Shown: positions 1 through 64,000 of the stretch, one piece after another
How the letters are laid out: every line of letters begins with the position of its first letter
Numbering within the stretch: position 1 is the stretch's first letter
Assembly (NCBI GenBank): GCA_900018345.1
Contig: FCNA01000006.1
Location: 1 to 64,000, forward strand
From: Clostridiales bacterium CHKCI006
Lineage (GTDB): Bacteria; Bacillota_I; Bacilli_A; Erysipelotrichales; Coprobacillaceae
Reading direction: 5' to 3'
DNA: 64,000 nt
Position numbers and translations under genes: made by a program
Notes under the pieces: model-generated
What the model was told of the DNA's origin: nothing
The model's database searches: none
Seen by the model: only the letters and a program-made list of their open reading frames with translations

Positions 1-241
<241 letters not shown>

Positions 242-498
242 TTGTCTTGTTGACTCTTTATGTTTTCAGCTCATCTTCTTTAGATAAGCTTTCTGACGTT
301 TCGTTTTGTCTTGAAACTTTGCGTTTCTGACGTGACTTTCTTTGTCTTTCAGGTTTATGTTTCAGTTTTCAATGTTCCAGCGCTGTCTTCCTGACAGCTC
401 GTTTAGTCTATCACAGAACCTTTGGTTCTGTCAAGAAGTTTTTGAAAAAAGTTTTCTTCACCTTTCTTCATCTTTCCTCTTTTTTCGACTGCTTTGCC

Positions 499-527
499 AT
501 TATAGCTTCTTTTATTTCCTTTGTAAA
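499..527 (-). promoter_or_regulatory. rRNA operon promoter (-35 TTTACA, 17 bp, -10 TATAAT) with leader
   Basis: On the minus strand TTTACA (527-522) is followed after 17 bp by a perfect TATAAT (504-499). A/T tracts just upstream (528-550) look like an UP element. Transcription should start near 492, giving a leader of about 250 nt before the 16S 5' end. The leader holds two clear hairpins, CAGAACC-AAA-GGTTCTG (about 415-431) and GCTGTC-AGGA-AGACAGC (about 382-398), as expected for rRNA leader processing or antitermination. No protein gene is supported between 242 and 596. Confidence 0.85.
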
Positions 528-596
528 GCTTTTTTTAAAGTTTTTTATCATACCGGGAATTCGGTATATCGAATCCCCGGTGACATTCATTGATTA

Positions 597-3503
597 TTAC
601 GCTGTATGTCTTCTCTTTCTAATAATGAGGACACCCGCCATAAGAATAACTGCCATGATTCCTGCTACTGCATAAGCGGTCATTGACGTTGGATCACCTG
701 TCTGTACAACAGATCCACTGCCTGGCTGTTCGACATCGACTGTTCCGTCTCCACCATCATCCGGTACTTCTTCACCTGGTGTGTTGTCACCTGGGTCTTC
801 CAGATCTAAGCGAATGGTCTCACCTGTTTCAAGATCACGTGCATATTTGCTCATGAATTCCCACATCAGTCTGGCATCCGGTGTATAGTTCCAATGTCCC
901 CAACCATAGATACGGGCCATACCGATCTCAACACCTTTGGCATTTTCAATCAGACCAACATCGATCTTCGCGATATTTTCAGCATTTGGTTCGATCGTGT
1001 AACGCGTTGTCCAAGGGACACCGTATAAGTAAGCATCATCCGGATCAATTTCATCCACCTGTGTTACAGGCATATCATTGAATTCCTGATAAAGCTGAGC
1101 GACCTGTAAACCACCGTTATCGCCAGCAACGTCAAAGGTATCTTTCAGATACTCGTCACCATCACCGGTAAAGAAAATAATTGGCATATCATATTGGTCT
1201 TTATATTGCCCAACCATCTGTTTATTGGTTTCACTGGCTCCAAATGGTCCTGAATGACCTGCGCCTGCAGCAAAATACTTAGCATCAGAGAGTCCGGCAT
1301 TGGTTGTATTCATACTGCCTGCGGATAAACCAGAGATATAAATTCTGGACTGATCGATCTGTGGATATTTTTCTTCAATGATCTTCAACATCTTAATAAC
1401 ATCTGAATCCGGTGTGGCGTTCTGGTCAGATGTCATAGGATCATAAGTATATCCCTGATAGGTATGTCCCTGCCACTCTGGACAGATCAGAATGATTCCT
1501 TCTTCACTGGCAATCTGTGCCCAGCCAGAAGTATCATACTGTGTTCTAGGGTCATTGGTATTTCCATGGAACAAAATGACGACCGGTATCGTTCCTTCTT
1601 GGGCATTGACGGCCTGTTCAGGAATATACTCATACCAAAGCGAGTTAACACCGTTATCATTTAAGTCCTGTGTAATGACATAGCGATGGATGTTATCAAT
1701 AGCGTCGATTGAATCGAAATATTGATATTTTCTAGCCTGGTCAGCTGCCAGATCACCACTTAATAATGGCCTTGAATACCATGTGGCTGTTTCTTTATAA
1801 ACATCACTATAGTTACCGATTCTTCCAAATTTCTTTAATACTTTATCCCATGCATCCTGCGTTGCCACTACTGCTGTCTGGTCTGTATCCGAATGAACGG
1901 CGACGATCTCATAATGACTATCCGGATTTTCATACAAGCCTTCACTTACCAGGGTCGCATGGTTCGCTTTGACATATGTATCAATGATAGCCTGATCATC
2001 CGTCACTAAATAGGTTGGTACGGATACATTCACACTTGCACCAGCTTCAGGATTGATCAAAGCCAAGCCGGATACGAAATTCATATAACCCGTCAAATTC
2101 TGATTAATAAATGTTGCGCCATTCCCAATACCAATTAATTTCAGGTTATTGGATACCCCGATCTTGTTGACGATGGCCTCAAAGTTTGCGACATCATCAG
2201 ACGTAAAGCTTTGCCCATTCGATGGTCTGGCGACATAGGCCTTACTTGCGGAACGATCCACGATCGCCTGTATACCGGAATCCTTCAAATACTGAAGCGC
2301 CTCTGTATCACTCATTGATCCATCCGGATAGATGATAAAAGTTGGCGCTGCTGTCGCATTGACAGAATCAATACTCAGTTTGTCGCTTGCACTGTAGATA
2401 TATGCTTCATCCATCTGGTTCACAGAATTCTTATACGCTTCTACAAATGTTGGTAATGTATCAATCTTGGCTTTCGCACCATTGCTGGAAAGTTCGATTG
2501 CATCTGGAGCCCATGCAACGATATCATAAGGTTCAGTGATGGTCGTTCCATCCATCAAACCATTGATGACCTGTGCCATATCATTAAAATACTGAATGCT
2601 CATTTCTTCAGGTCTTTCTGGATTGGACTGATCAAACTGCTGCCAGCGATGACCGGCTAAGATGGATGCATTAGGCATCTCATTTAAAATATTACGTGCT
2701 AATGTACACCCATCGCTTAAAGCAGCCAGAGGATTGCCGTTATTGGTATCCCATAAAGCCCAAATATAGCCGCTGCCAAAAGTATCACCAATATATAAAG
2801 CATCATGCGTTGCATCCTTGATCAGTAAAGACCCTTCCGTATGCGCACTGACAATATGGAATTCATAGTCTGCTCCATAGATGGTCTTGGTTTCACCATC
2901 TTTAACTGTCTGCACTTGATCAACTAATGTCCCTAAAGCCGTTTTCGCACCTTCAAAATCAGGCTCACTGATATAAATATCTTCTATCGTGATGCCCTCA
3001 AAAACTTGATTCGCTGACTGTGCCCAACCAGTATGATCCCCGTGGTTATGTGTCAGTAAGATCGATAATGGTTTATTACCAACCATGGAAGCAATGATGG
3101 TCTTGGCATTGGCGATGTCTGTTTCATCTGTCGATCCATTGCCTAAGTCGACCAGAATTACACCATCTTCGCTTAAAACAAAATACATGGATGATGGATT
3201 GTTCATATTCCCCTGCTCGTCTTTTGCACCACCAGGCAAATCTTTGGTTCCTTCATCCCAATGATAAATATTGTCCTTGATCTTCTCTACTTTGTATCGG
3301 CCTAACTCCGCATAGCCGTCTGCTTGAAGATCCGCTAAAAATTCGTTGCTGCTCGCATCAAGGATGACTTCTTTTGGTGTTTGCGAGGTCACTGTCGCTG
3401 CTGTTTCAGGTTCAGATGGAGTGACTTCTTCGGCATACACGCCACTGATACCGCTAAAAGCAAACATGACGCATAATGAACAGCTTAACATTTTCTTTAA
3501 CAT
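597..3503 (-). CDS. Cell-wall-anchored MBL-fold / alpha-beta hydrolase fusion protein
   Basis: A 968-residue secreted protein. Residues 1-24 form a signal peptide (MLKKML, hydrophobic core, VYAEE). A metallo-beta-lactamase domain follows (about 60-330) with the metal motif LTHNHGDHTGW, a later GDT aspartate context and LAGHRW. The middle (about 380-560) resembles the tail regions of MBL alkyl-sulfatase-like proteins but I cannot name it. The C-terminal half (about 600-890) is an alpha/beta hydrolase of the PHB-depolymerase/esterase type: LFHGN oxyanion region, nucleophile elbow GLSAGS, late GHWNY histidine. The end is a proline/glycine-rich spacer, VVQTGD sorting motif, one membrane helix and RKRRHTA. 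The VQTG motif is a non-canonical sortase site. It is likely a surface-displayed hydrolase; the substrate is unknown. The start is supported by AAAAGGAG upstream. Confidence 0.85.
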   Translation of the reverse strand: MLKKMLSCSLCVMFAFSGISGVYAEEVTPSEPETAATVTSQTPKEVILDASSNEFLADLQADGYAELGRYKVEKIKDNIYHWDEGTKDLPGGAKDEQGNMNNPSSMYFVLSEDGVILVDLGNGSTDETDIANAKTIIASMVGNKPLSILLTHNHGDHTGWAQSANQVFEGITIEDIYISEPDFEGAKTALGTLVDQVQTVKDGETKTIYGADYEFHIVSAHTEGSLLIKDATHDALYIGDTFGSGYIWALWDTNNGNPLAALSDGCTLARNILNEMPNASILAGHRWQQFDQSNPERPEEMSIQYFNDMAQVINGLMDGTTITEPYDIVAWAPDAIELSSNGAKAKIDTLPTFVEAYKNSVNQMDEAYIYSASDKLSIDSVNATAAPTFIIYPDGSMSDTEALQYLKDSGIQAIVDRSASKAYVARPSNGQSFTSDDVANFEAIVNKIGVSNNLKLIGIGNGATFINQNLTGYMNFVSGLALINPEAGASVNVSVPTYLVTDDQAIIDTYVKANHATLVSEGLYENPDSHYEIVAVHSDTDQTAVVATQDAWDKVLKKFGRIGNYSDVYKETATWYSRPLLSGDLAADQARKYQYFDSIDAIDNIHRYVITQDLNDNGVNSLWYEYIPEQAVNAQEGTIPVVILFHGNTNDPRTQYDTSGWAQIASEEGIILICPEWQGHTYQGYTYDPMTSDQNATPDSDVIKMLKIIEEKYPQIDQSRIYISGLSAGSMNTTNAGLSDAKYFAAGAGHSGPFGASETNKQMVGQYKDQYDMPIIFFTGDGDEYLKDTFDVAGDNGGLQVAQLYQEFNDMPVTQVDEIDPDDAYLYGVPWTTRYTIEPNAENIAKIDVGLIENAKGVEIGMARIYGWGHWNYTPDARLMWEFMSKYARDLETGETIRLDLEDPGDNTPGEEVPDDGGDGTVDVEQPGSGSVVQTGDPTSMTAYAVAGIMAVILMAGVLIIRKRRHTA

Positions 3504-3537
3504 GTCTCCTTTTCCCTCCTCTATCCACCATTCTACA

Positions 3538-3553
3538 ACGGAAAGCGCTTTAA
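3538..3553 (-). promoter_or_regulatory. Possible cre (CcpA) site upstream of the surface hydrolase gene
   Basis: A palindromic core AAAGCGCTTT (3542-3551) flanked by C and A/T matches the centre of catabolite-responsive elements. It lies 7 bp upstream of a TAGAAT -10-like hexamer (3535-3530), so a bound repressor would sit on the promoter. The outer T-G and C-A positions are imperfect. This suggests carbon-source control of the surface hydrolase, but it is only a motif match. Confidence 0.4.
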
Positions 3554-3614
3554 AAAAAGTTCTTAAAAACGGTATGGATTCTTTTTTTGAACCTTTTTTT
3601 CACAAGATGAAAAT

Positions 3615-3643
3615 AGAAAAAAGGAAGCTGTCTTGCAGCCTCC
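3615..3643 (-). terminator. Intrinsic terminator downstream of coaX
   Basis: On the minus strand GGAGGCTG-CAAGA-CAGCTTCC forms an 8-bp stem (one G-U) followed by TTTTTT. It ends transcription from coaBC-coaX before the surface hydrolase gene. Between it and coaX (3644-3774) a second inverted repeat, GTACCAT / ATGGTAC (3717-3723 and 3757-3763), encloses about 33 nt and may structure the 3' UTR. Confidence 0.8.
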
Positions 3644-3774
3644 TGCTTTCTTCAATCAACGACAATGGTTAGAAGGGTTTGGGATATAATGGACATTGTC
3701 TTTTGACAAACTGATTGTACCATGTTTTTCTCTCTTTGAAAAATGATTCATTTTAATGGTACGATAAATTCTGC

Positions 3775-4545
3775 TTATCGATTCAACTGGCGCTGATAAA
3801 TCAGTTTGAGTCCTTTGAATGTCAGATCCGCATCATAGACTTCAATTTCTTCAGTTTCCTTAGAAATCAAACGACCTAATCCACCTGTCGCAATCACATG
3901 CATCGGAACCCCTATTTCCTTTTTCATCTGACGAATAATATACTCTGTCAAACCAATATAACCATAAACAACGCCGGCCTGCATGCTTTGAATGGTGTTC
4001 TTAGCCAGAATGGTATCTGGCTTCTTGATGGCAATCTCAGGCAGCTGGGCAGCCATATTGGAAAGTGCCTGACTGGTAATTTCAAGTCCAGGAGCCGTCA
4101 CGCCGTAAAGGAATTCGCCTTTTTCATTGATGTAATCAAACGTTGTGGCAGTACCAAAATCGATGACCAGGCAAGGTCCACCATAAATATAGTAAGCACC
4201 GGCCGCATCAACGATACGATCGGCGCCGACACCAGCCGGATTCTCGGTCTTGATAGAAATACCGGTCTTGATTCCCGGACCAACGGTGATCGGTGTCTTT
4301 TTCAAATACTTATAGATGGCGTTATTGAAGGAGTGCATGATCTTTGGTACCACTGTCGATACGATCACATCTTCGATATCTGAGACCTGAATATTCGATG
4401 CATTTAAGAAGCTCAAAAGCATGAACCCGTATTCATCACTCGTTCTAGTCATCTTTGTCGTTAAACGATAGCTTCCTTTGATGTCCTCGCCATCAAAGAC
4501 CGCCAGTGTAATATTGGTATTACCGATATCTACTGCTACTAACAT
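3775..4545 (-). CDS. coaX: Type III pantothenate kinase
   Basis: A cytoplasmic kinase that phosphorylates pantothenate, the first step of coenzyme A synthesis. The 256-residue length is normal. The N-terminal phosphate-binding motif VDIGNTNITLAVFD and the DFGTATTFD motif (about residue 127) define the ASKHA-fold type III enzyme; GVGADRIVDA is also conserved. The start ATG at 4545-4543 follows GGAGGACAAGC and overlaps the 3' end of coaBC by 7 nt, so translation is probably coupled. Together with coaBC it forms a two-gene CoA operon closed by the terminator at 3615-3643. No lesion seen. Confidence 0.96.
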   Translation of the reverse strand: MLVAVDIGNTNITLAVFDGEDIKGSYRLTTKMTRTSDEYGFMLLSFLNASNIQVSDIEDVIVSTVVPKIMHSFNNAIYKYLKKTPITVGPGIKTGISIKTENPAGVGADRIVDAAGAYYIYGGPCLVIDFGTATTFDYINEKGEFLYGVTAPGLEITSQALSNMAAQLPEIAIKKPDTILAKNTIQSMQAGVVYGYIGLTEYIIRQMKKEIGVPMHVIATGGLGRLISKETEEIEVYDADLTFKGLKLIYQRQLNR

Positions 4546-5735
4546 GCTTGTCCTCCGTTCTCAATCTTCATCATTTCTAAAAGAATCGTTTGTGCTAATT
4601 CGTCTTTTGACATTAAAGGCAGCGCCTTTTGTTCATCAGGCTGAATGAGCGTCGCGACATTGGTATCGGTCTGGAAGCCAGCTCCGGCTTGTTTTAAATG
4701 GTTGGCCACGATCATATGACAATTCTTCTTTGCGAGTTTTGCCTTAGCATTTTCAAGCAAATGTTCAGTCTCCATCGCAAATCCACAAACGATCTGTTGA
4801 TGGCGGTGTTCTCCAATATACTGAAGGATATCCGGATTCTTCACCAGCGTCAGGCACATTTGTTCATCATGCTTCTTGATCTTATTTGGTGCAATCTCAC
4901 TGGCCCGATAATCACCGACCGCTGCAGACATGATGATGTAATCGGCCTGATCCATTCTATCTTTTACCAGACAAAATAAGTCATTGGCACTGACAAAAGG
5001 AAGAACCGTCACCCCATAAGGGGCACGCAAGGCACTTGGACCGCTAAGCAATGTGACTTCTGCACCTAAACGATAGGCCTGTCTTGCCAGGGCATACCCC
5101 ATCTTTCCACTGGAATGGTTGGTAAGATAACGTACCGGATCGATGGCCTCCTGGGTTGGCCCCGCTGAAATCAGCACGCGTTTACCCTGTAAAGGCTTAG
5201 GCCAAACAGCCGCTGCCTGCACGGCTTCGAATAGATCTTCCACATCGGGAAGCTTCCCCTTTCCGACATCCCCGCAGGCCAAATGTCCGCTTGCCGGTTC
5301 GACGATCTGCATGCCATCGTTTCGCAAGATTGCCAGATTGCGCTGTGTCGCCGGATTTTCAAACATATGGGTATTCATTGCCGGTGCAATGACCTTGGCA
5401 CAAGTCGCCGCAAGCATGGTGCTCGAAAGCATGTCATCGGCCAGGCCATGCGCTAATTTAGCGATGATGTTCGCTGTTGCCGGAACAATCGCAAAGACAT
5501 CCGCCCAGGCACCTAAGCTGATATGGTGGATCTCGCCATCCAGACTGGTGGCAAAAGTATCCGTGTAGACCGGATGATGACAGAGGGCTTCGAAAGTGGC
5601 TGGTTGAACGAAGCGACAGGCATTGTCTGTCATGATGACCTTGACCTCATCACCATTCTTTACCAGTCGACTCACCAGATCACAAGCTTTATAGGCGGCA
5701 ATCCCTCCGGTTACCCCAATAAGTATCTTTTTCAT
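4539..5735 (-). CDS. coaBC: Bifunctional phosphopantothenoylcysteine decarboxylase / phosphopantothenate-cysteine ligase
   Basis: A bifunctional CoA-pathway enzyme of 398 residues, the usual length. The N-terminal flavoprotein half (1-185) starts MKKILIGVTGGIAAYKA and contains the PAMNTHMF active-site motif (about 118) and a CGDVGKGKL substrate-lid motif. The C-terminal ligase half begins at VLISAGPTQEAIDPVRYLTNHSSGKMG and ends with the KKNCHMIVAN region. It makes 4'-phosphopantetheine from the coaX product in two steps. The ATG follows AAGGAGG. The promoter at 5782-5810 lies inside the end of the preceding gene, so the CoA pair can be transcribed independently of the ECF genes. Confidence 0.97.
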   Translation of the reverse strand: MKKILIGVTGGIAAYKACDLVSRLVKNGDEVKVIMTDNACRFVQPATFEALCHHPVYTDTFATSLDGEIHHISLGAWADVFAIVPATANIIAKLAHGLADDMLSSTMLAATCAKVIAPAMNTHMFENPATQRNLAILRNDGMQIVEPASGHLACGDVGKGKLPDVEDLFEAVQAAAVWPKPLQGKRVLISAGPTQEAIDPVRYLTNHSSGKMGYALARQAYRLGAEVTLLSGPSALRAPYGVTVLPFVSANDLFCLVKDRMDQADYIIMSAAVGDYRASEIAPNKIKKHDEQMCLTLVKNPDILQYIGEHRHQQIVCGFAMETEHLLENAKAKLAKKNCHMIVANHLKQAGAGFQTDTNVATLIQPDEQKALPLMSKDELAQTILLEMMKIENGGQAC

Positions 5736-5781
5736 ATGAACCTCCTTATGTGTTAGTGTCCTTGTGGATCACTACATTTTT

Positions 5782-5810
5782 ATTATACGAGTTTTAGCCA
5801 TTTCCCACAA
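5782..5810 (-). promoter_or_regulatory. Promoter for coaBC-coaX
   Basis: On the minus strand TTGTGG (5810-5805), a 17-bp spacer and a perfect TATAAT (5787-5782), about 50 nt before the coaBC start. The -35 lies within the last codons of the ECF S-component gene. Confidence 0.7.
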
Positions 5811-6279
5811 GCATTCCTAAAGTCCTTTTGACCGGGTTCGCTAAAACCAGCATCAGAATATAATTTCCCACTGCGTGAACAACATCAAATAATAGTCCGT
5901 TGAGAAAATAAGCCCAGCCTAAATGCCAGGAAAGCAGAAAATAAGGAAAGGCAAAAAGAAAACCGAAGACCAACCCAAACATACCGCTAAACAGCGCCAA
6001 GCGATACTCATTGGTCAGCCAGAAACGCAAACAGATCGTCAGAAGTGCCAGACCGCTAAAAACGATATAGTACATCGGTGTCCACATCCCTATCCCATAG
6101 AGCAGCATCTGCAGCGTACTGAACAGAAACACAATCATCAGCATCATCCGCCAGGGTAAAAATAAGGCGTAGAGAATAATAAAAAAACTGACCAGTTCGA
6201 TGTTTGGCAAAAAAGCCAGGATTTCTTTGGAAATCACAAGAAGACATGCCAGCATGGCACAAAGAACGGATTTTCTCAT
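5794..6279 (-). CDS. ECF-type transporter S component (probable cobalamin/corrinoid type)
   Basis: A 161-residue integral membrane protein with about five to six hydrophobic helices and few charged residues, in the size range of energy-coupling-factor substrate-binding (S) subunits. The short PNIELVS segment after the first helix and the FDVVHAVGNYI segment in the last third are typical of S components. It overlaps the 3' end of the DUF4430 gene by 4 nt, so the two are co-translated. The S component would rely on ECF ATPase and T subunits encoded elsewhere. The cobalamin assignment is inferred from the DUF4430 partner, whose fold is related to transcobalamin; substrate not shown by sequence. 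Confidence 0.7.
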   Translation of the reverse strand: MRKSVLCAMLACLLVISKEILAFLPNIELVSFFIILYALFLPWRMMLMIVFLFSTLQMLLYGIGMWTPMYYIVFSGLALLTICLRFWLTNEYRLALFSGMFGLVFGFLFAFPYFLLSWHLGWAYFLNGLLFDVVHAVGNYILMLVLANPVKRTLGMLVGNG

Positions 6280-6701
6280 TGGCCTAAAGTAAAGACGAAA
6301 CGATCGCCATCCTGAATATCCAGACTATCGATCCCACTGCAATAACCATCCGCCACGCAGGTTGCATTATTATCAGAGCTGTAAGTCCAATAGCGGCCAG
6401 CTGCTGTGTCCTGCCTATATAACTGATCCTTGCCCATACCTGTGATAAAGCGGCCATAGGCGCTCTCTTCTACCTCCAGCAACAGTTCTCCCTGCTGCTT
6501 CAATTCCGCCAATAGGTCTCCCAGTCTAGCGGCATCGGTCTGGACGCTGTCCGTATAGATCACCTCTTCATCAACCTTAATCGTCACCTCAATGGTTTTA
6601 TTTCCTTCATCACGCTGCTGATCCTGATACCAGCCGTAGCCCAGTACGACCACAACAAGAAAGAGCATCGCCAACAAAATATGTCGTATTTTTTTCATCA
6701 T
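6276..6701 (-). CDS. Membrane-anchored DUF4430 domain protein
   Basis: About 141 residues from the ATG at 6701, chosen because AGGAGG lies 7 nt upstream; an earlier in-frame ATG at 6800 has no ribosome site and lies beyond the promoter. It starts MMKKIRH with one hydrophobic helix (uncleaved anchor or signal), then an extracytoplasmic domain. The domain has the DUF4430 pattern: TIEVTIKVDEEVIYTDSV, a central ESAYGRFITGM segment, YWTYSSDNN and a final DGDRFVFTLG strand. DUF4430 is related to the C-terminal domain of transcobalamin. Overlapping the ECF S gene, it probably delivers or shields the same ligand outside the membrane. Confidence 0.75.
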   Translation of the reverse strand: MMKKIRHILLAMLFLVVVVLGYGWYQDQQRDEGNKTIEVTIKVDEEVIYTDSVQTDAARLGDLLAELKQQGELLLEVEESAYGRFITGMGKDQLYRQDTAAGRYWTYSSDNNATCVADGYCSGIDSLDIQDGDRFVFTLGQ

Positions 6702-6720
6702 TCCATAACCTCCTACCAGC

Positions 6721-6749
6721 ATTATATACGCTGTCATTTTTTTAGTAAA
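6721..6749 (-). promoter_or_regulatory. Promoter for DUF4430-ECF S operon, with upstream dyad
   Basis: Minus-strand TTTACT (6749-6744), 17 bp, TATAAT (6726-6721), about 20 nt before the start codon at 6701. Sixteen base pairs beyond the -35 lies TAGGAA-A-TTCCTA (6765-6777), a perfect 6-bp dyad with one central base that may bind a regulator. Confidence 0.7.
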
Positions 6750-6816
6750 GCACGTTTTCTTTTTTAGGAAATTCCTATTCATGCTTTTTTCAATCGACAA
6801 AAAAACAAAGTTACCC

Positions 6817-6871
6817 TTGCCTACCTATAGAGAAAATGCTATAATCAGCGTGCTAATTATTAGCATGCTAA
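6817..6871 (+). promoter_or_regulatory. Promoter and tandem MarR-type operator of the exporter operon
   Basis: TTGCCT (6817-6822), 17 bp, extended -10 TGCTATAAT (6837-6845). Directly downstream lie two overlapping palindromes: TGCTAAT-T-ATTAGCA (6851-6865) and TTAGCATGCTAA (6860-6871). They share the ATTAGCA half site, so three half sites lie head to tail over the transcription start and against the SD (AAAGGAGGG). This arrangement suits autorepression by the MarR protein encoded at 6884. Confidence 0.8.
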
Positions 6872-6883
6872 AGGAGGGAAACC

Positions 6884-7312
6884 ATGAAACCAACATTCAA
6901 TATCCTTTTGACCCGTCTGGCCAGAGCACAGCAGGAACGCTTGCGGCCTTTAATGGAAAATATCCCACTTTCCATCGGCCAGCCCAAAGTGCTGCGCTAT
7001 CTCTACGACAAGAAGAGTTGCATGCAGATCGATATTGCCAACTATTACAATATCAAACCTGCCACTGTCTCACGCCTGCTTGATGGACTAGAGAAAGATG
7101 GCTTGATCTCACGTAGCCAGATTGCGGGTAATCGGCGCGCCAGCGCTATTGCCATCACGCAAAAAGGAAAAGCCGCATATGACAAGTGGGTCGATTACTG
7201 TCAGGGTGTGGTAGATGAAACCCTCACCGGCTTTAGCGAAGAAGAAAAAGCGCAATTCTCTGAATACATGCAAAGAGCATATGCGAATCTAACCGGAAAA
7301 ACATTTGATTAG
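6884..7312 (+). CDS. MarR-family transcriptional regulator
   Basis: A 142-residue winged-helix repressor. The DNA-binding core is visible: IDIANYYNIKPATVSRLLDGLEKDGLISR (about 45-75), then the wing with NRRASAIAITQKG. Flanking helices would form the dimer. The ATG at 6884 follows AAAGGAGGGAAACC. It is the first gene of an operon with two ABC exporter halves and ends 12 nt before the next start. The operator array at 6851-6871 points to autoregulation, released by a ligand that the exporter probably removes. The ligand is unknown. Confidence 0.93.
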   Translation: MKPTFNILLTRLARAQQERLRPLMENIPLSIGQPKVLRYLYDKKSCMQIDIANYYNIKPATVSRLLDGLEKDGLISRSQIAGNRRASAIAITQKGKAAYDKWVDYCQGVVDETLTGFSEEEKAQFSEYMQRAYANLTGKTFD

Positions 7313-7324
7313 GAGGTCAACGAC

Positions 7325-9058
7325 ATGAAAGATTTGAAACGACTGTTTCGCTTTGCCCTGCCCCATCGTCAATACTTCATTCTGGCATTTGTCTTCTGCG
7401 TTGTAGAAACAGTCTTTGAACTCATTATCCCCATGATCATGGCGGATATACTGGATGTCGGCGTCGTCAATCACGATGTCAATTATATCCTCAGGCAGGG
7501 AGCTCTGATGATCTTCTGTGCCCTGCTGTCTTTAATCACAGGTCTCTTATTTGCGAAAAATTCTGCGAAGGCCACCACCGCTTTTGGTGCCGAGCTGCGC
7601 AAAGCGGAGTTTCGAAAGATCCAGGAGTATTCGTTTGCCAATCTGGATCACTTTGAAACATCTTCACTGATCACGCGTCTTACTAGTGATGTCACGGTGA
7701 TGCAAAATGCCATTACGGGCGGCATGCGTCCTTTTATCCGCGGTCCACTGATGCTCGTATTAGGACTCGGGCTGGCCATTTGTATTAATGCCAAGCTGGC
7801 TTTAGTCTTCGCTGTAGCTGCCCCTGTCTTAGGCTTTATCCTGTTTCAGATCGTCAGACGCATTGCACCCATGTATGGTAAACTGCAAAAAGCAGTCGAC
7901 CTCGTGAACGTTATCGTACAGGAAAACCTGAATGCCATCCGTGTAGTCAAAGCCTTTGTACGCGGTGACTATGAGGAAGCCAAATTCGATGAAGTCAATA
8001 CCAATCTGATGACAACCAGTGAAAAGACCTTTCACACCGCCGTCTTAAACATGCCTTCTTTCCAGCTGACCATGTATAGTGCCATCATCATGATCCTTTG
8101 GTTTGGCGCCCAACTCATCTTCGTGCAGGAAATGCAGGTCGGCGAACTCACGGGCTTTTTAAGTTATGTATTGCAGATCATGAATTCACTAATGATGATC
8201 TCCAATGTCTTTTTAATGCTGACAAGATCCCTTGCCAGTGCCAGACGTATCATTGCCGTCTTTGATGAACCTCTCGATTTGATCAACCAGGAATCGACGC
8301 TGAAAGTAGAACATGGTACCATCGATTTTGAACACGTCTCCTTCAAATACAATGTTGATGCTGAAGAATACGCACTAGCTGATATCAATCTACACATCAA
8401 GGAAGGACAAACCATTGGAATTATCGGTGGGACCGGCTCAGCCAAGAGTACCCTGGTTCAGCTGATTCCAAGACTCTATGATGTTACCGAGGGCTGCCTG
8501 AAAGTCGGTGGCCATGACGTGCGCGAGTACGATCTTGAGCACCTGCGGGATGCGGTCGGTATCGTGCTGCAAAAAAACGTCCTGTTCTCTGGAACAATCA
8601 GAGAAAATCTCTTATGGGGAAATAAAAATGTCAGTGAAGAAGAAATCAATTGGGCTTGTCAAACCGCCTGCGTCGATGAATTTCTCACACATTTCCCTAA
8701 CGGACTGGAAACCGATCTCGGTCAGGGCGGGGTCAATGTTTCCGGCGGCCAGAAGCAGCGTCTCTGTATCGCGCGAACGTTATTGAAGCATCCCAAGATC
8801 ATCATCTTTGACGATTCGACCAGCGCCGTCGATACCGCGACGGAAGCCAAGATCCGACAGGGATTATCCGAATTAAAGGATCTGACCAAGATCATCATCG
8901 CCCAGCGGGTGACTTCGGTCATGCATGCCGATCAGATCGTCATCCTGGAAGATGGTAAAGTGCATGCCATCGGCAATCACGAGACCCTGCTGGCCAGCGA
9001 CCCAATCTATCAGGAAATCTACTACTCACAGCAGAAAGGAGGAAAAAACAATGGCTAG
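7325..9058 (+). CDS. ABC exporter half-transporter A (degenerate catalytic site)
   Basis: 577 residues: six-helix exporter domain (1-310) then an ATPase domain. Walker A reads GGTGSAKST (about 372-380), with Ala where the invariant Gly of GxGKS/T usually stands. The signature is VSGGQKQR. Walker B reads IIIFDDSTSAVD, so Asp replaces the catalytic Glu. Such a substitution marks the degenerate subunit of heterodimeric exporters of the BmrCD/TM287-288 type. The partner follows with an 8-nt overlap. Location: inner membrane; probable multidrug or metabolite efflux under MarR control. Confidence 0.93.
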   Translation: MKDLKRLFRFALPHRQYFILAFVFCVVETVFELIIPMIMADILDVGVVNHDVNYILRQGALMIFCALLSLITGLLFAKNSAKATTAFGAELRKAEFRKIQEYSFANLDHFETSSLITRLTSDVTVMQNAITGGMRPFIRGPLMLVLGLGLAICINAKLALVFAVAAPVLGFILFQIVRRIAPMYGKLQKAVDLVNVIVQENLNAIRVVKAFVRGDYEEAKFDEVNTNLMTTSEKTFHTAVLNMPSFQLTMYSAIIMILWFGAQLIFVQEMQVGELTGFLSYVLQIMNSLMMISNVFLMLTRSLASARRIIAVFDEPLDLINQESTLKVEHGTIDFEHVSFKYNVDAEEYALADINLHIKEGQTIGIIGGTGSAKSTLVQLIPRLYDVTEGCLKVGGHDVREYDLEHLRDAVGIVLQKNVLFSGTIRENLLWGNKNVSEEEINWACQTACVDEFLTHFPNGLETDLGQGGVNVSGGQKQRLCIARTLLKHPKIIIFDDSTSAVDTATEAKIRQGLSELKDLTKIIIAQRVTSVMHADQIVILEDGKVHAIGNHETLLASDPIYQEIYYSQQKGGKNNG

Positions 9059-10913
9059 TCGTCAAATCAGCAGTAAAAAACCCGAAGACTTTTGGAAAAC
9101 ATTACGACAATTACTATCCTATATGGGCAACCACAAATTCCTGCTGCTCGTTGTCGCCGTCCTTGTGGCAATCAGTGCTCTGGCTAACCTACTTGGAACG
9201 TATATGCTTAGACCCATCGTCAATGATTATATCCTGACTGAGGATTACGATGGACTGGTACGCATCATCCTCTTTACAGCCTGCATCTATGGTTCAGGTG
9301 TCCTGGCCTCCTTTGGCTATACACAGATCATGGTCAATGTCGCTCAGAAGATCATCTTTGAAATTCGTCACGATCTCTTTCAGGTCGTCCAGAAATTACC
9401 TTTGAAATATTTTGATACGACCCCTCATGGTGACATCATGAGCCGTTTCACCAATGACGTCGATACCATTTCAGATGCCTTCAATAACAGTTTCGCCATG
9501 GTCATCCAAAGCTTCATCCAGGTTGTCGGAACGTTGACCCTGATCTTTATTCTGAACTGGCGTCTTTCTTTGATCGTCATTGTCTGCTATTTCATCATGT
9601 TCCTCTATATTCAATATAGCGGTAAGAAAAGTAAATACTATTTCAATCACCAGCAGACCTATCTTGGTGAACTGAACGGATTTATTGAAGAAATGATTTC
9701 CGGTCAGAAAGTCATCAAAGTCTTCAACCATGAAAAAGAAAATATTGCCGCTTTCGATGAAGCTAATGAAAAGCTGCGTCAGGCTACTTCCAACGCGCTT
9801 TCTTATTCCGGTACCATGGTCCCCATGGTCGTGAGCATTTCCTATATCAACTATGCGATCGTCGCCATCGTCGGTGCCATCATGGTCATCAATAACTGGA
9901 GCGATCTAGGCAGCATGGCGAGCTACCTCGTCTTTGTCAGACAAACAGCGATGCCAATCAACCAGTTCACGATGCAATCCAACTTTCTCTTAGCCGCCAT
10001 GTCCGGAGCTGAACGTATTTTCAACGTCATGAATATGAAACCAGAGATTGATGAAGGAAATGTTACCTTGACATATGTCACAACCGACACCAACGGGAAA
10101 CTCGTGGAATCTCAGAAAAAAACGAATCAGTGGGCCTGGCGTCATCCGCATCCCGATGGCAGTATCGAACTTGTTCCGTTAAAAGGAGATGTGCGTTTTC
10201 ACGATGTGGTCTTCTCTTATGAAAAAGGACATACCATCCTTAAAAATATCAATCTATTTGCGAAACCGGGTCAGAAAATTGCCTTTGTGGGTTCGACGGG
10301 AGCCGGTAAGACAACCATCACCAATCTGATCAATCGCTTCTATGATGTCGAATCCGGCAGTATCACCTATGATGGCATCGATGTTCGTCTGATCAAAAAA
10401 GATGATCTAAGAAGGTCACTAGGCATCGTGCTGCAGGATACGCATCTATTTACCGGCACCATTGCCGATAACATCCGCTATGGAAACTTGGAGGCCAGCA
10501 TGGAAGAGGTCATTGCAGCCGCCAAGCTCGCAAATGCAGATTCTTTTATTCGCCGTCTGCCTCAGGGCTATGATACGCCGATCACCGGTGACGGTAAGAA
10601 CCTCTCCCAGGGTCAGCGACAGCTCTTAGCGATTGCCAGAGCCGCTATTGCCAACCCGCCGGTATTGATCCTTGATGAAGCCACTTCATCCATCGATACA
10701 CGTACTGAAAGTCTGATTGAAAAAGGCATGGATCGCCTGATGGAAGGTCGCACCGTCTTTGTCATTGCCCATCGCTTATCCACCGTTCGCAACTCGAATG
10801 CCATCATGGTTCTCGAACACGGCGAGATCATTGAGCGCGGCAGTCACGATGAGCTGATCAGTCAGCAAGGCGTTTATTACCAATTGTATAATGGGATGTT
10901 TGAATTATCCTAA
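9051..10913 (+). CDS. ABC exporter half-transporter B (consensus catalytic site)
   Basis: 620 residues counted from the ATG at 9051, which follows AAAGGAGG and overlaps the previous gene by 8 nt. Transmembrane domain at about 30-340. The nucleotide-binding domain follows, separated by a longer linker than in partner A (about 370-415). Walker A GSTGAGKTT, signature LSQGQRQ, Walker B VLILDEATSSID with the catalytic Glu, and H-loop IAHRLST are all intact. It would supply the active ATP site of the heterodimer. The operon ends at the terminator at 10935-10968. Confidence 0.94.
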   Translation: MASRQISSKKPEDFWKTLRQLLSYMGNHKFLLLVVAVLVAISALANLLGTYMLRPIVNDYILTEDYDGLVRIILFTACIYGSGVLASFGYTQIMVNVAQKIIFEIRHDLFQVVQKLPLKYFDTTPHGDIMSRFTNDVDTISDAFNNSFAMVIQSFIQVVGTLTLIFILNWRLSLIVIVCYFIMFLYIQYSGKKSKYYFNHQQTYLGELNGFIEEMISGQKVIKVFNHEKENIAAFDEANEKLRQATSNALSYSGTMVPMVVSISYINYAIVAIVGAIMVINNWSDLGSMASYLVFVRQTAMPINQFTMQSNFLLAAMSGAERIFNVMNMKPEIDEGNVTLTYVTTDTNGKLVESQKKTNQWAWRHPHPDGSIELVPLKGDVRFHDVVFSYEKGHTILKNINLFAKPGQKIAFVGSTGAGKTTITNLINRFYDVESGSITYDGIDVRLIKKDDLRRSLGIVLQDTHLFTGTIADNIRYGNLEASMEEVIAAAKLANADSFIRRLPQGYDTPITGDGKNLSQGQRQLLAIARAAIANPPVLILDEATSSIDTRTESLIEKGMDRLMEGRTVFVIAHRLSTVRNSNAIMVLEHGEIIERGSHDELISQQGVYYQLYNGMFELS

Positions 10914-10934
10914 ACAAAGAAATACCAAAATCAA

Positions 10935-10968
10935 AACCAGGGAGCCACAAGCTCTCTGGTTTGCGTTT
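10935..10968 (+). terminator. Terminator after the ABC exporter operon
   Basis: AAACCAGGGAGC-CACAA-GCTCTCTGGTTT stem with one G-T pair, followed by GCGTTT. It can work in both directions between the exporter operon and the convergent gene at 10985. Confidence 0.75.
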
Positions 10969-10984
10969 AGCGATTCTTCTCCTG

Positions 10985-11401
10985 TCATTCATAAGTATAA
11001 TACGCTTCAGCCATTGGCCTGAAGTATTCAAACGCGGCTTGGTTCTCTTCCAGAATATGCAGATCCGCATACGCGTTTTTATAATATTGATCCGCTAAGG
11101 ATTCCAGAATAACCTGTTCATCCATTTCCGTATCTGCCAACAGGTCATTAATGGTTTGATTGACCGTCGTAAAATACAAGCCGTTCTTAGAGTCAATAGC
11201 TATATGTTTTTCCATACAGTATGCTTTGGTCAGAACATATGTCTTGGGGTCCGCTGTCCAGTTACATAGTCCCAGGTATTCTGCCGCGGATACCGAACAG
11301 AGGACATAGTCTGTATTTTCAAGAAAGCGTCTAAAATACTGGCTCTTAAAATCGCTCTGCTTCCACAGGTCAATATTTTGAATGATTTGAGGAGTCATCA
11401 T
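10985..11401 (-). CDS. Hypothetical protein, possible AbiEi-antitoxin-like
   Basis: About 138 residues from the ATG at 11401, preferred because AAGGGTGG lies just upstream; a start at 11437 lacks one. It contains SVSAAEYLGLCNW followed by KTYVLTKA and ends in a charged helical part. The order AAEYLGL then TYVLT faintly recalls the middle of AbiEi-type antitoxins, but there is no recognisable N-terminal winged helix and no toxin gene next to it. Single gene, convergent with the exporter operon. Function not known. Confidence 0.55.
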   Translation of the reverse strand: MMTPQIIQNIDLWKQSDFKSQYFRRFLENTDYVLCSVSAAEYLGLCNWTADPKTYVLTKAYCMEKHIAIDSKNGLYFTTVNQTINDLLADTEMDEQVILESLADQYYKNAYADLHILEENQAAFEYFRPMAEAYYTYE

Positions 11402-11527
11402 CTTCAACCACCCTTCTTTTTGAATCCATTTTACCACGAAAATGCTTGAATCACCAGTTCAGTATGGACATCTATGGTCTGAAGCATTTTGAAGACAGCT
11501 TCCTCGTCTTCTTTACCCGATGGGTTC

Positions 11528-11950
11528 GTCTTGATTTTCTTTACCAATGTCAAACTCTCCTTAAAATCTGTTATAATGGTTTAAAGATTGCAACGAAAGG
11601 AGCAAAAAGCGTGGATGACTGTCTTAAACAACGAAAGCGTTTAGCGGCCGGTTTCAAGCAATATCGCGATGTTTTTCTTGCACTTGGCGATGAAAACCGC
11701 CAGCTGATCTTCCTGGTTCTGCTGGAAAATGATAAAGTGGGGATGCGCGTTCCTGACATTGCCAGCCAAACTCATTTATCCAGGCCGGCAGTCTCCCACC
11801 ACCTGAAGATCCTGAAAGAAACAGGTTTAGTCAATCTTTATCGTATTGGAACCAGAAATGACTATTATGTGGAGGCCGAGTCATCGTGCTGGAAAGGACT
11901 CCAACAACTGACCAGTCAAGTTGAAGCAGTCATCGAACAAGCCAAACAAC
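11528..11950. repeat. 423-bp direct duplication, copy A (promoter plus ArsR gene)
   Basis: This 423-bp stretch recurs at 13384-13806 with exactly the same length, offset 1856. I count about eleven substitutions by eye and no indel. It contains an extended -10 promoter (TGTTATAAT, 11569-11577), the SD AAAGGAGC and nearly all of the ArsR coding region. Copy A stops matching at CCAAACAAC, so its last codons (LGRF) differ from copy B. Confidence 0.95.
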
Positions 11951-11964
11951 TTGGGCGCTTCTAA
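11611..11964 (+). CDS. ArsR-family regulator, duplicated copy A (GTG start)
   Basis: About 117 residues starting at GTG 11611, 10 nt after AAAGGAG; copy B has ATG at the same place. Winged helix of ArsR type: FLALGDENRQLIFLVLL, VPDIASQTHLSRPAVSHHLKILKETGLV, then a wing with RNDYYVEAESS. No obvious metal-binding cysteine pair in the recognition helix. The intact frame ends with LGRF, which lies outside the duplicated block, instead of the QQGYPPLKEEE tail of copy B. No downstream partner gene survives next to it: an oxidoreductase fragment on the other strand follows. It may act in trans on the nitroreductase promoter in copy B. Confidence 0.85.
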   Translation: MDDCLKQRKRLAAGFKQYRDVFLALGDENRQLIFLVLLENDKVGMRVPDIASQTHLSRPAVSHHLKILKETGLVNLYRIGTRNDYYVEAESSCWKGLQQLTSQVEAVIEQAKQLGRF

Positions 11965-11977
11965 CACCTCTGTATCA

Positions 11978-12175
11978 TTAATCTACCCGAAAACAGCGCA
12001 TGCTAATATACTTGGTACGATCTGTTTTCACTGCCATGGTATGTACCATTTCTACTACAGTAATCTCTCTGCGTTCGTCACCAGCCAAATACACAGCAGT
12101 TTCGATTCCGACTTCTCCGCCCCGTCCAATATGATCACTGTTTTGTGGTCTGGCTTTCGATCGCGAAATATACAT
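11978..12175 (-). pseudogene. Fragment of an FAD/NAD(P) oxidoreductase (old-yellow-enzyme type tail)
   Basis: The minus-strand translation contains GRGGEVGIETAVYLAGDERREITVVEM, the beta-alpha-beta dinucleotide-binding fingerprint (normally GGGxVGxExAxxL) found in the NAD-binding part of 2,4-dienoyl-CoA/2-enoate reductases. The first fingerprint Gly is changed to Arg (GRGG). Nothing upstream or downstream continues the fold, so about 65 codons of a 640-residue protein remain. The gene at 49732-51651 has the intact equivalent (GAGLVGVETAEFLAEYG). A remnant, probably left by the rearrangement that made the flanking duplication. Confidence 0.6.
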
Positions 12176-12192
12176 CTATTCTATTCCAATAT

Positions 12193-12217
12193 AAAAGGCA
12201 GCCTGACGCTGTCTTTT
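12193..12217. terminator. Bidirectional terminator
   Basis: AAAAGGCAGC-CTGAC-GCTGTCTTTT, a 10-bp stem with one mismatch and short T tracts on both strands. It lies just past the stop of the minus-strand Fe-S protein gene (12259). Confidence 0.6.
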
Positions 12218-12258
12218 CAATCGTTCTTCATCACAAAGACTTCTTTTTTCAAACGTAA

Positions 12259-12894
12259 TTATGATAGTTCTTTAGCCACCAGATCCATCAAATGGATTGC
12301 TTTGCCACCGCCAAGTTCTACCCCCTTAACACAGCGATTACAGTAGCATACGACCTGCTCCGTTGGATATTTCGACACCTGCTCAGCCATCAAGGCTCTC
12401 TGTACCTCTTCAGGCATATGAGAGAGCTTTGTGCCTTCATAGCGCGCCAAGAGCTCCAGATTTTTCGGATTCTGTATTTCGACATGCAAGGTTCCGCAAA
12501 AATCTGCCTTATCTCTGTTTTGAGTTATCTCTACAATTTGAATATGCATTCGCTCTAATAAATGCCGGACTGCTTCATGAACTTTCGGTTGATGACGATC
12601 CCTCCAACAATCCTGTAAGGTCATCGCAACACCATGATAGTCCGGCCAGGGGAAATCAGGAAGTATATCCAGATATTCCCACAAGCTGATCAGTTGATTA
12701 GCCGGGATCTTCTCACATAAATGTTCACGACATGCTTGACAAACAATCAAACCGGTACCATCTGTAGGAAATTTTTTCTGGTAATAGAGACAACATCCCT
12801 CTACTGGCATCCGTTCCTTTAAATAGCGACGCATCTTCAACGAGGATTCGCGCGAAGCCTTCGTCAAATTACAACTGGGAAAATAAGTGTACAT
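12259..12894 (-). CDS. Cysteine-rich (CCG/HdrB-like) Fe-S protein
   Basis: About 211 residues from ATG 12894 (AAGGAG lies 10 nt upstream; an earlier GTG is too close to it). The N-terminal half has YFPSCNL, then EGCC and CQAC: the C-x25-CC-x16-C-x2-C spacing of the cysteine-rich domain of heterodisulfide reductase B and LutA/GlpC-type proteins. The C-terminal half has a second, looser set: QDCWRDRH, DFCGTLH and VCYCNRC followed by GGGKAIHLMDLV. Such proteins carry a special [4Fe-4S] centre and move electrons to a partner. Its neighbours here are ArsR and nitroreductase genes, so a redox-stress role is possible but inferred. Confidence 0.75.
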   Translation of the reverse strand: MYTYFPSCNLTKASRESSLKMRRYLKERMPVEGCCLYYQKKFPTDGTGLIVCQACREHLCEKIPANQLISLWEYLDILPDFPWPDYHGVAMTLQDCWRDRHQPKVHEAVRHLLERMHIQIVEITQNRDKADFCGTLHVEIQNPKNLELLARYEGTKLSHMPEEVQRALMAEQVSKYPTEQVVCYCNRCVKGVELGGGKAIHLMDLVAKELS

Positions 12895-13383
12895 CCGCTT
12901 CACACTCCTTTACATTAATTTCATTGTAGCATGAAATGATCCTGCCTACCAGTCTGAACATTGATTTCGATACGAAATGAGCCTATCACGTATGCCAGAG
13001 CTCCATCCCTGTTTACCTGACCGGATTGTACGGATACAAACGATGGTCGTTCTTATGCATTGATCTTCTCTAAAAGCGGATGCACTTTGTTTTGATGGCT
13101 TACTATGCTTATTGAAGCATCAACGAATGGTGAAATAACCAAGCGAGTACTGATCCCTTTTCTCAAGATCAAACGTTAAAATCAAGGCTTTGATCTTAAT
13201 GCCATTGGGATGCTTGATATGTGGATTGACTGCTACCAAATCTTTCCAGCTATTCTGAAGAACAGAATCGTATAAGCATCCCCGCATTTTGATAAGACGG
13301 TACATCATCATTGCTTAATTCTCTCTTCATTTCTTCAACATATCCGTCTTTTGCTCTAAGCTTATGCCTTATCCAGCTCAACT
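12895..13383. other. Intergenic stretch without a supported gene
   Basis: About 490 bp. The only open frame of note is 13120-13311 on the minus strand (63 codons with KDLVAVNPHIKHPNGIKIKA and a C-terminal FTIR). It has no clear SD and no family I recognise; it may be gene debris. The stretch lies between the Fe-S gene and copy B of the duplication. Confidence 0.4.
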
Positions 13384-13806
13384 GTCTTGATTTTCTTTAC
13401 CAATGTCAAACTCTCCTTAAAATCTGTTATAATGGTTTAAAGATTGAAACGAAAGGAGCAAAAAGCATGGATGACTGTCTTAAACAACGAAAGCGTTTAG
13501 CGCCCGGTTTCAAGCAATATCGCGATGTTTTTCTTGCACTTGGGGATGAAAACCGCCAGCTGATCTTCCTAGTTCTGCTGTAAAATGATAAAGTAGGGAT
13601 GCGCGTTCCTGACATTGCCAGCCGAACCCATTTATCCAGGCCGGCAGTCTCCCATCACCTGAAGATCCTGAAAGAAACAGGTTTAGTCAATCTTTATCGT
13701 ATTGGAACCAGAAATGACTATTATGTGGAGGCCGAGTCATCGTGCTGGAAAGGACTCCAACAACTGACCAGTCAAGTTGAAGAAGTCATCGAACAAGCCA
13801 AACAAC
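13384..13806. repeat. 423-bp direct duplication, copy B
   Basis: Counterpart of 11528-11950. Copy B runs into the native-looking end of the ArsR gene (QQGYPPLKEEE) and the nitroreductase start 1 nt further, so copy B is likely the ancestral location and copy A the translocated copy. The key difference is T13581 in place of G11725, which makes TAA. Confidence 0.95.
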
Positions 13807-13838
13807 AAGGTTATCCACCCTTAAAGGAGGAAGAATAA
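13467..13838 (+). pseudogene. ArsR-family regulator copy B, interrupted by a nonsense codon
   Basis: ATG 13467 with AAAGGAGC upstream reads the same protein as copy A for 38 codons, then TAA at 13581-13583 where copy A has GAA (LVLLEND becomes LVLL-stop). The frame stays open after it to 13838, and an ATG at 13599 could restart at MRVPDIASRTHLSRPAVSHHLKIL. A restart would keep the recognition helix and wing but lose the first helices of the fold and has no good SD. The gene overlaps nothing and ends 1 nt before the nitroreductase ATG, the usual ArsR-nitroreductase operon layout. A sequencing error is the alternative to a true nonsense mutation. Confidence 0.85.
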
Positions 13839-13839
13839 A

Positions 13840-14508
13840 ATGGATGCAATCATGCGTGAACGGCATTCCGTCCGTTCTTTTTTATCGAAGTCTATCCCGG
13901 CTAACGATCAGGCCACTTTACAGACAGCCATTGCCCAAATCAACCAGGAATCTCAATTGCATTTTCAACTGATTACGGATGATCCCCACGCTTTTGAAGG
14001 CCTGATGGCGCATTATGGTCAATTTGATAACGTACAAAACTATATCGCCCTTATCGGACCCAAAGGAAAAGATCTCGATGAAAAAGTCGGCTATTATGGC
14101 GAAAAGCTCGTCCTGTTGGCAACTAGTCTGGGCCTAAATACCTGCTGGGTCGCCATGACCTTTAAAAAAGGGGCTGTCCGTAAACAATGCACCCTGGCCA
14201 AAGGCGAAAAACTCGCTGCCGTAATCGCACTTGGTTACGGCACGCATCAGGGACAGGCACATCGCAGCAAGCCCCTTAGCGATATCTGTGATGAGTCCTC
14301 CGATACCATGCCTGAATGGTATCGTCAGGGGCTGGAAGCAGCCCTGCTGGCACCTACCGCAATGAATCAGCAAAAATTCTTTTTTACGCGTCAAGATCAA
14401 AATGTGCATGTCAAGGCAACGGGCGGTTTCTATTCTCAGATGGATCTAGGCATCGTCAAATATCACTTTGAACTCGGCGCTGGAAAAGACCAGTTTCACT
14501 GGATCTAA
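13840..14508 (+). CDS. Nitroreductase-family flavoprotein
   Basis: 222 residues. The start (MDAIMRERHSVRSFLSKSIP) carries the RHSVRxF FMN-phosphate motif. The centre has YYGEKLVLLATSLGLNTCWVAM, typical of the TM1586-like nitroreductase branch. Near the C-terminus ALLAPTAMNQQKFFF and GFYSQMDLGIVKYHFELG complete the FMN pocket. The enzyme should reduce nitro or quinone-like compounds with NAD(P)H in the cytoplasm. Its SD (AAAGGAGG) lies in the end of the broken ArsR gene, from whose promoter it is probably read. A strong terminator follows directly. Confidence 0.9.
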   Translation: MDAIMRERHSVRSFLSKSIPANDQATLQTAIAQINQESQLHFQLITDDPHAFEGLMAHYGQFDNVQNYIALIGPKGKDLDEKVGYYGEKLVLLATSLGLNTCWVAMTFKKGAVRKQCTLAKGEKLAAVIALGYGTHQGQAHRSKPLSDICDESSDTMPEWYRQGLEAALLAPTAMNQQKFFFTRQDQNVHVKATGGFYSQMDLGIVKYHFELGAGKDQFHWI

Positions 14509-14530
14509 AACACTTCTCAGAAGTGTTTTT
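14507..14530 (+). terminator. Terminator after nitroreductase gene
   Basis: AAAACACTTC-TCAG-AAGTGTTTTT followed by CTTTT; 9- to 10-bp stem starting at the stop codon. Confidence 0.9.
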
Positions 14531-14576
14531 CTTTTAGGCCAACAGCTGTTATAATAAAAAAAAAGGGGAGATGCAT

Positions 14577-15095
14577 ATGTCAGAAATACAGATCATCAAG
14601 CTTGTCTTTGGTCTATTTCTAGGTATTGGCGGGGCTGTGTTGATCTTGCTGGCCTTTCCGCTAGGCTACCGCTATCTTATTCAGGAAAAGCGCTGTACCG
14701 CAAAGACCATGGGAATTGTTCACCATTATCGAGCCGAGCTGCCAGTTGTCATCTATCAGGTGAACGGACGCACTTATCGCGTCAAGGGACCCGAATACCA
14801 GCTGTATGTGACGACCAGCCGTCAGGGGCCTTTTCAAAAAAACCGTCGTGTTTCCAAGGAAAAAGGCCAGATCCTGTTTACGCATGAGACATCGAACGCT
14901 TTCGCTGCACAACATCGATCCGGCCTGGAGGAGCGCTATCCGCTCCATTCTGAAATACCTGTATATTATGATCCCCAAAACCCTCAACTCGCTTATGTGC
15001 TTCGCTATTGTAATAAGAAATGGCTCTTCTATCTCATGTTCGGCACCGGTTTAGCCATCTGGATCCTGGATTGCATCATTCAATTTACTTTATAA
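14577..15095 (+). CDS. Two-helix membrane protein, DUF3592-like
   Basis: About 172 residues from ATG 14577, placed 6 nt after GGGGAG; the ATG at 14571 touches the SD. One membrane helix at each end (about 10-30 and 147-168) encloses an extracytoplasmic or cytoplasmic beta-rich domain with AELPVVIYQVNGRTYRVKGP and IPVYYDPQNPQLAYVL. The last motif (VxYDPxNP) is typical of DUF3592 proteins. Function unknown. A TATAAT lies about 20 nt upstream of the SD (14549-14554). It converges with and overlaps the end of the phosphotransferase gene at 15090 by 6 nt. Confidence 0.75.
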   Translation: MSEIQIIKLVFGLFLGIGGAVLILLAFPLGYRYLIQEKRCTAKTMGIVHHYRAELPVVIYQVNGRTYRVKGPEYQLYVTTSRQGPFQKNRRVSKEKGQILFTHETSNAFAAQHRSGLEERYPLHSEIPVYYDPQNPQLAYVLRYCNKKWLFYLMFGTGLAIWILDCIIQFTL

Positions 15096-16918
15096 TAGAG
15101 GATATTGATCCGCTGCTGCTAAACGTGCATCGATCCAATTTTCTGTAAGATAATCGACGAGTTCCGCACTGATGCGCTGCACGCGTTGAGGATCTGTTGA
15201 AGCTATGATATTTTTGAGATACTCATTGAGATAATGGAAGAAAAAGTCATAACAGTAATAACATAAACGCGTCGGGTCAGCCCCTCCAAAAAGCGCTAAC
15301 TGTTCAACCATTTCCACAAGTGACGACCGATCATGCATATAGATCCAGGTATCTCGTTCCACCGGTGCCAGCATGACGGTATCCCAATCGACAATAAAAA
15401 GTTTTTCGTCATTCATCAGACAGTTGCCTCCGGCATCTCCATGTGTGATGACAAAACCACTGAGATCCTTTTGACAAAGGCGCCCCAGGGCCTTCAGACG
15501 TGAACCATAGGTCTGTAGATCCGCCCATCTTGACTGTAATGCTTCTTTCACATTGTCCGGTAAATCCGGATGTTCAGCCAAACGTGAAAAGATGGTGACC
15601 TTTTCAGCTGAGAAGGTCTCTTTTTTGATGATTTCTAAAGGCGGTGGACAGTCATAGATTTTTTTCATGTACGGATAGAGCTGCAGCGCTGGACAATCGT
15701 CAAGATGTGTCCCGGGGATATACTCAAAAACGGCCAGAACACGTCCCTGCCAAACCGTCGCTGATCCTCCCTGACGATTCAAGATGACATCAGGAATAAA
15801 TGTAATGCCCTGCTTGCGTAAATATTGAATCACCGCTAAGCTATTTTGAAAGCTCGCCTGATGATAGGACCAGGGATCCACTTTGACAAAATAGGTCTGC
15901 ATCGGCGTTCGCGCCAGCCAGGTCTCGCCATAAAACCCACGTTGGGCTGGCTGCAGATCGATCACTTGCAGATCATAAGCCTGCCACAGGGTCTTCGCTA
16001 AAGCATCCCTCATGTCTTCCTTGGCCCTGGACCAAAGACTTGCGAAGGACAGCATCCGTTCGCCATTTTCTTTTTGACCGATCTGATAAAAAACAAAAGC
16101 GGTCGATACGGTCTGTAAATAACCCCAGGCCAATATGCTTTTTTCATCCACGCCGCTTAACTGATGCAGATAATGCGCTCGCCACTGGCGCTGCCCACAA
16201 GGATCGGGCAAATAATCCTCGATCCACTCACGCATCAAGATACCTAAATCATAGGCTTTTTCATAGAATAGTCCCTCCGGATCCACCAGGCGGCAGGCCT
16301 TACGATCTGCCGTCAATAAAGCATTCATCCCATGGGCATCCCCATGCAGCAACACCCATGCGGAAGGATCCAGCGCCTGTTCGCGCTGATCTAAAAGCTG
16401 CCAGGCATAGGCGATGACCTGAAAAGGACAAGGGTAAGCCAGCTTGGCCCACATATCTAAAAGATACGCCCTAAACCAGCGCACACTGACCTTACCGGTC
16501 ACAAATGCATGTTCGGTGGGACAAGGCAAGCGCCAGACTTGCTCCAAAGCGGTTAAGATCATACGCAGCTTATCTGACAAAGCCAGCGTGGTCCGATCCA
16601 GAGGTAAACCCAATTCTTCCAGAAGGTAGGCCTTCAGCTCGTCATCATAAGCATAAAGACGGACCAGCCCCTGCCCGTTAGCTAATTGTAAAAGCGTAAT
16701 GGCATCCTGAAAATGACTGTCAACTAAGGCAATTTTCAAAATAAAAGACTGACTTTCCCGGGTCGCTCTCGCCACAAAAGCTTCTGTCCCACCTGAATCT
16801 GCCAGCGTTTTTCTAGTGTGGCAATGGTCAGATCCAGACTGTCCAACCATTGCAGTCCCTTTTGTCCCATTGATCGTGCACGTCCGCGTACTTTCTCCGG
16901 CAAAACAACACATCTCAC
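15090..16918 (-). pseudogene. Tandem phosphotransferase (streptomycin-kinase-like plus APH), N-terminal frameshift
   Basis: The protein joins two kinase-fold domains. The first ends with HGDAHGMNALL and LVDPEG, as in streptomycin 6-kinase/hydroxyurea phosphotransferases. The second (from about 330) has THGDAGGNCLM and IVDWDT, the Brenner motif and DxD of aminoglycoside/choline phosphotransferases. The proper N-terminus is in another frame: a GTG at 16918, 8 nt after GAGGAG, encodes KGLQWLDSLDLTIATLEKRW, typical of the first family, and stops at 16736. The main frame takes over around 16737-16757 at SFILKIALVDS. A single-base indel there (near AAAGTCAGTCTTTTATTTTG) explains this; either a true frameshift or a sequencing error. 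Confidence 0.75.
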
Positions 16919-17327
16919 GTTGACCACTCCTCTCTATGAACACTATTATACTGTACACAGGTATCAAAAGATAGCTTTCACACTGCAAAATATCGTAATC
17001 GAAAATAAGAAACCAGATCTTGATGAAAGCTGACCCATTACGGACATTAGCGGTCGCCTAGATCTATACCTACAGGCAAAGGCTTTGCCGAGATTGTCCT
17101 GTTTCCTTTATCGGAATAAATCCGTGATGATCATCAAACTGAAAAGGAACAAGCAGGCCAAAAGTGCAATCGAAAAAAAGAGCAGCCATCCTCACAGAAA
17201 CTGGAATGATATAAAGATCAATGATGGCAGAATGTGATGAGTGACGCTAAGCATTTCAAAAAGCATACCTGTTAGAATTGACCGGTGTGATTGAACCAGG
17301 TCAAAGCTTACTGTTCAACAACAATGC
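16919..17327. other. Intergenic stretch, promoter only
   Basis: About 400 bp between the phosphotransferase start and the next terminator. On the minus strand TATAAT (16950-16945) lies about 27 nt before the GTG start, with no good -35. I found no gene, known RNA or mobile end in the remainder. Confidence 0.5.
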
Positions 17328-17359
17328 AACAGCCATGAGCATCAAATCTCATGGCTGTT
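17328..17359. terminator. Terminator downstream of the mgtA small-protein operon
   Basis: AACAGCCATGAG-CATCAAAT-CTCATGGCTGTT, a perfect 12-bp stem with an 8-nt loop, 3 nt past the stop of the small membrane protein gene. T tracts are short on both sides. Confidence 0.7.
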
Positions 17360-17361
17360 TC

Positions 17362-17529
17362 TTAAATAGGATCATCCCTATGAATGCTTTTTTTAGGTTT
17401 CATGCCCCAGGCGATCACGTTCATCAAAATAACGATCACAATGACAACAAACATGGCCAACCAAAACCCCATATTTAGACCCAATAAAGTCGCCGTTCTA
17501 AATAAAGACATCCCAAACATTTTCATCAT
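17362..17529 (-). CDS. 55-residue single-helix membrane protein downstream of mgtA
   Basis: Starts MMKMFGMSLFR at 17529, 4 nt after the SD GGGGAGTGGAA, and begins only 10 nt after the mgtA stop. A long hydrophobic helix (about 17-39, GFWLAMFVVIVIVILMNVIAWG) is followed by a basic tail KPKKSIHRDDPI, so the C-terminus is likely cytoplasmic. Small one-helix proteins such as MgtR and MgtS regulate MgtA/MgtC in enterobacteria; that parallel is by position and size only, with no sequence similarity claimed. It shares the mgtA transcript and the terminator at 17328. Confidence 0.7.
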   Translation of the reverse strand: MMKMFGMSLFRTATLLGLNMGFWLAMFVVIVIVILMNVIAWGMKPKKSIHRDDPI

Positions 17530-17539
17530 TTCCACTCCC

Positions 17540-20302
17540 CTACAATAATTCACCAAAATGACGGACATAAGCCTTCTTTAGACTGGTAACCAGTACCATA
17601 TATAAAAGAATACATGGAAGCAAATAGGCAAAGTAACTCATTGGCAATCTGACAAAACCAAGCAAAGCACCCAATGGTGAAAATGGGATCCATGTCAGGA
17701 CAATAATCCCTGCGCATGTCAATATGGTCAATGAAGCTGAAGCTCGGCTTTGGACAAATGGAATCTTGGGTGTACGGATCATGTGAATGACAAGTGTCTG
17801 ACTCCACATGGATTCCACAAACCAACCTGCCTGGAACATAGCTATATAGATTGCTTGCAGACTCACAAGCTCAGCTCCACTGTAATAGTGAGGCAAATCA
17901 TTATAGAGCACTCCACCCGATACAAAAAGCGGACAGAAGACAAAATACATAAAGATATAGGTCGTGAAATCAAAGATAGAACTGGTCGGACCGATCCAGA
18001 GCATAAAGCTGGCTACCGAAGATGCATCCCATTGACGAGGCACCTTGAGGTATTCTTCATCGACATGATCCCAGGGAATCGCCGTGCAGGAAAGGTCGTA
18101 AATCAGATTCAGGAAGATCAGTTGAAGGCTCATCATGGGCAAAAAAGGCAATAAGGCGGAAGCAGCCAAAACAGAAAACATATTTCCGAAATTGGATGAG
18201 GCTGTCATCTTGATGTATTTGATCATATTGGCATAGGTCTTTCGTCCCTCAACGATTCCCTCTTCTAAAACCATCAAATCCTTTTCTAATAGGACAATGT
18301 CAGCCGATTCTTTGGCGATATCAACCGCTGTATCCACAGAGATGCCAATATCTGCCTGACGCATCGCCATGGCATCATTAATTCCATCACCCATATAGCC
18401 CACCGTATGACCATTTTCCCGCAAGATGGAAACTACACGTGCCTTATCTGCAGGTGTCAATTTCGCAAAAACATCCGTCTTTTCAGCCGCTTTTGCCAAT
18501 TGCTCATCGCTCATTTTTTCCACCTCTGAACCAAGCAGCAGATGGCGGACCTCCATTCCGACTTGTTTACAGATGGTCCGCGTTACCTTCTCATTATCAC
18601 CAGTCAAGATTTTGGTTGTCACACCATATTCTTTAAGCGTTGCCACCGCTTCAGCAGTAGATTCTTTAGGTGGATCCAGGAAAGCCAGATACCCCATCAA
18701 CACCATCTCACATTCATCTTTGCCATCAAATGCCTCAGCAGATGTTAGATTATTTTTCTGTGCAATCACCAGTACTCTAAACCCCTTATCATTGAGCTGA
18801 TCCACTGTCTTTAAGATTTTCTGTCGCCGTGAGTCATCCAATGATTTGACCTGACCATTGACCTCGACATAACTGCAGATGGAAAGCATTTCTTCTACTG
18901 CACCTTTCGTCACCATTTGCGTCTTTCCATTTTGATCCTGTACAACGGTGGTCAGACGTCTGCGATTAAAATCAAAAGGAATTTCATCAATCTTTTCATA
19001 GAATTCAGAAAGATCTGTCAAGCTGGGATCAGCAGCCTCCGCCTCTTCTGTCTTATAGATGATGGCCTTGTCCATCAGATTCTTATATCCCGTTTGAAAA
19101 TAACTGTTCAAATAGGCATGTCTCAAGACCCGCATATCATCCTGTCCATCAATATTCCAATGGTATTCCAGCACAACCTGATCTTGCGTCAGCGTCCCTG
19201 TCTTATCAGTACATAAAATGTCCATTGCACCAAAATTCTGAATGGAATTTAAATTTTTGACAATTGTCTGTTTTTTACTCATAGAGACGGCCCCTTTAGC
19301 CAGGCAGGTCGTCACGATCATTGGCAGCATCTCTGGTGTCAGTCCCACTGCAATCGATATTCCAAAGAGGAAGGCTGACAGCCAATCGCCCTTAGTGATC
19401 CCATTAATGAAAAAAACAAAAGGAACCATGATCAACATGAAACGAATCAGGACCCAGGAAACTGCGTTGATGCCTTGAGTAAAGCTCGTCTCCACAGGTT
19501 CTTCGACAATGGCATCAGCCATTGAACCAAATAAGGTTTGCCTACCCACACTAAGCGTGATAGCAGTTCCGCTGCCAGAGATCACATTACTGCCCATAAA
19601 GGCTAGATTAGAATAATCTGTTAAGCCTTGTTGCTTCTGGACCACTTCTGCTATTTTCTCCACAGGCTCACTCTCCCCAGTCAAGCTTGCCTGACTGACA
19701 AAGAGATCTTTGGCTTCCAGAATACGCACATCTGCCGGAATCATATCCCCTGCAGAAAGATGAACAATATCGCCAACGACGAGTTCATCTAAAGGAATCT
19801 CAGCCTTCTTTACGTCTTTACGTGTCACCGTACAAGTCGTCGTAATCATTTCCAGTAATTTTTTAGCGGCGTTACCACTTCGGGATTCCTGTACAAACCG
19901 CAGGCTTCCTGAAATAACGACCATGGTCAGAATAATGACAACCGTGAGACAATCAAAATCCTCAGCTGTTTTTCCTAACAAAGAAAGATAAGGCAGGATC
20001 ATATCCGCTATGATTGATACAATTGCCAATAATAAGAGAATGGCTGTAAAGGGATTAATAAAGGCATCCATAAGCTTTCGAGACAATGTTATCTGTTTTC
20101 CACGAGTGACGCTATTATTACCATAGCTATCTCGGTTAGCTTCCACGGTCTGTTCATCCAACCCTTCCCAACTCGCCTGCAAACGCTGCATCACTTCATC
20201 TAATGCACAGGTGGCAAGATAGCTGATCTGACGTTTGTATTCATCTAAGATCATGTTTCTTTCAGTGATTTGACGCATTTCTTTTTTTACTTTTTTTATC
20301 AT
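17540..20302 (-). CDS. mgtA: Magnesium-translocating P-type ATPase (P3B), copy 1
   Basis: 920 residues, the usual MgtA length. The phosphorylation motif CTDKTGTLT lies near residue 366, the A-domain TGES near 213, GDGIND near 640. The P3B hallmark segment [42 protein letters not shown] precedes the last helices, and [11 protein letters not shown] is typical of Mg importers. It imports Mg2+ at the membrane using ATP. The start ATG 20302 follows AAGGAGG. A translated leader (20345-20413) lies immediately upstream and a small membrane protein downstream. A close paralogue sits 1.3 kb away on the same strand. Confidence 0.95.
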
Positions 20303-20344
20303 TGGTCTTACCTCCTTCTTATTATTTGAATCAGGCAGGACCCG

Positions 20345-20413
20345 TCAGTGAAGGACATGACTTCCATACTTCAGGTTCTGCCTCTGCCTTCGTTCATGAC
20401 TATCGGAATCCAT
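20345..20413 (-). CDS. 22-residue leader ORF upstream of mgtA
   Basis: ATG at 20413 preceded by the strong SD AAAGGAGG (8-nt spacing) and TGA at 20345, 42 nt before the mgtA start. The peptide begins MDSDSHERRQRQ and ends GSHVLH: acidic start, then a basic/Gln stretch. The segment covering codons 11-14 (20374-20382) can pair with 20334-20342 (GGCAGAACC with GGTCCTGCC, 8 of 9 pairs), enclosing the leader stop codon, so a ribosome on the leader would open this stem. This resembles translated leaders of mgtA in enterobacteria (MgtL) in layout, not in sequence. Regulation by Mg2+ or amino acid supply is inference. Confidence 0.6.
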   Translation of the reverse strand: MDSDSHERRQRQNLKYGSHVLH

Positions 20414-20469
20414 GCCCCTCACCTCCTTTCGTGAAAATCATTGACTTGACTTATTTCAGCAACCAGGGC

Positions 20470-20487
20470 TTTGCTCAAATGAGCAAA
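20470..20487 (-). promoter_or_regulatory. Stem-loop in the mgtA 5' region
   Basis: TTTGCTC-AAAT-GAGCAAA, a perfect 7-bp inverted repeat about 57 nt upstream of the leader ORF. A second small one, CATCA-TTTAT-TGATG, lies at about 20501-20515 and CCTGT-CC-ACAGG at about 20528-20539. No convincing -35/-10 pair was found, so the mgtA transcription start remains unknown. Confidence 0.45.
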
Positions 20488-20610
20488 ACTCAATGCCAGC
20501 ATCAATAAATGATGACTAAACCCGACACCTGTGGACAGGAAAAATCAGACTATTCAAGATAACGATCCAACCCAAATGACGGTCAACAGCTTTTTATTTG
20601 AAGGCTTTTT

Positions 20611-20760
20611 TCAGTTTGCAGGAAGCACATTTTCCTTCTTGAAAACAAACAGAATGCCTGTCAGACAAAAGACAGCTCCAAACAGACTAGTTCAACTATT
20701 CTTCACCTCACTGAACACCAGTGATTTCTTAAACAATGAATTTTGAACCATCGAATCTGT
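20611..20760 (-). pseudogene. Remnant of an EamA/DMT transporter C-terminus
   Basis: In one minus-strand frame without start codon, TSLFGAVFCLTGILFVFKKEN ends at TGA 20611-20613. This matches the last helix of DMT-family permeases in style. The same frame continues upstream through an internal TGA into NSLFKKSLVFSEVKNS. Only some 50 codons are recognisable. The remaining DNA up to 21021 (about 260 bp) shows no gene or RNA that I can name. Confidence 0.4.
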
Positions 20761-21021
20761 TCATAGAACATCCATCATCAGATAGCCCACGAGGCAAACC
20801 ATATACTGACCTGTAAGCTGTGATAGTCATATAAGCAACTATAAAAGCGATCCTATCGGTAACTCCTTCACCATATTTGGATCGAACCAACGCATGCAGG
20901 CATCTCCCATCCTTTTTACAATAAGCCAGCTATCATAAGACCTGTTTCGGTTCAGCAGCACTACTTAACCCCATTTCAATCAATCCTAGTTAATTCCTGT
21001 TTTTATCACCACCCAAAGTAT

Positions 21022-21066
21022 AAAAAAAATCGCCTGGAAAACACAGGTCTAAATTCTTGCGATTTC
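21022..21066 (-). terminator. Terminator of the second Mg-ATPase / regulator operon
   Basis: Minus strand AAATCGC ... GCGATTTTTTTT: a 7-bp outer stem with an inner CCTG/CAGG pairing and eight T residues, 20 to 60 nt after the stop of the winged-helix gene. Confidence 0.85.
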
Positions 21067-21087
21067 CTTGCGATTCAACGAGTTAAT

Positions 21088-21576
21088 TCATTCTAACTGA
21101 TCATTAAATGTATAGCCGATGCCCCAAATGGTCAGGATATATTGGGGCGCATCGGGATGAGGTTCGATCTTCTTACGCAATTTTCGAATAAAAGCCATGA
21201 TATTACTGTCATCCAATAAATAATGATCTTCCCAAACTGCCTGATAGATTTGTTCCTTGGTAAAGACCTCCCCACGATTGGAAGCTAAAAAATAGAGAAT
21301 GTCAAATTCTTTAGGGGTCAATGATATTTCACGTTTGCCAAAAAACACCCGGCGGCTCTTGGGCTGGATCGTCAGTTCGCTACAATGCAGTGCTGTTTCA
21401 GGCACCGTTGTATGTGCTCCGGCATCCATCTCTAAAAAAAGGGCCTGCAAATGACCATCGCTTAACGCCTGTAGGGAAGAAGATAATGACTGATACTCGC
21501 TAACCTTTTTCAGTTGTGTGAGCAGCCATTCCAGCGTGGAAGGATCCAATCCTACATAACCAATCTTCTTGTTCAT
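21088..21576 (-). CDS. Winged-helix (OmpR/PhoB-type) regulator without a normal receiver domain
   Basis: About 162 residues from ATG 21576 (GGGAGG upstream). Residues 75-160 are a complete OmpR-type DNA-binding domain: LTIQPKSRRVFFGKREISLTPKEFDILYFLASNRGEVFTKEQI, the recognition helix SNIMAFIRKLRKKIE and the final wing YILTIWGIGYTF. The N-terminal part is only about 65 residues. It begins like a receiver (KKIGYVGLD) but is too short and has no phosphoacceptor Asp or Lys pattern. It follows the second Mg-ATPase by 13 nt, so they form an operon. It may sense without phosphorylation; no kinase gene is nearby. Confidence 0.85.
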   Translation of the reverse strand: MNKKIGYVGLDPSTLEWLLTQLKKVSEYQSLSSSLQALSDGHLQALFLEMDAGAHTTVPETALHCSELTIQPKSRRVFFGKREISLTPKEFDILYFLASNRGEVFTKEQIYQAVWEDHYLLDDSNIMAFIRKLRKKIEPHPDAPQYILTIWGIGYTFNDQLE

Positions 21577-21589
21577 TCCTAATTCCTCC

Positions 21590-24241
21590 CTACATGAGAT
21601 GAGCATAGCGCTTCAAATAGCGCCGCTTGGCCAGGATCATCAGCAACAGATACGCTGTGACAACCAGCACCAGATAAACAAAGTAACCAAACGGCATGGC
21701 TGTCAATCCTAACCAGCGACCCAGTGGTGTCCAGGTCATGATGGTAAAAAGACCAATTCCCAATGTCGTCACCAGCATGACTACTGAAGATGGACGATTT
21801 TGAATCATCGGTATCTGTTCCGTACGTAACAGATGCAAAATAAGGATCTGGGTCCACATGGACTCTAAAAACCAGCCAGTTTGAAAGAGCGAGATAAACT
21901 GCAACTGTCCACCTGCATCCAGGCTCGTCAAAGACCCACCGCAGATCATTGGACAAAATACAAAATAGAGACAGGCAAATGTCAGCAAATCGAATAAGGA
22001 ACTAATGGGTCCAAATGAACACATCAATCTTCCCAAAGTACGACCGGACCATTCCAACGGATATGCTACGCTCGCCTCATCTACATGATCCCAAGGCAGG
22101 ACCAGACACACGCAGTCATATAATAAATTTAAAAGCAGCAATTGAATCGAAGTCATAGGAAAGAAAGGCAAAAAGATACCGGCAATCACAATGGAAAGAA
22201 TATTCCCAAAGTTTGAAGAAGCCGTGATACGAATATATTTTGACATATTATAGAATGCCCGGCGCCCTTCCAGAATCCCTTGTTCTAAGACCTGCAGATC
22301 CTTCTTCAACAGGATCACATCAGCACATTCCTTGACTGCCTCAACAGCCGTATCAACAGAGATTCCGACGTCAGACTCGACAATTGCGGGTAGATCGTTC
22401 ATGCCATCGCCTAGATAGCCAACTGTATGCCCGTTTTTTTGCAGCAGACGAACGATGTCGACCTTGTGTTTAGGGGAGAGCTCAACAAAGACTTGAACAC
22501 GTTCTAAACAAAGTCGCTTTTCATCATCACTGAGCGACTCAAAGTCATTGCCAGTCATAACTTCTTGCGTCTTTAGATTTAACCGTCGGCAAATAGAAAT
22601 GGCCACATCCTGCTGATCACCCGTCAACACCTTCACCTCCACATGCAGGCGTTTCAAGTGAGCGATTGCAGCGTCAGCACTCTTTTTAGGTGCATCAAAG
22701 AAAGCCAGATACCCCAATAAGATCAGTTCATGCTCATCTTCATCATGCAAGATACGATGCGTCGTATGTCGGTAAGCGACAGCGATGACTTTCATGCCAT
22801 CCTCCAACATTTCATCCACGATCAAATGCACACTTTTGGCGTCCTCTTTCGTCATCTCTCTTCGTTCACCACGATACGCCACCTGCGTGCAGCGTGGAAC
22901 GATCACATCTACATTCCCTTTCATAATGACTAGAGGCCCTTGTGTGCTCTCGACTAAGACACTCACACATTGGCGTTCATAGTCAAACGGGCGTTCATCT
23001 AATTTAGGGAATCGCGTAATCAATTCTTCATATACATTGGTTTGCCGCAAAGATGTGCTGATCTGTTTAATTGCCTCATCTAAATGATTCTTTATTCCTG
23101 AATGATAATAACTGTTGAGATAAGCCAGATGAAGGACCTGCTCACTCTCATTTCCTAAAATATCCATATAGTATTCCAAGGTCGTGTAATCACCTGTCAG
23201 TGTTCCGGTCTTATCGACACAAAGCACATCCATACTGCCAAACCCCTGCATGGCATTGATGTTCTTAACAACAGTCTGTTTTTGTCCCATCGTGGCACTT
23301 CCTTTTGCCAAACAAGCCGTGCTCACCATGGGCAACATTTCAGGGGTGAGGCCCACAGCTACCGAAAGTGCAAACAGAAATGCTGAAAACCAGTTTCCCT
23401 TGGTTAAACCCGAAGCGATAAAAACAATTGGAATCAAGACGATCATAAAACGGATCAAGACCCAGGCAATCGAATTGGCACCTCGATCGAAGCCGTTCTT
23501 GCGTGACAAATCGATATCCATAAAGCCGCCATAAACCGTATCCTGTCCTACCGCTAAAACGATTCCTTCCCCATATCCACCAATCAAAGCCGAACCCATC
23601 AAAAGCAGATTCGTATAATCGCGATAGGTTTTGATGGGTGATGCCTCTAAAGGCGATGTGTTTTTTTCCAAAATCACACTTTCTCCTGTGATCGCAGCTT
23701 GTGAAACAAACAGGTCACTTCCTTTTACTAAACGCATATCCGCTGGTACCCGGTCTCCGGCATACAAACGAACGCGATCGCCCACCACTAGCTCACTCGA
23801 AGGCAGCTCCTGCCAACATCCCTCACGCAGGACGCTGACTGTCGAATGCAGGAGATCTGCCAGATGATCTGCGACTTGTTTTGAACGCATTTCCTGCACC
23901 AGACGAATCATGCCGCTTACCAATACCATTCCTAAAAGAATTCCAATCGTTGTGAGATTACGTGTATAGCTTGAGGCAAATAGTACATCTGTCACTAGCC
24001 AGATTCCTGCCAGGCATATTAAGATGAGCGTAAAGGGATTAATAAAGGCACGTCTAAGGCGATAAAAAATAGAATCGGTTGCTTTACCGGCCACTGTGTG
24101 ACGTCCGTATTTTTCTCGACTTTTTTCGACCTGCTTCGTATCATACCCCTGGCTTGTCAAATGGAGATCTCGTTGTAGAACGGTTATCTCTTGATAAGCA
24201 TAATGTTCCAGACGTTGATGAAGCGCTTTGTTCTCTTTCAT
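21590..24241 (-). CDS. Magnesium-translocating P-type ATPase (P3B), copy 2
   Basis: 883 residues with the same plan as copy 1: TGES in the A domain, CVDKTGTLT near residue 341, [39 protein letters not shown], the segment [15 protein letters not shown], and LPWDHVDEASV. It differs from copy 1 at many positions (for example GDGMNDLPAI versus [10 protein letters not shown]), so the duplication is old. SD GGGAGG lies upstream of ATG 24241. It is followed by a winged-helix regulator gene. Probably a Mg2+ importer; a shifted ion preference between the two cannot be read from the sequence. Confidence 0.93.
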   Translation of the reverse strand: MKENKALHQRLEHYAYQEITVLQRDLHLTSQGYDTKQVEKSREKYGRHTVAGKATDSIFYRLRRAFINPFTLILICLAGIWLVTDVLFASSYTRNLTTIGILLGMVLVSGMIRLVQEMRSKQVADHLADLLHSTVSVLREGCWQELPSSELVVGDRVRLYAGDRVPADMRLVKGSDLFVSQAAITGESVILEKNTSPLEASPIKTYRDYTNLLLMGSALIGGYGEGIVLAVGQDTVYGGFMDIDLSRKNGFDRGANSIAWVLIRFMIVLIPIVFIASGLTKGNWFSAFLFALSVAVGLTPEMLPMVSTACLAKGSATMGQKQTVVKNINAMQGFGSMDVLCVDKTGTLTGDYTTLEYYMDILGNESEQVLHLAYLNSYYHSGIKNHLDEAIKQISTSLRQTNVYEELITRFPKLDERPFDYERQCVSVLVESTQGPLVIMKGNVDVIVPRCTQVAYRGERREMTKEDAKSVHLIVDEMLEDGMKVIAVAYRHTTHRILHDEDEHELILLGYLAFFDAPKKSADAAIAHLKRLHVEVKVLTGDQQDVAISICRRLNLKTQEVMTGNDFESLSDDEKRLCLERVQVFVELSPKHKVDIVRLLQKNGHTVGYLGDGMNDLPAIVESDVGISVDTAVEAVKECADVILLKKDLQVLEQGILEGRRAFYNMSKYIRITASSNFGNILSIVIAGIFLPFFPMTSIQLLLLNLLYDCVCLVLPWDHVDEASVAYPLEWSGRTLGRLMCSFGPISSLFDLLTFACLYFVFCPMICGGSLTSLDAGGQLQFISLFQTGWFLESMWTQILILHLLRTEQIPMIQNRPSSVVMLVTTLGIGLFTIMTWTPLGRWLGLTAMPFGYFVYLVLVVTAYLLLMILAKRRYLKRYAHLM

Positions 24242-24285
24242 TTTGGCACCTCCCTGTATCCTGCTATTATCATACCATAGATGGC

Positions 24286-24309
24286 AGCATTTCTCTTTAA
24301 GGAAATGCT
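24286..24309 (-). promoter_or_regulatory. Inverted repeat in the promoter region of Mg-ATPase copy 2
   Basis: AGCATTTC-TCTTTAAG-GAAATGCT: perfect 8-bp arms. On the minus strand it is followed by TATGATAAT (about 24275-24267), a plausible -10, and then the SD and start. It could be an operator covering the -35 or the end structure of the preceding gene. Confidence 0.5.
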
Positions 24310-24346
24310 TGCTTTTTTCTTACTGGATCCAGCAAGATCCCCATCC

Positions 24347-25603
24347 CTACTTTTTGGTTTCGATTGGTTTCTGTGCGGGCCCGTTGATCAACTGCCCATT
24401 CCGATCAAAGCGGGATCCATGGCAGGGGCAATCATAAGTTTGCGTTAAAGGATTAAAGACCAGCGGACAGCCTAGATGCGAACAGATCGGCGCTTCAGGA
24501 TGGCTGAGATAAGCATTCAGATTCCGGCTCATATTGCCAAACGCATTTTTGATACTCATACGGTTCAAACGTCCGGGGGCATAAAGCGAGCGATGGCGCA
24601 TCGCTCCATGGACGATCTTTTCCTGCAGCAAAGAAGCCGCCAGCATGGCACTGGCCATCCCCCACTTTTCAAACCCGGTCGCGACTAACCAGTGTGGATG
24701 AAAAAGACTGTATTTGCCAATATAGGGGAGATGATCCAGGGTCATCGCATCATTATTGGCCCAACGCTGCAGGATGCCAGACTTTGGAAAATGCGCCTGC
24801 TTCAGCTTGTCGAAAGCTTCCTTGTCTAAAGGATCGCCTGTCATACTGGCTAAGCCCCCAAATAATAGACGATCATTGACCTCACGCATGGTCACTTCCC
24901 CATTATACATCGTTTCTAATGAAGGCGAATCATCCAGACTGGCTAAATAGCTATTTTCCTGATGCATCTTCAAAGCATAGAGACCACTGAAACGCAGAAA
25001 AGGAAACTGACAGGCAAACACGATCCAGCGGGCCTGGACTTCCGCCCCCTGGGTACGCACGGTATGCCCATGCACAGATAAAACACGACTCTGTTCATAG
25101 ATCTTCAGTTCCGGTGCCAAAGCAGCCAGAAATTGAAGCGGATGGAACTGAGCCTGATTCGCTAGGGCGATCTGATGATCAGCGAAATCAATTTCGAATT
25201 CAGGGAAGCGTTTGGCCAGCTGATCCAAGCGGATCTTTTTATCCTGATAAATATGCGTGATGCGTTTAAATCCGCAATCGATCTGAAGCATCTTCACTAA
25301 CTCGGCATATTTTTCCACACTCTCAAGCTGATCCGAAAAGAAAGCCCGCGCTTTCTCAAAAGGCAGCGAAACATATTCCGCTAAGTGATGCAGCGCTGAA
25401 ATTTTACCGGTCGAATGGCCCGTGTGCCCCATGCCGATCCGGTCGGCCTCAAGAAGGATGCTATGCTTCCCTGCCTGCTTTAAAAAATAGCCCAGCAAGA
25501 TCCCCGTCATGCCTCCGCCAATAATCACGACATCGCAGCTGTGCTGGCCGTGAATTGCCTCAAATGAAGGCATCGGTGCTGTTTTGATCCAATATGATGT
25601 CAT
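24347..25603 (-). CDS. FAD-dependent oxidoreductase with C-terminal Rieske [2Fe-2S] domain
   Basis: About 418 residues. The N-terminus holds the FAD fingerprint DVVIIGGGMTGILLGYFL (about 22-40) of the D-amino-acid-oxidase fold, followed by GHTGHSTGKISALHH. The C-terminal 60 residues are a Rieske domain: C-S-H then 16 residues later C-P-C-H, the cluster ligands. Related fusion proteins transfer electrons from a flavin substrate to a Rieske centre; the substrate is unknown. The start ATG 25603 lies after AGGAGG plus seven T; an ATG further upstream (25636) would fall inside the preceding hairpin. The whole SD sits in that hairpin. Confidence 0.88.
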   Translation of the reverse strand: MTSYWIKTAPMPSFEAIHGQHSCDVVIIGGGMTGILLGYFLKQAGKHSILLEADRIGMGHTGHSTGKISALHHLAEYVSLPFEKARAFFSDQLESVEKYAELVKMLQIDCGFKRITHIYQDKKIRLDQLAKRFPEFEIDFADHQIALANQAQFHPLQFLAALAPELKIYEQSRVLSVHGHTVRTQGAEVQARWIVFACQFPFLRFSGLYALKMHQENSYLASLDDSPSLETMYNGEVTMREVNDRLLFGGLASMTGDPLDKEAFDKLKQAHFPKSGILQRWANNDAMTLDHLPYIGKYSLFHPHWLVATGFEKWGMASAMLAASLLQEKIVHGAMRHRSLYAPGRLNRMSIKNAFGNMSRNLNAYLSHPEAPICSHLGCPLVFNPLTQTYDCPCHGSRFDRNGQLINGPAQKPIETKK

Positions 25604-25610
25604 AAAAAAA

Positions 25611-25644
25611 CCTCCTGATTCAAGGTTGCCCCTCAATCAGGAAG
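25611..25644 (-). promoter_or_regulatory. Hairpin overlapping stop codon, SD and U-tract (terminator/SD switch)
   Basis: Minus strand: arm CTTCCTGATT (25644-25635), arm AATCAGGAGG (25620-25611), a 10-bp stem with one G-U pair, then G-G mismatch, four more pairs and a GCAA tetraloop. The 5' arm contains the TGA stop of the preceding gene; the 3' arm contains the complete AGGAGG of the Rieske gene. Seven T residues follow directly, then ATG. It can act as an intrinsic terminator and as an SD mask, opened by ribosomes finishing the upstream gene. Confidence 0.8.
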
Positions 25645-26257
25645 TCATACGTTCTTTCTCAGTAAATCCTCTTAAACTGATACGACGCAGATTCAATTTT
25701 ACCTCGTTGAGCATTTTTTCCAGCTGATAGGCAGCCTTTTGACCAAAGTCAGGCAAATAGAAAAGAAAATGCTCGTCTTCAAAACCCGCCAGCAATTCAT
25801 CCAGGATCTCCTCAACAGGGATCTCCGCCTGCAAACTAAAGACAATATTATCCACTAGCTGACCGGACATATACTTGGCCATTTCATGAGAGGCCATCTG
25901 TTTTTCTAAAAAAGCAGTTAATTTCTGAATGGCCGGATCCTGTTCATAATACTGTTCTGATGCGTACCTTAAAAATACTTCCTGCTCAGGCACATATTTC
26001 TTATAAGCACCATAGGTTTGATGAAAGCTAGAAGCATCCTGGTCATTCTCAAAATAAATATCTGAATACACCAGTTCTTTATTATAACGAATATCCTTGA
26101 GCACATGGTCGTTTTTCTCCAGGATCTGTACCAGCTGATTGCTTTTATACTTCTGGGTCGTATAATATTCTAATAAACGGCTCATTTCTTTGAAAGAGAC
26201 CACACCATATAAATGGCAGGCTGCACGTATGTAACGTAAAGTCGATTGTCTATCCAT
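25637..26257 (-). CDS. Conserved hypothetical protein, 206 residues
   Basis: A soluble, mostly helical protein. The N-terminal part (RYIRAACHLYGVVSFKEMSRLLEYYTTQK) looks like a helical winged-helix-type fold; the middle is rich in aromatic and acidic residues; no catalytic motif stands out. The start ATG overlaps the TAA of the upstream methyltransferase by one base, so the two are translationally coupled, and its stop lies in the hairpin controlling the Rieske gene. Family not recognised. Confidence 0.7.
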   Translation of the reverse strand: MDRQSTLRYIRAACHLYGVVSFKEMSRLLEYYTTQKYKSNQLVQILEKNDHVLKDIRYNKELVYSDIYFENDQDASSFHQTYGAYKKYVPEQEVFLRYASEQYYEQDPAIQKLTAFLEKQMASHEMAKYMSGQLVDNIVFSLQAEIPVEEILDELLAGFEDEHFLFYLPDFGQKAAYQLEKMLNEVKLNLRRISLRGFTEKERMTS

Positions 26258-27186
26258 TATTTTCTCCTCGCTAAATAAACATGTCGCTGAAATTTCATCT
26301 TGATCACACTGGCATGATCCACGATCGTATAACCCACCGATGTTAGTTCCGCGTCCATTCTAACCATCGTTACCAGCACCAGTTCATCCGCCATACGATG
26401 ACAGCCTTGCAGTAAAGCCAGCTGCTCCTCATGCGTAATCGGCGCATAATAACCGTAAGGGATATCCAGTAAGGCAACATCGTAATGCTTTGTCACCAGA
26501 TGCATATCCATGGGTTTGATGCGGTCACGTTCAAAATCATAATGTACCAAATTCTGTCTGGCACGATAAGCAATATTCTTTTTGATCTCGTAACCTTCAA
26601 TGTCCAGCCCTTGACCCAAACCATCTAAGACAATGGTTTCCACTCCGCAGCAGGGATCGACCAGTGTTTTTGAATAATCCTCACGCACCGCTAAATTCAC
26701 TAAGATGCGCGCGTCCCGGGCACTCAAGGACATGGAATACGTGTTGGGCTTATCCTGAAAACGAGACCAACTTTGATTATCGACATCCACCTTGCCAAAA
26801 TACCATTTGCCTTTGGTATAGGTCATGCCAAGATACTGCTTTGGAGCATGCAGATCAAAGCTGCCATCCAACGTATCCGCAAGCTGACGGATCTGCTGCA
26901 GCCAGTCCTGATAATGTAATTCTTCTCCTTTGATAGGTAAATAGAGCATCTTAAACTTTTCAAAGCGATAAGCGCCCTTTTTGATCTTTGCATCTAAAGC
27001 GGCAAAACTATCTGCCGCTTCGATAATTTCTAAACGATATTTGATAAAGACGCTGCGTCCGGCCGGAATCATACGCTCACTAAAGAAATGATCCGCAATA
27101 GGCGTCAGGTCAAATAAGGCCCGCATTTCCATATGGCAAAGTTCTTTTTCATTAGGTGGATATTTTAATAAGTATAAATAAGTCAT
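26257..27186 (-). CDS. TRM11-like (THUMP-type) RNA methyltransferase
   Basis: 309 residues. The N-terminal about 150 residues include MTYLYLLKYPPNEKELCHMEMRALF, which resembles the N-terminal region of TRM11/THUMP-associated enzymes. The catalytic half has VDPCCGVETIVLDGL (SAM motif I in the form DPCCGxGT, with V and I changes), IEGYEIKK (motif II acid) and LLDIPYGYY, in the place of the DPPY motif. It probably methylates a tRNA or rRNA base. It overlaps rarA by 4 nt and the next gene by 1 nt, forming an operon. Confidence 0.75.
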   Translation of the reverse strand: MTYLYLLKYPPNEKELCHMEMRALFDLTPIADHFFSERMIPAGRSVFIKYRLEIIEAADSFAALDAKIKKGAYRFEKFKMLYLPIKGEELHYQDWLQQIRQLADTLDGSFDLHAPKQYLGMTYTKGKWYFGKVDVDNQSWSRFQDKPNTYSMSLSARDARILVNLAVREDYSKTLVDPCCGVETIVLDGLGQGLDIEGYEIKKNIAYRARQNLVHYDFERDRIKPMDMHLVTKHYDVALLDIPYGYYAPITHEEQLALLQGCHRMADELVLVTMVRMDAELTSVGYTIVDHASVIKMKFQRHVYLARRK

Positions 27187-28502
27187 TCCTGTTTTTCCTT
27201 TTTCTTCTGTTGTTTTAAATAGGCAAGCTGTTTCATTCTTTCGGCCACCTTGCGTTCTGTTCCCTGACTGGTCGGACGGTAATAATGCCGACCTAAAAGA
27301 GACTCAGGCAGACAGTCCATAGCTGTTATCTTATCCGCAAAATCATGGGCATACTGATAGCCCTTGCCGTAATCCAGTTCTTCCATAAGCTTGGTTGGGG
27401 CATTGCGTAAATGCAAAGGAACAGGTTCAGCCAGTTGTTTTTTGGCATCCTGTTTGGCTGCTTCATAAGCCATGTAGAGCGCATTGGACTTCGCAGCCAG
27501 GCTCAGATAAGTCACAGCGTGTGTCAGATGGACCGTGCATTCCGGCATACCAATAAAATGACAGGCCTGATAGACCGCAATACAGACTTCCAGGGCCCGA
27601 CTGTCCGCCATGCCGACATCTTCACTGGCAAAACGCACCAATCTTCTGGCAATATACAACGGATCCTCGCCCGCTTCCAGCATCCTGGCCAACCAGTAAA
27701 TGGCGGCATCCACATCACTATTGCGCATTGATTTATGCAAAGCAGAAATTAGATTATAATGTTCCTCTCCCTGCTTATCATACAATAAAGATTTCTGACT
27801 GGTACACTGCTCGACCAGTTCCTTGCTGACGATCCAATGCGCATTTTCCTGGCGAGCATTCAAGCAGGCCATCTCCAAGGTGTTCAGGGCGACCCGTGCA
27901 TCGCCGTTACTGAATAGCGCGATCATTTCCAGCGTTTCTTCGCTAATCTCAATCGACTGATTTCCAAGTCCTTTGGGGGAAGTCAGCGCGTGGTGCAATA
28001 AGGTGACCAGATCCTCTTTCTCCAGTGCCTTTAAGACAAATACCTTACAGCGTGAAAGCAGCGCCGAATTAACCTCAAAAGATGGGTTTTCGGTTGTCGC
28101 TCCGATCAGAATAATGCTTCCTTTTTCCACAAAGGGCAAAAAAGCATCCTGCTGTGCTTTATTAAAACGGTGGATCTCATCGATAAAGACAATGGTCTTT
28201 TTGCCATATAAACGATCCTGTTCGGCTTCCTTCATGACCGAGCGAATTTCCTTGATGCCACTAGTTACCGCACTAAAATCAATGAAATGGGCACTGGTCT
28301 TTTTCGCAATGATGCGAGCCAGCGTCGTCTTGCCGACACCCGGTGGTCCCCAAAAGATCATGGAAGGCACCCGGTCCTGACTGATCATCCGATACAATAT
28401 CCCCCCAGGATCTAATAAATGGCGTTGCCCGACATATTCATCCAGTGAATCTGGTCGCAGCCGGCTCGCTAACGGCGCACTTGTATCAAACAAACTATCC
28501 AT
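27183..28502 (-). CDS. rarA: Replication-associated recombination protein A (AAA+ ATPase)
   Basis: 439 residues, full length. N-terminal LASRLRPDSLDEYVGQRHLL, Walker A GPPGVGKTTLA (about 51-61), Walker B FIDEIHRFNKAQQD, sensor 1 GATTENPSFEV, arginine-finger region LLSRCKVF, then the RarA C-terminal oligomerisation part with GEDPLYIARRLVRFASEDVG and GRHYYRPT. It acts at stalled replication forks. SD AAGGAAGTGG before ATG 28502. First gene of the operon running through the methyltransferase towards the Rieske gene. Confidence 0.96.
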   Translation of the reverse strand: MDSLFDTSAPLASRLRPDSLDEYVGQRHLLDPGGILYRMISQDRVPSMIFWGPPGVGKTTLARIIAKKTSAHFIDFSAVTSGIKEIRSVMKEAEQDRLYGKKTIVFIDEIHRFNKAQQDAFLPFVEKGSIILIGATTENPSFEVNSALLSRCKVFVLKALEKEDLVTLLHHALTSPKGLGNQSIEISEETLEMIALFSNGDARVALNTLEMACLNARQENAHWIVSKELVEQCTSQKSLLYDKQGEEHYNLISALHKSMRNSDVDAAIYWLARMLEAGEDPLYIARRLVRFASEDVGMADSRALEVCIAVYQACHFIGMPECTVHLTHAVTYLSLAAKSNALYMAYEAAKQDAKKQLAEPVPLHLRNAPTKLMEELDYGKGYQYAHDFADKITAMDCLPESLLGRHYYRPTSQGTERKVAERMKQLAYLKQQKKKEKQE

Positions 28503-28543
28503 TTCACCACTTCCTTTGTCTTATTGTACCATACTTGAAGACC

Positions 28544-28575
28544 GAAAAAAATAGAAGCCCAATTAACTGGACTTC
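28544..28575 (-). terminator. Terminator of hslO
   Basis: Minus strand GAAGTCC-AGTTAATT-GGGCTTC followed by TATTTTTTT. The stem begins inside the last codons of hslO and isolates it from rarA. Confidence 0.85.
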
Positions 28576-29444
28576 TCCATGTCCGCTACTAATTGAAGCA
28601 GATCTGTTTCGCTGAACTGATATTTCGTATTGCAGAACTGACAAGTCACTTCACAGCCATGATCCTTTGCAATCATATCCAGAAGCTCCTGTTTTCCAAG
28701 TGTCATCAAACCAGCCTCAAAAGAAGCTTTGGAGCAAGGACATTCAAAGCACAGATCCTGACTGCCTAAGATCTCCACATCACTAAAGAGCTTACGTAAA
28801 ATATCTTCCGGACTTGATCCCTCATGAATCAGGCTGGAAACAGCCGGAAAATCTTTGAGTGCCTCCTCGACATAAGCCACATCTTCATCGGTGGCTTCAG
28901 GCAGCATCTGAACCATAAAACCGCCGCTGGCTAAGATCTCATTTTCGACACCCACCAAAACCCCTAAGCTGACCGCGGAAGGCGTCTGTTCACTATAGGC
29001 ATAATAAGCGGTAAAATCATCACCAATCTCGCCGGTCTGCAAAGGAATCTGGGAAGTGAAGGGTTCCTTGAGCCCCATATCACGAACGACCTGCAAATAG
29101 CCTTGCGTTCCGACAGCATAGCCGACATCAAGCTTTCCGGTTCGATTGTTGGTGAACATGCAGTGTGGATCACCGACAAAACCGCGGATCCTGCCATCTC
29201 CCTGGGTGACACAAAGCATGGTGCCAATAGGGCCACCGCCATTGATGACGACTGTCAGCTTTTCATTGTCCTTCAGCATGCTGCCCATCATCAATGTCGC
29301 TGACATCATACGTCCTAAAGCGGCGCTGGATGTTGGCCACAGATCGTGCTTTTGTCTGGCCACTTCTACCAGATCAGTCGTCTTGCAGGCCATCACTCGA
29401 ATTGCGCGATTCTTTACTGTTCCACGTACTAAATAATCTTTCAT
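28563..29444 (-). CDS. hslO: Redox-regulated chaperone Hsp33
   Basis: 293 residues, standard length. The N-terminal substrate-binding domain starts MKDYLVRGTVKNRAIRVMACKTTDLV. The zinc/redox switch at the C-terminus has CFECPCSKASFE and CQFCNTKYQFSETDL, giving the CxC and CxxC pairs of Hsp33. It is activated by oxidative unfolding to hold unfolded proteins in the cytoplasm. It starts 7 nt after the stop of a 38-residue membrane protein with which it likely shares a promoter (29586-29613). Terminator follows. Confidence 0.96.
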   Translation of the reverse strand: MKDYLVRGTVKNRAIRVMACKTTDLVEVARQKHDLWPTSSAALGRMMSATLMMGSMLKDNEKLTVVINGGGPIGTMLCVTQGDGRIRGFVGDPHCMFTNNRTGKLDVGYAVGTQGYLQVVRDMGLKEPFTSQIPLQTGEIGDDFTAYYAYSEQTPSAVSLGVLVGVENEILASGGFMVQMLPEATDEDVAYVEEALKDFPAVSSLIHEGSSPEDILRKLFSDVEILGSQDLCFECPCSKASFEAGLMTLGKQELLDMIAKDHGCEVTCQFCNTKYQFSETDLLQLVADMEKSS

Positions 29445-29451
29445 CTTTTCA

Positions 29452-29568
29452 CTATCCCATCGCTAATAATATATTTGATAAAACAATCGGTAAAATCATA
29501 GAGATCACAATGACCCCAATCAAAATAATCGCAAAAATATTTCTTTTTGGCTTTCTTCTAGATGCCAA
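29452..29568 (-). CDS. 38-residue membrane protein (DUF4044-like), TTG start
   Basis: TTG 29568 lies 5 nt after GAGGTGG; the frame ends with TAG at 29454. The peptide starts MASRRKPKRNIF, a basic cap, followed by a single membrane helix of about 22 residues (IILIGVIVISMILPIVLSNI). This plan of a short basic head and one helix is that of DUF4044 mini-proteins of Bacillota. It is translated just ahead of hslO (7-nt gap). Function unknown. Confidence 0.7.
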   Translation of the reverse strand: MASRRKPKRNIFAIILIGVIVISMILPIVLSNILLAMG

Positions 29569-29585
29569 TTTAACCACCTCACCAT

Positions 29586-29613
29586 AGTATAGCATAATCC
29601 TCAAAACAAGCAA
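29586..29613 (-). promoter_or_regulatory. Promoter of the small membrane protein / hslO operon
   Basis: Minus-strand TTGCTT (29613-29608), 16 bp, TATACT (29591-29586) with an upstream TG (extended -10: TGCTATACT). It lies about 18 nt before the TTG start. Confidence 0.75.
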
Positions 29614-29623
29614 ACAAAAACAT

Positions 29624-29980
29624 CTAACGTAATGAACGAATTACCCGACAAGGATTACCGCAGGCCACAACATCACTGGGGATATCATGCGTGACCACAG
29701 AACCCGAACCAATCACACTGCGCTTCCCTATATGAACACCGGGGTTGATGGTCGTATGACCGCCGATCCAAACGTCGTCGCCAATGACTACTTCTGACAT
29801 GATCTCCTGACCGGTCCTTCTTTGCATATGATCCAGGGGATGATTCGCACAATAGATATGGACCCCCGGGCCCAGCAGATCCACCAGCAATTCCTTGCGT
29901 TTTTCATACTGCTCGATCGGTGTGGCATTGTAAATAGCCAGGCGGCGTTTTCAGTTTTCATACATTTCTTTTTGATCCAC
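29624..29980 (-). pseudogene. Sugar O-acetyltransferase (maa/lacA type), internal deletion plus nonsense codon
   Basis: The C-terminal half is a good left-handed beta-helix acetyltransferase: GVHIYCANHPLD, IGDDVWIGGHTTINPGVHIG, SVIGSGSVVTHDIPSDVVACGNPCRVIR. Upstream, GTG 29980 begins DQKEMYEN then TGA and, in the same frame, KRRLAIYNATPIEQYEKRKELLVDLLG, the N-terminal maltose-acetyltransferase helix. LLG runs straight into PGVHIY, so about 50 residues that normally separate them (the first coils including the PF-CDYG region) are deleted. Broken gene; an 88-codon frame remains. Confidence 0.8.
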
Positions 29981-30046
29981 GATGATCCCCTGCCTTATCC
30001 AAATCATCATAGCGGATTTGCCGGCAGGTTGCAAGTAAGAAGATGC

Positions 30047-30072
30047 AAAAAACGATACCCGCAGGTATCGTT
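30047..30072 (-). terminator. Terminator of the aldo/keto reductase gene
   Basis: Minus strand AACGATACC-TGCG-GGTATCGTT followed by TTTTGC, directly after the stop codon; strong stem. Confidence 0.9.
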
Positions 30073-31042
30073 AGCGCTGATTTTGACTTCCCAAAAAGAC
30101 AGGACCGAGTGTCATCTGATCCAACGTATCATTGATGGTCTGTACTTCTGCCTCACTCAGCTGAATCTTCGTACTCTCAAAATTCTCTTTTAAGGAAGAC
30201 AGCTGACGAGAGCCAGGAATCGGGAGCACGCGCTGCGGCAGGTTCTCCATCCAGGCCAGCGCGATTTGTGCCTGGGTAGCTTGTTTATCCAAAGCCAGCT
30301 TTTCCAGATATCCCAACAGATCCTGACTGGCCTTAAACCCCTCCTCCGTAAATTGCGGCATTCTTGCGCGGAAATCTCCCTGTTCCAAGAAGATATCACT
30401 GGCTTTGTAAGCACCGGATAAATACCCATTGGCCAGCGGTGAAAAGGCAATGAACGGAATCTGGAGTTCAGCAGCTGTTTCCAGCTCTTCCGCAGACTGC
30501 GCTCTAGCCATCATGGAATAACGATTCTGGACTGCACTGACCTCAAAAACGGCATTAGCTTCACGCAGCTGCTCGGCATTCACCTGTGACACACCCCAGC
30601 CCCGAATGAGTCCTTTGTCGTAAAGTTCTTTCATCGTTTTAGCAACCACGGCCATCGGAACCTTAGGATCTGGTGTATGCAGATAATAAATATCCACATA
30701 ATCGGTCTGCAGTCGCTTTAAGCTTTCCTGCAGCGTGGCTCGGATCGTTTCAGGACGTCCATCTACGATGCGTTGACCATCCCGCATGGTGATGCCGCAT
30801 TTTGTCGCGATGATGACATCCTGCCGCACATCCTTGAGAGCCTCCCCTACCACTGTCTCATTATAAACAATCTGGCCATTATGATCGATGCCGGTATAGC
30901 GCTGAGCCGTATCGAAAAAACGATAGCCCATCTCATAGGCTGCCCGGATCCGTTCTACAGCCAGTTTTTCTTCCATGGGTTCTCCATAAGCATGGGTGAA
31001 TCCCATACATCCTAAACCAATTTTAGGTAATTGTACGCGCAT
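30071..31042 (-). CDS. Aldo/keto reductase
   Basis: 323 residues, TIM-barrel NADPH-dependent oxidoreductase. MGYRFFDTAQRYTG supplies the catalytic Asp and Tyr; ATKCGI the Lys strand; DIYYLHTPD the His; GWGVSQVNAEQL and PIPGSRQLSSLKEN the cofactor site. This is the YakC/AKR13-like group that reduces small aldehydes. The SD (CAGGAGGG) lies within the last codons of the broken flavodoxin-ferredoxin gene upstream, indicating a former operon. No lesion seen. Confidence 0.92.
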   Translation of the reverse strand: MRVQLPKIGLGCMGFTHAYGEPMEEKLAVERIRAAYEMGYRFFDTAQRYTGIDHNGQIVYNETVVGEALKDVRQDVIIATKCGITMRDGQRIVDGRPETIRATLQESLKRLQTDYVDIYYLHTPDPKVPMAVVAKTMKELYDKGLIRGWGVSQVNAEQLREANAVFEVSAVQNRYSMMARAQSAEELETAAELQIPFIAFSPLANGYLSGAYKASDIFLEQGDFRARMPQFTEEGFKASQDLLGYLEKLALDKQATQAQIALAWMENLPQRVLPIPGSRQLSSLKENFESTKIQLSEAEVQTINDTLDQMTLGPVFLGSQNQR

Positions 31043-31045
31043 GGT

Positions 31046-31806
31046 TTATCCCTCCTGTTGATTAGCGTCGATGATATCTTTTAAACGAATGCCTGGGTGA
31101 ATGTATCTCGCTTCCGGATTCTTATCAGACAAGCGTGTCGTGATGGCCTTTTGCGGACAATGATGTGCCTAAGCCTGGCAGAACACGCACGTTTCCTGGT
31201 AACGGCTCGCTTTACCATCTTTGATATAGAAATTCCCTACCGGACAGACTTTCGTACAGATCCCACAGCCAACACAGCGTTCCGTACGCACGGTAATCTG
31301 TGAACCATTATTGACCTCGACCGGACGTCAGCTGGCCATATCATAGAGCTTACGTGCCTTCTCATCGGGATGAGGAATCAAGGCAACCTAGCCAGGATAT
31401 TCGCTTTGACCTGACGGATCTGTTCGTCCTCGTGTTTATCCATAGCCATTTGTTCATTCATATCAAAAGCCGTCAAATAGTTATCCACCATTTTAATGGT
31501 ACCGATATAGTCAATATTGACCCGATGACTCTTCGCAAAATAATACGTCCATTCAGCAGCCGCCGTATCCAGATTGCCATAAGTCAACACCACATAGAAA
31601 TAATCTGTTTGAAATGTGGAAGTCGCGATAAAGTCCTGTACGATCGTTGGCAATTCTCCACCATAAATAGGGGAAACCAAACCCATCGTTTCATCCTGAT
31701 ATACGCGTTCATCCTTCTTCAATTCCTGAGCAATGCTCAAAGGATTGTCATCCAAGTTTCTTGCCACATGAAGACAATTCCCTGTTGCACTAAAATAAAA
31801 CAACAT
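31046..31806 (-). pseudogene. EFR1-family flavodoxin-ferredoxin protein, multiply broken
   Basis: The first 142 codons (MLFYFSATGNCLHVARNL) encode the flavodoxin half and stop at 31378. The second half is in another frame: CVGCGICTKVCPVGNFYIKDGKA then CVFCQA-stop-AHHCPQKAI, i.e. two 4Fe-4S motifs, ending at TAA 31046. Lesions: a frameshift near 31380, a TGA after YDMAS, and a TAG exactly where the third Cys of the second cluster is expected. An electron-transfer protein that has lost function. It shared the transcript of the aldo/keto reductase. Confidence 0.85.
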
Positions 31807-31953
31807 GTCTCCTTCTTCCTTTACTAAGGATATTGTACCATTTCATCAACATAAAAGATAATATCACTATTTCATGAGTTGATAACTTATATGCATTAAC
31901 TTCTTTACTTTTAAGACATTCTTTTCTAAAACAGAAGGCAGGAGGAATGCTTC

Positions 31954-32832
31954 ATGGAACTACGTCAGCCCATTTATTTTATGGCCATCGTTGAACATCA
32001 GACCATGCATGCAGCTTCGGAAGCGCTGCTCATCTCTCAGCCGGCTTTGAGTCGATCTTTATCTAACCTGGAAGATGAATTAGGGCTCCAGCTCTTTGAT
32101 CGCGAAAAAAAGCGTCTGGTTCTTAACGAAAACGGGGAAATGGTCCTGCCCTATATCAAAAGGATCCTCAAAGATGTACATAAGTTAGAAAAATATCTAG
32201 CTGAGTATCAAAAGAACAGACACCGCATCGAGATTGCTTCCCTTGCACCAGCCCCCTTATGGGGTCTGACCTATCTTTATCATCAGCACTATCCTGAGAT
32301 GCCGCTGAATCAAACGCTCCTCAGCGATACGCAAGCTTTATTAGACGGTTTAGAGAAGCATCTTTATACACTAATCATTCTCAATCACAAGCTGTCCCTG
32401 GCACATTATCAATGTCAGCCGCTTTTTAAAGAAACTTTACATATCGCCGTCCAGTCCGATCATCCCCTGGCAGCCAAGACTTCCATCACTTTTCAGGAGC
32501 TCGATGGGACGCATTTTTTGACGCTCAAGGGAATTGGTTACTGGGAAAAAATTCATCAGTATATGCCGCATTCCCGCTTTTTAGAGCAGGAGGACCCCCA
32601 AACCTATACGACCCTGCATTTATCCACTGTTTTTCCGGTCTTTCGTTCGAATCTGACCATTCCGCGTTTTAGTCTGATGGAAGATAAAATTTATATTCCG
32701 ATCTCTGACCCTGAGGCAAGCATGACCTTCTATGCCCTTTATCCAGATCAGCTCAAAGAAATCTATGCGCCTGTGCTTCAGCTCATCCACACGATCCCAT
32801 GGGAAAAGTATCGGGAAAAAGAGCATTTTTAA
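31954..32832 (+). CDS. LysR-family transcriptional regulator
   Basis: 292 residues. N-terminal helix-turn-helix MELRQPIYFMAIVEHQTMHAASEALLISQPALSRSLSNLEDELGLQLFDR is textbook LysR; the rest is the periplasmic-binding-like effector domain. It is divergent from the EFR1/aldo-keto reductase genes, the classical arrangement for its targets. The 147-bp gap contains ATCAAC and GTTGAT arms about 29 nt apart (within 31845-31885), a possible binding site. SD GGAGG before ATG 31954. Effector unknown. Confidence 0.93.
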   Translation: MELRQPIYFMAIVEHQTMHAASEALLISQPALSRSLSNLEDELGLQLFDREKKRLVLNENGEMVLPYIKRILKDVHKLEKYLAEYQKNRHRIEIASLAPAPLWGLTYLYHQHYPEMPLNQTLLSDTQALLDGLEKHLYTLIILNHKLSLAHYQCQPLFKETLHIAVQSDHPLAAKTSITFQELDGTHFLTLKGIGYWEKIHQYMPHSRFLEQEDPQTYTTLHLSTVFPVFRSNLTIPRFSLMEDKIYIPISDPEASMTFYALYPDQLKEIYAPVLQLIHTIPWEKYREKEHF

Positions 32833-32874
32833 AGGAAGCGCCATGAGTGAGGGCCCTCTAACAGCCACAAATTG

Positions 32875-32901
32875 AAAAAGCAGCGTCATCGCTGCTTTTT
32901 T
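32875..32901. terminator. Bidirectional terminator
   Basis: AAAAAGCAGCG-TCAT-CGCTGCTTTTTT between the convergent lysR-type gene and the AAA-ATPase gene; T/A tracts on both sides. Confidence 0.92.
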
Positions 32902-32905
32902 GCGT

Positions 32906-34459
32906 CTAGTATATGGTTTCTATCGTACAGGTATGCTTTTTGGTCTGTTTATCATAACAAATCCCCACCAGCAATAATTGATCCTGATATTTTTCTAATC
33001 CCTTGGGGTATTGCTTTTCTTTGATCTGATCGATGGCTGTTTTAGCTTCTCTATTCCATTTCAGTTCGATGATCATGGCCGGTTTATCCCGATATGGTAT
33101 CAAAACAATATCGGCAAACCCTTTGCCAGTAGGCATCTCTCTCATCATCGTGTAATGATTTCTGGCATAGATATAAGCAATGGCTAATGTATAGGACAGG
33201 GCATTTTCATTATTATAGGTGAGTATAGAGGTATCTAAATGCGCTTCTTCAACGTATTTAGCGACTGCTTCTTCATCTTTGCGCCATGTCGCCTCCAGCA
33301 GTGCACGGCTATTTAATAACGCTTTGGTCGTTTCCTTCCAGTTCGAATCTTCTATGGAATTGATGAAACTGGTAGATACTTCCTTATTCGGAATATAACA
33401 TGTATGATCAGAAGCATGATAACCAAGATAACCTAAATGGATCAGCAGTGTCAGCACATCATCTTTTGATTTAAATGTCGTCATATCATTTTGAAACTTG
33501 CTTGTATTGACACTTATACTCTCTCCTGATAACAATTGAATGATATTATCCCTCAAGCCATCAAAGTTCATATCAATGTAAACACGTAGCGCTTCATAGG
33601 TCTCTGTCGAAGTCCAGTAGTTTTCATATTTTCTGTCTATCAGGGCACTGACAACAGAACGATGATTATAGACAGAGATATCCCTGGACATCTGATAACC
33701 ATCATACCATTGTTCCATTTCATGATAATCCATATCATATTTTAAACATAGATCACGAACTTCCTGTTCCGTAAAGCCCATAAAGGATTCCAAAGGGGTC
33801 GCATTCAACATGGATACTTCTTTAAACATATTCAAGGCACTATGCGTCCCATATTTCTTGATTGGAAGGATTCCGGTCATGTAGGCAAGATTCACATAGG
33901 GCTGATCTTTCAGTAGACTTCTTAAAAAGTCCAAATAGCGATTTTGCGCTTCTTTATCGGTCTTGTACTCCCTGAAAATACAGTCCCACTCATCAATGAT
34001 AAAAATAAACTGCTCATTTGTATTTTCATATACTTTGGATAGCATCAGCGACAGGATCGGCCGTCTGCTTGAAAAATGAAAGTATGTTTCGAGCTCATCA
34101 ATGATTTCTTCGCTCATTAATTCAAGCATTTCATCAAGCGTATGGGACATGCTTAAAAAGTTCTGCATATTCATAAAAATCACATGATGCTTGTTTAAAT
34201 TTTCGGCATAATGTTTTGTCTGACTGATCTTGAGATGTTCAAACAGGCTGGCTGAATCGCAGCCTTTGGAATAATAGGCCACAAGCATATTGGCATCTGT
34301 ACTTTTTCCAAAACGTCTAGGACGGGATACGCAGATATATTTATTGACTTTCTCTTTAAGGTAATCAATATGATCAATCAACAATGACTTATCAACATAT
34401 ATCTCCTTATTAACTGCCTCTTTAAAAATCTGATTGGTCGGATTTAAATAAATGCCCAT
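32906..34459 (-). CDS. AAA-ATPase-like / PD-(D/E)XK nuclease-like protein (DUF1703 type)
   Basis: About 517 residues from ATG 34459, 6 nt after AGAGGTG. The N-terminal AAA-ATPase-like part begins GIYLNPTNQIFKEAVNKEIYVDKS and has the typical RPRRFGKST Walker A (about 44-52) and FIIDEWDCIF Walker B. The C-terminal part has GKGFADIVLIPY and MIIELKWNR, the D and ExK residues of the PD-(D/E)XK nuclease fold (DUF1703). The family is very abundant in anaerobic gut bacteria in many copies; biological role unsettled. Single-gene unit, bounded by the terminator at 32875. Confidence 0.92.
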   Translation of the reverse strand: MGIYLNPTNQIFKEAVNKEIYVDKSLLIDHIDYLKEKVNKYICVSRPRRFGKSTDANMLVAYYSKGCDSASLFEHLKISQTKHYAENLNKHHVIFMNMQNFLSMSHTLDEMLELMSEEIIDELETYFHFSSRRPILSLMLSKVYENTNEQFIFIIDEWDCIFREYKTDKEAQNRYLDFLRSLLKDQPYVNLAYMTGILPIKKYGTHSALNMFKEVSMLNATPLESFMGFTEQEVRDLCLKYDMDYHEMEQWYDGYQMSRDISVYNHRSVVSALIDRKYENYWTSTETYEALRVYIDMNFDGLRDNIIQLLSGESISVNTSKFQNDMTTFKSKDDVLTLLIHLGYLGYHASDHTCYIPNKEVSTSFINSIEDSNWKETTKALLNSRALLEATWRKDEEAVAKYVEEAHLDTSILTYNNENALSYTLAIAYIYARNHYTMMREMPTGKGFADIVLIPYRDKPAMIIELKWNREAKTAIDQIKEKQYPKGLEKYQDQLLLVGICYDKQTKKHTCTIETIY

Positions 34460-34595
34460 ACGAATCACCTCTTCGCTTTAATTATACCATTTCCTTAGGC
34501 ATTAATCATCCTATCCATAGCATTTTTAAGTATGACTTTAGCTAACGGATTATTGACCATCTTTAAATCATACATGAAAACAGTAACTTCATATC

Positions 34596-35044
34596 CTAAG
34601 TCGCTGTTTGAAACCAATTGATCTTACAAACCAGAAAACCACGCAAAATACCTACAAAGATCCCCCTAAAATATCGATAGGAAAGTGGACGTCCAGGTAC
34701 ATTCTGGAAAACGCAATAAGCCCCGCCGGTACTAAAGCCCAATACCATCTTTTCACACCCATCAAATACAACACCGTTACCGCTGCAAAAGAAGAGGCCG
34801 TATGACCGGACGGAAAAGAATAATCCTGTGGTTTAGGAATTAATAAGGTTACCGATGGATTCAAGTCACAAGGTCTAGGCATCGCAAAAAGATTCTTCAA
34901 TAACACATTGCAAAGCAGGAATTCGATCCCTAATGCCAAAAAAAGAACCCATGCCATCTTGCGATGCTTTGGATCAACCGCTAGTCCCAATCCTATGATG
35001 ATCCATAAGATACCGCCATTTCCTAACATTGAAATGAAAGGCAT
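34596..35044 (-). pseudogene. PAP2-superfamily phosphatase, frameshifted at a G5 run
   Basis: The visible frame covers KNLFAMPRPCDLNP (motif 1, KxxxxxxRP), YSFPSGHTASSF (motif 2) and SRMYLDVHFPIDILGG (motif 3, SRxxxxxHxxxD), so all catalytic residues are present. The frame stops after GGSL. Removing one G from the G5 run at 34662-34666 continues it as GGIFVGILRGFLVCKINWFQ to TAG 34596, the expected last helix. The N-terminus is also short, with stops upstream of MPFISMLGN. Either a decayed gene, a phase-variable tract or a sequencing error. Confidence 0.75.
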
Positions 35045-35192
35045 GGATAAAAAGCATATCTCAATACAACCTCACTATCCCGTGCCACTCTCTCAAGAGT
35101 CTAACACAAAACACGCGATGACAGGCAGCCATTTTAACGATTTCTTTAAAAGCACATCCCCATGAATACAAGACCGCTTTTCTGTTTAGTGC

Positions 35193-35233
35193 AAAAACAG
35201 ACCCCTTTTCTTCTTAAGATAAAGGGATCTGTC
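35193..35233 (-). terminator. Terminator downstream of the Sir2-like gene
   Basis: Minus strand ACAGATCCCTTT ... AAAGGGGTCTGT with one bulge, followed by TTTTTGC. It lies about 80 nt past the stop of the Sir2-like gene; the space 35234-35315 holds nothing else I recognise. Confidence 0.85.
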
Positions 35234-35315
35234 CTCTCGGGATGCTGGAATATAGCCCATTAGAGAAGCAGGAATCGGCTAAACTTGATGCATCCGTCAA
35301 ACCACATCAAACGAT

Positions 35316-35885
35316 TCATGCACCGATCGGGCGCTCTCCTAATAATTCTTTTAAAACCTTTCTGACATTATGCGCCGCATCTTCCTGAATTTCAATCACC
35401 CGGGCACCTTTGCTTCTTGCCACCGCTCTCAGATCACCGGCAATAGCGGTATAAAAAGAACAGCCGATTACAAGAAAAACATCCCCTGGTTGTAACTGAT
35501 AGACCATTTCATAGGCCTTCTGATAATTGGGCGCCGGATCGCCATACAGGACAGGTTTATTGTATAAAGACCAGGCTCGATCCATTTCATCCTCTTCAGG
35601 AAGCCCGCCATGAAGCTCCAAAGCCTCACTTCCGGCTTGCTGATGAAGTCCATCGATATTCATAGTAATGATTGGAATATGATACTCAGCTAACGCATAG
35701 TGGGCATCGTTAGGCTTCGCGCCGTTCATATTCGCCTTTAATTGGCGGATGACCGCATTATATTCTTCATGATGCGCATTCGCGTAACTGCGAAACAGTT
35801 TTTCTCGCACTTCTGGCTGATCCATAAAGGTAGGGATATGACTTTGTTTTGAAATACCTGCACCGGTAAAGGCAATGATCTTCAT
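35316..35885 (-). CDS. Sir2-family NAD-dependent deacylase, short form without zinc cysteines
   Basis: 189 residues from ATG 35885 (GGAGCG upstream). NAD-binding motifs are present: AFTGAGISKQSHIPTF, ITMNIDGLHQQAGS (TQNIDxLH in most sirtuins), LHGG with the catalytic His, VIGCSF and the final RVIEIQ. The insert after LHGG, which normally carries four zinc-binding Cys, is replaced by a short PEEDEMDRAW stretch with none. The protein is some 40-60 residues shorter than usual sirtuins. It could deacylate proteins or act on another NAD-linked substrate. Confidence 0.82.
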   Translation of the reverse strand: MKIIAFTGAGISKQSHIPTFMDQPEVREKLFRSYANAHHEEYNAVIRQLKANMNGAKPNDAHYALAEYHIPIITMNIDGLHQQAGSEALELHGGLPEEDEMDRAWSLYNKPVLYGDPAPNYQKAYEMVYQLQPGDVFLVIGCSFYTAIAGDLRAVARSKGARVIEIQEDAAHNVRKVLKELLGERPIGA

Positions 35886-35991
35886 CTGTATCACGCTCCT
35901 TATTTCTCATCATTTTCTTACCAATACACATGAATGAAAAGCATGCTCTCTTCTCTAAAGCAGTTCCTAATGCCACTTTATCAGGCAATGA

Positions 35992-36444
35992 TCATGAAAC
36001 TTCTTTTTTCATCACAAAATTCGTCAGATAGACGCCTCGCCGTACTACTTGCTGTTGTTTAACGACATGATATCCACGTTTTTCAAAAAATGGTCTAGCC
36101 GTAATAGAGGCATGTGTCGTCAATGGACCGCTGATGGGAGCTTCTAAAGCATCGCAGATCATGGTCGCTACCCCGCGTCCCTGATGATCCTTATGAACAA
36201 AAAGGCGATCTAAATAGCCGGTCTTATCCATGTCACCAAATCCGATGATCTTGTCATCTTCTACCACCACCACACTATGATGATCTAAGAACGACTGATC
36301 CCAGGCTTCTAGATCAATGTGCCCGGTGGCCCATGCATCTACTTGTTCCTGGGTATAATCCTTCAAATTAACTGTGTGGATCGTATCATAAAATAATTGC
36401 GCTATTTCCTGAACATCACTCGATTGATAGTTTCTTAATTTCAT
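35992..36444 (-). CDS. GNAT-family N-acetyltransferase
   Basis: 150 residues with the GNAT order: KLRNYQSSDVQEIAQLFYDTI, VVVVEDDKIIGFGDM, then the acetyl-CoA loop FVHKDHQGRGVATMICDALE (Q/RxxGxG/A) and ARPFFEKRGYHVVKQQ. The acceptor is unknown. It starts 4 nt after the phosphotransferase stop region with its own SD (GGAGAATAAG), making a two-gene unit with the gene at 36449. Confidence 0.9.
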   Translation of the reverse strand: MKLRNYQSSDVQEIAQLFYDTIHTVNLKDYTQEQVDAWATGHIDLEAWDQSFLDHHSVVVVEDDKIIGFGDMDKTGYLDRLFVHKDHQGRGVATMICDALEAPISGPLTTHASITARPFFEKRGYHVVKQQQVVRRGVYLTNFVMKKEVS

Positions 36445-36448
36445 ATTC

Positions 36449-37450
36449 TTATTCTCCCATTACGTTCATTGCATATAAACGATTCAAAATTTCTTCTTTA
36501 GATTCATAATAAGCCACGATCTTCTTCAAGGTACTTTTGATCTCTGCGATCCCTATGCTTACCTCTTCTAAATGACCGTCGATTCCCTGTGCCCGTCGCA
36601 TGTTGTATGCCAGCCAATCCAATGGTTCCGTAAAGCTATCATACAGCACTTCCCAATCCAAAGGAAGTTTTCCGCCAGATTGGGCATAAGCCCTAACAAA
36701 AGCCTGAAGCAGCGCAGGCTGAATACAGGCACAATCATAACCCGACCAGTAAAGTGCCGTTTCATAAAGCTCTGTCATCGGATTGGCATAAGCAAGACAC
36801 TCCAGATCAATGATTCGAAAATCATCCTGATTCCATAATACGTTTTTACAGTCCAGATCGCGATGACAGACAGCCATGTAAGGAGGCAGCTTCGTATGCG
36901 CGGCATTGCCCTTTTCCTGACTTTCCACTAAAAGATCCCGCTTTGCTTTCAGCAGCTTACCCAGTTCAGGGTGCTTTTGTGCCAGGCTGGAAATTTCACG
37001 ATCCCAATCGATATGAAGGCTGACAGGCTCGCTTGCCTGCACTTTAGTCTCTAGCTGATGAATCTGAGCCAGGATCCCACCGATCTTCTCACAATGTTTG
37101 ATCTGGACTTCCTGCGGCATCAACGCTTTTCCCGCATACCAGTCAAACACATAATAATACTGCCCTTCATGACACTGCATTTTTTCTTGATGAAAGATTC
37201 GGGCCGGTACAATGGGCAATTGACAAACTTCCAGCATTCGCTCCAATTTTTCAGCCTGTGCATAGTTCGCATGCGCGGTTTCTCTTTGCATCACTGATGG
37301 ATTTAAAAGCTTAACAGCATATTGACCGCAATCTGTTTTCAACATGTACATACGATGTAACAGCCCACCGGTCAAACGTTTGGGGTCTTCCAAAAGGTGC
37401 CCTAACTGACAATCTTGACAGATTTGCTCCCACCATCCCGATTTCATCAT
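36449..37450 (-). CDS. Aminoglycoside/choline phosphotransferase-family kinase
   Basis: About 333 residues from the ATG at 37450 after GGGGGA; an ATG at 37513 lacks an SD. Kinase-fold landmarks: YAVKLLNPSV (ATP Lys), AVCHRDLDCKNVLW (catalytic HxDxxxxN) and RIIDLECLAYANP (DxE metal ligand in place of DxD). The small substrate is unknown; the family includes antibiotic, choline and homoserine kinases. It lies immediately upstream of a GNAT gene, a pairing also seen in modification loci, but resistance cannot be inferred. Confidence 0.85.
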   Translation of the reverse strand: MMKSGWWEQICQDCQLGHLLEDPKRLTGGLLHRMYMLKTDCGQYAVKLLNPSVMQRETAHANYAQAEKLERMLEVCQLPIVPARIFHQEKMQCHEGQYYYVFDWYAGKALMPQEVQIKHCEKIGGILAQIHQLETKVQASEPVSLHIDWDREISSLAQKHPELGKLLKAKRDLLVESQEKGNAAHTKLPPYMAVCHRDLDCKNVLWNQDDFRIIDLECLAYANPMTELYETALYWSGYDCACIQPALLQAFVRAYAQSGGKLPLDWEVLYDSFTEPLDWLAYNMRRAQGIDGHLEEVSIGIAEIKSTLKKIVAYYESKEEILNRLYAMNVMGE

Positions 37451-37513
37451 CGATCCCCCGCTTTCCTGAATCAGAAACCTCCTCTTCCTGGTTGTTCCCT
37501 TTGCTAATATCAT

Positions 37514-37984
37514 ATCATATTTCAGATTTTATCAAACCAAAAAAACACATTTCATGATGGAAGAGGCCTGACAGGCCATTGTATTGGTTAATCCCAAGCA
37601 AAACCATTTTCCCCAGCCAAGATAGATGTGCCGATCACCTGGAATTGGTTTTTCTCATATCAGAAAGATAAAAATAAAAGCGCTTGTGTGCTCAATCGCC
37701 ACCATAGCGCTTAATGATTAAAAAGGTAAAAACTGCTAATGAACTTCACTAGCAGTTTTTATTGTTAGCATCAAGAAAATTGATTCGTCCTGTTTACGAT
37801 GTTTCTACCGCCCCTACAGTTTACAGCTAATCTATTCGAAAAACATTGAACCATTTTTCACTTAGCATGGTACACATCCAAATCATCTATTGTCGATCTG
37901 TCACACGTCTTGTATTACGAACCATGCTAAGATAAGCAGTATAACCTAAAGGCAATCATTTATTTTTTAGTTTACATACAACTT
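37514..37984. other. Intergenic stretch with decayed surface-gene tail and terminator
   Basis: About 470 bp without an intact gene. A terminator AAAAACTGCTA ... TAGCAGTTTTT lies at 37728-37760. It and the next 40 nt (GTCCTGTTTACGATGTTTC) resemble the terminator and last codons of the surface protein gene at 40101-40190 (GTCCTGTTTGCGGCGTTTC), so this looks like the decayed 3' end of a related gene. Confidence 0.5.
37728..37760 (-). terminator. Terminator, related to the one at 40101-40133
   Basis: Minus strand AAAAACTGCTA-GTGAAGTTCAT-TAGCAGTTTTT. Same stem as the terminator of the large surface protein gene, differing mainly in the loop. Confidence 0.85.
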
Positions 37985-38149
37985 TCATTTAGCTATGTCT
38001 TTGTGACATTTTTTCTTTACAATGAGCGTAGCTGCTCCAATACCTAAGGCCAATACGATCAGGGTAACATAGAGACTGATAGAAACAGAATACCCGGTCT
38101 GAACCGTATCTGTTGCTGTCTGTGTTGAATCGTTTTGGCTGCTCCACAT
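37985..38149 (-). CDS. 54-residue orphan sortase-signal mini-protein
   Basis: From ATG 38149 (AGAGG 9 nt upstream, overlapping the stop of the previous gene) the frame reads MWSSQNDSTQTATD, TVQTGY, a hydrophobic helix of about 22 residues and KKKCHKD. This is a complete cell-wall sorting signal (VQTGx, helix, basic tail) without signal peptide or body. A larger, out-of-phase frame overlaps it, but only this frame makes a membrane segment. It could be the last piece of a deleted surface protein or a real small membrane protein coupled to the upstream gene. Confidence 0.55.
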   Translation of the reverse strand: MWSSQNDSTQTATDTVQTGYSVSISLYVTLIVLALGIGAATLIVKKKCHKDIAK

Positions 38150-38163
38150 CACCCGCATCCTCT

Positions 38164-38643
38164 TTATTCATCAAAACTTGCATCTCCGCTTTCAAAAGGA
38201 TCCACACCTGGCGGTAGATCAAAATAAAACACAGAATCGCCTATTTGTTCTCCATAGAACCAGGGATTAATATAGGTATGATAAGTCACATTAGTCCAAA
38301 GAACTCGATTGACCACTGCAACCGTCTTCTTTCCCTGATGGATCCCAACATGCTCAATTGGACAGCTGAAGACACCAACTGCAAATAGATAGAAAGCCAT
38401 CGCCCCGCCTACCAGGATCAATAGCACGCGACTGATTATTTTACCCAAAAAACGAAAATGCCAATGATTCACTAATCTGCGATAAAAGTAAACCAGCATA
38501 ATGATAATAGACAAACCTGTATATACCAGTAGCATGACCCTTGGCAAGCTCCTTAGAGTCCATCCCTGTCCCTCTAACAACCAAACCACCGCATGCAGCA
38601 ATATGGCAAGAAGCAGTGGTAACCAACCCTCATATTTGCGCAT
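38164..38643 (-). CDS. Membrane protein with three or four helices, unknown family
   Basis: 159 residues from ATG 38643, 7 nt after GGAGG. Hydrophobic segments at about 8-22, 35-52 and 70-92, then an outer or cytoplasmic domain with KKTVAVVNRVLWTNVTYHTYINPWFYGEQIGDSVFYFDLPPGVDPF. I do not recognise the family. Its stop codon provides the SD region of the mini-protein at 37985-38149, so the two are probably co-translated. Confidence 0.65.
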   Translation of the reverse strand: MRKYEGWLPLLLAILLHAVVWLLEGQGWTLRSLPRVMLLVYTGLSIIIMLVYFYRRLVNHWHFRFLGKIISRVLLILVGGAMAFYLFAVGVFSCPIEHVGIHQGKKTVAVVNRVLWTNVTYHTYINPWFYGEQIGDSVFYFDLPPGVDPFESGDASFDE

Positions 38644-38799
38644 CCTGATTCCTCCTCTAGCATCAGTATAAACGAAGTATTGGCAAACATAAAGTTAAAA
38701 CTGCAAAAATGAACAATTTTTTTGTACTTATTCCTATATTACGATTCAAGCGTCAGAAGCATATTTCGTGAAATGCAATTTGGCCTTTTTAAAATAGTT

Positions 38800-39969
38800 A
38801 GTTAATCTATATTCAAGCGAAAGGGCGTTTTTTGCTATTGCAGTCTCGTTTTCAGCCTTTGTCTTAGTCCATTTTTCTGTTTTTGAGCGCACTTATCCCT
38901 TCGTTTCATTGCTTCACAAAATTTGCTGATATTTAATGCTCCTACTTTAAATCCAAAATATCACTTTGTGAACTTCTTGCCTCTTACCGGCATTTGATCC
39001 ACTTTAGTAACAGTGAAGGCAGCGCTTTTACTCCGTTTCGATATTTGTCATGGCACTGAACTTTTCACTGCCTCGCATTCTCTGTCTTCTGATTATAACT
39101 GTTGCTTTTCGGTTCTATGCCGTTTGCACATTTTATCACTCGGCTTCCATCTTCGTTGAATTCAAATTCTGCCAGGATATCTTCTGCTGGTCGCTGTAGG
39201 TATTTTGTTCATACTTGTAATCTGTAATGATGCTTTCTTCTGCTGAGTAGCTTTCTGTCAGATTTTCCACGTAACCTCTGTTTTGTTTCCCTGCTTTTTC
39301 TCGATAAGTTGCTGCTGGATTCTGTCAAATGCTCGGGCCCATCTTACCGTCTTCTTTGGTTTTTAGGCGCAGTTCTCCCTCTTCACTTTCTATTGTCTGT
39401 TCTTTGGCCAGATTAGCGACACAGGTATATAACAGTTCGAGTTTTCCCATTTTCTTGATGTTTGATGCAACCATCATGCTGTCCATTCGTTTGAAGGACG
39501 TGTCGATCTTCATCATTTCTGCGAGTTCTTTGGATAGTTGGGTTACCGTGTTCTTGATCAGATCAGTGCCTGTCTTTGTTTTGTAGGCTGTGCATCTTGC
39601 ACGAAAACATCCCAGTGTTCGGTTACTGAGTGGCTGTTCAGTAAACGATGTCATGTGTAGAGCATATTGATGTCTGATATCAAACATCAGTCCAGTGACC
39701 ATGTCCTCATCAGATAAACCTGAAAGTTCCTTGATGAGCAATTCCTCAAGAATCACATTAACCGGTGTATTCGGACGTGAACTCTGTTCACTGTAAAGGA
39801 CAGCATAGGGCTTCTCGTCAATTTTTGGAAAGATAGAATATTTTGACCATGATGGATTGAGAAAACGCTTCTCTCGTTCTGTGAGATCATTATCCTTATC
39901 AAGAAAGGATAATTGATACTCATGAGAATGATTCGCTACAAACACATTGACTCCTCCTGATTGTTCCAT
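38800..39969 (-). mobile_element. Decayed IS1182-family transposase
   Basis: The best frame (39325-39969) encodes the first 214 residues: LSFLDKDNDLTEREKRFLN-like start, LLIKELSGLSDEDMVTGLMFDIRHQYALHM, SNRTLGCFRARC and SFKRMDSMMVASNIKKMGKLELLY, all typical of IS1182. A TGA follows GKMGPSI; the same frame then continues QNPAATYREKAGKQNRGYVEN and TYSDQQ. Further down another frame has FEFNEDGSRVIKCANGIEPKSNSYNQ, the zinc-ribbon region, with a deletion between. Beyond about 39000 the 3' end is barely recognisable. Ends and target duplication not identified. Confidence 0.85.
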
Positions 39970-40100
39970 TTTTCTATCTCTATTTTTACCACTTTCAGAG
40001 ATCTATGTCTTATTTTTATAGGCTTGTAACTCTTCTATTTAGTTTTTTCCTTTGATTCGTTTCCTGACCTTTTGACACCCTCATCATATTATTAGTGCAT

Positions 40101-40133
40101 AAAAAAACTGCTAATGATCGCACTAGCAGTTTT
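40101..40133 (-). terminator. Terminator of the 1100-residue surface protein gene
   Basis: Minus strand AAAACTGCTAGTG-CGAT-CATTAGCAGTTTTTTT; near-copy at 37728-37760. Confidence 0.9.
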
Positions 40134-40146
40134 CATTGATAAGAGA

Positions 40147-43100
40147 CTAGTCCTGTTTGCGGCGTTTCGCTAACACTACACCAAACATGCTTGAAGCCAA
40201 GACGGTGAAAGTTGCCCACATGGATAAAGGTGCTACGTCTCCAGTTTGTGGTGTTGCAGCATTCTGGGAAGAAGATGGATTAGATGGTGTCACCGGTGTC
40301 TCCTGACTGATAGTTGGCTCAGAAGGCGTGATTATTGGCTGATCAGGCGTTGTATCTGGATCTTCTGGCGTCGTATCTGGATCTTCAGGGGTTGTTCCTG
40401 GATCAGTTGGTTCATCCGTGCCTTTCAGTTCCAAACCATCGATAGCCAACTGAACTGCCTGTGCCATTTCATCCACTTGAGTCTGATCACTGCTGCCGAT
40501 TCCATATTGAATTTGTGCAATCGCTTCTTCTAAAGCCTGAACACTTGCCTCTGTATAGATCGTCAGATCCGCAGGGATCGATGCCAGAACTTCTTCAACC
40601 TTCTGATAGTTTGCAGGTGCATCGTATCTGAAAGTAAAGGTAGTCGTCATGCCAAGCGTGTCCGTAACCATCACTGTATTTTCGCCCTGTATGAGCCATT
40701 CAGAAGCAGGGGTATAGAGCTTGCCAGACTCAAATGATGTCTCCTGCTGGCCATTGACCACTACAGAAGCAATGCCCTGTGTATCAACAATCATGAGTGC
40801 GACTTCAGTGTAAGCTCCATTATACTGATTTGCCTCCGAAGACATAGAAATGGTTGGTGCATAGTTCACTTGATATACACTCGCATCCTCATTCCAGTAA
40901 AGTTCGACATTCTCGCCTGCATTGGCAAGTACATAATCTGTCATATTACGATTAGAATTAGATGGTGCCTTGACCAGCACGTGGCCTTCAACGACCTCTC
41001 CCTCTACATAAATCGGAACCTGTTCTCTATAATAACTGTAACGCTCTTCCACTGTCAACAAAGCATCGGAAGGCATCCAAACCTCAAAATCATCATTGGA
41101 ATTGACAGATAGTCTTGAAACGGTTGCACTACCTTCAATAACTAAACCACCTGTACGATTGGTACCTGATTCCTTATTATAATCCGTACGAATCGTACCT
41201 AAATGGGTAGCATCACCACTGACGATAACCCAGCTATGATTCAGTTCTGTAGCGGCCAGATTCTCCACTTTAGAAGACAAATCCAAAGGTGATTCCTTGC
41301 TTCCCTGATTAACCAGGATAAGATCAGTCAGCTGTGTGCCGATGGAACTGGTTGTACCAATGATCTTATCAAAATCAACATTTCCCTCAATCACAATATC
41401 CAACCAACGAGATCCGGAAATATCCTGAATCGTCCCCACTTTACCGCTAGTTGTACCAGACAGTGTGATCGTCTTGTTACCGTTTTGACTGCGCATATAG
41501 GAGATCGTGGCATTATCCATCGCGAGATTGATATTCTCTAAAGTCAAGGAATTCTGAACAGTCATCGTATGATTCGTAGACATAGCCAGCTGATACTGGT
41601 TTTGACCATCCATCGTAATGTCCTTATCTGGAAGCGTAATATCTGCATTCAATAATACATCAGATAATAACGTTATAGTATAAGCCGTTGCGTCATCTTG
41701 CGCTATAGCTGCCAAAGCGGAATCCAAGCTGGCATAATTGCCCAATCCACTAACGGATACAATCGGCTCAGAAATCGTGATAGGCTGCTGGTTTTGATTT
41801 GTCAGCGTCCCACTGGCGCCAGATGGCAACGTTAAACCTGAACCTACTAATTCTGTTCCAGTATATTCTGGCAGTGAAAAGTTTCCACTAAATGAATCAG
41901 TGACCTGTAACTGAGCATTTTGATGAAGTCGCAATTCCCCATTTCCAGAAACGGAAGGAATCGTGGCATTCTGGTTCAGTGTCAATCCACCATCCTGTAA
42001 TTGAATCGTATCCACTCCCTCAAGCTGATCATGAAAAGTGGTTGAGCCATCTGCTTCAAGGAACGCCCGATTCAATACTAATGTATTAAAACCTGTCATA
42101 TTTGGCAGATCATAGTAATAATCGCTACGTCCTATATCACTCAATGTAATGATAGAAGCGTCTCCGATACCCTCTAATGCCACCTGGGTTCCTCCCCCAA
42201 ACTGACCGCCAGGTAAAGTACCACTAAATGTCAGATTGGATCCGCTTATCTTGGCAAAACCAAAGCTTCCCCCATTGATCATCGTAAAAGCATGACTGCC
42301 GGCATTTAAGGTGGTCAGAACATTCGTACCTGAATTAATATTGGTAATATTTTTGATTGTCAATGGTGCCTGTAAAGTTAATGTCTCTGGGAAATGGACA
42401 CTGGCTCCATTAAAATCAATGGTAGCCATTTTATTTAGTGTCACACCGGCAGGCCATTCAACTGTCGTACTGCCACTGTCCATGATACGAATTGCATATG
42501 CTCCTGAGGTAGACGATGTGTTGATTGCGTTGAGTGCCTCCTGCAAGCTGGCATAACCATGCTCAGCACCATCAGGATCTGATACGATAGCCATGGTCGT
42601 ATCTTCACCACTACCATAAAGCTGAACATTGACATCTTTACCCTCAAAAACTGAGGTATAATGATCCACATCTTCCTGCGTGCCTAAATTCAAAGTCACG
42701 TTTTTGGTAGTTCCAAAGGTTGTTGCCACCAAAGCGTTCGAACTAATATCTCCCGGTAAATTCAACGTAAAACCATCAGGCATATTATTTAACAGATTAG
42801 ACTTGATACCTGTTGAAGAGAGTTGATCGATCGTCAGCTCCTGGATAGAAGATCTGCTAAAAGGACTGTTGCTGTATTTTGAAGAAAGATGAATAGATGG
42901 AACATATAGTTGTGTTAGGCTCGTGCAACCAGCAAAAACGCCACCATATAGCATATTGGTGATTGACGATTCTGAAAAATGGACACTGCTTAATGAAGTA
43001 CATCCATTAAAACAGTTTCTGCCAATCGAACTCACACTGCTCTGACGCATATCGATTGACGTCAGACTGGTATTTCCTGCAAAAGCATTCGCATCCAGCG

Positions 43101-43449
43101 CTGTAATATTGTATTCAGCACCCTGATATTCCATCCCATCCACAATCACGACTGCACCACTAGCTGCTTGCCCATCAATCAGCGTTAATCGGCCATTGGC
43201 GTTACTGGTTGGCATACGGGTAATCTCATAGACAAGTCCATTAATGTGAATCTCATCTCCCACTGCCAACTCACTATGGTTCACACGTGCCGAGGCAGAA
43301 GGGGTAACCACCTGTGTTGGATCAGAACCCGTCACCACTGTCTCCGTCTTAGCATACACCGGTGTTTTTAACATTCCAGCGCCCACAAAGACCGCCATCG
43401 CAAGTGCTAATGAAGCCTTCTTGCTTCTTTTTTGACTCATTTTTTTCAC
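40147..43449 (-). CDS. LPXTG-type cell-wall surface protein with BspA-like repeats
   Basis: 1100 residues. Signal peptide 1-33 (KKASLALAMAVFVGAGML). Residues about 95-200 are BspA/LRR_5-type repeats (ITALDANAFAGNTSLTSIDM, IGRNCFNGCTSLSSVHF, GVFAGCTSLTQLYV). Residues 280-900 are Thr/Ser/Asn-rich beta strands, with two copies of a Y-x-S-LxxALxAI element (GYASLQEALNAI and NYASLDSALAAI), which suggests a pectin-lyase-like helix. A FIVAR-like helical module lies at about 975-1035, then Asp/Pro/Thr repeats (PEDPDTTPEDPDTTP), the sorting signal TPQTGD, one helix and KRRKQD. Probably a host- or mucus-binding adhesin. SD ATGAGGAGTG precedes the start. Confidence 0.9.
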   Translation of the reverse strand: MKKMSQKRSKKASLALAMAVFVGAGMLKTPVYAKTETVVTGSDPTQVVTPSASARVNHSELAVGDEIHINGLVYEITRMPTSNANGRLTLIDGQAASGAVVIVDGMEYQGAEYNITALDANAFAGNTSLTSIDMRQSSVSSIGRNCFNGCTSLSSVHFSESSITNMLYGGVFAGCTSLTQLYVPSIHLSSKYSNSPFSRSSIQELTIDQLSSTGIKSNLLNNMPDGFTLNLPGDISSNALVATTFGTTKNVTLNLGTQEDVDHYTSVFEGKDVNVQLYGSGEDTTMAIVSDPDGAEHGYASLQEALNAINTSSTSGAYAIRIMDSGSTTVEWPAGVTLNKMATIDFNGASVHFPETLTLQAPLTIKNITNINSGTNVLTTLNAGSHAFTMINGGSFGFAKISGSNLTFSGTLPGGQFGGGTQVALEGIGDASIITLSDIGRSDYYYDLPNMTGFNTLVLNRAFLEADGSTTFHDQLEGVDTIQLQDGGLTLNQNATIPSVSGNGELRLHQNAQLQVTDSFSGNFSLPEYTGTELVGSGLTLPSGASGTLTNQNQQPITISEPIVSVSGLGNYASLDSALAAIAQDDATAYTITLLSDVLLNADITLPDKDITMDGQNQYQLAMSTNHTMTVQNSLTLENINLAMDNATISYMRSQNGNKTITLSGTTSGKVGTIQDISGSRWLDIVIEGNVDFDKIIGTTSSIGTQLTDLILVNQGSKESPLDLSSKVENLAATELNHSWVIVSGDATHLGTIRTDYNKESGTNRTGGLVIEGSATVSRLSVNSNDDFEVWMPSDALLTVEERYSYYREQVPIYVEGEVVEGHVLVKAPSNSNRNMTDYVLANAGENVELYWNEDASVYQVNYAPTISMSSEANQYNGAYTEVALMIVDTQGIASVVVNGQQETSFESGKLYTPASEWLIQGENTVMVTDTLGMTTTFTFRYDAPANYQKVEEVLASIPADLTIYTEASVQALEEAIAQIQYGIGSSDQTQVDEMAQAVQLAIDGLELKGTDEPTDPGTTPEDPDTTPEDPDTTPDQPIITPSEPTISQETPVTPSNPSSSQNAATPQTGDVAPLSMWATFTVLASSMFGVVLAKRRKQD

Positions 43450-43456
43450 TCCTCAT

Positions 43457-43566
43457 TTTGTTTACGAACTCAAAACGCATGCGTTATAGGTAAAACTGCT
43501 CCGGACGAAGTTAGTATAACTCTTGACTACGTAAACAAAAACCGTATTTTCATTATATCTACGTAA
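43457..43566 (-). promoter_or_regulatory. Upstream control region of the surface protein gene
   Basis: TTTGTTTACG (43457-43466) and its perfect reverse complement CGTAAACAAA (43530-43539) are 63 bp apart; a third CGTAAA copy lies at 43562. Between them, AACGCATGCGTT (43474-43485) is a perfect 12-bp palindrome in the untranslated leader. TATACT (about 43519-43514) on the minus strand may be the -10. The pattern suits repression by DNA looping or an invertible/regulator-bound site; no protein can be assigned. Confidence 0.5.
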
Positions 43567-43752
43567 AGTCTCTGTTAATCTTTTTAATTTTGATTTCTTT
43601 ATTAAACAAGAAACGATCTTTTCCAATCTATAGCACAAAAATACACAACATCATGTTATTCAGTTTCTTCTTATTTAAAGTGAGATATTTCATCACTTGG
43701 CTTTGATTTGGAACTTTTCCTAAGACCTGACTACACATACTTAAAAAGCCGC

Positions 43753-43784
43753 AAAAAAACAATGGTGCCTTAGACACCATTGTT
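43753..43784 (-). terminator. Terminator of the HAD phosphatase / glycosyltransferase operon
   Basis: Minus strand AACAATGGTG-TCTAAGG-CACCATTGTT followed by TTTTTGCGG, overlapping the last codons of the HAD gene. Confidence 0.92.
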
Positions 43785-44615
43785 GAGATCTAGATAGTGT
43801 GCGACAGCCGATGCAAAGCCATCGTTGACATAAGAGGTACTGATCCAATCGGCCTTGGCTTTCAGTTTTGCTGTCGCGTTAGCCACGGCCATTCGGTAAC
43901 CGGCAACATCAAACATCGCTAGATCATTATCATGATCCCCAATGACAGTAATAGCATGTGGATCCTGGCTAAATGTCAGCACGCCCTGGCCCTTTGTCGC
44001 CTGCTTCGAAGTCACTTCCAGATTCAATGTATATGAAGCACTGACCTGATAGTGACAGCTGAGCATTTGCTTTAGATCATTGCGCATTTTTTCATCAGCG
44101 CTCACTATTTCCAGCTTCAAACATGACTTTGTTTGAAGTGGATCCAGGAACAGCGGATAGCGATACAAAAGATCATAATAAATTTGCATTCCCTGTAAGA
44201 TCATCTGTGGGTCATTCGTCTTTGTTTTAGCCAGTTCAGCCAGATTTGCCATCAGAGAATGCACCTCATGCGTATATGTTCCTGATGACGTATATAACAA
44301 ATAAAAGGCGTCAGCTTTATTCAACATAGCCAGTGCTTCCTCAAGCCCCTTAAGATCCAGTGCATGAAGTTTTAAAAGATGGCCCGTTTCATCCACGATC
44401 ATCGCTCCATTTAAAGCAATCACAGGTAAGTTTAGATGATAACGCTGCAAAATGTGCTGACTCACATCGTGATAGGCGCGTCCTGTTGCCAGGATCACCT
44501 GAACATGATTCGCTTCAAGCCGATGCAGTGCCTGTAAATTAGCGGGACTGATCCCATGCTGATCATCCAGCAAGGTCTTATCCAGATCAGTGACAAAAAA
44601 GCGCTTCATCGCCAA
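43770..44615 (-). CDS. Cof-type HAD-IIB sugar-phosphate phosphatase
   Basis: 281 residues. Motif I FVTDLDKTLLDD (nucleophile Asp), motif II VILATGR, motif III Lys in SKQATKGQGVL, motif IV VIGDHDNDLAMFDVAGYRMAVANA; C2-type cap domain between. This family dephosphorylates sugar phosphates or flavin/pyridoxal phosphates in the cytoplasm. Its ATG lies 10 nt inside the end of the glycosyltransferase gene, so both are coupled. Confidence 0.94.
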   Translation of the reverse strand: MAMKRFFVTDLDKTLLDDQHGISPANLQALHRLEANHVQVILATGRAYHDVSQHILQRYHLNLPVIALNGAMIVDETGHLLKLHALDLKGLEEALAMLNKADAFYLLYTSSGTYTHEVHSLMANLAELAKTKTNDPQMILQGMQIYYDLLYRYPLFLDPLQTKSCLKLEIVSADEKMRNDLKQMLSCHYQVSASYTLNLEVTSKQATKGQGVLTFSQDPHAITVIGDHDNDLAMFDVAGYRMAVANATAKLKAKADWISTSYVNDGFASAVAHYLDLNNGV

Positions 44616-45487
44616 TCCTCCAGTCCCAGCTTCTCCACGAGATACGCATTAAACGTATCGCTATTGAGATGTTGATTTGCCCAAACGTAAACCTCAGGAA
44701 GCGGGAACTTCTGATAGATCATCTGACGCTGGGTCTTTAAGTTCGCCACAAATGCCTCCCAGTCTTCAATCTGGTTGCGCTTTGCATGGGGATAATGAAT
44801 GCCTTTGGCTTTTTTACACAGACTGATTGGATAGCCCGCCAGATACAGCCGCAAGCCTAGTTCCACATCTTCGCCGCCCCACTGCGTAAAACGTTCATCA
44901 AAGCCGCCGATCTGAGTCAGGATAGAACGAGGGATCAGTGTCATTCCACCTGAAAAATAAACCCAGCAGGCTGGCCATTTCATCAAATCCTCGCCGTATT
45001 GCTGGTAACCGACCTCACGCCGATCCACATATCCGGCCTTTTCTAAACGCAGGATCGACCCATCGATATCTTCCAAACTGATTAAATCTCTGATGTTTTC
45101 TAAAGGTTCATTAGAGAAACCCTCAATATATCCAAGGACCGCTCCTTGATGCATCTTGGCATGCGTTAAAAAATGAGCCAACGCATCCTTGGACAGCAGG
45201 ATCCCCGTATCTAAAAAAAGACAGTATTGCCCCTTCGCATGGTCAATGCCCATATTGCGTGCCTGACCGGGGCAAAATCCCCGATTGGGCTGATAGAAAT
45301 AGCGGATCGTTAAACGGTCCTCATATTGTTTAACGATGCTCAAATTATCTTTGGTTGACCCATCATCACATACCAGCACTTCATAAGCGGCCTTAGACAG
45401 CGTATTCTTTTCAAGACAGGCTAAGGTCCAGGAAAGCAGCTGGGGATCCTGATAAGTCGGAATAATAATACTCAATTGTTTTTCCAT
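44606..45487 (-). CDS. Glycosyltransferase family 2
   Basis: 293 residues, GT-A fold. SIIIPTYQDPQLLSWTLACLEKNT, VCDDGSTKDN (UDP-sugar site), GQARNMGIDHAKGQYCLFLDTGI (DxD-like region modified to DTG) and the acceptor region GGFDERFTQWGGEDVELGLRL, like galactosaminyl/galactosyl transferases. No membrane helix. Likely adds a sugar to a cell-surface polymer. SD GGAGG upstream of ATG 45487. Operon with the HAD gene. Confidence 0.92.
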   Translation of the reverse strand: MEKQLSIIIPTYQDPQLLSWTLACLEKNTLSKAAYEVLVCDDGSTKDNLSIVKQYEDRLTIRYFYQPNRGFCPGQARNMGIDHAKGQYCLFLDTGILLSKDALAHFLTHAKMHQGAVLGYIEGFSNEPLENIRDLISLEDIDGSILRLEKAGYVDRREVGYQQYGEDLMKWPACWVYFSGGMTLIPRSILTQIGGFDERFTQWGGEDVELGLRLYLAGYPISLCKKAKGIHYPHAKRNQIEDWEAFVANLKTQRQMIYQKFPLPEVYVWANQHLNSDTFNAYLVEKLGLEDWR

Positions 45488-45593
45488 GGTTTTCCTCCAG
45501 AAACGGTTGACAGAAAAACCCTGATTCGTTAAGCTTTAAATAAGCTTTAGATCCAAAACTGGTCATATGTGGGGACATCATGGCAGGATGGGT

Positions 45594-46794
45594 TTAAAGC
45601 TTTTCTGTTAACCATTGTATTTTTTTATCAATAACAAAGTGATCGACCAGCCAAAATAAGCCATCCGTGACCATTAAGATCGGATAGGCCGCTTCAACCG
45701 GCCAACAAGATACCGCCCCTAAAGCAAGCAGCAAACCCGCAATGCGCCCGAAAGCCAGGGGAAATTCACAGGCAATCATATAATCCGAAGGCTGAAAGCG
45801 CCCTGCTGCAAGCTCGGCTAAACGATATTTCATGGATTGAAAGATTTCTGATTCCAACAGTAGACAAGTCCTAATCCTAAATAGGTGGTCCGCAAAGCCC
45901 ATGGTGTCTGAAAATAGCCTAATATAAACATGATCAGGGCGTTGAGGATCGCTGCCAAAAGATGAAATGATCTTTGGTTATGACGATGAAAACGACTGGC
46001 AATCAACGTCGAACTGAAGATACCGACAACTGCCATCAGCGACTGATACTGTCCAATCACTTTCTCACTTGTCACGATCGTATAGGCAAAAAGCGTAAAG
46101 ATCTGATTAAAGATGGCTTCCCGCATCCCATTCGAAAAATGATAATACGCGTCTGTTTGCCAATAGCGATTTCCTCTTTCCTTTAACACACCAATGACAT
46201 GCATCTTCTGCAGGATTTGCATACCGCGCAAATATCTGGAAAGTAAAGCCGCCAGAGCGAATAGTGCTAGAGAAAGTGCAAATAAGATGACATAGCCAAG
46301 TAATGATGCAAAATGACTGATCAAAAGGCCGGATAAAACAGGTAACCCGACGCCGCCGCATAATTAAAGCTTTGCTGCCAGGAGAAGAAGCGCCCCTGCT
46401 CATTTTCTTCAACATGCGCACCGACCAGAAGATTAAACGAAAAATAGTATAATCCCTGACCGATGCCATTAAGCAAACCAAGCGGCACTAAAAAAGCAGA
46501 AGTTTTTTCCTGTAGAAGCAAAATACACAAATAATAACTGGCCGTAAAGAGCAGCCCGCCCAAGAGGATCGATCTCATTTTCCAGTATCGGGCCAACTGA
46601 CTTCCTAACATATAGCTCGCTAGCAGAGCCGCATAATTCAATACATTTTGCAGGATGATCCCGCCAATATCACTTGTCAAACGGACTAAATAAATTTGGA
46701 TAAAAGTCATGGCGATGCTCGTTCCGGTTAAATAAAGCATGCCAATCAAAAGCAGGTATCGTGTATCTTTGCTTAAAGAAGGCAATTTATTCAT
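45594..46794 (-). pseudogene. MFS transporter broken by two frameshifts
   Basis: Three consecutive minus-strand frames reconstruct one 12-helix permease. Part 1 (46794-46321, starting MNKLPSLSKDTRYLLLIGMLYLTGTS) ends at YLFYPAF. Part 2 (46324-45830) continues ISHFASLLGYVILFALSL. Part 3 (45902-45594) continues LLLESEIFQSMKYRLAELAAG to the end. Single-base shifts are needed near 46320-46335 (TTTT run) and near 45850-45880. The gene follows tetR with an 8-nt overlap and was presumably its target. Decay or two sequencing errors. Confidence 0.85.
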
Positions 46795-47338
46795 GTTTGA
46801 ATGTTTGAATGGCTCGCGTGATACGCTGACGCACTTCTGCTTCATCCATATCGATTGCGCCTTCCACTAAATAAGCGGCAATCCCATGGGTGTAAAAGCG
46901 AACATCCAGAAATAAACGTTCGCTTTCCTGGTATGAGAGATGGTACTCTTCCACCATCTTCTGGATGATATCACGATTATAGTGAGCATGAAGCACATCC
47001 TCACTTGAGCGTAGACCACCCGCATCGGATAGATAAACGGCTTTAAATAAATGCGGATATACGCGCGCAAATTCGACATATGCCACGCTCTCCTGTAATA
47101 GGCGATCATGGCTGATCGGATAAGCATGCGTATAATGACGATAAAAAGCATAAATTTTCTCATATAGTTCAGCCTTCAATGCCTGCATACCCGGATACAG
47201 ACGAAATAAGGGCTGCGTCGAGCAGTTTAAATGTTTGGCAATGCTGCGCGCATTCACTTCTGTCATCCCCTCCTGCAAGACGATCTCAAAAGCTGCCTGA
47301 AGAACGTTCTCCTTGGTTATTTTTGATTTGGGTGGCAT
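46787..47338 (-). CDS. TetR-family transcriptional regulator
   Basis: 183 residues from ATG 47338, 8 nt after AAGGAG. N-terminal DNA-binding domain: ITKENVLQAAFEIVLQEGMTEVNARSIAKHLNCSTQPLFRLYPG, i.e. the TetR helix-turn-helix. The rest is the helical ligand domain. It leads an operon with a (now broken) MFS transporter. A consensus promoter and an operator-like palindrome lie directly upstream. Confidence 0.92.
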   Translation of the reverse strand: MPPKSKITKENVLQAAFEIVLQEGMTEVNARSIAKHLNCSTQPLFRLYPGMQALKAELYEKIYAFYRHYTHAYPISHDRLLQESVAYVEFARVYPHLFKAVYLSDAGGLRSSEDVLHAHYNRDIIQKMVEEYHLSYQESERLFLDVRFYTHGIAAYLVEGAIDMDEAEVRQRITRAIQTFKHE

Positions 47339-47366
47339 ATTCTTTTCTCCTTCCTGATAACATACG

Positions 47367-47411
47367 TTACGTAACAACTGTTATTATAAAAGATAAAGTT
47401 GCTTTTGTCAA
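47367..47411 (-). promoter_or_regulatory. Consensus promoter and operator of tetR-type gene
   Basis: Minus-strand TTGACA (47411-47406), 16 bp, TATAAT (47389-47384): both hexamers are perfect. The perfect palindrome GTTACGTAAC (47376-47367) covers the expected start site, as for TetR autorepression. Confidence 0.82.
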
Positions 47412-47659
47412 TCATTTGGGACGCTGTTTTGGCAATTTCTAGTGCTCTATCAGTTTCCCTAAACCTGTTTTGACTTTCCATACCACGGCTCTTGTACGAT
47501 AAGGGGCCTCCTACCAGCTTGATGTATTGAGATTTCGTCTGTTTATTATCTGTTTGCCAGCAAAAGGTCAGGAAAATGCTTCTTCTGATGAATCTGAAGC
47601 ATATCATCTATGTTTTTAGTGATTGAGCTAACCGGATCAATTCAAAAAGGAACTGCGAA

Positions 47660-49141
<1,482 letters not shown>

Positions 49142-49362
49142 TCATGACCTATACGATAACTTAAAACGGACTGAACGTACAGCTCTTTATGACACGTTGG
49201 AGCAACATTCCATTTAACCCTAAAGAAGTAAATCCCTTTTTGGAATTTCATTCCATTCCAGTATTGAAGCGATCAGACAGCCAAAAATCATCATCTCAAG
49301 ATAAGATCGTTCACAGGTATACGATCTCACTTTAATTAAAGATCTGCACCATTTCTTCAGAC

Positions 49363-49389
49363 AAAAAAGAAGCTGTTTGATCAGCTTCT
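49363..49389 (-). terminator. Terminator between the OYE gene and the GH1 gene
   Basis: Minus strand GAGAAGCTG-ATCAAA-CAGCTTCTTTTTTG. It lies 237 nt upstream of the GH1 start and could be the end of the preceding transcript or an attenuator for GH1. Confidence 0.8.
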
Positions 49390-49731
49390 CATATAATGGG
49401 GAAACGTCCATATCCTATTCACGCAAAGCAAAGGGATGTCAAAGAGAGTACCTATCCGCACTATTTCCCGGGAAAATGTCAAATACACGGGATTCCTGTA
49501 AACTTGTCATTTCCCTGAATGGTGATAATCAAAGACTGCGTTTCCCAATTTTCTGAATCATACGTACTCACTGATTTCTGAGTCAAGAATTGATTTTAGA
49601 ACATCTATCAAAAGCGCAAAGGGAAAAAAGATCGACTCAAAAGAGGTGCTGACATCCACAAAATATTGCTTTGTATCTAATGGCATATCATGCATGAAGG
49701 AATCTACGCATTCCTTAAAGTGATTGCTCGC
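49390..49731. other. Intergenic stretch, no supported gene
   Basis: About 340 bp. Contains a perfect 12-bp palindrome TTTCCCGGGAAA (49464-49475) and an AAGGAAT/ATTCCTT hairpin near 49703-49722. A short minus-strand frame of about 40 codons has no family signature. It may hold the promoter for GH1, but I cannot locate it. Confidence 0.4.
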
Positions 49732-51651
49732 TTATAATGAAAGGGCAAGCTTGGTTGCTTCGAAGATTGCTTTTTTGGCGTCTGCTGCCTTTAAGGCATC
49801 GCCAATCAGGCTAACATTTTTCTTATCTGCAAGAGAGTCATACAGTTCCTGATTCGCCCGGGAGCCAAAGGCTAAAACAATTTCATCAAAACCTGTCAGG
49901 GTCTTCTCCTGATCATCGCAAAGATAATCAATACCATCTGAATTGATCTTTGCCACGCGGCTGTTGAGGATCAGTTTAACGCCGAGCTTCTCAATATGCG
50001 CTAGCAGGCTGGCTCGTGGACGCGCAGGGGCGACTGGAGCAGCACGGTCCAGCATATCCACAACGGTCACCTGATTACCATATTCAGCCAGGAATTCAGC
50101 GGTCTCAACACCCACCAGACCAGCACCTAAGACTAAGACCTGGCGACCTGTAAAGATCTTACGCATACCTAAAATATCATTGGCTTTCGTGACATTTTCG
50201 TGATCAATACCCTCAATACGTGGAACGAGCGGTAATGATCCTGTCGCCAAAATGACATGGTCAAAAGCTTCCTTTTCCAGCAAAGCAGCATCGACATTGA
50301 CTTGATAATGCATTTGGACGCCATACTTCTTACCTAAAGCAAGATAGGTTTGAATCGTCTTTGCCAGATCCTGCTTCATGGATGGGGTCGCTGCTAAACG
50401 GTACTGTCCGCCTGCTGTTGCTTCTTTTTCGTAAACATGCACATTATGCCCGCGCTTCGCCAGGATCCAGGCTGCCTGTAAGCCCGCTGGCCCGGCACCA
50501 ACGATTCCGATCTTCTTGGCCTGACTTGTTTTTTCAATATTCCAGAGACCTTCTTTTCCGCTGAATGGATTGATCATGCAGCTTGTACCAAAGCCCTCTT
50601 CAAAAGAATCACTATAAAGACAACGCTGCATGCAGCCCGTACAAGTAAAGATCTCATTTAAACGACCCTCTTTGACCTTTTCTGGGAAGTGAGGATCACA
50701 GATCGATTGTCTGCCTAAAGCCACAAAATCCGCCGTACCGCTTTGAATCACTGACAGCGCTAAAGAAGGATCGTTGATACGTCCAACAGCGATGACCGGG
50801 ATCTGCAAAGCCTCTTTGACCTTACGTGTATTTTCTAAATTATAACCTGCATCTGAGTAATAAGAATGAATCGCCGTTCCATGGGAAAGGTGTAAGGCAT
50901 CCGCACCGGCTTTTTCGAAAAGACAAGCCTGAGCCACCGCATCTTCGATGGAATTGCCGCCATAGTCGCCTTCTTCCCCACTGGTTCTGACAACCACAGG
51001 AAAAGCATCTCCACAAGCGGCCTTAATGCCTTTGATGATTTCCACAACGATTCTGGCACGATCATTCACATTCCCACCATATTGATCCACACGCTTGTTG
51101 ACGGCTTTGGATAAGAACTGCGCCAACAGATAGCCATGTGCTCCATGAATCTCGACACCATCAAAGCCAGCTTTTTTAGCTCTGATGGCTGCTTCGATAA
51201 AACGCAAAATGATGACCTGAACCTCTTCTGTGCTTAATTCACGCACCGGTGTAAGACGGCGTGGATCACGTAAATGGCTTGGTCCCACTGCCATTTGATT
51301 GCTCGTTCCTTTTCCCTGCACACGACCGGAGTGCTGAAGCTGAGCAAAAATGCGACCGCCATTCTCATGAATGCGTGTCGTCAAAGCAGATAGACCCGGT
51401 AAGAAACGATCATCATAGATCCCTGCCTGTGTCTTCTCCGCCAGCCCTTCTTCACTGACACAAAGGAATTCTGTAAAGATCAGACCAAAGCCGCCCTTGG
51501 CTCTTTCCCCGTAATAGTTCAAAGCCTGTGACGTAAATTCATGCTTTTCATTCGTATAGTGACTGTCCATGGCTGGAACGACAAAACGATTCTTCAATTC
51601 CAGAGAACCAATCTTCATCGGTGTAAATAATAATCCAAAAGCATTGTTCAT
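49732..51651 (-). CDS. NADH:flavin oxidoreductase, 2,4-dienoyl-CoA/2-enoate reductase type
   Basis: 639 residues in three parts. An FMN-binding old-yellow-enzyme barrel (1-370: FTPMKIGSLELKNRFVVPAM, GVEIHGAHGYLLAQFLSKAVN). A 4Fe-4S cluster segment CTGCMQRC then a further Cys (about 343-362). An FAD/NAD half with GIVGAGPAGLQAAWILAKRG and VLGAGLVGVETAEFL. This family covers FadH, 2-enoate reductases and the bile-acid enzymes BaiCD/BaiH; the substrate here is not determined by sequence. SD GAGGAGG. Divergent from two RpiR regulator genes, which likely control it. Confidence 0.92.
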   Translation of the reverse strand: MNNAFGLLFTPMKIGSLELKNRFVVPAMDSHYTNEKHEFTSQALNYYGERAKGGFGLIFTEFLCVSEEGLAEKTQAGIYDDRFLPGLSALTTRIHENGGRIFAQLQHSGRVQGKGTSNQMAVGPSHLRDPRRLTPVRELSTEEVQVIILRFIEAAIRAKKAGFDGVEIHGAHGYLLAQFLSKAVNKRVDQYGGNVNDRARIVVEIIKGIKAACGDAFPVVVRTSGEEGDYGGNSIEDAVAQACLFEKAGADALHLSHGTAIHSYYSDAGYNLENTRKVKEALQIPVIAVGRINDPSLALSVIQSGTADFVALGRQSICDPHFPEKVKEGRLNEIFTCTGCMQRCLYSDSFEEGFGTSCMINPFSGKEGLWNIEKTSQAKKIGIVGAGPAGLQAAWILAKRGHNVHVYEKEATAGGQYRLAATPSMKQDLAKTIQTYLALGKKYGVQMHYQVNVDAALLEKEAFDHVILATGSLPLVPRIEGIDHENVTKANDILGMRKIFTGRQVLVLGAGLVGVETAEFLAEYGNQVTVVDMLDRAAPVAPARPRASLLAHIEKLGVKLILNSRVAKINSDGIDYLCDDQEKTLTGFDEIVLAFGSRANQELYDSLADKKNVSLIGDALKAADAKKAIFEATKLALSL

Positions 51652-51679
51652 TTTTAAACCATCCTCCTCTTTTGTCCTT

Positions 51680-51792
51680 ATTTTAGCGTAACTTTTTGAT
51701 TTCGCAAGAGCTTTGAAACACGTTTCAACACTGCTTCATTTCTATGTTTCCAAATGGTTTATTTTGTGTAACAGTGCTTCATTTGGTATAAT
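51680..51792. promoter_or_regulatory. Divergent promoters and repeats between the OYE and RpiR genes
   Basis: Minus strand: TTGCGA (51707-51702), 16 bp, TAAAAT (51685-51680). Plus strand: TTGTGT (51764-51769), 17 bp, TATAAT (51787-51792). Between them lie the dyad GAAAC-AC-GTTTC (51715-51726) and a direct repeat TGCTTCATTT (51732 and 51774, 42 bp apart, about four helical turns). These are likely RpiR binding sites serving both promoters. Confidence 0.7.
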
Positions 51793-51821
51793 AAAATTAA
51801 CCTGAAAGGAGGAAGATTTCC

Positions 51822-52709
51822 ATGCTTTTAGAACAACGCATCCAAAAACTCTGTCGTCTCTCTGATTCAGAAAAAGCGATTGGAGAACTGCTTTTAGAAA
51901 GACGCTACGATCTCAAAAATCTCAGCACTCGCGATATCGCCTCGTTAACCTATACTTCTTCAGCTACCGTCGTACGCTTCGCCCAAAAACTCGGATATAA
52001 GGGGTTCAATGATCTAAAAGATGATTATTTAGCTGAGCTTCACTATCTGGACACGCACTTCAGGCGGGTCGATGCCAATTTTCCTTTTGACAAACAAGAC
52101 AACACACTCGAAGTCGCCGGGAAACTGAATGCCTTGCTGAAAGAAACATTAGATGACACCCTATCCCTCGTAGATGGGCATATGCTGCAGCGGGTCACCC
52201 AGCTATTCAAACGTTCCCATACCATCCACATTTTTGGCATTGGCAGCAACTTACTGCTCGGTCGCTTATTTCAACTGGAAATGCGCCGGATCGGCAAAAA
52301 AGTGGAAATTGAGAGCCTGGTAGGTGAATTTGGCTTCAATATCAACACCATCGACAAGGAAGACTGTGTTCTGCTGATTTCTTATTCCGGAGAAAGTCAA
52401 ACAGTCCTCAACCATGGCAGACTGCTTAAGGAAAAAGGAATTCCCATGGTCGCTATTACCAGTTTAGGTGACAATTCGTTAAAAGCCCTGACTCCGCTCG
52501 TCCTACATGTCACCACCCGTGAAAAACAATATACCAAGGTTGGAAATTTCTCCAGTGAATACAGCATCCGCTATCTTTTAGATCTTCTCTATGCCACCTA
52601 TTTCCAGTTAGATTACGACAAACATCTCCAAACGAAGATTGCGCTTTCCAAAGCAATCGAAAAATGTCGCCATCCGCAAAGCGAGATCATCAGGGAGGAA
52701 GATATATGA
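51822..52709 (+). CDS. RpiR-family regulator 1 (HTH plus SIS domain)
   Basis: 295 residues. N-terminal HTH_6 (LSDSEKAIGELLLERRYDLKNLSTRDIASLTYTSSATVVRFAQKLGYKGFNDLK) and C-terminal SIS sugar-isomerase fold (HIFGIGSNLLLGR, LLISYSGESQTVLNHGRLLKEKGIPMVAIT). Such regulators sense phospho-sugars. SD AAAGGAGG. The 3' end overlaps the start of a second RpiR gene (ATGA). The two proteins share domain order but differ in sequence. Confidence 0.94.
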   Translation: MLLEQRIQKLCRLSDSEKAIGELLLERRYDLKNLSTRDIASLTYTSSATVVRFAQKLGYKGFNDLKDDYLAELHYLDTHFRRVDANFPFDKQDNTLEVAGKLNALLKETLDDTLSLVDGHMLQRVTQLFKRSHTIHIFGIGSNLLLGRLFQLEMRRIGKKVEIESLVGEFGFNINTIDKEDCVLLISYSGESQTVLNHGRLLKEKGIPMVAITSLGDNSLKALTPLVLHVTTREKQYTKVGNFSSEYSIRYLLDLLYATYFQLDYDKHLQTKIALSKAIEKCRHPQSEIIREEDI

Positions 52710-53569
52710 TGATCTATGACCGCCTGTTACATACCAGTCATCTATCCGACAATGAAACGACCGTCGCTCAATACCTTTATCACTATAAAGGTCAGGTGTC
52801 CCGCCTCACTGCTGCCGACATTGCGCATGCGACTTTTACCTCTGCCTCAACCGTCGTCCGTTTAGCTCAAAAGCTTAGCTACAACGGCTGGTCAGATCTC
52901 AAAGAGGCTTTGCAAACAGAAAAAAGCTTCATGGAGAATCGTATCGATGAAGTCGATGCCAATATTCCTTTTTCAGCCATGGATCCTGCTCAGAAAATCA
53001 GTCGCCAACTTGAAAAACTTGAAACAGAGAGCATTCGAGCCACCGCTGATCTGATCAGACATGACGAATTGCAAAAGGCAACACTAGCGCTGGCGAATGC
53101 CAAACGCATCTATATCTTCGGGATGGCGAACAGTGCCTCATGTGCCTATGATTTTCAATACAAGATGCGCTTTCTGTTCAAGCCCGTAGAAATCATCAAT
53201 AATCGAGATGATTTTGCCTACCTTTTTCAAACCATGCAAGCCGAGGATTGCTGTCTTTTTATTTCTTATTCAGGCGAAACCTTTGATGAACTGCAGCTTA
53301 CCGAGATCCTGTGCACGCTTCCCTGCCCGCGTATTTCGCTGACCAGTTACACCAACAATCATCTGATTTCCTGCACAAACGCGCATCTCTACATTCCTAA
53401 ATGCGAAAAGCGCTATGCCAAGATAGGCCATTTCTCCAGCAATATCGCCATTCATTATCTTTTGGATGTCCTCTTTGCCTGTGTCTTTGCCCATCATTAT
53501 AGCGATAACATGGATAAACGTAAAATGTATATCGAAACCACTGATTTTCCACATCGCTTCGATCAGTAA
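52706..53569 (+). CDS. RpiR-family regulator 2 (HTH plus SIS domain)
   Basis: About 287 residues from ATG 52706, which overlaps the TGA of regulator 1; SD AGGGAGG lies 9 nt upstream. HTH with LTAADIAHATFTSASTVVRLAQKLSYNGWSDLKEAL; SIS part with YIFGMANSASCAYDFQYKM and LFISYSGETFDELQL. It is a clear paralogue of regulator 1, translationally coupled, so a hetero-oligomeric sensor is plausible. A terminator follows. Confidence 0.93.
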   Translation: MMIYDRLLHTSHLSDNETTVAQYLYHYKGQVSRLTAADIAHATFTSASTVVRLAQKLSYNGWSDLKEALQTEKSFMENRIDEVDANIPFSAMDPAQKISRQLEKLETESIRATADLIRHDELQKATLALANAKRIYIFGMANSASCAYDFQYKMRFLFKPVEIINNRDDFAYLFQTMQAEDCCLFISYSGETFDELQLTEILCTLPCPRISLTSYTNNHLISCTNAHLYIPKCEKRYAKIGHFSSNIAIHYLLDVLFACVFAHHYSDNMDKRKMYIETTDFPHRFDQ

Positions 53570-53571
53570 AC

Positions 53572-53600
53572 AAAAAATCACCATGATGGTGATTTTTTTA
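53572..53600. terminator. Bidirectional terminator
   Basis: AAAAAATCACC-ATGA-TGGTGATTTTTTT between the convergent RpiR and MFS genes; long T/A tracts on both strands. Confidence 0.93.
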
Positions 53601-54779
53601 GCGTTTGATTTCTTTTCTGAAGCGTTGCTTGCGACTCAACAGCAAGCCGATCCCGATGAGACATACGCCCATCAATGTCAGAATATAAATAAAGATATAC
53701 ATGGCATTAAGTCCAAAGGCATCCTGAAGATAGCCACCTAACATGTTCCCAATCATTGAACCAACCCCCGAAGTCATCACAGTAATCAAGGTCTGTCCCG
53801 AAACCTGATCAACATCAGCCAGATTAAAAATAACATAATAGGTGACGACCGCTGTCATCATTCCAAAGGAAAGTCCCTGGAACAGCATCCCTACGCAAAG
53901 GATAGGCAGATTGGGTGCCAGACAGATAAGAAAATTGCGGATAATATAGCAGGCACCGGCAAAGCCAATCAACTGGATACTTTTGAAGCGCTGCAAAAGG
54001 CGTGGTGTGATTGCCATGACCGGCATTTCACTGACAGCCATTAAGAAAACGGCCACACCATAAAACGAGGTATCGCCACCTAAGCTAGTGACAATATTGA
54101 TCAAATAAGTACCGATCGAGGTAGCCGCTGCCAAAGCCAGCGAAAAACCTGTCAGCATGATCGTAAAGATCGGATACTTGCGCACCACCGTTAAGATCGA
54201 ACCACTTTTATCATGACTGGCCGTTTGCCCTTTTTCATAAGGCATACTGGCAAGGATCTTAAAGGTAATCAGGATAGATACCACCATCCCGGCAACCAGG
54301 ATCTGTGGATTGCTTAAATCAACTAAGAAACCAAAAATCAATGCCCCGATGGCCCAGGCAACTGAACCTAAACCACGAGCCAGACCAAAATTGAGTTCAA
54401 CACCTGAACGCATATAATCCGAAGCCATCACCTGCAGCAATGGTCCTGTCGTCAGATAAAAAGCATAGAGAAGCATATAGATCAGCATGACCAAAATCGG
54501 ACTTAGCGGCAAAAAAGCAATCAAAGCATAGATTGCAGTGATGACAATATAGGCGTAAATAATCATTTTTTTAGCATCGAGACGTGGCTGCTTGGCTACC
54601 TGCAGTGTCAGCATGGGCGTTAAAAAAATAGCTGCTACACATGCAATTCCCGTCACAACACCTATTTCCGTATTGGAGACCCCTTTATATTGCAAAAAGA
54701 CAGCTACAAACCCACCTAAGCAAACACCAGCCAGGCAATAAAAAAAGTAAAGCCAGTTATACTTCATCCGGATACTCAC
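53598..54779 (-). CDS. MFS transporter (oligosaccharide/nucleoside-proton symporter-like)
   Basis: 393 residues, twelve helices, from GTG 54779 after GGGGG; an ATG four codons later is an alternative. N-terminal YNWLYFFYCLAGVCLGGFVAVFLQYKGVSNTEIGVVTG resembles the LacY/NupG/HcaT-like (MFS_1_like) group. Substrate unknown. Its position next to the RpiR pair and near the OYE gene would fit a sugar or aromatic acid regulon. Intact, unlike the MFS gene at 45594. Confidence 0.9.
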   Translation of the reverse strand: MSIRMKYNWLYFFYCLAGVCLGGFVAVFLQYKGVSNTEIGVVTGIACVAAIFLTPMLTLQVAKQPRLDAKKMIIYAYIVITAIYALIAFLPLSPILVMLIYMLLYAFYLTTGPLLQVMASDYMRSGVELNFGLARGLGSVAWAIGALIFGFLVDLSNPQILVAGMVVSILITFKILASMPYEKGQTASHDKSGSILTVVRKYPIFTIMLTGFSLALAAATSIGTYLINIVTSLGGDTSFYGVAVFLMAVSEMPVMAITPRLLQRFKSIQLIGFAGACYIIRNFLICLAPNLPILCVGMLFQGLSFGMMTAVVTYYVIFNLADVDQVSGQTLITVMTSGVGSMIGNMLGGYLQDAFGLNAMYIFIYILTLMGVCLIGIGLLLSRKQRFRKEIKR

Positions 54780-54881
54780 ATCGTTCCCCCTCTTTCATGT
54801 GAATGTTGATGTGTCCTTATTTTATCATAGCCCTTTCATCAAGACAATCACTTATACGACAAATACATCTCCTTTTCCAAA

Positions 54882-54912
54882 TAAAAGCGCTCGATCTTAT
54901 CGACCGAACGCC
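54882..54912 (-). terminator. Terminator of the small membrane protein gene
   Basis: Minus strand GCGTTCGGTC-GATAA-GATCGAGCGC (two G-U pairs) followed by TTTTATTT, 12 nt past the stop codon. Confidence 0.8.
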
Positions 54913-54923
54913 CTGTATCCTAT

Positions 54924-55145
54924 TTACCTGTTTGCGGCATATTTCGTACATAGCATCATTCCCACAAAAGCACATAGGACAGAATGAAGAAAATAATACC
55001 CAATTAATGAACCAATGATCAAACCACTAAACATATATTTACTCTTGGTGCTCTTGATGCCGTATTGCTTGATGGTGCTTATCCCTAATAAAGCCATCGC
55101 CAGAATCAGCAAAACGGTGATGACAGTCTGCAAGACAGGGCTCAT
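54924..55145 (-). CDS. Small membrane protein (73 residues)
   Basis: Two to three helices (VLQTVITVLLILAMALLGI, MFSGLIIGSLIGYYFLHSVLCAFVGMM) and a short basic loop. It overlaps the stop of the broken XRE regulator by 4 nt (ATGAG), a common layout in which a helix-turn-helix gene with a membrane tail is followed by a small membrane protein. Function unknown; the partner regulator is broken. Confidence 0.75.
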   Translation of the reverse strand: MSPVLQTVITVLLILAMALLGISTIKQYGIKSTKSKYMFSGLIIGSLIGYYFLHSVLCAFVGMMLCTKYAANR

Positions 55146-55505
55146 TGGTTAGCCTCCATAAAGTCCAGAATTTCTCGATACGTTTGAATATCATAGGTTC
55201 TTTTTTGCTGATTCAGCCGTCTGGCATAATAAACCATCACACCTGCAATCAAAAGCCATCATACGATTCCAGGCAATGCGAAATAGAGAAACAGCGGGAT
55301 AGCCGATCCGACTGTCAACATCAGCAATACTGTAAAAATGAGCGTATCTTGCTTAAATCTCCTTACATCAGCCTGCGCAACTTGTTCTTTCATTTTAGCT
55401 ACATCTCCTTTTACTAGATTATCGAGAGAAGTATTGAAAAGTTGACTTAACATAACAAGACTATTCACATCCGGATAATTCTTTCCGGTTTCACATAGTT
55501 AAAGA
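55142..55505 (-). pseudogene. XRE-type regulator with membrane tail, truncated by the mobile element
   Basis: The frame ETGKNYPDVNSLVMLSQLFNTSLDNLVKGD is the second half of an XRE DNA-binding domain. It is followed by a helix (LIFTVLLMLTVGSAIPLFLYF), then TGA after LPGIV and, in the same frame, WLLIAGVMVYYARRLNQQKRTYDIQ to TGA 55142. The first 35-40 codons of the XRE domain are missing; the sequence changes to GC-rich foreign DNA at about 55505. So the gene was cut by insertion and also has a nonsense codon. The missing part may lie at the far end of the element, beyond the window. Confidence 0.85.
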
Positions 55506-55517
55506 TATTGGTATCAT

Positions 55518-56198
55518 TCAATCAATTTTGCCGATAAAGCGGTAGAAGATTTCTACCTCCTGTTCGCGGCTTCCGTCCTCACCTTTGGCCGCTTCATGGA
55601 CAACGATTTTTTCAATCAGCGTATTCAAAAGTTCGGCGGTCAGTTCTGTTGGATTGACGCACTCTTTCATCAAGGCAATCCATTTTTCTGCGTCTGCGGC
55701 GTTCTGGCTTTCAGTGGCGATAGCAGATTGAAGCTGTTCAATCTTTTCGTCCAGTTCAGCCTGTTCGCTTTGGTACTTCCCGGACAGCATAGAGAAGTTG
55801 TATTCCGTGATACGCCCCGCCGCCCAGTCCTCATACATCCGGGCAAACAGGGTATCGACTTCGGCTTTCCGCTTCTCTGCCTTTTTCAGTTCTGCGGTCT
55901 GCTTCTGTATTTCCACCAGTCCGGCGTATTGCAGTTCCCGCAGGGTGTTCACCGCTTTCTGCCGCCCACAGTGGAGCAGGTCAACCACCTCGCAGATGGG
56001 GTAATACAGGAAAATCCGTCCGCAGTCATCCGCCCACCCATTCTTGCGGGATAACTCTGTCCGGCGCAGGATAAAGGCGTACAGAACCTTTGCCTCGTTG
56101 GACAGGGGCTTGAATGTGGGGGCTTCAAAGAGGAAATTCGGGAACCGGGTGAAGCTGAACGCCTTTTCCGGCTGATGGATATAAATGGTATTTGTCAT
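55518..56198 (-). CDS. Chimeric ORF: RepA_N-type initiator head fused to serine recombinase tail
   Basis: 226 residues. Residues 1-98 (FTRFPNFLFEAPTFKPLSNEAKVLYAFILRR, then RIFLYYPICEVVDLLHCGRQKAVNTLRELQYAGLVEI) match the N-terminus of replication initiator A proteins of Tn1549-like elements. From about residue 99 (QKQTAELKKAEKRKAEVDTLFARMYEDW) to the end (ELLNTLIEKIVVHEA, IFYRFIGKID) it is the coiled-coil C-terminal end of a large serine recombinase. The junction is in frame. Neither part has its catalytic or full DNA-binding domain. No good SD precedes ATG 56198. Product of a deletion joining two element genes; probably non-functional. Confidence 0.85.
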   Translation of the reverse strand: MTNTIYIHQPEKAFSFTRFPNFLFEAPTFKPLSNEAKVLYAFILRRTELSRKNGWADDCGRIFLYYPICEVVDLLHCGRQKAVNTLRELQYAGLVEIQKQTAELKKAEKRKAEVDTLFARMYEDWAAGRITEYNFSMLSGKYQSEQAELDEKIEQLQSAIATESQNAADAEKWIALMKECVNPTELTAELLNTLIEKIVVHEAAKGEDGSREQEVEIFYRFIGKID

Positions 56199-56393
56199 AG
56201 TGCGTTTTGTGGACGGTTAGAAGTCCGTTTTCCGGGGCGGGCGATACTTTATACCACCTGCCCCGGTTTAGGGCTTGCGAAGCCTGATAATACAAGGCTT
56301 TGATAAGGATGGTAGCAAGAAACCAGTAAAATCAAGGCTTTGTGGACAGCAACAGGCAATGCGGCAATTAAAACTGAATAAGTTTACAGGGCA
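56199..56393. other. Element non-coding region with direct repeats
   Basis: Contains CAAGGCTTTG twice (56293-56302 and 56333-56342, 40 bp apart) between the RepA-like head and the next gene. Could be part of an initiator binding region. No gene seen. Confidence 0.35.
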
Positions 56394-56426
56394 GGGATAC
56401 CGTTTTCATCAATGGTATCCCTTTTC
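56394..56426 (+). terminator. Hairpin terminator 1 in the element
   Basis: GGGATACC-GTTTTCATCAAT-GGTATCCC followed by TTTTCTGTT. Confidence 0.8.
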
Positions 56427-56441
56427 TGTTGCTCCACGCTG

Positions 56442-56474
56442 ACGCCATAGGCCAAAAACCTGTGGCGTTTTTTT
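56442..56474 (+). terminator. Hairpin terminator 2 in the element
   Basis: ACGCCATAGG-CCAAAAA-CCTGTGGCGT (one wobble) followed by seven T. With the hairpin at 56394 it forms a double terminator closing a transcript from a gene no longer present, since only the RepA/recombinase chimera on the other strand lies to the left. Confidence 0.85.
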
Positions 56475-56502
56475 GTGCCCATTTTTGAAAGGAGCCGGAT
56501 AG

Positions 56503-57024
56503 ATGAAACTGAACGAAGCGGAAATGAGGATGGCGTACCAGATCGAGAGTACAGACCCGAACGCTGTCCTGAATGAAATTTACATGACCTGGCGCCTGTC
56601 AAGGAACCAGGCTACCAGGGATACGGCAGAAAGCCTCATGGCGAAGCTGCGCTCCCTGTCAAACAAAGAGTGTATGGATTTGATCCGGGAGGTCCAGGCA
56701 AATTACCGCCTGCCGGGAAAGCCCCAGACCATCGGGGAAATGCTGGCGGAGGCCAGGCAGAAGTCCGGGGCGCAGAAGCTGGCCGGACACGATATCATGG
56801 CCCTGGAACGTTTTGAACCGGACACCCGGCACATGATCGTCTTTGACGTCCTCTCCAATGACTCCCCGATGGGATGGAAGGGAGAAAAAATGTGCCTGTT
56901 CCTGACCGAAGCCGGTTATGGCAAAGCCCTGGAGAACCAGGAGAAGGGATTTATCAAAATCAGGAACCATGCGAAGGTGCGTGGGGGCGATCTGTTCTAT
57001 GACCGGCGCGACCGTGAGCTGTAG
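56503..57024 (+). CDS. Conserved element protein of unknown function (173 residues)
   Basis: SD AAAGGAG lies 11 nt before ATG 56503. Composition and codon use are GC-rich like the rest of the element. The N-terminal half is helical (LNEAEMRMAYQIESTDPNAVLNEIYMTWRLSRNQATRD), the C-terminal half has GHDIMALERFEPDTRHMIVFDVL and KVRGGDLFYDRRDREL. Proteins of this appearance occur in Tn1549-type elements near the replication genes; I cannot assign a function. Confidence 0.65.
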   Translation: MKLNEAEMRMAYQIESTDPNAVLNEIYMTWRLSRNQATRDTAESLMAKLRSLSNKECMDLIREVQANYRLPGKPQTIGEMLAEARQKSGAQKLAGHDIMALERFEPDTRHMIVFDVLSNDSPMGWKGEKMCLFLTEAGYGKALENQEKGFIKIRNHAKVRGGDLFYDRRDREL

Positions 57025-57195
57025 GGCTTAAAAAATGTATCAAAAGGGGTGGAAAATCCCCTGTTTTCCCTTCTGTGGGCGGCGGTATGAAAGCCGCCCA
57101 TATTCTTTCCCCTGATGAACAGGGCGGCAGATTACAGAGGGCATTTTCCACGAAAATCAACACTTTTTCAATCCATGAGGAAGGAGGTAAATGGC

Positions 57196-58107
57196 ATGGC
57201 GGTTTTCCGTATCGAAAAGACCCGTGATTACACGGTCATGTCAAACCACCATCTGCGGAACACGGCGCTGTCCCTGAAAGCAAAAGGGCTTTTGTCCCTC
57301 ATGCTCTCCCTGCCGGATGGATGGGACTATACCACAAAGGGCCTTGCCCGTATCTGCAAAGACGGCGTGGACAGTATCTGCGCCGGGGTGCGGGAGTTGG
57401 AGGAACAGGGCTATGTGATCCGGGAGCGTGTCCGGAACGCCAACGGGCAGCTTGGGGCTATCGAATACACCATCCTGGAGCAGCCCAGAACGTCCCAGCC
57501 TGAACGGGAAAAACCTGGACGGGAAAATCCAGTTCAGGCAAATCCTGTCTTGGAGAACCCTGCACAGGAAAAACCTGAACAGGGAAACCCCGCACAATTA
57601 AATACGAAAGAATCAAGTAACTATGGATCAATAACAGATTTATCAAATACGGAGGTATCAAATCCTATCCAATCAAATCCCCAGCCCCTTACGGGACGGC
57701 CTCCGGCAGGGATAGGAACGGATGGGATGGGAGCCAGGGAGGTCTATCGTGAAATCATTCTGGACAACATTGAGTACAGGTATCTGATCCAGGACGACCA
57801 CATCGACCAGGAGCAGCTGGACGAGATCGCGGAGCTGATCGTGGATACGGTATGCTCCGCACGAAAGACGATCCGCATTGCCGGGGACGATTACCCGGCG
57901 GAGGTAGTCAAATCCCGCTTTATGAAGCTGGACAGTTCCCATGTGCGGTACGTCATGGACTGTATGCGGGAGAACACCACCTATGTCCGCAACATCAAGA
58001 AATATCTGCTGGCCGCCCTGTATAACGCCCCGGCTACCATCGGCAATTATTATTCTTCCCTGGTACAGCACGACATGTACGGGGACGGAAAGCGAGGGAG
58101 GGGTTAA
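57196..58107 (+). CDS. Element replication protein, winged-helix plus DUF6017-like
   Basis: 303 residues from ATG 57196, 8 nt after AAGGAGG (an upstream in-frame ATG at 57115 has no SD). Residues 1-95 form a winged helix: SLKAKGLLSLMLSLPDGWDYTTKGLARICKDGVDSICAGVRELEEQGYV. A low-complexity linker of NPxQ/E repeats (ENPVQANPVLENPAQEKP) follows, then a conserved C-terminal domain (AREVYREIILDNIEYRYLI, YVRNIKKYLLAALYNAP). This is the replisome-organiser/DUF6017 protein of conjugative transposons. It abuts PcfB without a gap. Confidence 0.85.
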   Translation: MAVFRIEKTRDYTVMSNHHLRNTALSLKAKGLLSLMLSLPDGWDYTTKGLARICKDGVDSICAGVRELEEQGYVIRERVRNANGQLGAIEYTILEQPRTSQPEREKPGRENPVQANPVLENPAQEKPEQGNPAQLNTKESSNYGSITDLSNTEVSNPIQSNPQPLTGRPPAGIGTDGMGAREVYREIILDNIEYRYLIQDDHIDQEQLDEIAELIVDTVCSARKTIRIAGDDYPAEVVKSRFMKLDSSHVRYVMDCMRENTTYVRNIKKYLLAALYNAPATIGNYYSSLVQHDMYGDGKRGRG

Positions 58108-58599
58108 ATGCAGGAAGAAGTGACAGGCAGGACCGTGACCCTGATCGTCAACGGGGCTAAAATGAGCGAGCAGGTGTTTGAAAAGGCGGTGAAGAAGTTC
58201 CTGGAGGAAATCCAGAAAAGCAGGCAGCCGAAAATATACCGGGGAAAGCAGACCCTCAGACAGCTGGCCTCCCAGAACGCCGGGCTTGCCAATATCGAGA
58301 TCAGCGACAAGAATATCAGGGCCTTTACCCATGTGGCAAAGAAATACCATGTGGATTTTGCCTTGAAGAAGGACACCGCCGCCGAACAGCCCCGCTACCT
58401 GGTCTTTTTCAAGAGCCGGGACGCGGACGCCATCACGGCGGCCTTCCAGGAGTTTGCCGGCCGCAGGATGGGCCGGGAGGAAAAGCCCGCCATCCGGGAC
58501 CGGCTGGAGCAGGCGAAGGAACAGGCGGAGCGGAAACCGGAGCACCGGACGCTGGACCGGGAGAAGGTCAAAACCAGTGATCGGAGCGTGCAGCGATGA
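58108..58599 (+). CDS. PcfB-family conjugation protein (DUF3801)
   Basis: 163 residues beginning MQEEVTGRTVTLIVNGAKMSEQVFEKAVKKFLEE, with RGKQTLRQLASQNAGLANIEI and FKSRDADAITAAFQEF, the pattern of PcfB. PcfB is an accessory of the coupling protein and relaxosome in plasmid pCF10-type transfer. The ATG follows the previous stop directly; the TGA overlaps the next ATG (ATGA). Highly charged tail (EQAKEQAERKPEHR). Confidence 0.88.
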   Translation: MQEEVTGRTVTLIVNGAKMSEQVFEKAVKKFLEEIQKSRQPKIYRGKQTLRQLASQNAGLANIEISDKNIRAFTHVAKKYHVDFALKKDTAAEQPRYLVFFKSRDADAITAAFQEFAGRRMGREEKPAIRDRLEQAKEQAERKPEHRTLDREKVKTSDRSVQR

Positions 58600-59561
58600 A
58601 CATGAAAAAACTGATCCTGACGAACCTCCCCTATCTCCTGTTCGCCTATCCTTTCGACAAACTGGCCCAGGCATTCCGGCTTGCCCCCGGCGCGGACCTT
58701 TCCGCAAAGCTGCTCTCCATCCGGGACGGATTTTCCATGGCTTTCGCCTCCCCGGCGCCGAGCCTGGAGCCGGCGGACCTGCTGATCGGCATTGCCGGGG
58801 CGCTGATCCTCCGGCTGGCGGTCTACCTGAAAGGGAAGAACGCGAAAAAATACCGTCACGGCATGGAATACGGCAGCGCCCGGTGGGGAACGGCAGCCGA
58901 TATCGCCCCTTTCGTGGATAAGGATTTTTTCAACAACATCCCCATGACGCAGACGGAGCGGATCACCATGTCGAGCCGTCCGAAGCAGCCGAAGTACGCC
59001 AGGAATAAAAACATCTTAGTCATCGGCGGCTCAGGGAGCGGAAAAACGAGGTTCTTCTGCAAGCCTTCCCTGCTCCAGGCACATTCCTCCTATGTCTGCA
59101 CCGATCCGAAGGGCACCCTCCTGCCGGAGGTCGGCTCCTTCCTGGAGCGTAAGAAATACCGGATCAAGTGCCTCAATCTCATTAACTTCAAAAAGTCCAT
59201 GAGATACAACCCCCTGGCGTACATCCGTTCCGAGAAGGATATCCTAAAGCTGGTAAACGCACTGATCCTGAACACAAAGGGGGAAGGGGAAAAATCCTCC
59301 GAAGATTTCTGGGTCAAGGCCGAGCGGCTGTACTATTCGGCCCTGATCGGCTACATCTGGTACGAGGCGCCGGAGGAAGAACGCAACTTCATCACCCTCC
59401 TGGACCTGATCAACGCCAGTGAAGCCAGGGAGGACGATGAGACCTACCAGAGCCCGGTGGATATCCTGTTCCAGCAGCTGGAGGAAAAGGAGCCGGACCA
59501 CTTCGCCGTGAAGCAGTACCGCAAATTTAAGATGGCGGCGGGAGATGTATGCTCTAAGTGA
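58596..59561 (+). pseudogene. VirD4/TraG-type coupling protein, 3'-truncated
   Basis: The first 320 residues of a T4CP: N-terminal membrane helix region, KYRHGMEYGSARWGTAADIAPF, Walker A LVIGGSGSGKTRFF, CTDPKGTLLPEVG, KKSMRYNPLAYIRSEKDILKLV and EDFWVKAERLYYSALIGYIWYE. A full protein has about 600 residues with Walker B in the missing part. After FKMAAG the frame meets foreign DNA (about 59544) and stops at TGA 59559 within a large inverted repeat. The rest of the gene does not resume after the IS110 element, so conjugation from this copy should be dead. Confidence 0.9.
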
Positions 59562-59612
59562 CTTCTTAATCATGGTTTTTGTCATGGTTAGTGAAGCAGT
59601 CACTTAGAGCAT
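59549..59612. repeat. 15-bp perfect inverted repeat at the T4CP break point
   Basis: ATGCTCTAAGTGACT (59549-59563) and AGTCACTTAGAGCAT (59598-59612) enclose 34 nt containing partly complementary CTTCTTAATCATG / CATGGTTAGTGAAG. The whole stretch folds into one long hairpin. It begins exactly where the T4CP coding similarity ends, so it is probably an element end or recombination site. Confidence 0.8.
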
Positions 59613-59778
59613 TTTCATTTCAGTCCAATGGTATTAAGTCAAGAGGGGGTGACGCAAAAAAATTGAACAAAAAGGAGCAAGAAGTGGAATGCAGGTAGCA
59701 AAAAGGCAACACCAACCTAAGCCCTGTCCCCTAAGTTTTTGAAACAGAGCGATTTCGTCAGAGCGGCAAGCGGTTCGC

Positions 59779-61002
59779 TCAGCCCTCCGGCGGGATATAC
59801 AGGCGGTTGTCTTTCAGCAGCCTAAAGACCAACCGAACTAGTTTTCTGGCAGTTAGTGCGAGTGCACGTTTGTGCTGGTACTTGTTGACCTCATGGTACT
59901 TGAGGTCATAGTAGCGCCGGAACTCGGAGTCGCATCTTCTCACAGAGTTGGCGGCTTCCAGCAGGTAGTAACGGAGATAGCGGTTGCCGGATTTAATCAT
60001 CCGGGAATGCTCCGCTTCAAATTCACCGGACTGGTGCTGGGTCCAGACAAGGCCGGCAAACTTGGCGACAGAGGCTTGGGAATCGAAACGGTGGATATTG
60101 CCAATTTCAGCGATGATACCGGCGGAGTAGACCTTGCCAATGCCGGGAATGGAGGTTAGGGTATTGGGGATGATCTCAAACTGGTGTTCAATAGCCTTGT
60201 CCAAGACCTTGACCTGCCTCTCTAAAGCCCGCATAGAGGCAATGGAGACGGCCATGGCCTGATTCACAGAGTTGTTCACAGTGATTGGTAAGCGGTAAGA
60301 ATCTCTGGCAGCGGTTTGAATCGCCTTGGCTTTTGCAGCCGGGTCAGCAAAGTTCCTGCCTTTCTCATCAATGAAAGAAGTCAGTTCTTCCAGATCAGCG
60401 TTTGCCAGATCATCCACAGTTTCAAACCGCTCCATGAGCGCAATGGTGGTAGCGCTGGTATTCTGGATGTCCTTGTCCTGCGCAATGCCGGAGCATTTCA
60501 GGAATAGGTAGTTGGCAAACCGCTGCTTTTCCCGAGTCAGATTTTGAATCACGTCGAATCTGGCTCTGGTAAGGGTTCTGAGCGCCTGATAGCGATAGTC
60601 GTCCATATAGACCTCCTTGGCGATCCTGCCAAAACGGAGATGGTCGGCAATCACAAAGGCATCCACAAAGTCATTCTTGGGCAGGTCAGGATAGGCTTCC
60701 TTAAACTTTTTGACCTGCTTAGGATTGAGAACATGAATTTTCCGCTGGAACCGGCCAAGACTGCCATCCTCCCGGAGAGCATAGACAAGGCTGTCCCCAT
60801 AGATAGAGGTGGCTTCCAGACCGATCACCACATCACTGAGTTGCATGGAGCCAAGCGCCGACACGATTCTTTCTGACAATATTTTAGCACCGCCAAGGTT
60901 GTTCTGCACAGAAAAACTGGAATGCTTACTGCCGTCTGGTTTCATCAGGTAAGCCACATTGTTTTTGCTGCTCACATCAATGCCAACGAATAATGGATTC
61001 AC
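59779..61002 (-). CDS. IS110-family DEDD transposase
   Basis: 407 residues from GTG 61002, 6 nt after GGGGAGGTG; an ATG much further upstream (61125) is in non-coding element DNA. RuvC-like N-terminal part: PLFVGIDVSSKNNVAYL (first D), IGLEATSIYGDSLVYAL (E), PKNDFVDAFVIADHLRFG (DxxDA). C-terminal Transposase_20 part: TLTSIPGIGKVYSAGIIAEIGN with the IPG hairpin-binding motif, and the serine-containing QHQSGEF/SGNRYLRYYLLEAA region. Uses a bridge RNA from the element to choose the target, by family knowledge. Confidence 0.95.
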   Translation of the reverse strand: MNPLFVGIDVSSKNNVAYLMKPDGSKHSSFSVQNNLGGAKILSERIVSALGSMQLSDVVIGLEATSIYGDSLVYALREDGSLGRFQRKIHVLNPKQVKKFKEAYPDLPKNDFVDAFVIADHLRFGRIAKEVYMDDYRYQALRTLTRARFDVIQNLTREKQRFANYLFLKCSGIAQDKDIQNTSATTIALMERFETVDDLANADLEELTSFIDEKGRNFADPAAKAKAIQTAARDSYRLPITVNNSVNQAMAVSIASMRALERQVKVLDKAIEHQFEIIPNTLTSIPGIGKVYSAGIIAEIGNIHRFDSQASVAKFAGLVWTQHQSGEFEAEHSRMIKSGNRYLRYYLLEAANSVRRCDSEFRRYYDLKYHEVNKYQHKRALALTARKLVRLVFRLLKDNRLYIPPEG

Positions 61003-61027
61003 AATTTTCACCTCCCCACATGGAGAT

Positions 61028-61303
61028 TTCAGGTCAGCAGGCTTTGAGATACCCATGATAACCGGAGCATCCGCAACCTCGCGTATCAGAATCATTCCGG
61101 AACAAGCCAATGCGATAGCCCTCACTGCTAAAAGGGCGGCCTTATCTCCGGCAAACAGCCAATGAGTTTGCAGCTAACTTCCGGCTCAGGGGAACAGACT
61201 AAGAATGAAGCAGCCTTGTGGCTCAACCAGGAGGTGGAGAACTTAACCCTGCTGTCCTACAGCTATTGTATCACGGGCACCTCAAAGCCTGCTGATACCT
61301 GAA
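61028..61303 (-). ncRNA. Candidate IS110 bridge RNA region, closed by a long-range stem
   Basis: The non-coding DNA 5' of the transposase is bounded by complementary segments: 61281-61303 (CTCAAAGCCTGCTGATACCTGAA) and 61028-61048 (TTCAGGTCAGCAGGCTTTGAG), about 20 pairs with a 2-nt bulge. A minus-strand RNA would therefore close into one domain just before the transposase SD. Bridge RNAs of IS110-type elements are made from such 5' non-coding ends. Target-binding loops could not be identified without target sequences. Confidence 0.5.
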
Positions 61304-61343
61304 TTTATTAACTTTGAAACTTATTATACGAGGAGGTGAATGT

Positions 61344-62831
61344 ATGCAGAATGAAAAAGTAATATGCAACAAATTCTCTTTTGCCTATGATAGCAATACT
61401 TTCAGCATCCACGACATTGACCTGACAATTCAGGAGGGAGAATTTATTGTTCTCACAGGAAAAAGCGGCTGCGGAAAAACAACATTGACCCGTTGTATAA
61501 ACGGATTGATACCTGACTTCTTTGAAGGAACAATCACAGGTTCTTGCCGGGTATGCGGCATGGATATATCGGAACATGAAACAGGGGACTATTCCTCTTA
61601 TGTTGGTAGTGTGTTTCAAGACCCGCGTTCACAGTTTTTCACGCTCCATGTAAAAACAGAGATTCCTTTTCCGAGTGAAAATTTAGGAACCCCATCCTCT
61701 GTTATTCAAGACCGTTTCCGAAATACCGTGAAGCAGCTTAATATATCCAATCTATTAAAGAAAAGCATATTCGAGTTATCCAGCGGCGAGAAACAAAAGG
61801 TTGCGATTGCGTCCATTTATACAGCGAATGTTCAGATATATGTCCTTGACGAGCCATCCGCTAATCTGGATTGGGAGGGAACTAAGCAGCTCAAAAAGCT
61901 GTTGGGGCAATTAAAGGAACAGGGCTGCACAATCATCATTTCAGAACACAAATTGTACTACTTAAAGGATTTGGCTGATCGTGTTGTGATTCTAAAGGAC
62001 GGGCAGATCAACACGATTTTGTCAGGAAATGAGTTCAAAGCACAGTCCACGAATTGGTTTCGTGACAATGGGCTGCGGCAAGTAAATCTAAAGGATATTG
62101 TTTGTAATCCCGCCTCTGTGAAAGCACCTACCCGTGAGCAAGTTTCTGTCCGCGCTGAAAACCTATCTTTTGGGTATCAGTCAAAACAGCTTCTTTGGAA
62201 AGATGTTTCGTTTGAGTGCCAGAGTGGAGATATTGTTGGAATTGTCGGTAAAAATGGAACGGGGAAATCCTCTTTAATCCGCGTTCTCATGGGCTTGGAA
62301 AAGCCGAAAAGCGGAAAAATCAGTATCGCCGGTAAATATGCTTCTAAACAGCAGCGCCGCCACAAATCGTTTTATGTTATGCAGGATGTGGATTATCAGT
62401 TTTTTGCCGGAAGTGTCATTTCCGAAATGGTAACAGGTTTTGAGAAAAACCCCACCGCCTATGAACGGGCCAGAGAGATTTTAAGGAAGTTTTCTTTGGA
62501 GGAATACGAAGATGTCCACCCCTCGACCCTATCAGGGGGACAAAAGCAGAGGCTTTCTATCGCATTGTCCTGTATGAGTGATGTTCCTTTCCTTTACTTT
62601 GACGAACCCACAAGCGGGCTGGATGCCGAAAACATGAAGCTGGTAAGTGAAACAATTACAGAACAGGCGGCTGCAGGTAAAATCGCATTTGTCATTACCC
62701 ATGACTACGAATTTGCAGCATCCTTATTTACGTCGCTATTAGTAGTACAGGACGATCATTCCATAAAAAGAATATCTCCTGACGAATATAGATCAGAAAC
62801 ACTATCAAAAATCTTTGAATTGGAGGAATAA
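61344..62831 (+). CDS. ECF-type ABC transporter ATPase with two nucleotide-binding domains
   Basis: 495 residues from ATG 61344, 6 nt after GAGGAGGTG. Two ATPase domains in one chain: Walker A GKSGCGKTT with signature LSSGEKQK and Walker B IYVLDEPSANLD; then Walker A GKNGTGKSS, LSGGQKQR and FLYFDEPTSGLD. This A-A' fusion drives ECF importers. The gene downstream encodes an MptD-type S component (3-nt gap). The T component expected in this cluster is not present upstream, where the IS110 element ends; the in-frame remnant EFINFETYYTRR-stop before the SD may be its tail. Confidence 0.93.
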   Translation: MQNEKVICNKFSFAYDSNTFSIHDIDLTIQEGEFIVLTGKSGCGKTTLTRCINGLIPDFFEGTITGSCRVCGMDISEHETGDYSSYVGSVFQDPRSQFFTLHVKTEIPFPSENLGTPSSVIQDRFRNTVKQLNISNLLKKSIFELSSGEKQKVAIASIYTANVQIYVLDEPSANLDWEGTKQLKKLLGQLKEQGCTIIISEHKLYYLKDLADRVVILKDGQINTILSGNEFKAQSTNWFRDNGLRQVNLKDIVCNPASVKAPTREQVSVRAENLSFGYQSKQLLWKDVSFECQSGDIVGIVGKNGTGKSSLIRVLMGLEKPKSGKISIAGKYASKQQRRHKSFYVMQDVDYQFFAGSVISEMVTGFEKNPTAYERAREILRKFSLEEYEDVHPSTLSGGQKQRLSIALSCMSDVPFLYFDEPTSGLDAENMKLVSETITEQAAAGKIAFVITHDYEFAASLFTSLLVVQDDHSIKRISPDEYRSETLSKIFELEE

Positions 62832-62834
62832 CGT

Positions 62835-63449
62835 ATGAGTTCAAAAACAAAAGGGAGTAAAAAACTTCGTGACCTGATTCGCGTGGGCGTTTTTAGCGCC
62901 TTATGGATTGCAGTGGGCTGGATTATCGGTTGTACGGTAGGCTTCTTCCCGCCTATCATGCTGGCCCTGCCTTGTATTCTCGCGATTTTCGGGGCGCTGA
63001 TTCTTGTTGTCATGCTTTCTAAAATCACCATCCGGGGCGGAATTTTGATTTCTTCATTCCTGTTCGGTATTTGCCTGTTTTCTATGGCCCCCTACGGCCT
63101 TATGTTTATCTGCACTTTCGTTGGCGGCATTATCGGTGAGATTCTATATGATACTGTGGGTAAGAACAATCACGCCGGTAAAATCATTGGTGTGGTCTGC
63201 CCCATGCTTGGCCTTGCGCTCGGTGAATACATACCGCTGTGCTATATGCAGGACGCTTTCAAGGCTTTTTATGCAGAACGGATTACCGGGAACATGGCAA
63301 ATGCCAGCATGGAGCTGATTAACACGCCTATTGTAGTTGTCCTCACGATTGTTACGATCCTCTGCGCCATCTTAGGCTACCTGTGGGGCGAAAAGATAGC
63401 GGCAAAGAGGCTTGCAAAAGGAGGTTCCGACAATGGCAAAAGAAAATAA
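62835..63449 (+). CDS. MptD-family (Trep_Strep) ECF transporter S component
   Basis: 204 residues, six helices. LRDLIRVGVFSALWIAVGWIIG, MLALPCILAIFGALILVVMLSKI, then FMxxPYGLMFICTFVGGIIGEILYDT-like core (SMAPYGLMF), ending with a basic tail. The pattern fits the MptD/Trep_Strep group of putative ECF S subunits, whose ligand is not established. It overlaps the next ABC exporter gene by 17 nt. Start ATG 62835, 3 nt after the ATPase stop. Confidence 0.85.
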   Translation: MSSKTKGSKKLRDLIRVGVFSALWIAVGWIIGCTVGFFPPIMLALPCILAIFGALILVVMLSKITIRGGILISSFLFGICLFSMAPYGLMFICTFVGGIIGEILYDTVGKNNHAGKIIGVVCPMLGLALGEYIPLCYMQDAFKAFYAERITGNMANASMELINTPIVVVLTIVTILCAILGYLWGEKIAAKRLAKGGSDNGKRK

Positions 63450-64000
63450 GAAAAAGAGTGGTATTCCCCGGCTGTTGGAGCTGGCGGGAGAAAAAAAGAC
63501 TTTAATGGTGTGGGGGTGCATTCTCTCAACCGCAAATGTGTTCTTTCAGTTAGTCCCGTTCCTGGCCGTATATAACATTATGGTTGAATTGCTGAAAAAC
63601 GCATCTGATCTCACAAATGCAGATACGGGATTTATGGTGTCATGGGCTGTAAAGGGCATTGTTGGCCTGCTGATCGGTTATGTATTTATGTATTTTGGCG
63701 GTATGTTAGGCCATACTGCTGCCTATCGCACGCTCTACGGTATTCGCGTCCGTTTGTCTGAACATATCAGCGAATTGCCTCTTGGGTGGTTTAATCGAAA
63801 TGCAATCGGGAAAGTCAAGCAAATTGCGGAACAGGATGTAGAGCAGATTGAAAAATTTATTGCTCACCAATTCCCTGATATGGTGAATACCATTGCAATG
63901 CTAATCGTCATGGTAATTATCATGTTCCGGCTGAATGTGTGGCTGGCGCTTGCCTGCATCATTCCTATTATCGTAGGCTTTACAGCCCAATTCTCTATGA
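63433..64000 (+). CDS. ABC exporter (half-transporter), N-terminal part, runs off the window
   Basis: The first 189 codons: MAKENKKKSGIPRLLELAG, then four exporter helices, with ELPLGWFNRNAIGKVKQIAEQDVEQIEKF, the typical coupling-helix region of type IV exporters. The SD AAAGGAGG lies in the S-component gene. In related clusters two such exporter genes follow MptD; here only the first is partly visible. Confidence 0.9.
   Translation, partial: MAKENKKKSGIPRLLELAGEKKTLMVWGCILSTANVFFQLVPFLAVYNIMVELLKNASDLTNADTGFMVSWAVKGIVGLLIGYVFMYFGGMLGHTAAYRTLYGIRVRLSEHISELPLGWFNRNAIGKVKQIAEQDVEQIEKFIAHQFPDMVNTIAMLIVMVIIMFRLNVWLALACIIPIIVGFTAQFSM

Follow-up and report, generated by a model that had tools for sequence, protein, structure and literature searches.

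A conserved acidic leader reading frame coupled to competing RNA helices upstream of mgtA in gut Bacillota: a candidate translation-based gauge of magnesium

In the 64,000-nucleotide stretch of DNA analyzed here (the window), the gene for a predicted Mg2+ importer is preceded by a short open reading frame, and the question raised by this locus is whether translation of that reading frame governs synthesis of the pump and, if so, which signal it reads. The encoded ATPase passes the NCBIfam cut-offs of both Mg2+ pump profiles (1161 bits against 975 for NF011702; 1107 bits against 611 for TIGR01524). An earlier note, made from the letters alone, had described a 22-codon reading frame with a strong Shine-Dalgarno (SD) sequence that ends 42 nt before the mgtA ATG (20302). 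This description was borne out, and the SD (AAGGAGGT) proved to be perfect, matching at 8 of 8 positions with a spacing of 7. The early acidic residues of the window leader are limited to D2, D4, and E7, and proline is absent, making it milder than the model sequences for intrinsic ribosome destabilization (IRD).

Table 1. Features of the mgtA leader region and its surroundings in the window
Feature	Position	Strand	Remarks
MgtA/MgtB-type Mg2+-translocating P-type ATPase, 920 aa	17540..20302	(-)	NF011702, TIGR01524, Pfam P-type ATPase domains
Segment 3: mgtA SD region (GAAGGAGGTAAGACC)	20304..20318	(-)	Predicted to be sequestered by segment 2 in OFF state
Segment 2: anti-SD (CGGGTCCTGCCT)	20333..20344	(-)	Predicted to pair with segment 1 (ON) or 3 (OFF)
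Leader ORF, 22 codons + stop, product MDSDSHERRQRQNLKYGSHVLH	20345..20413	(-)	ATG at 20413, TGA at 20347-20345
Segment 1b: leader nt 48-66 (TGGAAGTCATGTCCTTCAC)	20348..20366	(-)	Predicted to pair with segment 0
Segment 1: leader codons 11-14 (AGGCAGAACCTG)	20372..20383	(-)	Predicted to pair with segment 2, freeing mgtA SD
Conserved acidic leader codons	codon 2, 20410-20408; codon 4, 20404-20402	(-)	Conserved peptide feature across relatives
Segment 0: leader SD, start, codons 2-3 (GGAGGTGAGGGGCATGGATTCC)	20405..20426	(-)	Predicted to pair with 1b, closing leader RBS
Leader Shine-Dalgarno AAGGAGGT	20421..20428	(-)	7 nt before leader ATG
Direct repeat TCGCAAG-N4-TCGCAAG, part of promoter/operator-like module	21056..21073	(-)	642 nt before leader; putative role
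Putative regulator, OmpR-type DNA-binding domain	21088..21606	(-)	Pfam PF00486 only

Spread and genomic setting of the leader

We compared 82 loci, comprising 80 MgtA relatives from genome contigs, the same-family locus L004, and the window. A leader with a good SD was found in 44 of them, 58-142 nt upstream of mgtA (nearly all at 88-142 nt). The N-terminus is acidic in nearly all leaders and follows the pattern M-D/E-x-D/E, with MDSDGSPRR as the consensus and starts that include MDSDGSPRR itself, MDPDGKPRR, MDYDGHSEK, MESDGSP, and MDLDSSSS; lengths range from 14 to over 80 codons. The leaders are distributed over Bacillota, Negativicutes, and Coriobacteriia, in genomes named Blautia, Eisenbergiella, Butyricicoccus, Intestinibacter, Phascolarctobacterium, Collinsella, and others, and those of Collinsella start with MSGSDST, the RNA switch described below being kept nonetheless. 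About half of the MgtA orthologs, including the close same-order/same-family L002 and L003, have no leader. At L090, the leader MDSDCSP stops at codon 8 and the mgtA match begins only at residue 69; the two may be decaying together.

Because leaders were picked partly by their acidic N-terminus, the apparent acidic conservation is inflated and a bare count of acidic starts carries that bias; no such selection enters the RNA tests. In the same DNA, acidic codons at 2 and 4 together follow only 3.7% of SD-preceded ATGs. The leader motif has a single close match per genome, which lies at mgtA. The exact consensus pattern, which is too narrow to gauge spread, matched only the query genome among 399 genomes of the Clostridia-side phylum.

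Upstream of the window leader lies a module (ATCGCAAGGAAATCGCAAGG...CCTTGCGATTTTTTTATACT, 21010-21075 (-)) that consists of a direct repeat, an inverted third copy, a T-run, and a -10-like box, and that is strongly conserved before mgtA or its leader in 58 of 81 MgtA loci. The module might serve the adjacent regulator as a combined terminator, operator, and promoter, and this regulator probably acts on it. Pfam gave no match to a receiver domain in the regulator (21088-21606), which may possess a degenerate receiver sensing something other than phosphorylation; genes similar to it adjoin MgtA in relatives. The distance between module and leader (20430-21020 (-)) is ~600 nt, as against about 70-130 nt in many relatives, and this stretch, which holds the inverted repeat TTTGCTCATTTGAGCAAA, could represent either an insertion or a long 5' UTR. 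Rfam hits to Spd-sr37 and snoR35 in the upstream region fell below gathering scores and were disregarded.

Several neighboring genes deserve mention. The regulator is flanked by two divergent Mg2+ ATPase genes that share 42% identity (17540-24241 (-)). Adjacent pairs of Mg2+ ATPase genes are also present in G022, G029, and G007, and in G007 a stop codon interrupts one of the two. A small membrane protein gene, a possible Mg2+ transport partner, lies directly upstream of the leader or mgtA in L031 (DUF3784), with similar sequences in L038, L041, L089, and L098. A hydrophobic 68-aa ORF at 17362-17568 (-), with no Pfam or NCBIfam match, overlaps the 3' end of mgtA.

Competing helices and the extent of peptide constraint

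Per-locus minimum-energy folds show one shared competition despite differing sequences, in which segment 1 resembles segment 3 and leader codons ~9-14 form the segment that pairs with the anti-SD across the set. (The L004 counterparts of segments 1, 2, and 3 are GGCACAAAAT, ATTTTGTGCC, and GGTACAAAA.) The window fold contains the pairing that had been claimed between leader codons 11-14 and segment 2, which lies between the leader stop and the mgtA SD. The hairpin is not a single one as had been supposed, and instead appears to belong, as one arm, to a multi-way switch in which both ribosome binding sites are sequestered. Duplex energies in the window are -28.8 for 0:1b, -23.6 for 1:2, and -16.6 for 2:3.

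Helices were tested by per-sequence folding, shuffles, and partner permutation. With redundancy removed at 85% leader identity, and with residual relatedness that the permutation tests do not fully remove, segments paired better with partners from their own locus than with those from others for 1:2 (-26.9 vs. -18.0 for swapped partners; z -13), 0:1b (-21.7 within vs. -16.8 between loci; z -9.7), and 2:3 (-13.4 vs. -11.9 swapped; z -4.6), and 0 of 20,000 permutations were as good in any of the three. RNAalifold, run on a MAFFT alignment, returned no pairs because stem lengths vary, which makes column-wise pair counting unusable likewise, and the first covariance model was sequence-only. Segment 1b occurs in all three reading frames among relatives and is therefore kept as RNA. 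A comparison of upstream regions for a conserved short ORF with covarying stems, which the earlier note had proposed, thus yielded both, with a leader in 44 of 82 loci and strong covariation between partners. These comparisons strongly support a conserved, translated-looking leader that is coupled to RNA folding before the Mg2+ ATPase gene. At L036 and L103, the 5' half of the leader is missing and segments 2 and 3 are still present before mgtA, so that the SD should stay closed there.

How much of the leader is kept as peptide can be judged from where codons change. Among non-redundant leaders, differences in codons 2-4 fall at codon positions 1/2/3 in the numbers 177/128/876, and the absence of frame conservation in relatives, named beforehand as an outcome that would count against a leader, was thus not encountered. 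Codons 10-14 (1873/1812/1851) and 15-20 (2380/2355/2407) lack such periodicity, and the appearance of a selected peptide is thus restricted to the first seven to nine codons. As far as sequence comparison can tell, the coding signal is limited to roughly codons 2-9, and farther on there is conservation of RNA pairing only. Of the acidic start and subsequent R/Q-rich part described earlier, the former is conserved as peptide and the latter is kept only as RNA.

Conservation of the start has a second potential source. A small hairpin, P1 (GGACUC..GAY..GGCAGUCC), spans codons 1-7 in many relatives. Its presence could be mistaken for peptide conservation or explain part of the conservation of the start. 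P1 is weak or absent in ten leaders, including that of the window, and 8 of these 10 keep both acidic residues, which argues for peptide-level constraint on the start; L105 is the reverse case, in which P1 is kept and D4 is lost. The start region is probably under both constraints. An untranslated structured RNA, such as a Mg2+ riboswitch or a thermosensor, in which the ORF is incidental, would account for the strong conserved helices, including P1 over the start, and for the change of peptide under a constant P1 in L105. We nevertheless regard it as very unlikely, given the conserved SD and start, the triplet periodicity in codons 2-4, and the retention of acidic codons where P1 is weak. Further, what is conserved in the helices is complementarity, their sequences varying widely, there are no invariant aptamer-like loops, and the leader matches no described leader RNA family in Rfam.

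Ribosome position and access to the mgtA start

For a leader that is translated, the energy required to open the mgtA SD can be computed with a ribosome footprint placed on each leader codon, here for naked RNA at 37 C and with co-transcriptional kinetics ignored. In long constructs, which include 20 nt upstream of the leader and 30 nt of mgtA, the mean opening cost over 37 non-redundant loci is 5.2 kcal/mol with no ribosome, falls to 3.4 when one occupies codon 3, and rises to 7.8 when it occupies codon 10. Subtracting the codon 3 value from that for codon 10 gives +4.36 for real loci, -0.40 +/- 0.16 for dinucleotide shuffles, and +1.39 for mgtA loci that lack a leader and were assigned a pseudo-leader; the result is stable to three footprints and several construct lengths. 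In the window, opening costs 8.8 kcal/mol with no ribosome, 2.7 on codon 3, and 8.8 on codon 10, and the switch between codon 4 and codon 10 amounts to +7.1 kcal/mol, where 20 dinucleotide shuffles reach at most +2.9. With no ribosome, the cost varies among loci from 0.4 to 10.4 kcal/mol when the 20 upstream nt are included, and the SD is predicted to open again when the ribosome is near the leader stop. A first model, in which mgtA was ON with no ribosome, came from constructs beginning at the leader ATG, and was dropped after the additional 20 nt showed the leader RBS pairing inside the leader and closing mgtA. Because computed SD opening is cheapest with a ribosome on the first leader codons, shuffles have no switch, and covariation is strong, mgtA should be translated only as long as those codons carry a ribosome.

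A plasmid copy from Enterococcus faecalis was read after the model had been formed. In its leader (MDDSSSMQKGLAEEDIKIYRQLLLSICF, MDDSSS...), helix 0:1b is very long, and the ON and OFF helices are predicted here as well. SD opening is lowest with the ribosome on codons 1-4 (1.1-2.2), and in the long construct codon 10 is no higher than the ribosome-free state (3.7), the OFF effect being clear only in the short construct.

In the sequence of events that we propose, an mRNA with no ribosome on its leader would form 0:1b and 2:3, and the mgtA SD would tend to be closed. A ribosome on codons 1-5 would cover segment 0, allowing 1:2 to form and the SD to open, and one on codons 6-16 would cover segment 1, so that 2:3 forms and the SD closes again. 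At low Mg2+, ribosomes would hesitate on or drop off the acidic start by IRD and re-initiate there repeatedly, 1:2 would persist, and the pump would be made; at high Mg2+, they would traverse the leader, 2:3 would form, and pump translation would be shut off. The position of the ribosome on the first acidic codons thus appears, in this model, to decide pump synthesis. Output would be access to the mgtA RBS, and a transcriptional layer, formed by the regulator and the TCGCAAG repeats, probably lies on top.

The same arrangement might merely tune mgtA translation, as a constitutive attenuator or a device for translational coupling that senses nothing. The leader stop is found at many positions, from 47 nt before mgtA to well inside it, which could be taken to suit such a device but is also hard to square with simple coupling of stop to start. 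In our estimation this reading is quite improbable, in view of the acidic, sensor-like start that is kept exactly upstream of the switching segment and of the tandem M-box in L004. Least probable of all is an output by transcription termination, whether Rho-dependent or intrinsic, as for enterobacterial mgtL. E. coli MgtL is likewise acidic at positions 2 and 4, but there is no terminator-like site between the leader and mgtA, the SD itself makes up segment 3, which covaries with segment 2, and the window's genome has no convincing Rho. No Rho was found over the cut-off in that genome (best 50 bits vs. a cut-off of 509), and the two weak hits, which lie in neighboring frames (510 and 472 aa), resemble subunits of ATP synthase.

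Known counterparts, the probable signal, and its meaning

Leaders of enterobacterial Mg2+ pump genes offer a precedent for a ribosome-based sensor. Acidic N-termini destabilize ribosomes, an effect counteracted by high Mg2+ (PMC9718836), and the EPDP motif of MgtL is one such destabilizing sequence (PMC11282234). MgtQ, an 8-aa uORF in the Salmonella mgtCBRU operon that controls mgtB, is acidic at residues 2 and 5 (Choi et al. 2021, PMC8092293), and its Asp2 and Glu5 codons destabilize ribosomes, promoting release of the mgtB RBS (PMC8092293). In uORFs of this type, downstream translation is under the control of the acidic codons and of ribosomal protein L31. Salmonella mgtL acts by Rho-dependent termination, and efficient translation of this leader is repressive (PMC11282234, PMC11552253).

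MgtL had been put forward as the analogue of the window leader. The likeness holds for the acidic residues of the start, since E. coli MgtL (MEPDP...) has the same two acidic positions, followed by a basic stretch, in a structure-coupled leader of a Mg2+ P-type ATPase; of the other MgtL-type start features, Pro7 is common in relatives and absent in the window. It fails for the output, for which RBS release as in mgtQ-mgtB fits better than Rho-dependent termination, and for E. coli mgtL the computation yields no SD switch of this kind, the cost staying at 6.6-9.1 kcal/mol throughout. Salmonella mgtQ-mgtB would therefore be the closer analogue, and the leader may be said to work like mgtQ, with no claim of membership. 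Both have a strong SD, a short ORF with acidic early codons, and an MgtB-class Mg2+ P-type ATPase downstream. In mgtQ, pairing of regions 1:2 and 3:4 closes the RBS and 2:3 opens it, and like alternative stem-loops are predicted here; the logic (OFF when untranslated, ON upon early abortion, OFF upon full translation) and the translational output would also be shared. The second acidic position is 4 here rather than 5, and the leaders are longer (14 to over 80 codons, 22 in the window, vs. 8 aa). Unlike in mgtQ, the closing helix here involves the leader's own SD and start, the leader mostly does not lie between mgtC and mgtB, and the hosts are Bacillota, Negativicutes, and Coriobacteriia. The window leader follows a long stretch after the regulator gene, not mgtC, and an MgtC-like gene is upstream in L105. 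An mgtQ-like ORF without the mgtC-mgtB order has been reported in Brucella (PMC8092293), so that this order is not essential to the mechanism; none was found in the proteobacterial plasmid copies checked.

Two further systems from outside the enterobacteria invite comparison. In erm-type attenuators, as proposed here, the position of a ribosome on a leader ORF frees a downstream SD, the stalling being drug-induced and the sequences and genes unrelated. The M-box (RF00380) regulates Mg2+ transporters in Bacillota, but is a ligand-binding RNA. A covariance search found none in the window, where the earlier note had likewise seen none, or in the window's genome, and located an M-box somewhere in 6 of the 47 MgtA-bearing genomes searched. 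The suggestion that the leader acts strictly instead of an M-box does not stand, since L004 has an M-box (961-1119), the acidic leader (1310-1452), and mgtA in a row. Our search of the open-access literature found no description of such a leader in Bacillota; the acidic-leader switch is apparently undescribed there, and its principle is known from enterobacteria.

Which signal, then, would the ribosome report? A switch set by ribosome position could answer to the supply of Asp, Ser, Pro, Arg, or their tRNAs, or to another translation stress, as any stall on codons 1-5 would turn mgtA on in the model. Leaders of Salmonella mgtA and mgtC respond to proline supply (PMC3641672), and Pro7 and Arg8-Arg9 are common in relatives of the window leader. 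However, several leaders have lost Pro7 and the Arg codons, that of the window contains no Pro, and the only near-invariant positions are D/E at 2 and 4, where Asp and Glu replace each other, suggesting that charge matters, not one tRNA, and arguing against the sensing of a single tRNA. With a Mg2+ importer as the controlled gene and close motif matches once per genome, at mgtA, we consider a signal of this kind unlikely. The Mg2+ signal is favored because a Mg2+ importer lies downstream, the leader motif occurs there once per genome, and an M-box adjoins the leader of L004. By analogy with the enterobacterial leaders, the switch is probably a gauge of cellular magnesium. We think it fairly probable that the leader is a translational attenuator of the Mg2+ importer, with Mg2+ as its presumptive signal and ribosome destabilization as its presumptive sensor.

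The broader proposition is tentative, and we hold it with some doubt: gut Bacillota, along with Negativicutes and Coriobacteriia, may possess widespread, independently evolved, translation-based Mg2+ sensors, in which an acidic start is read by ribosome stability and a multi-segment RNA switch opens the pump RBS only if ribosomes do not get past the first five codons. The bearers of such sensors would include hosts without Rho and without any M-box. Ribosome instability as a Mg2+ gauge has already been described in enterobacteria (mgtL, mgtQ). If the proposition is true, a Gram-positive gut counterpart with a different arrangement and a translational output would point to a sensing principle that is general or that arose more than once, and ribosome destabilization would be directly testable on Bacillota ribosomes with a natural reporter. 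It would also explain how the Mg2+ importer is controlled in MgtA-bearing Bacillota that have no M-box before mgtA.
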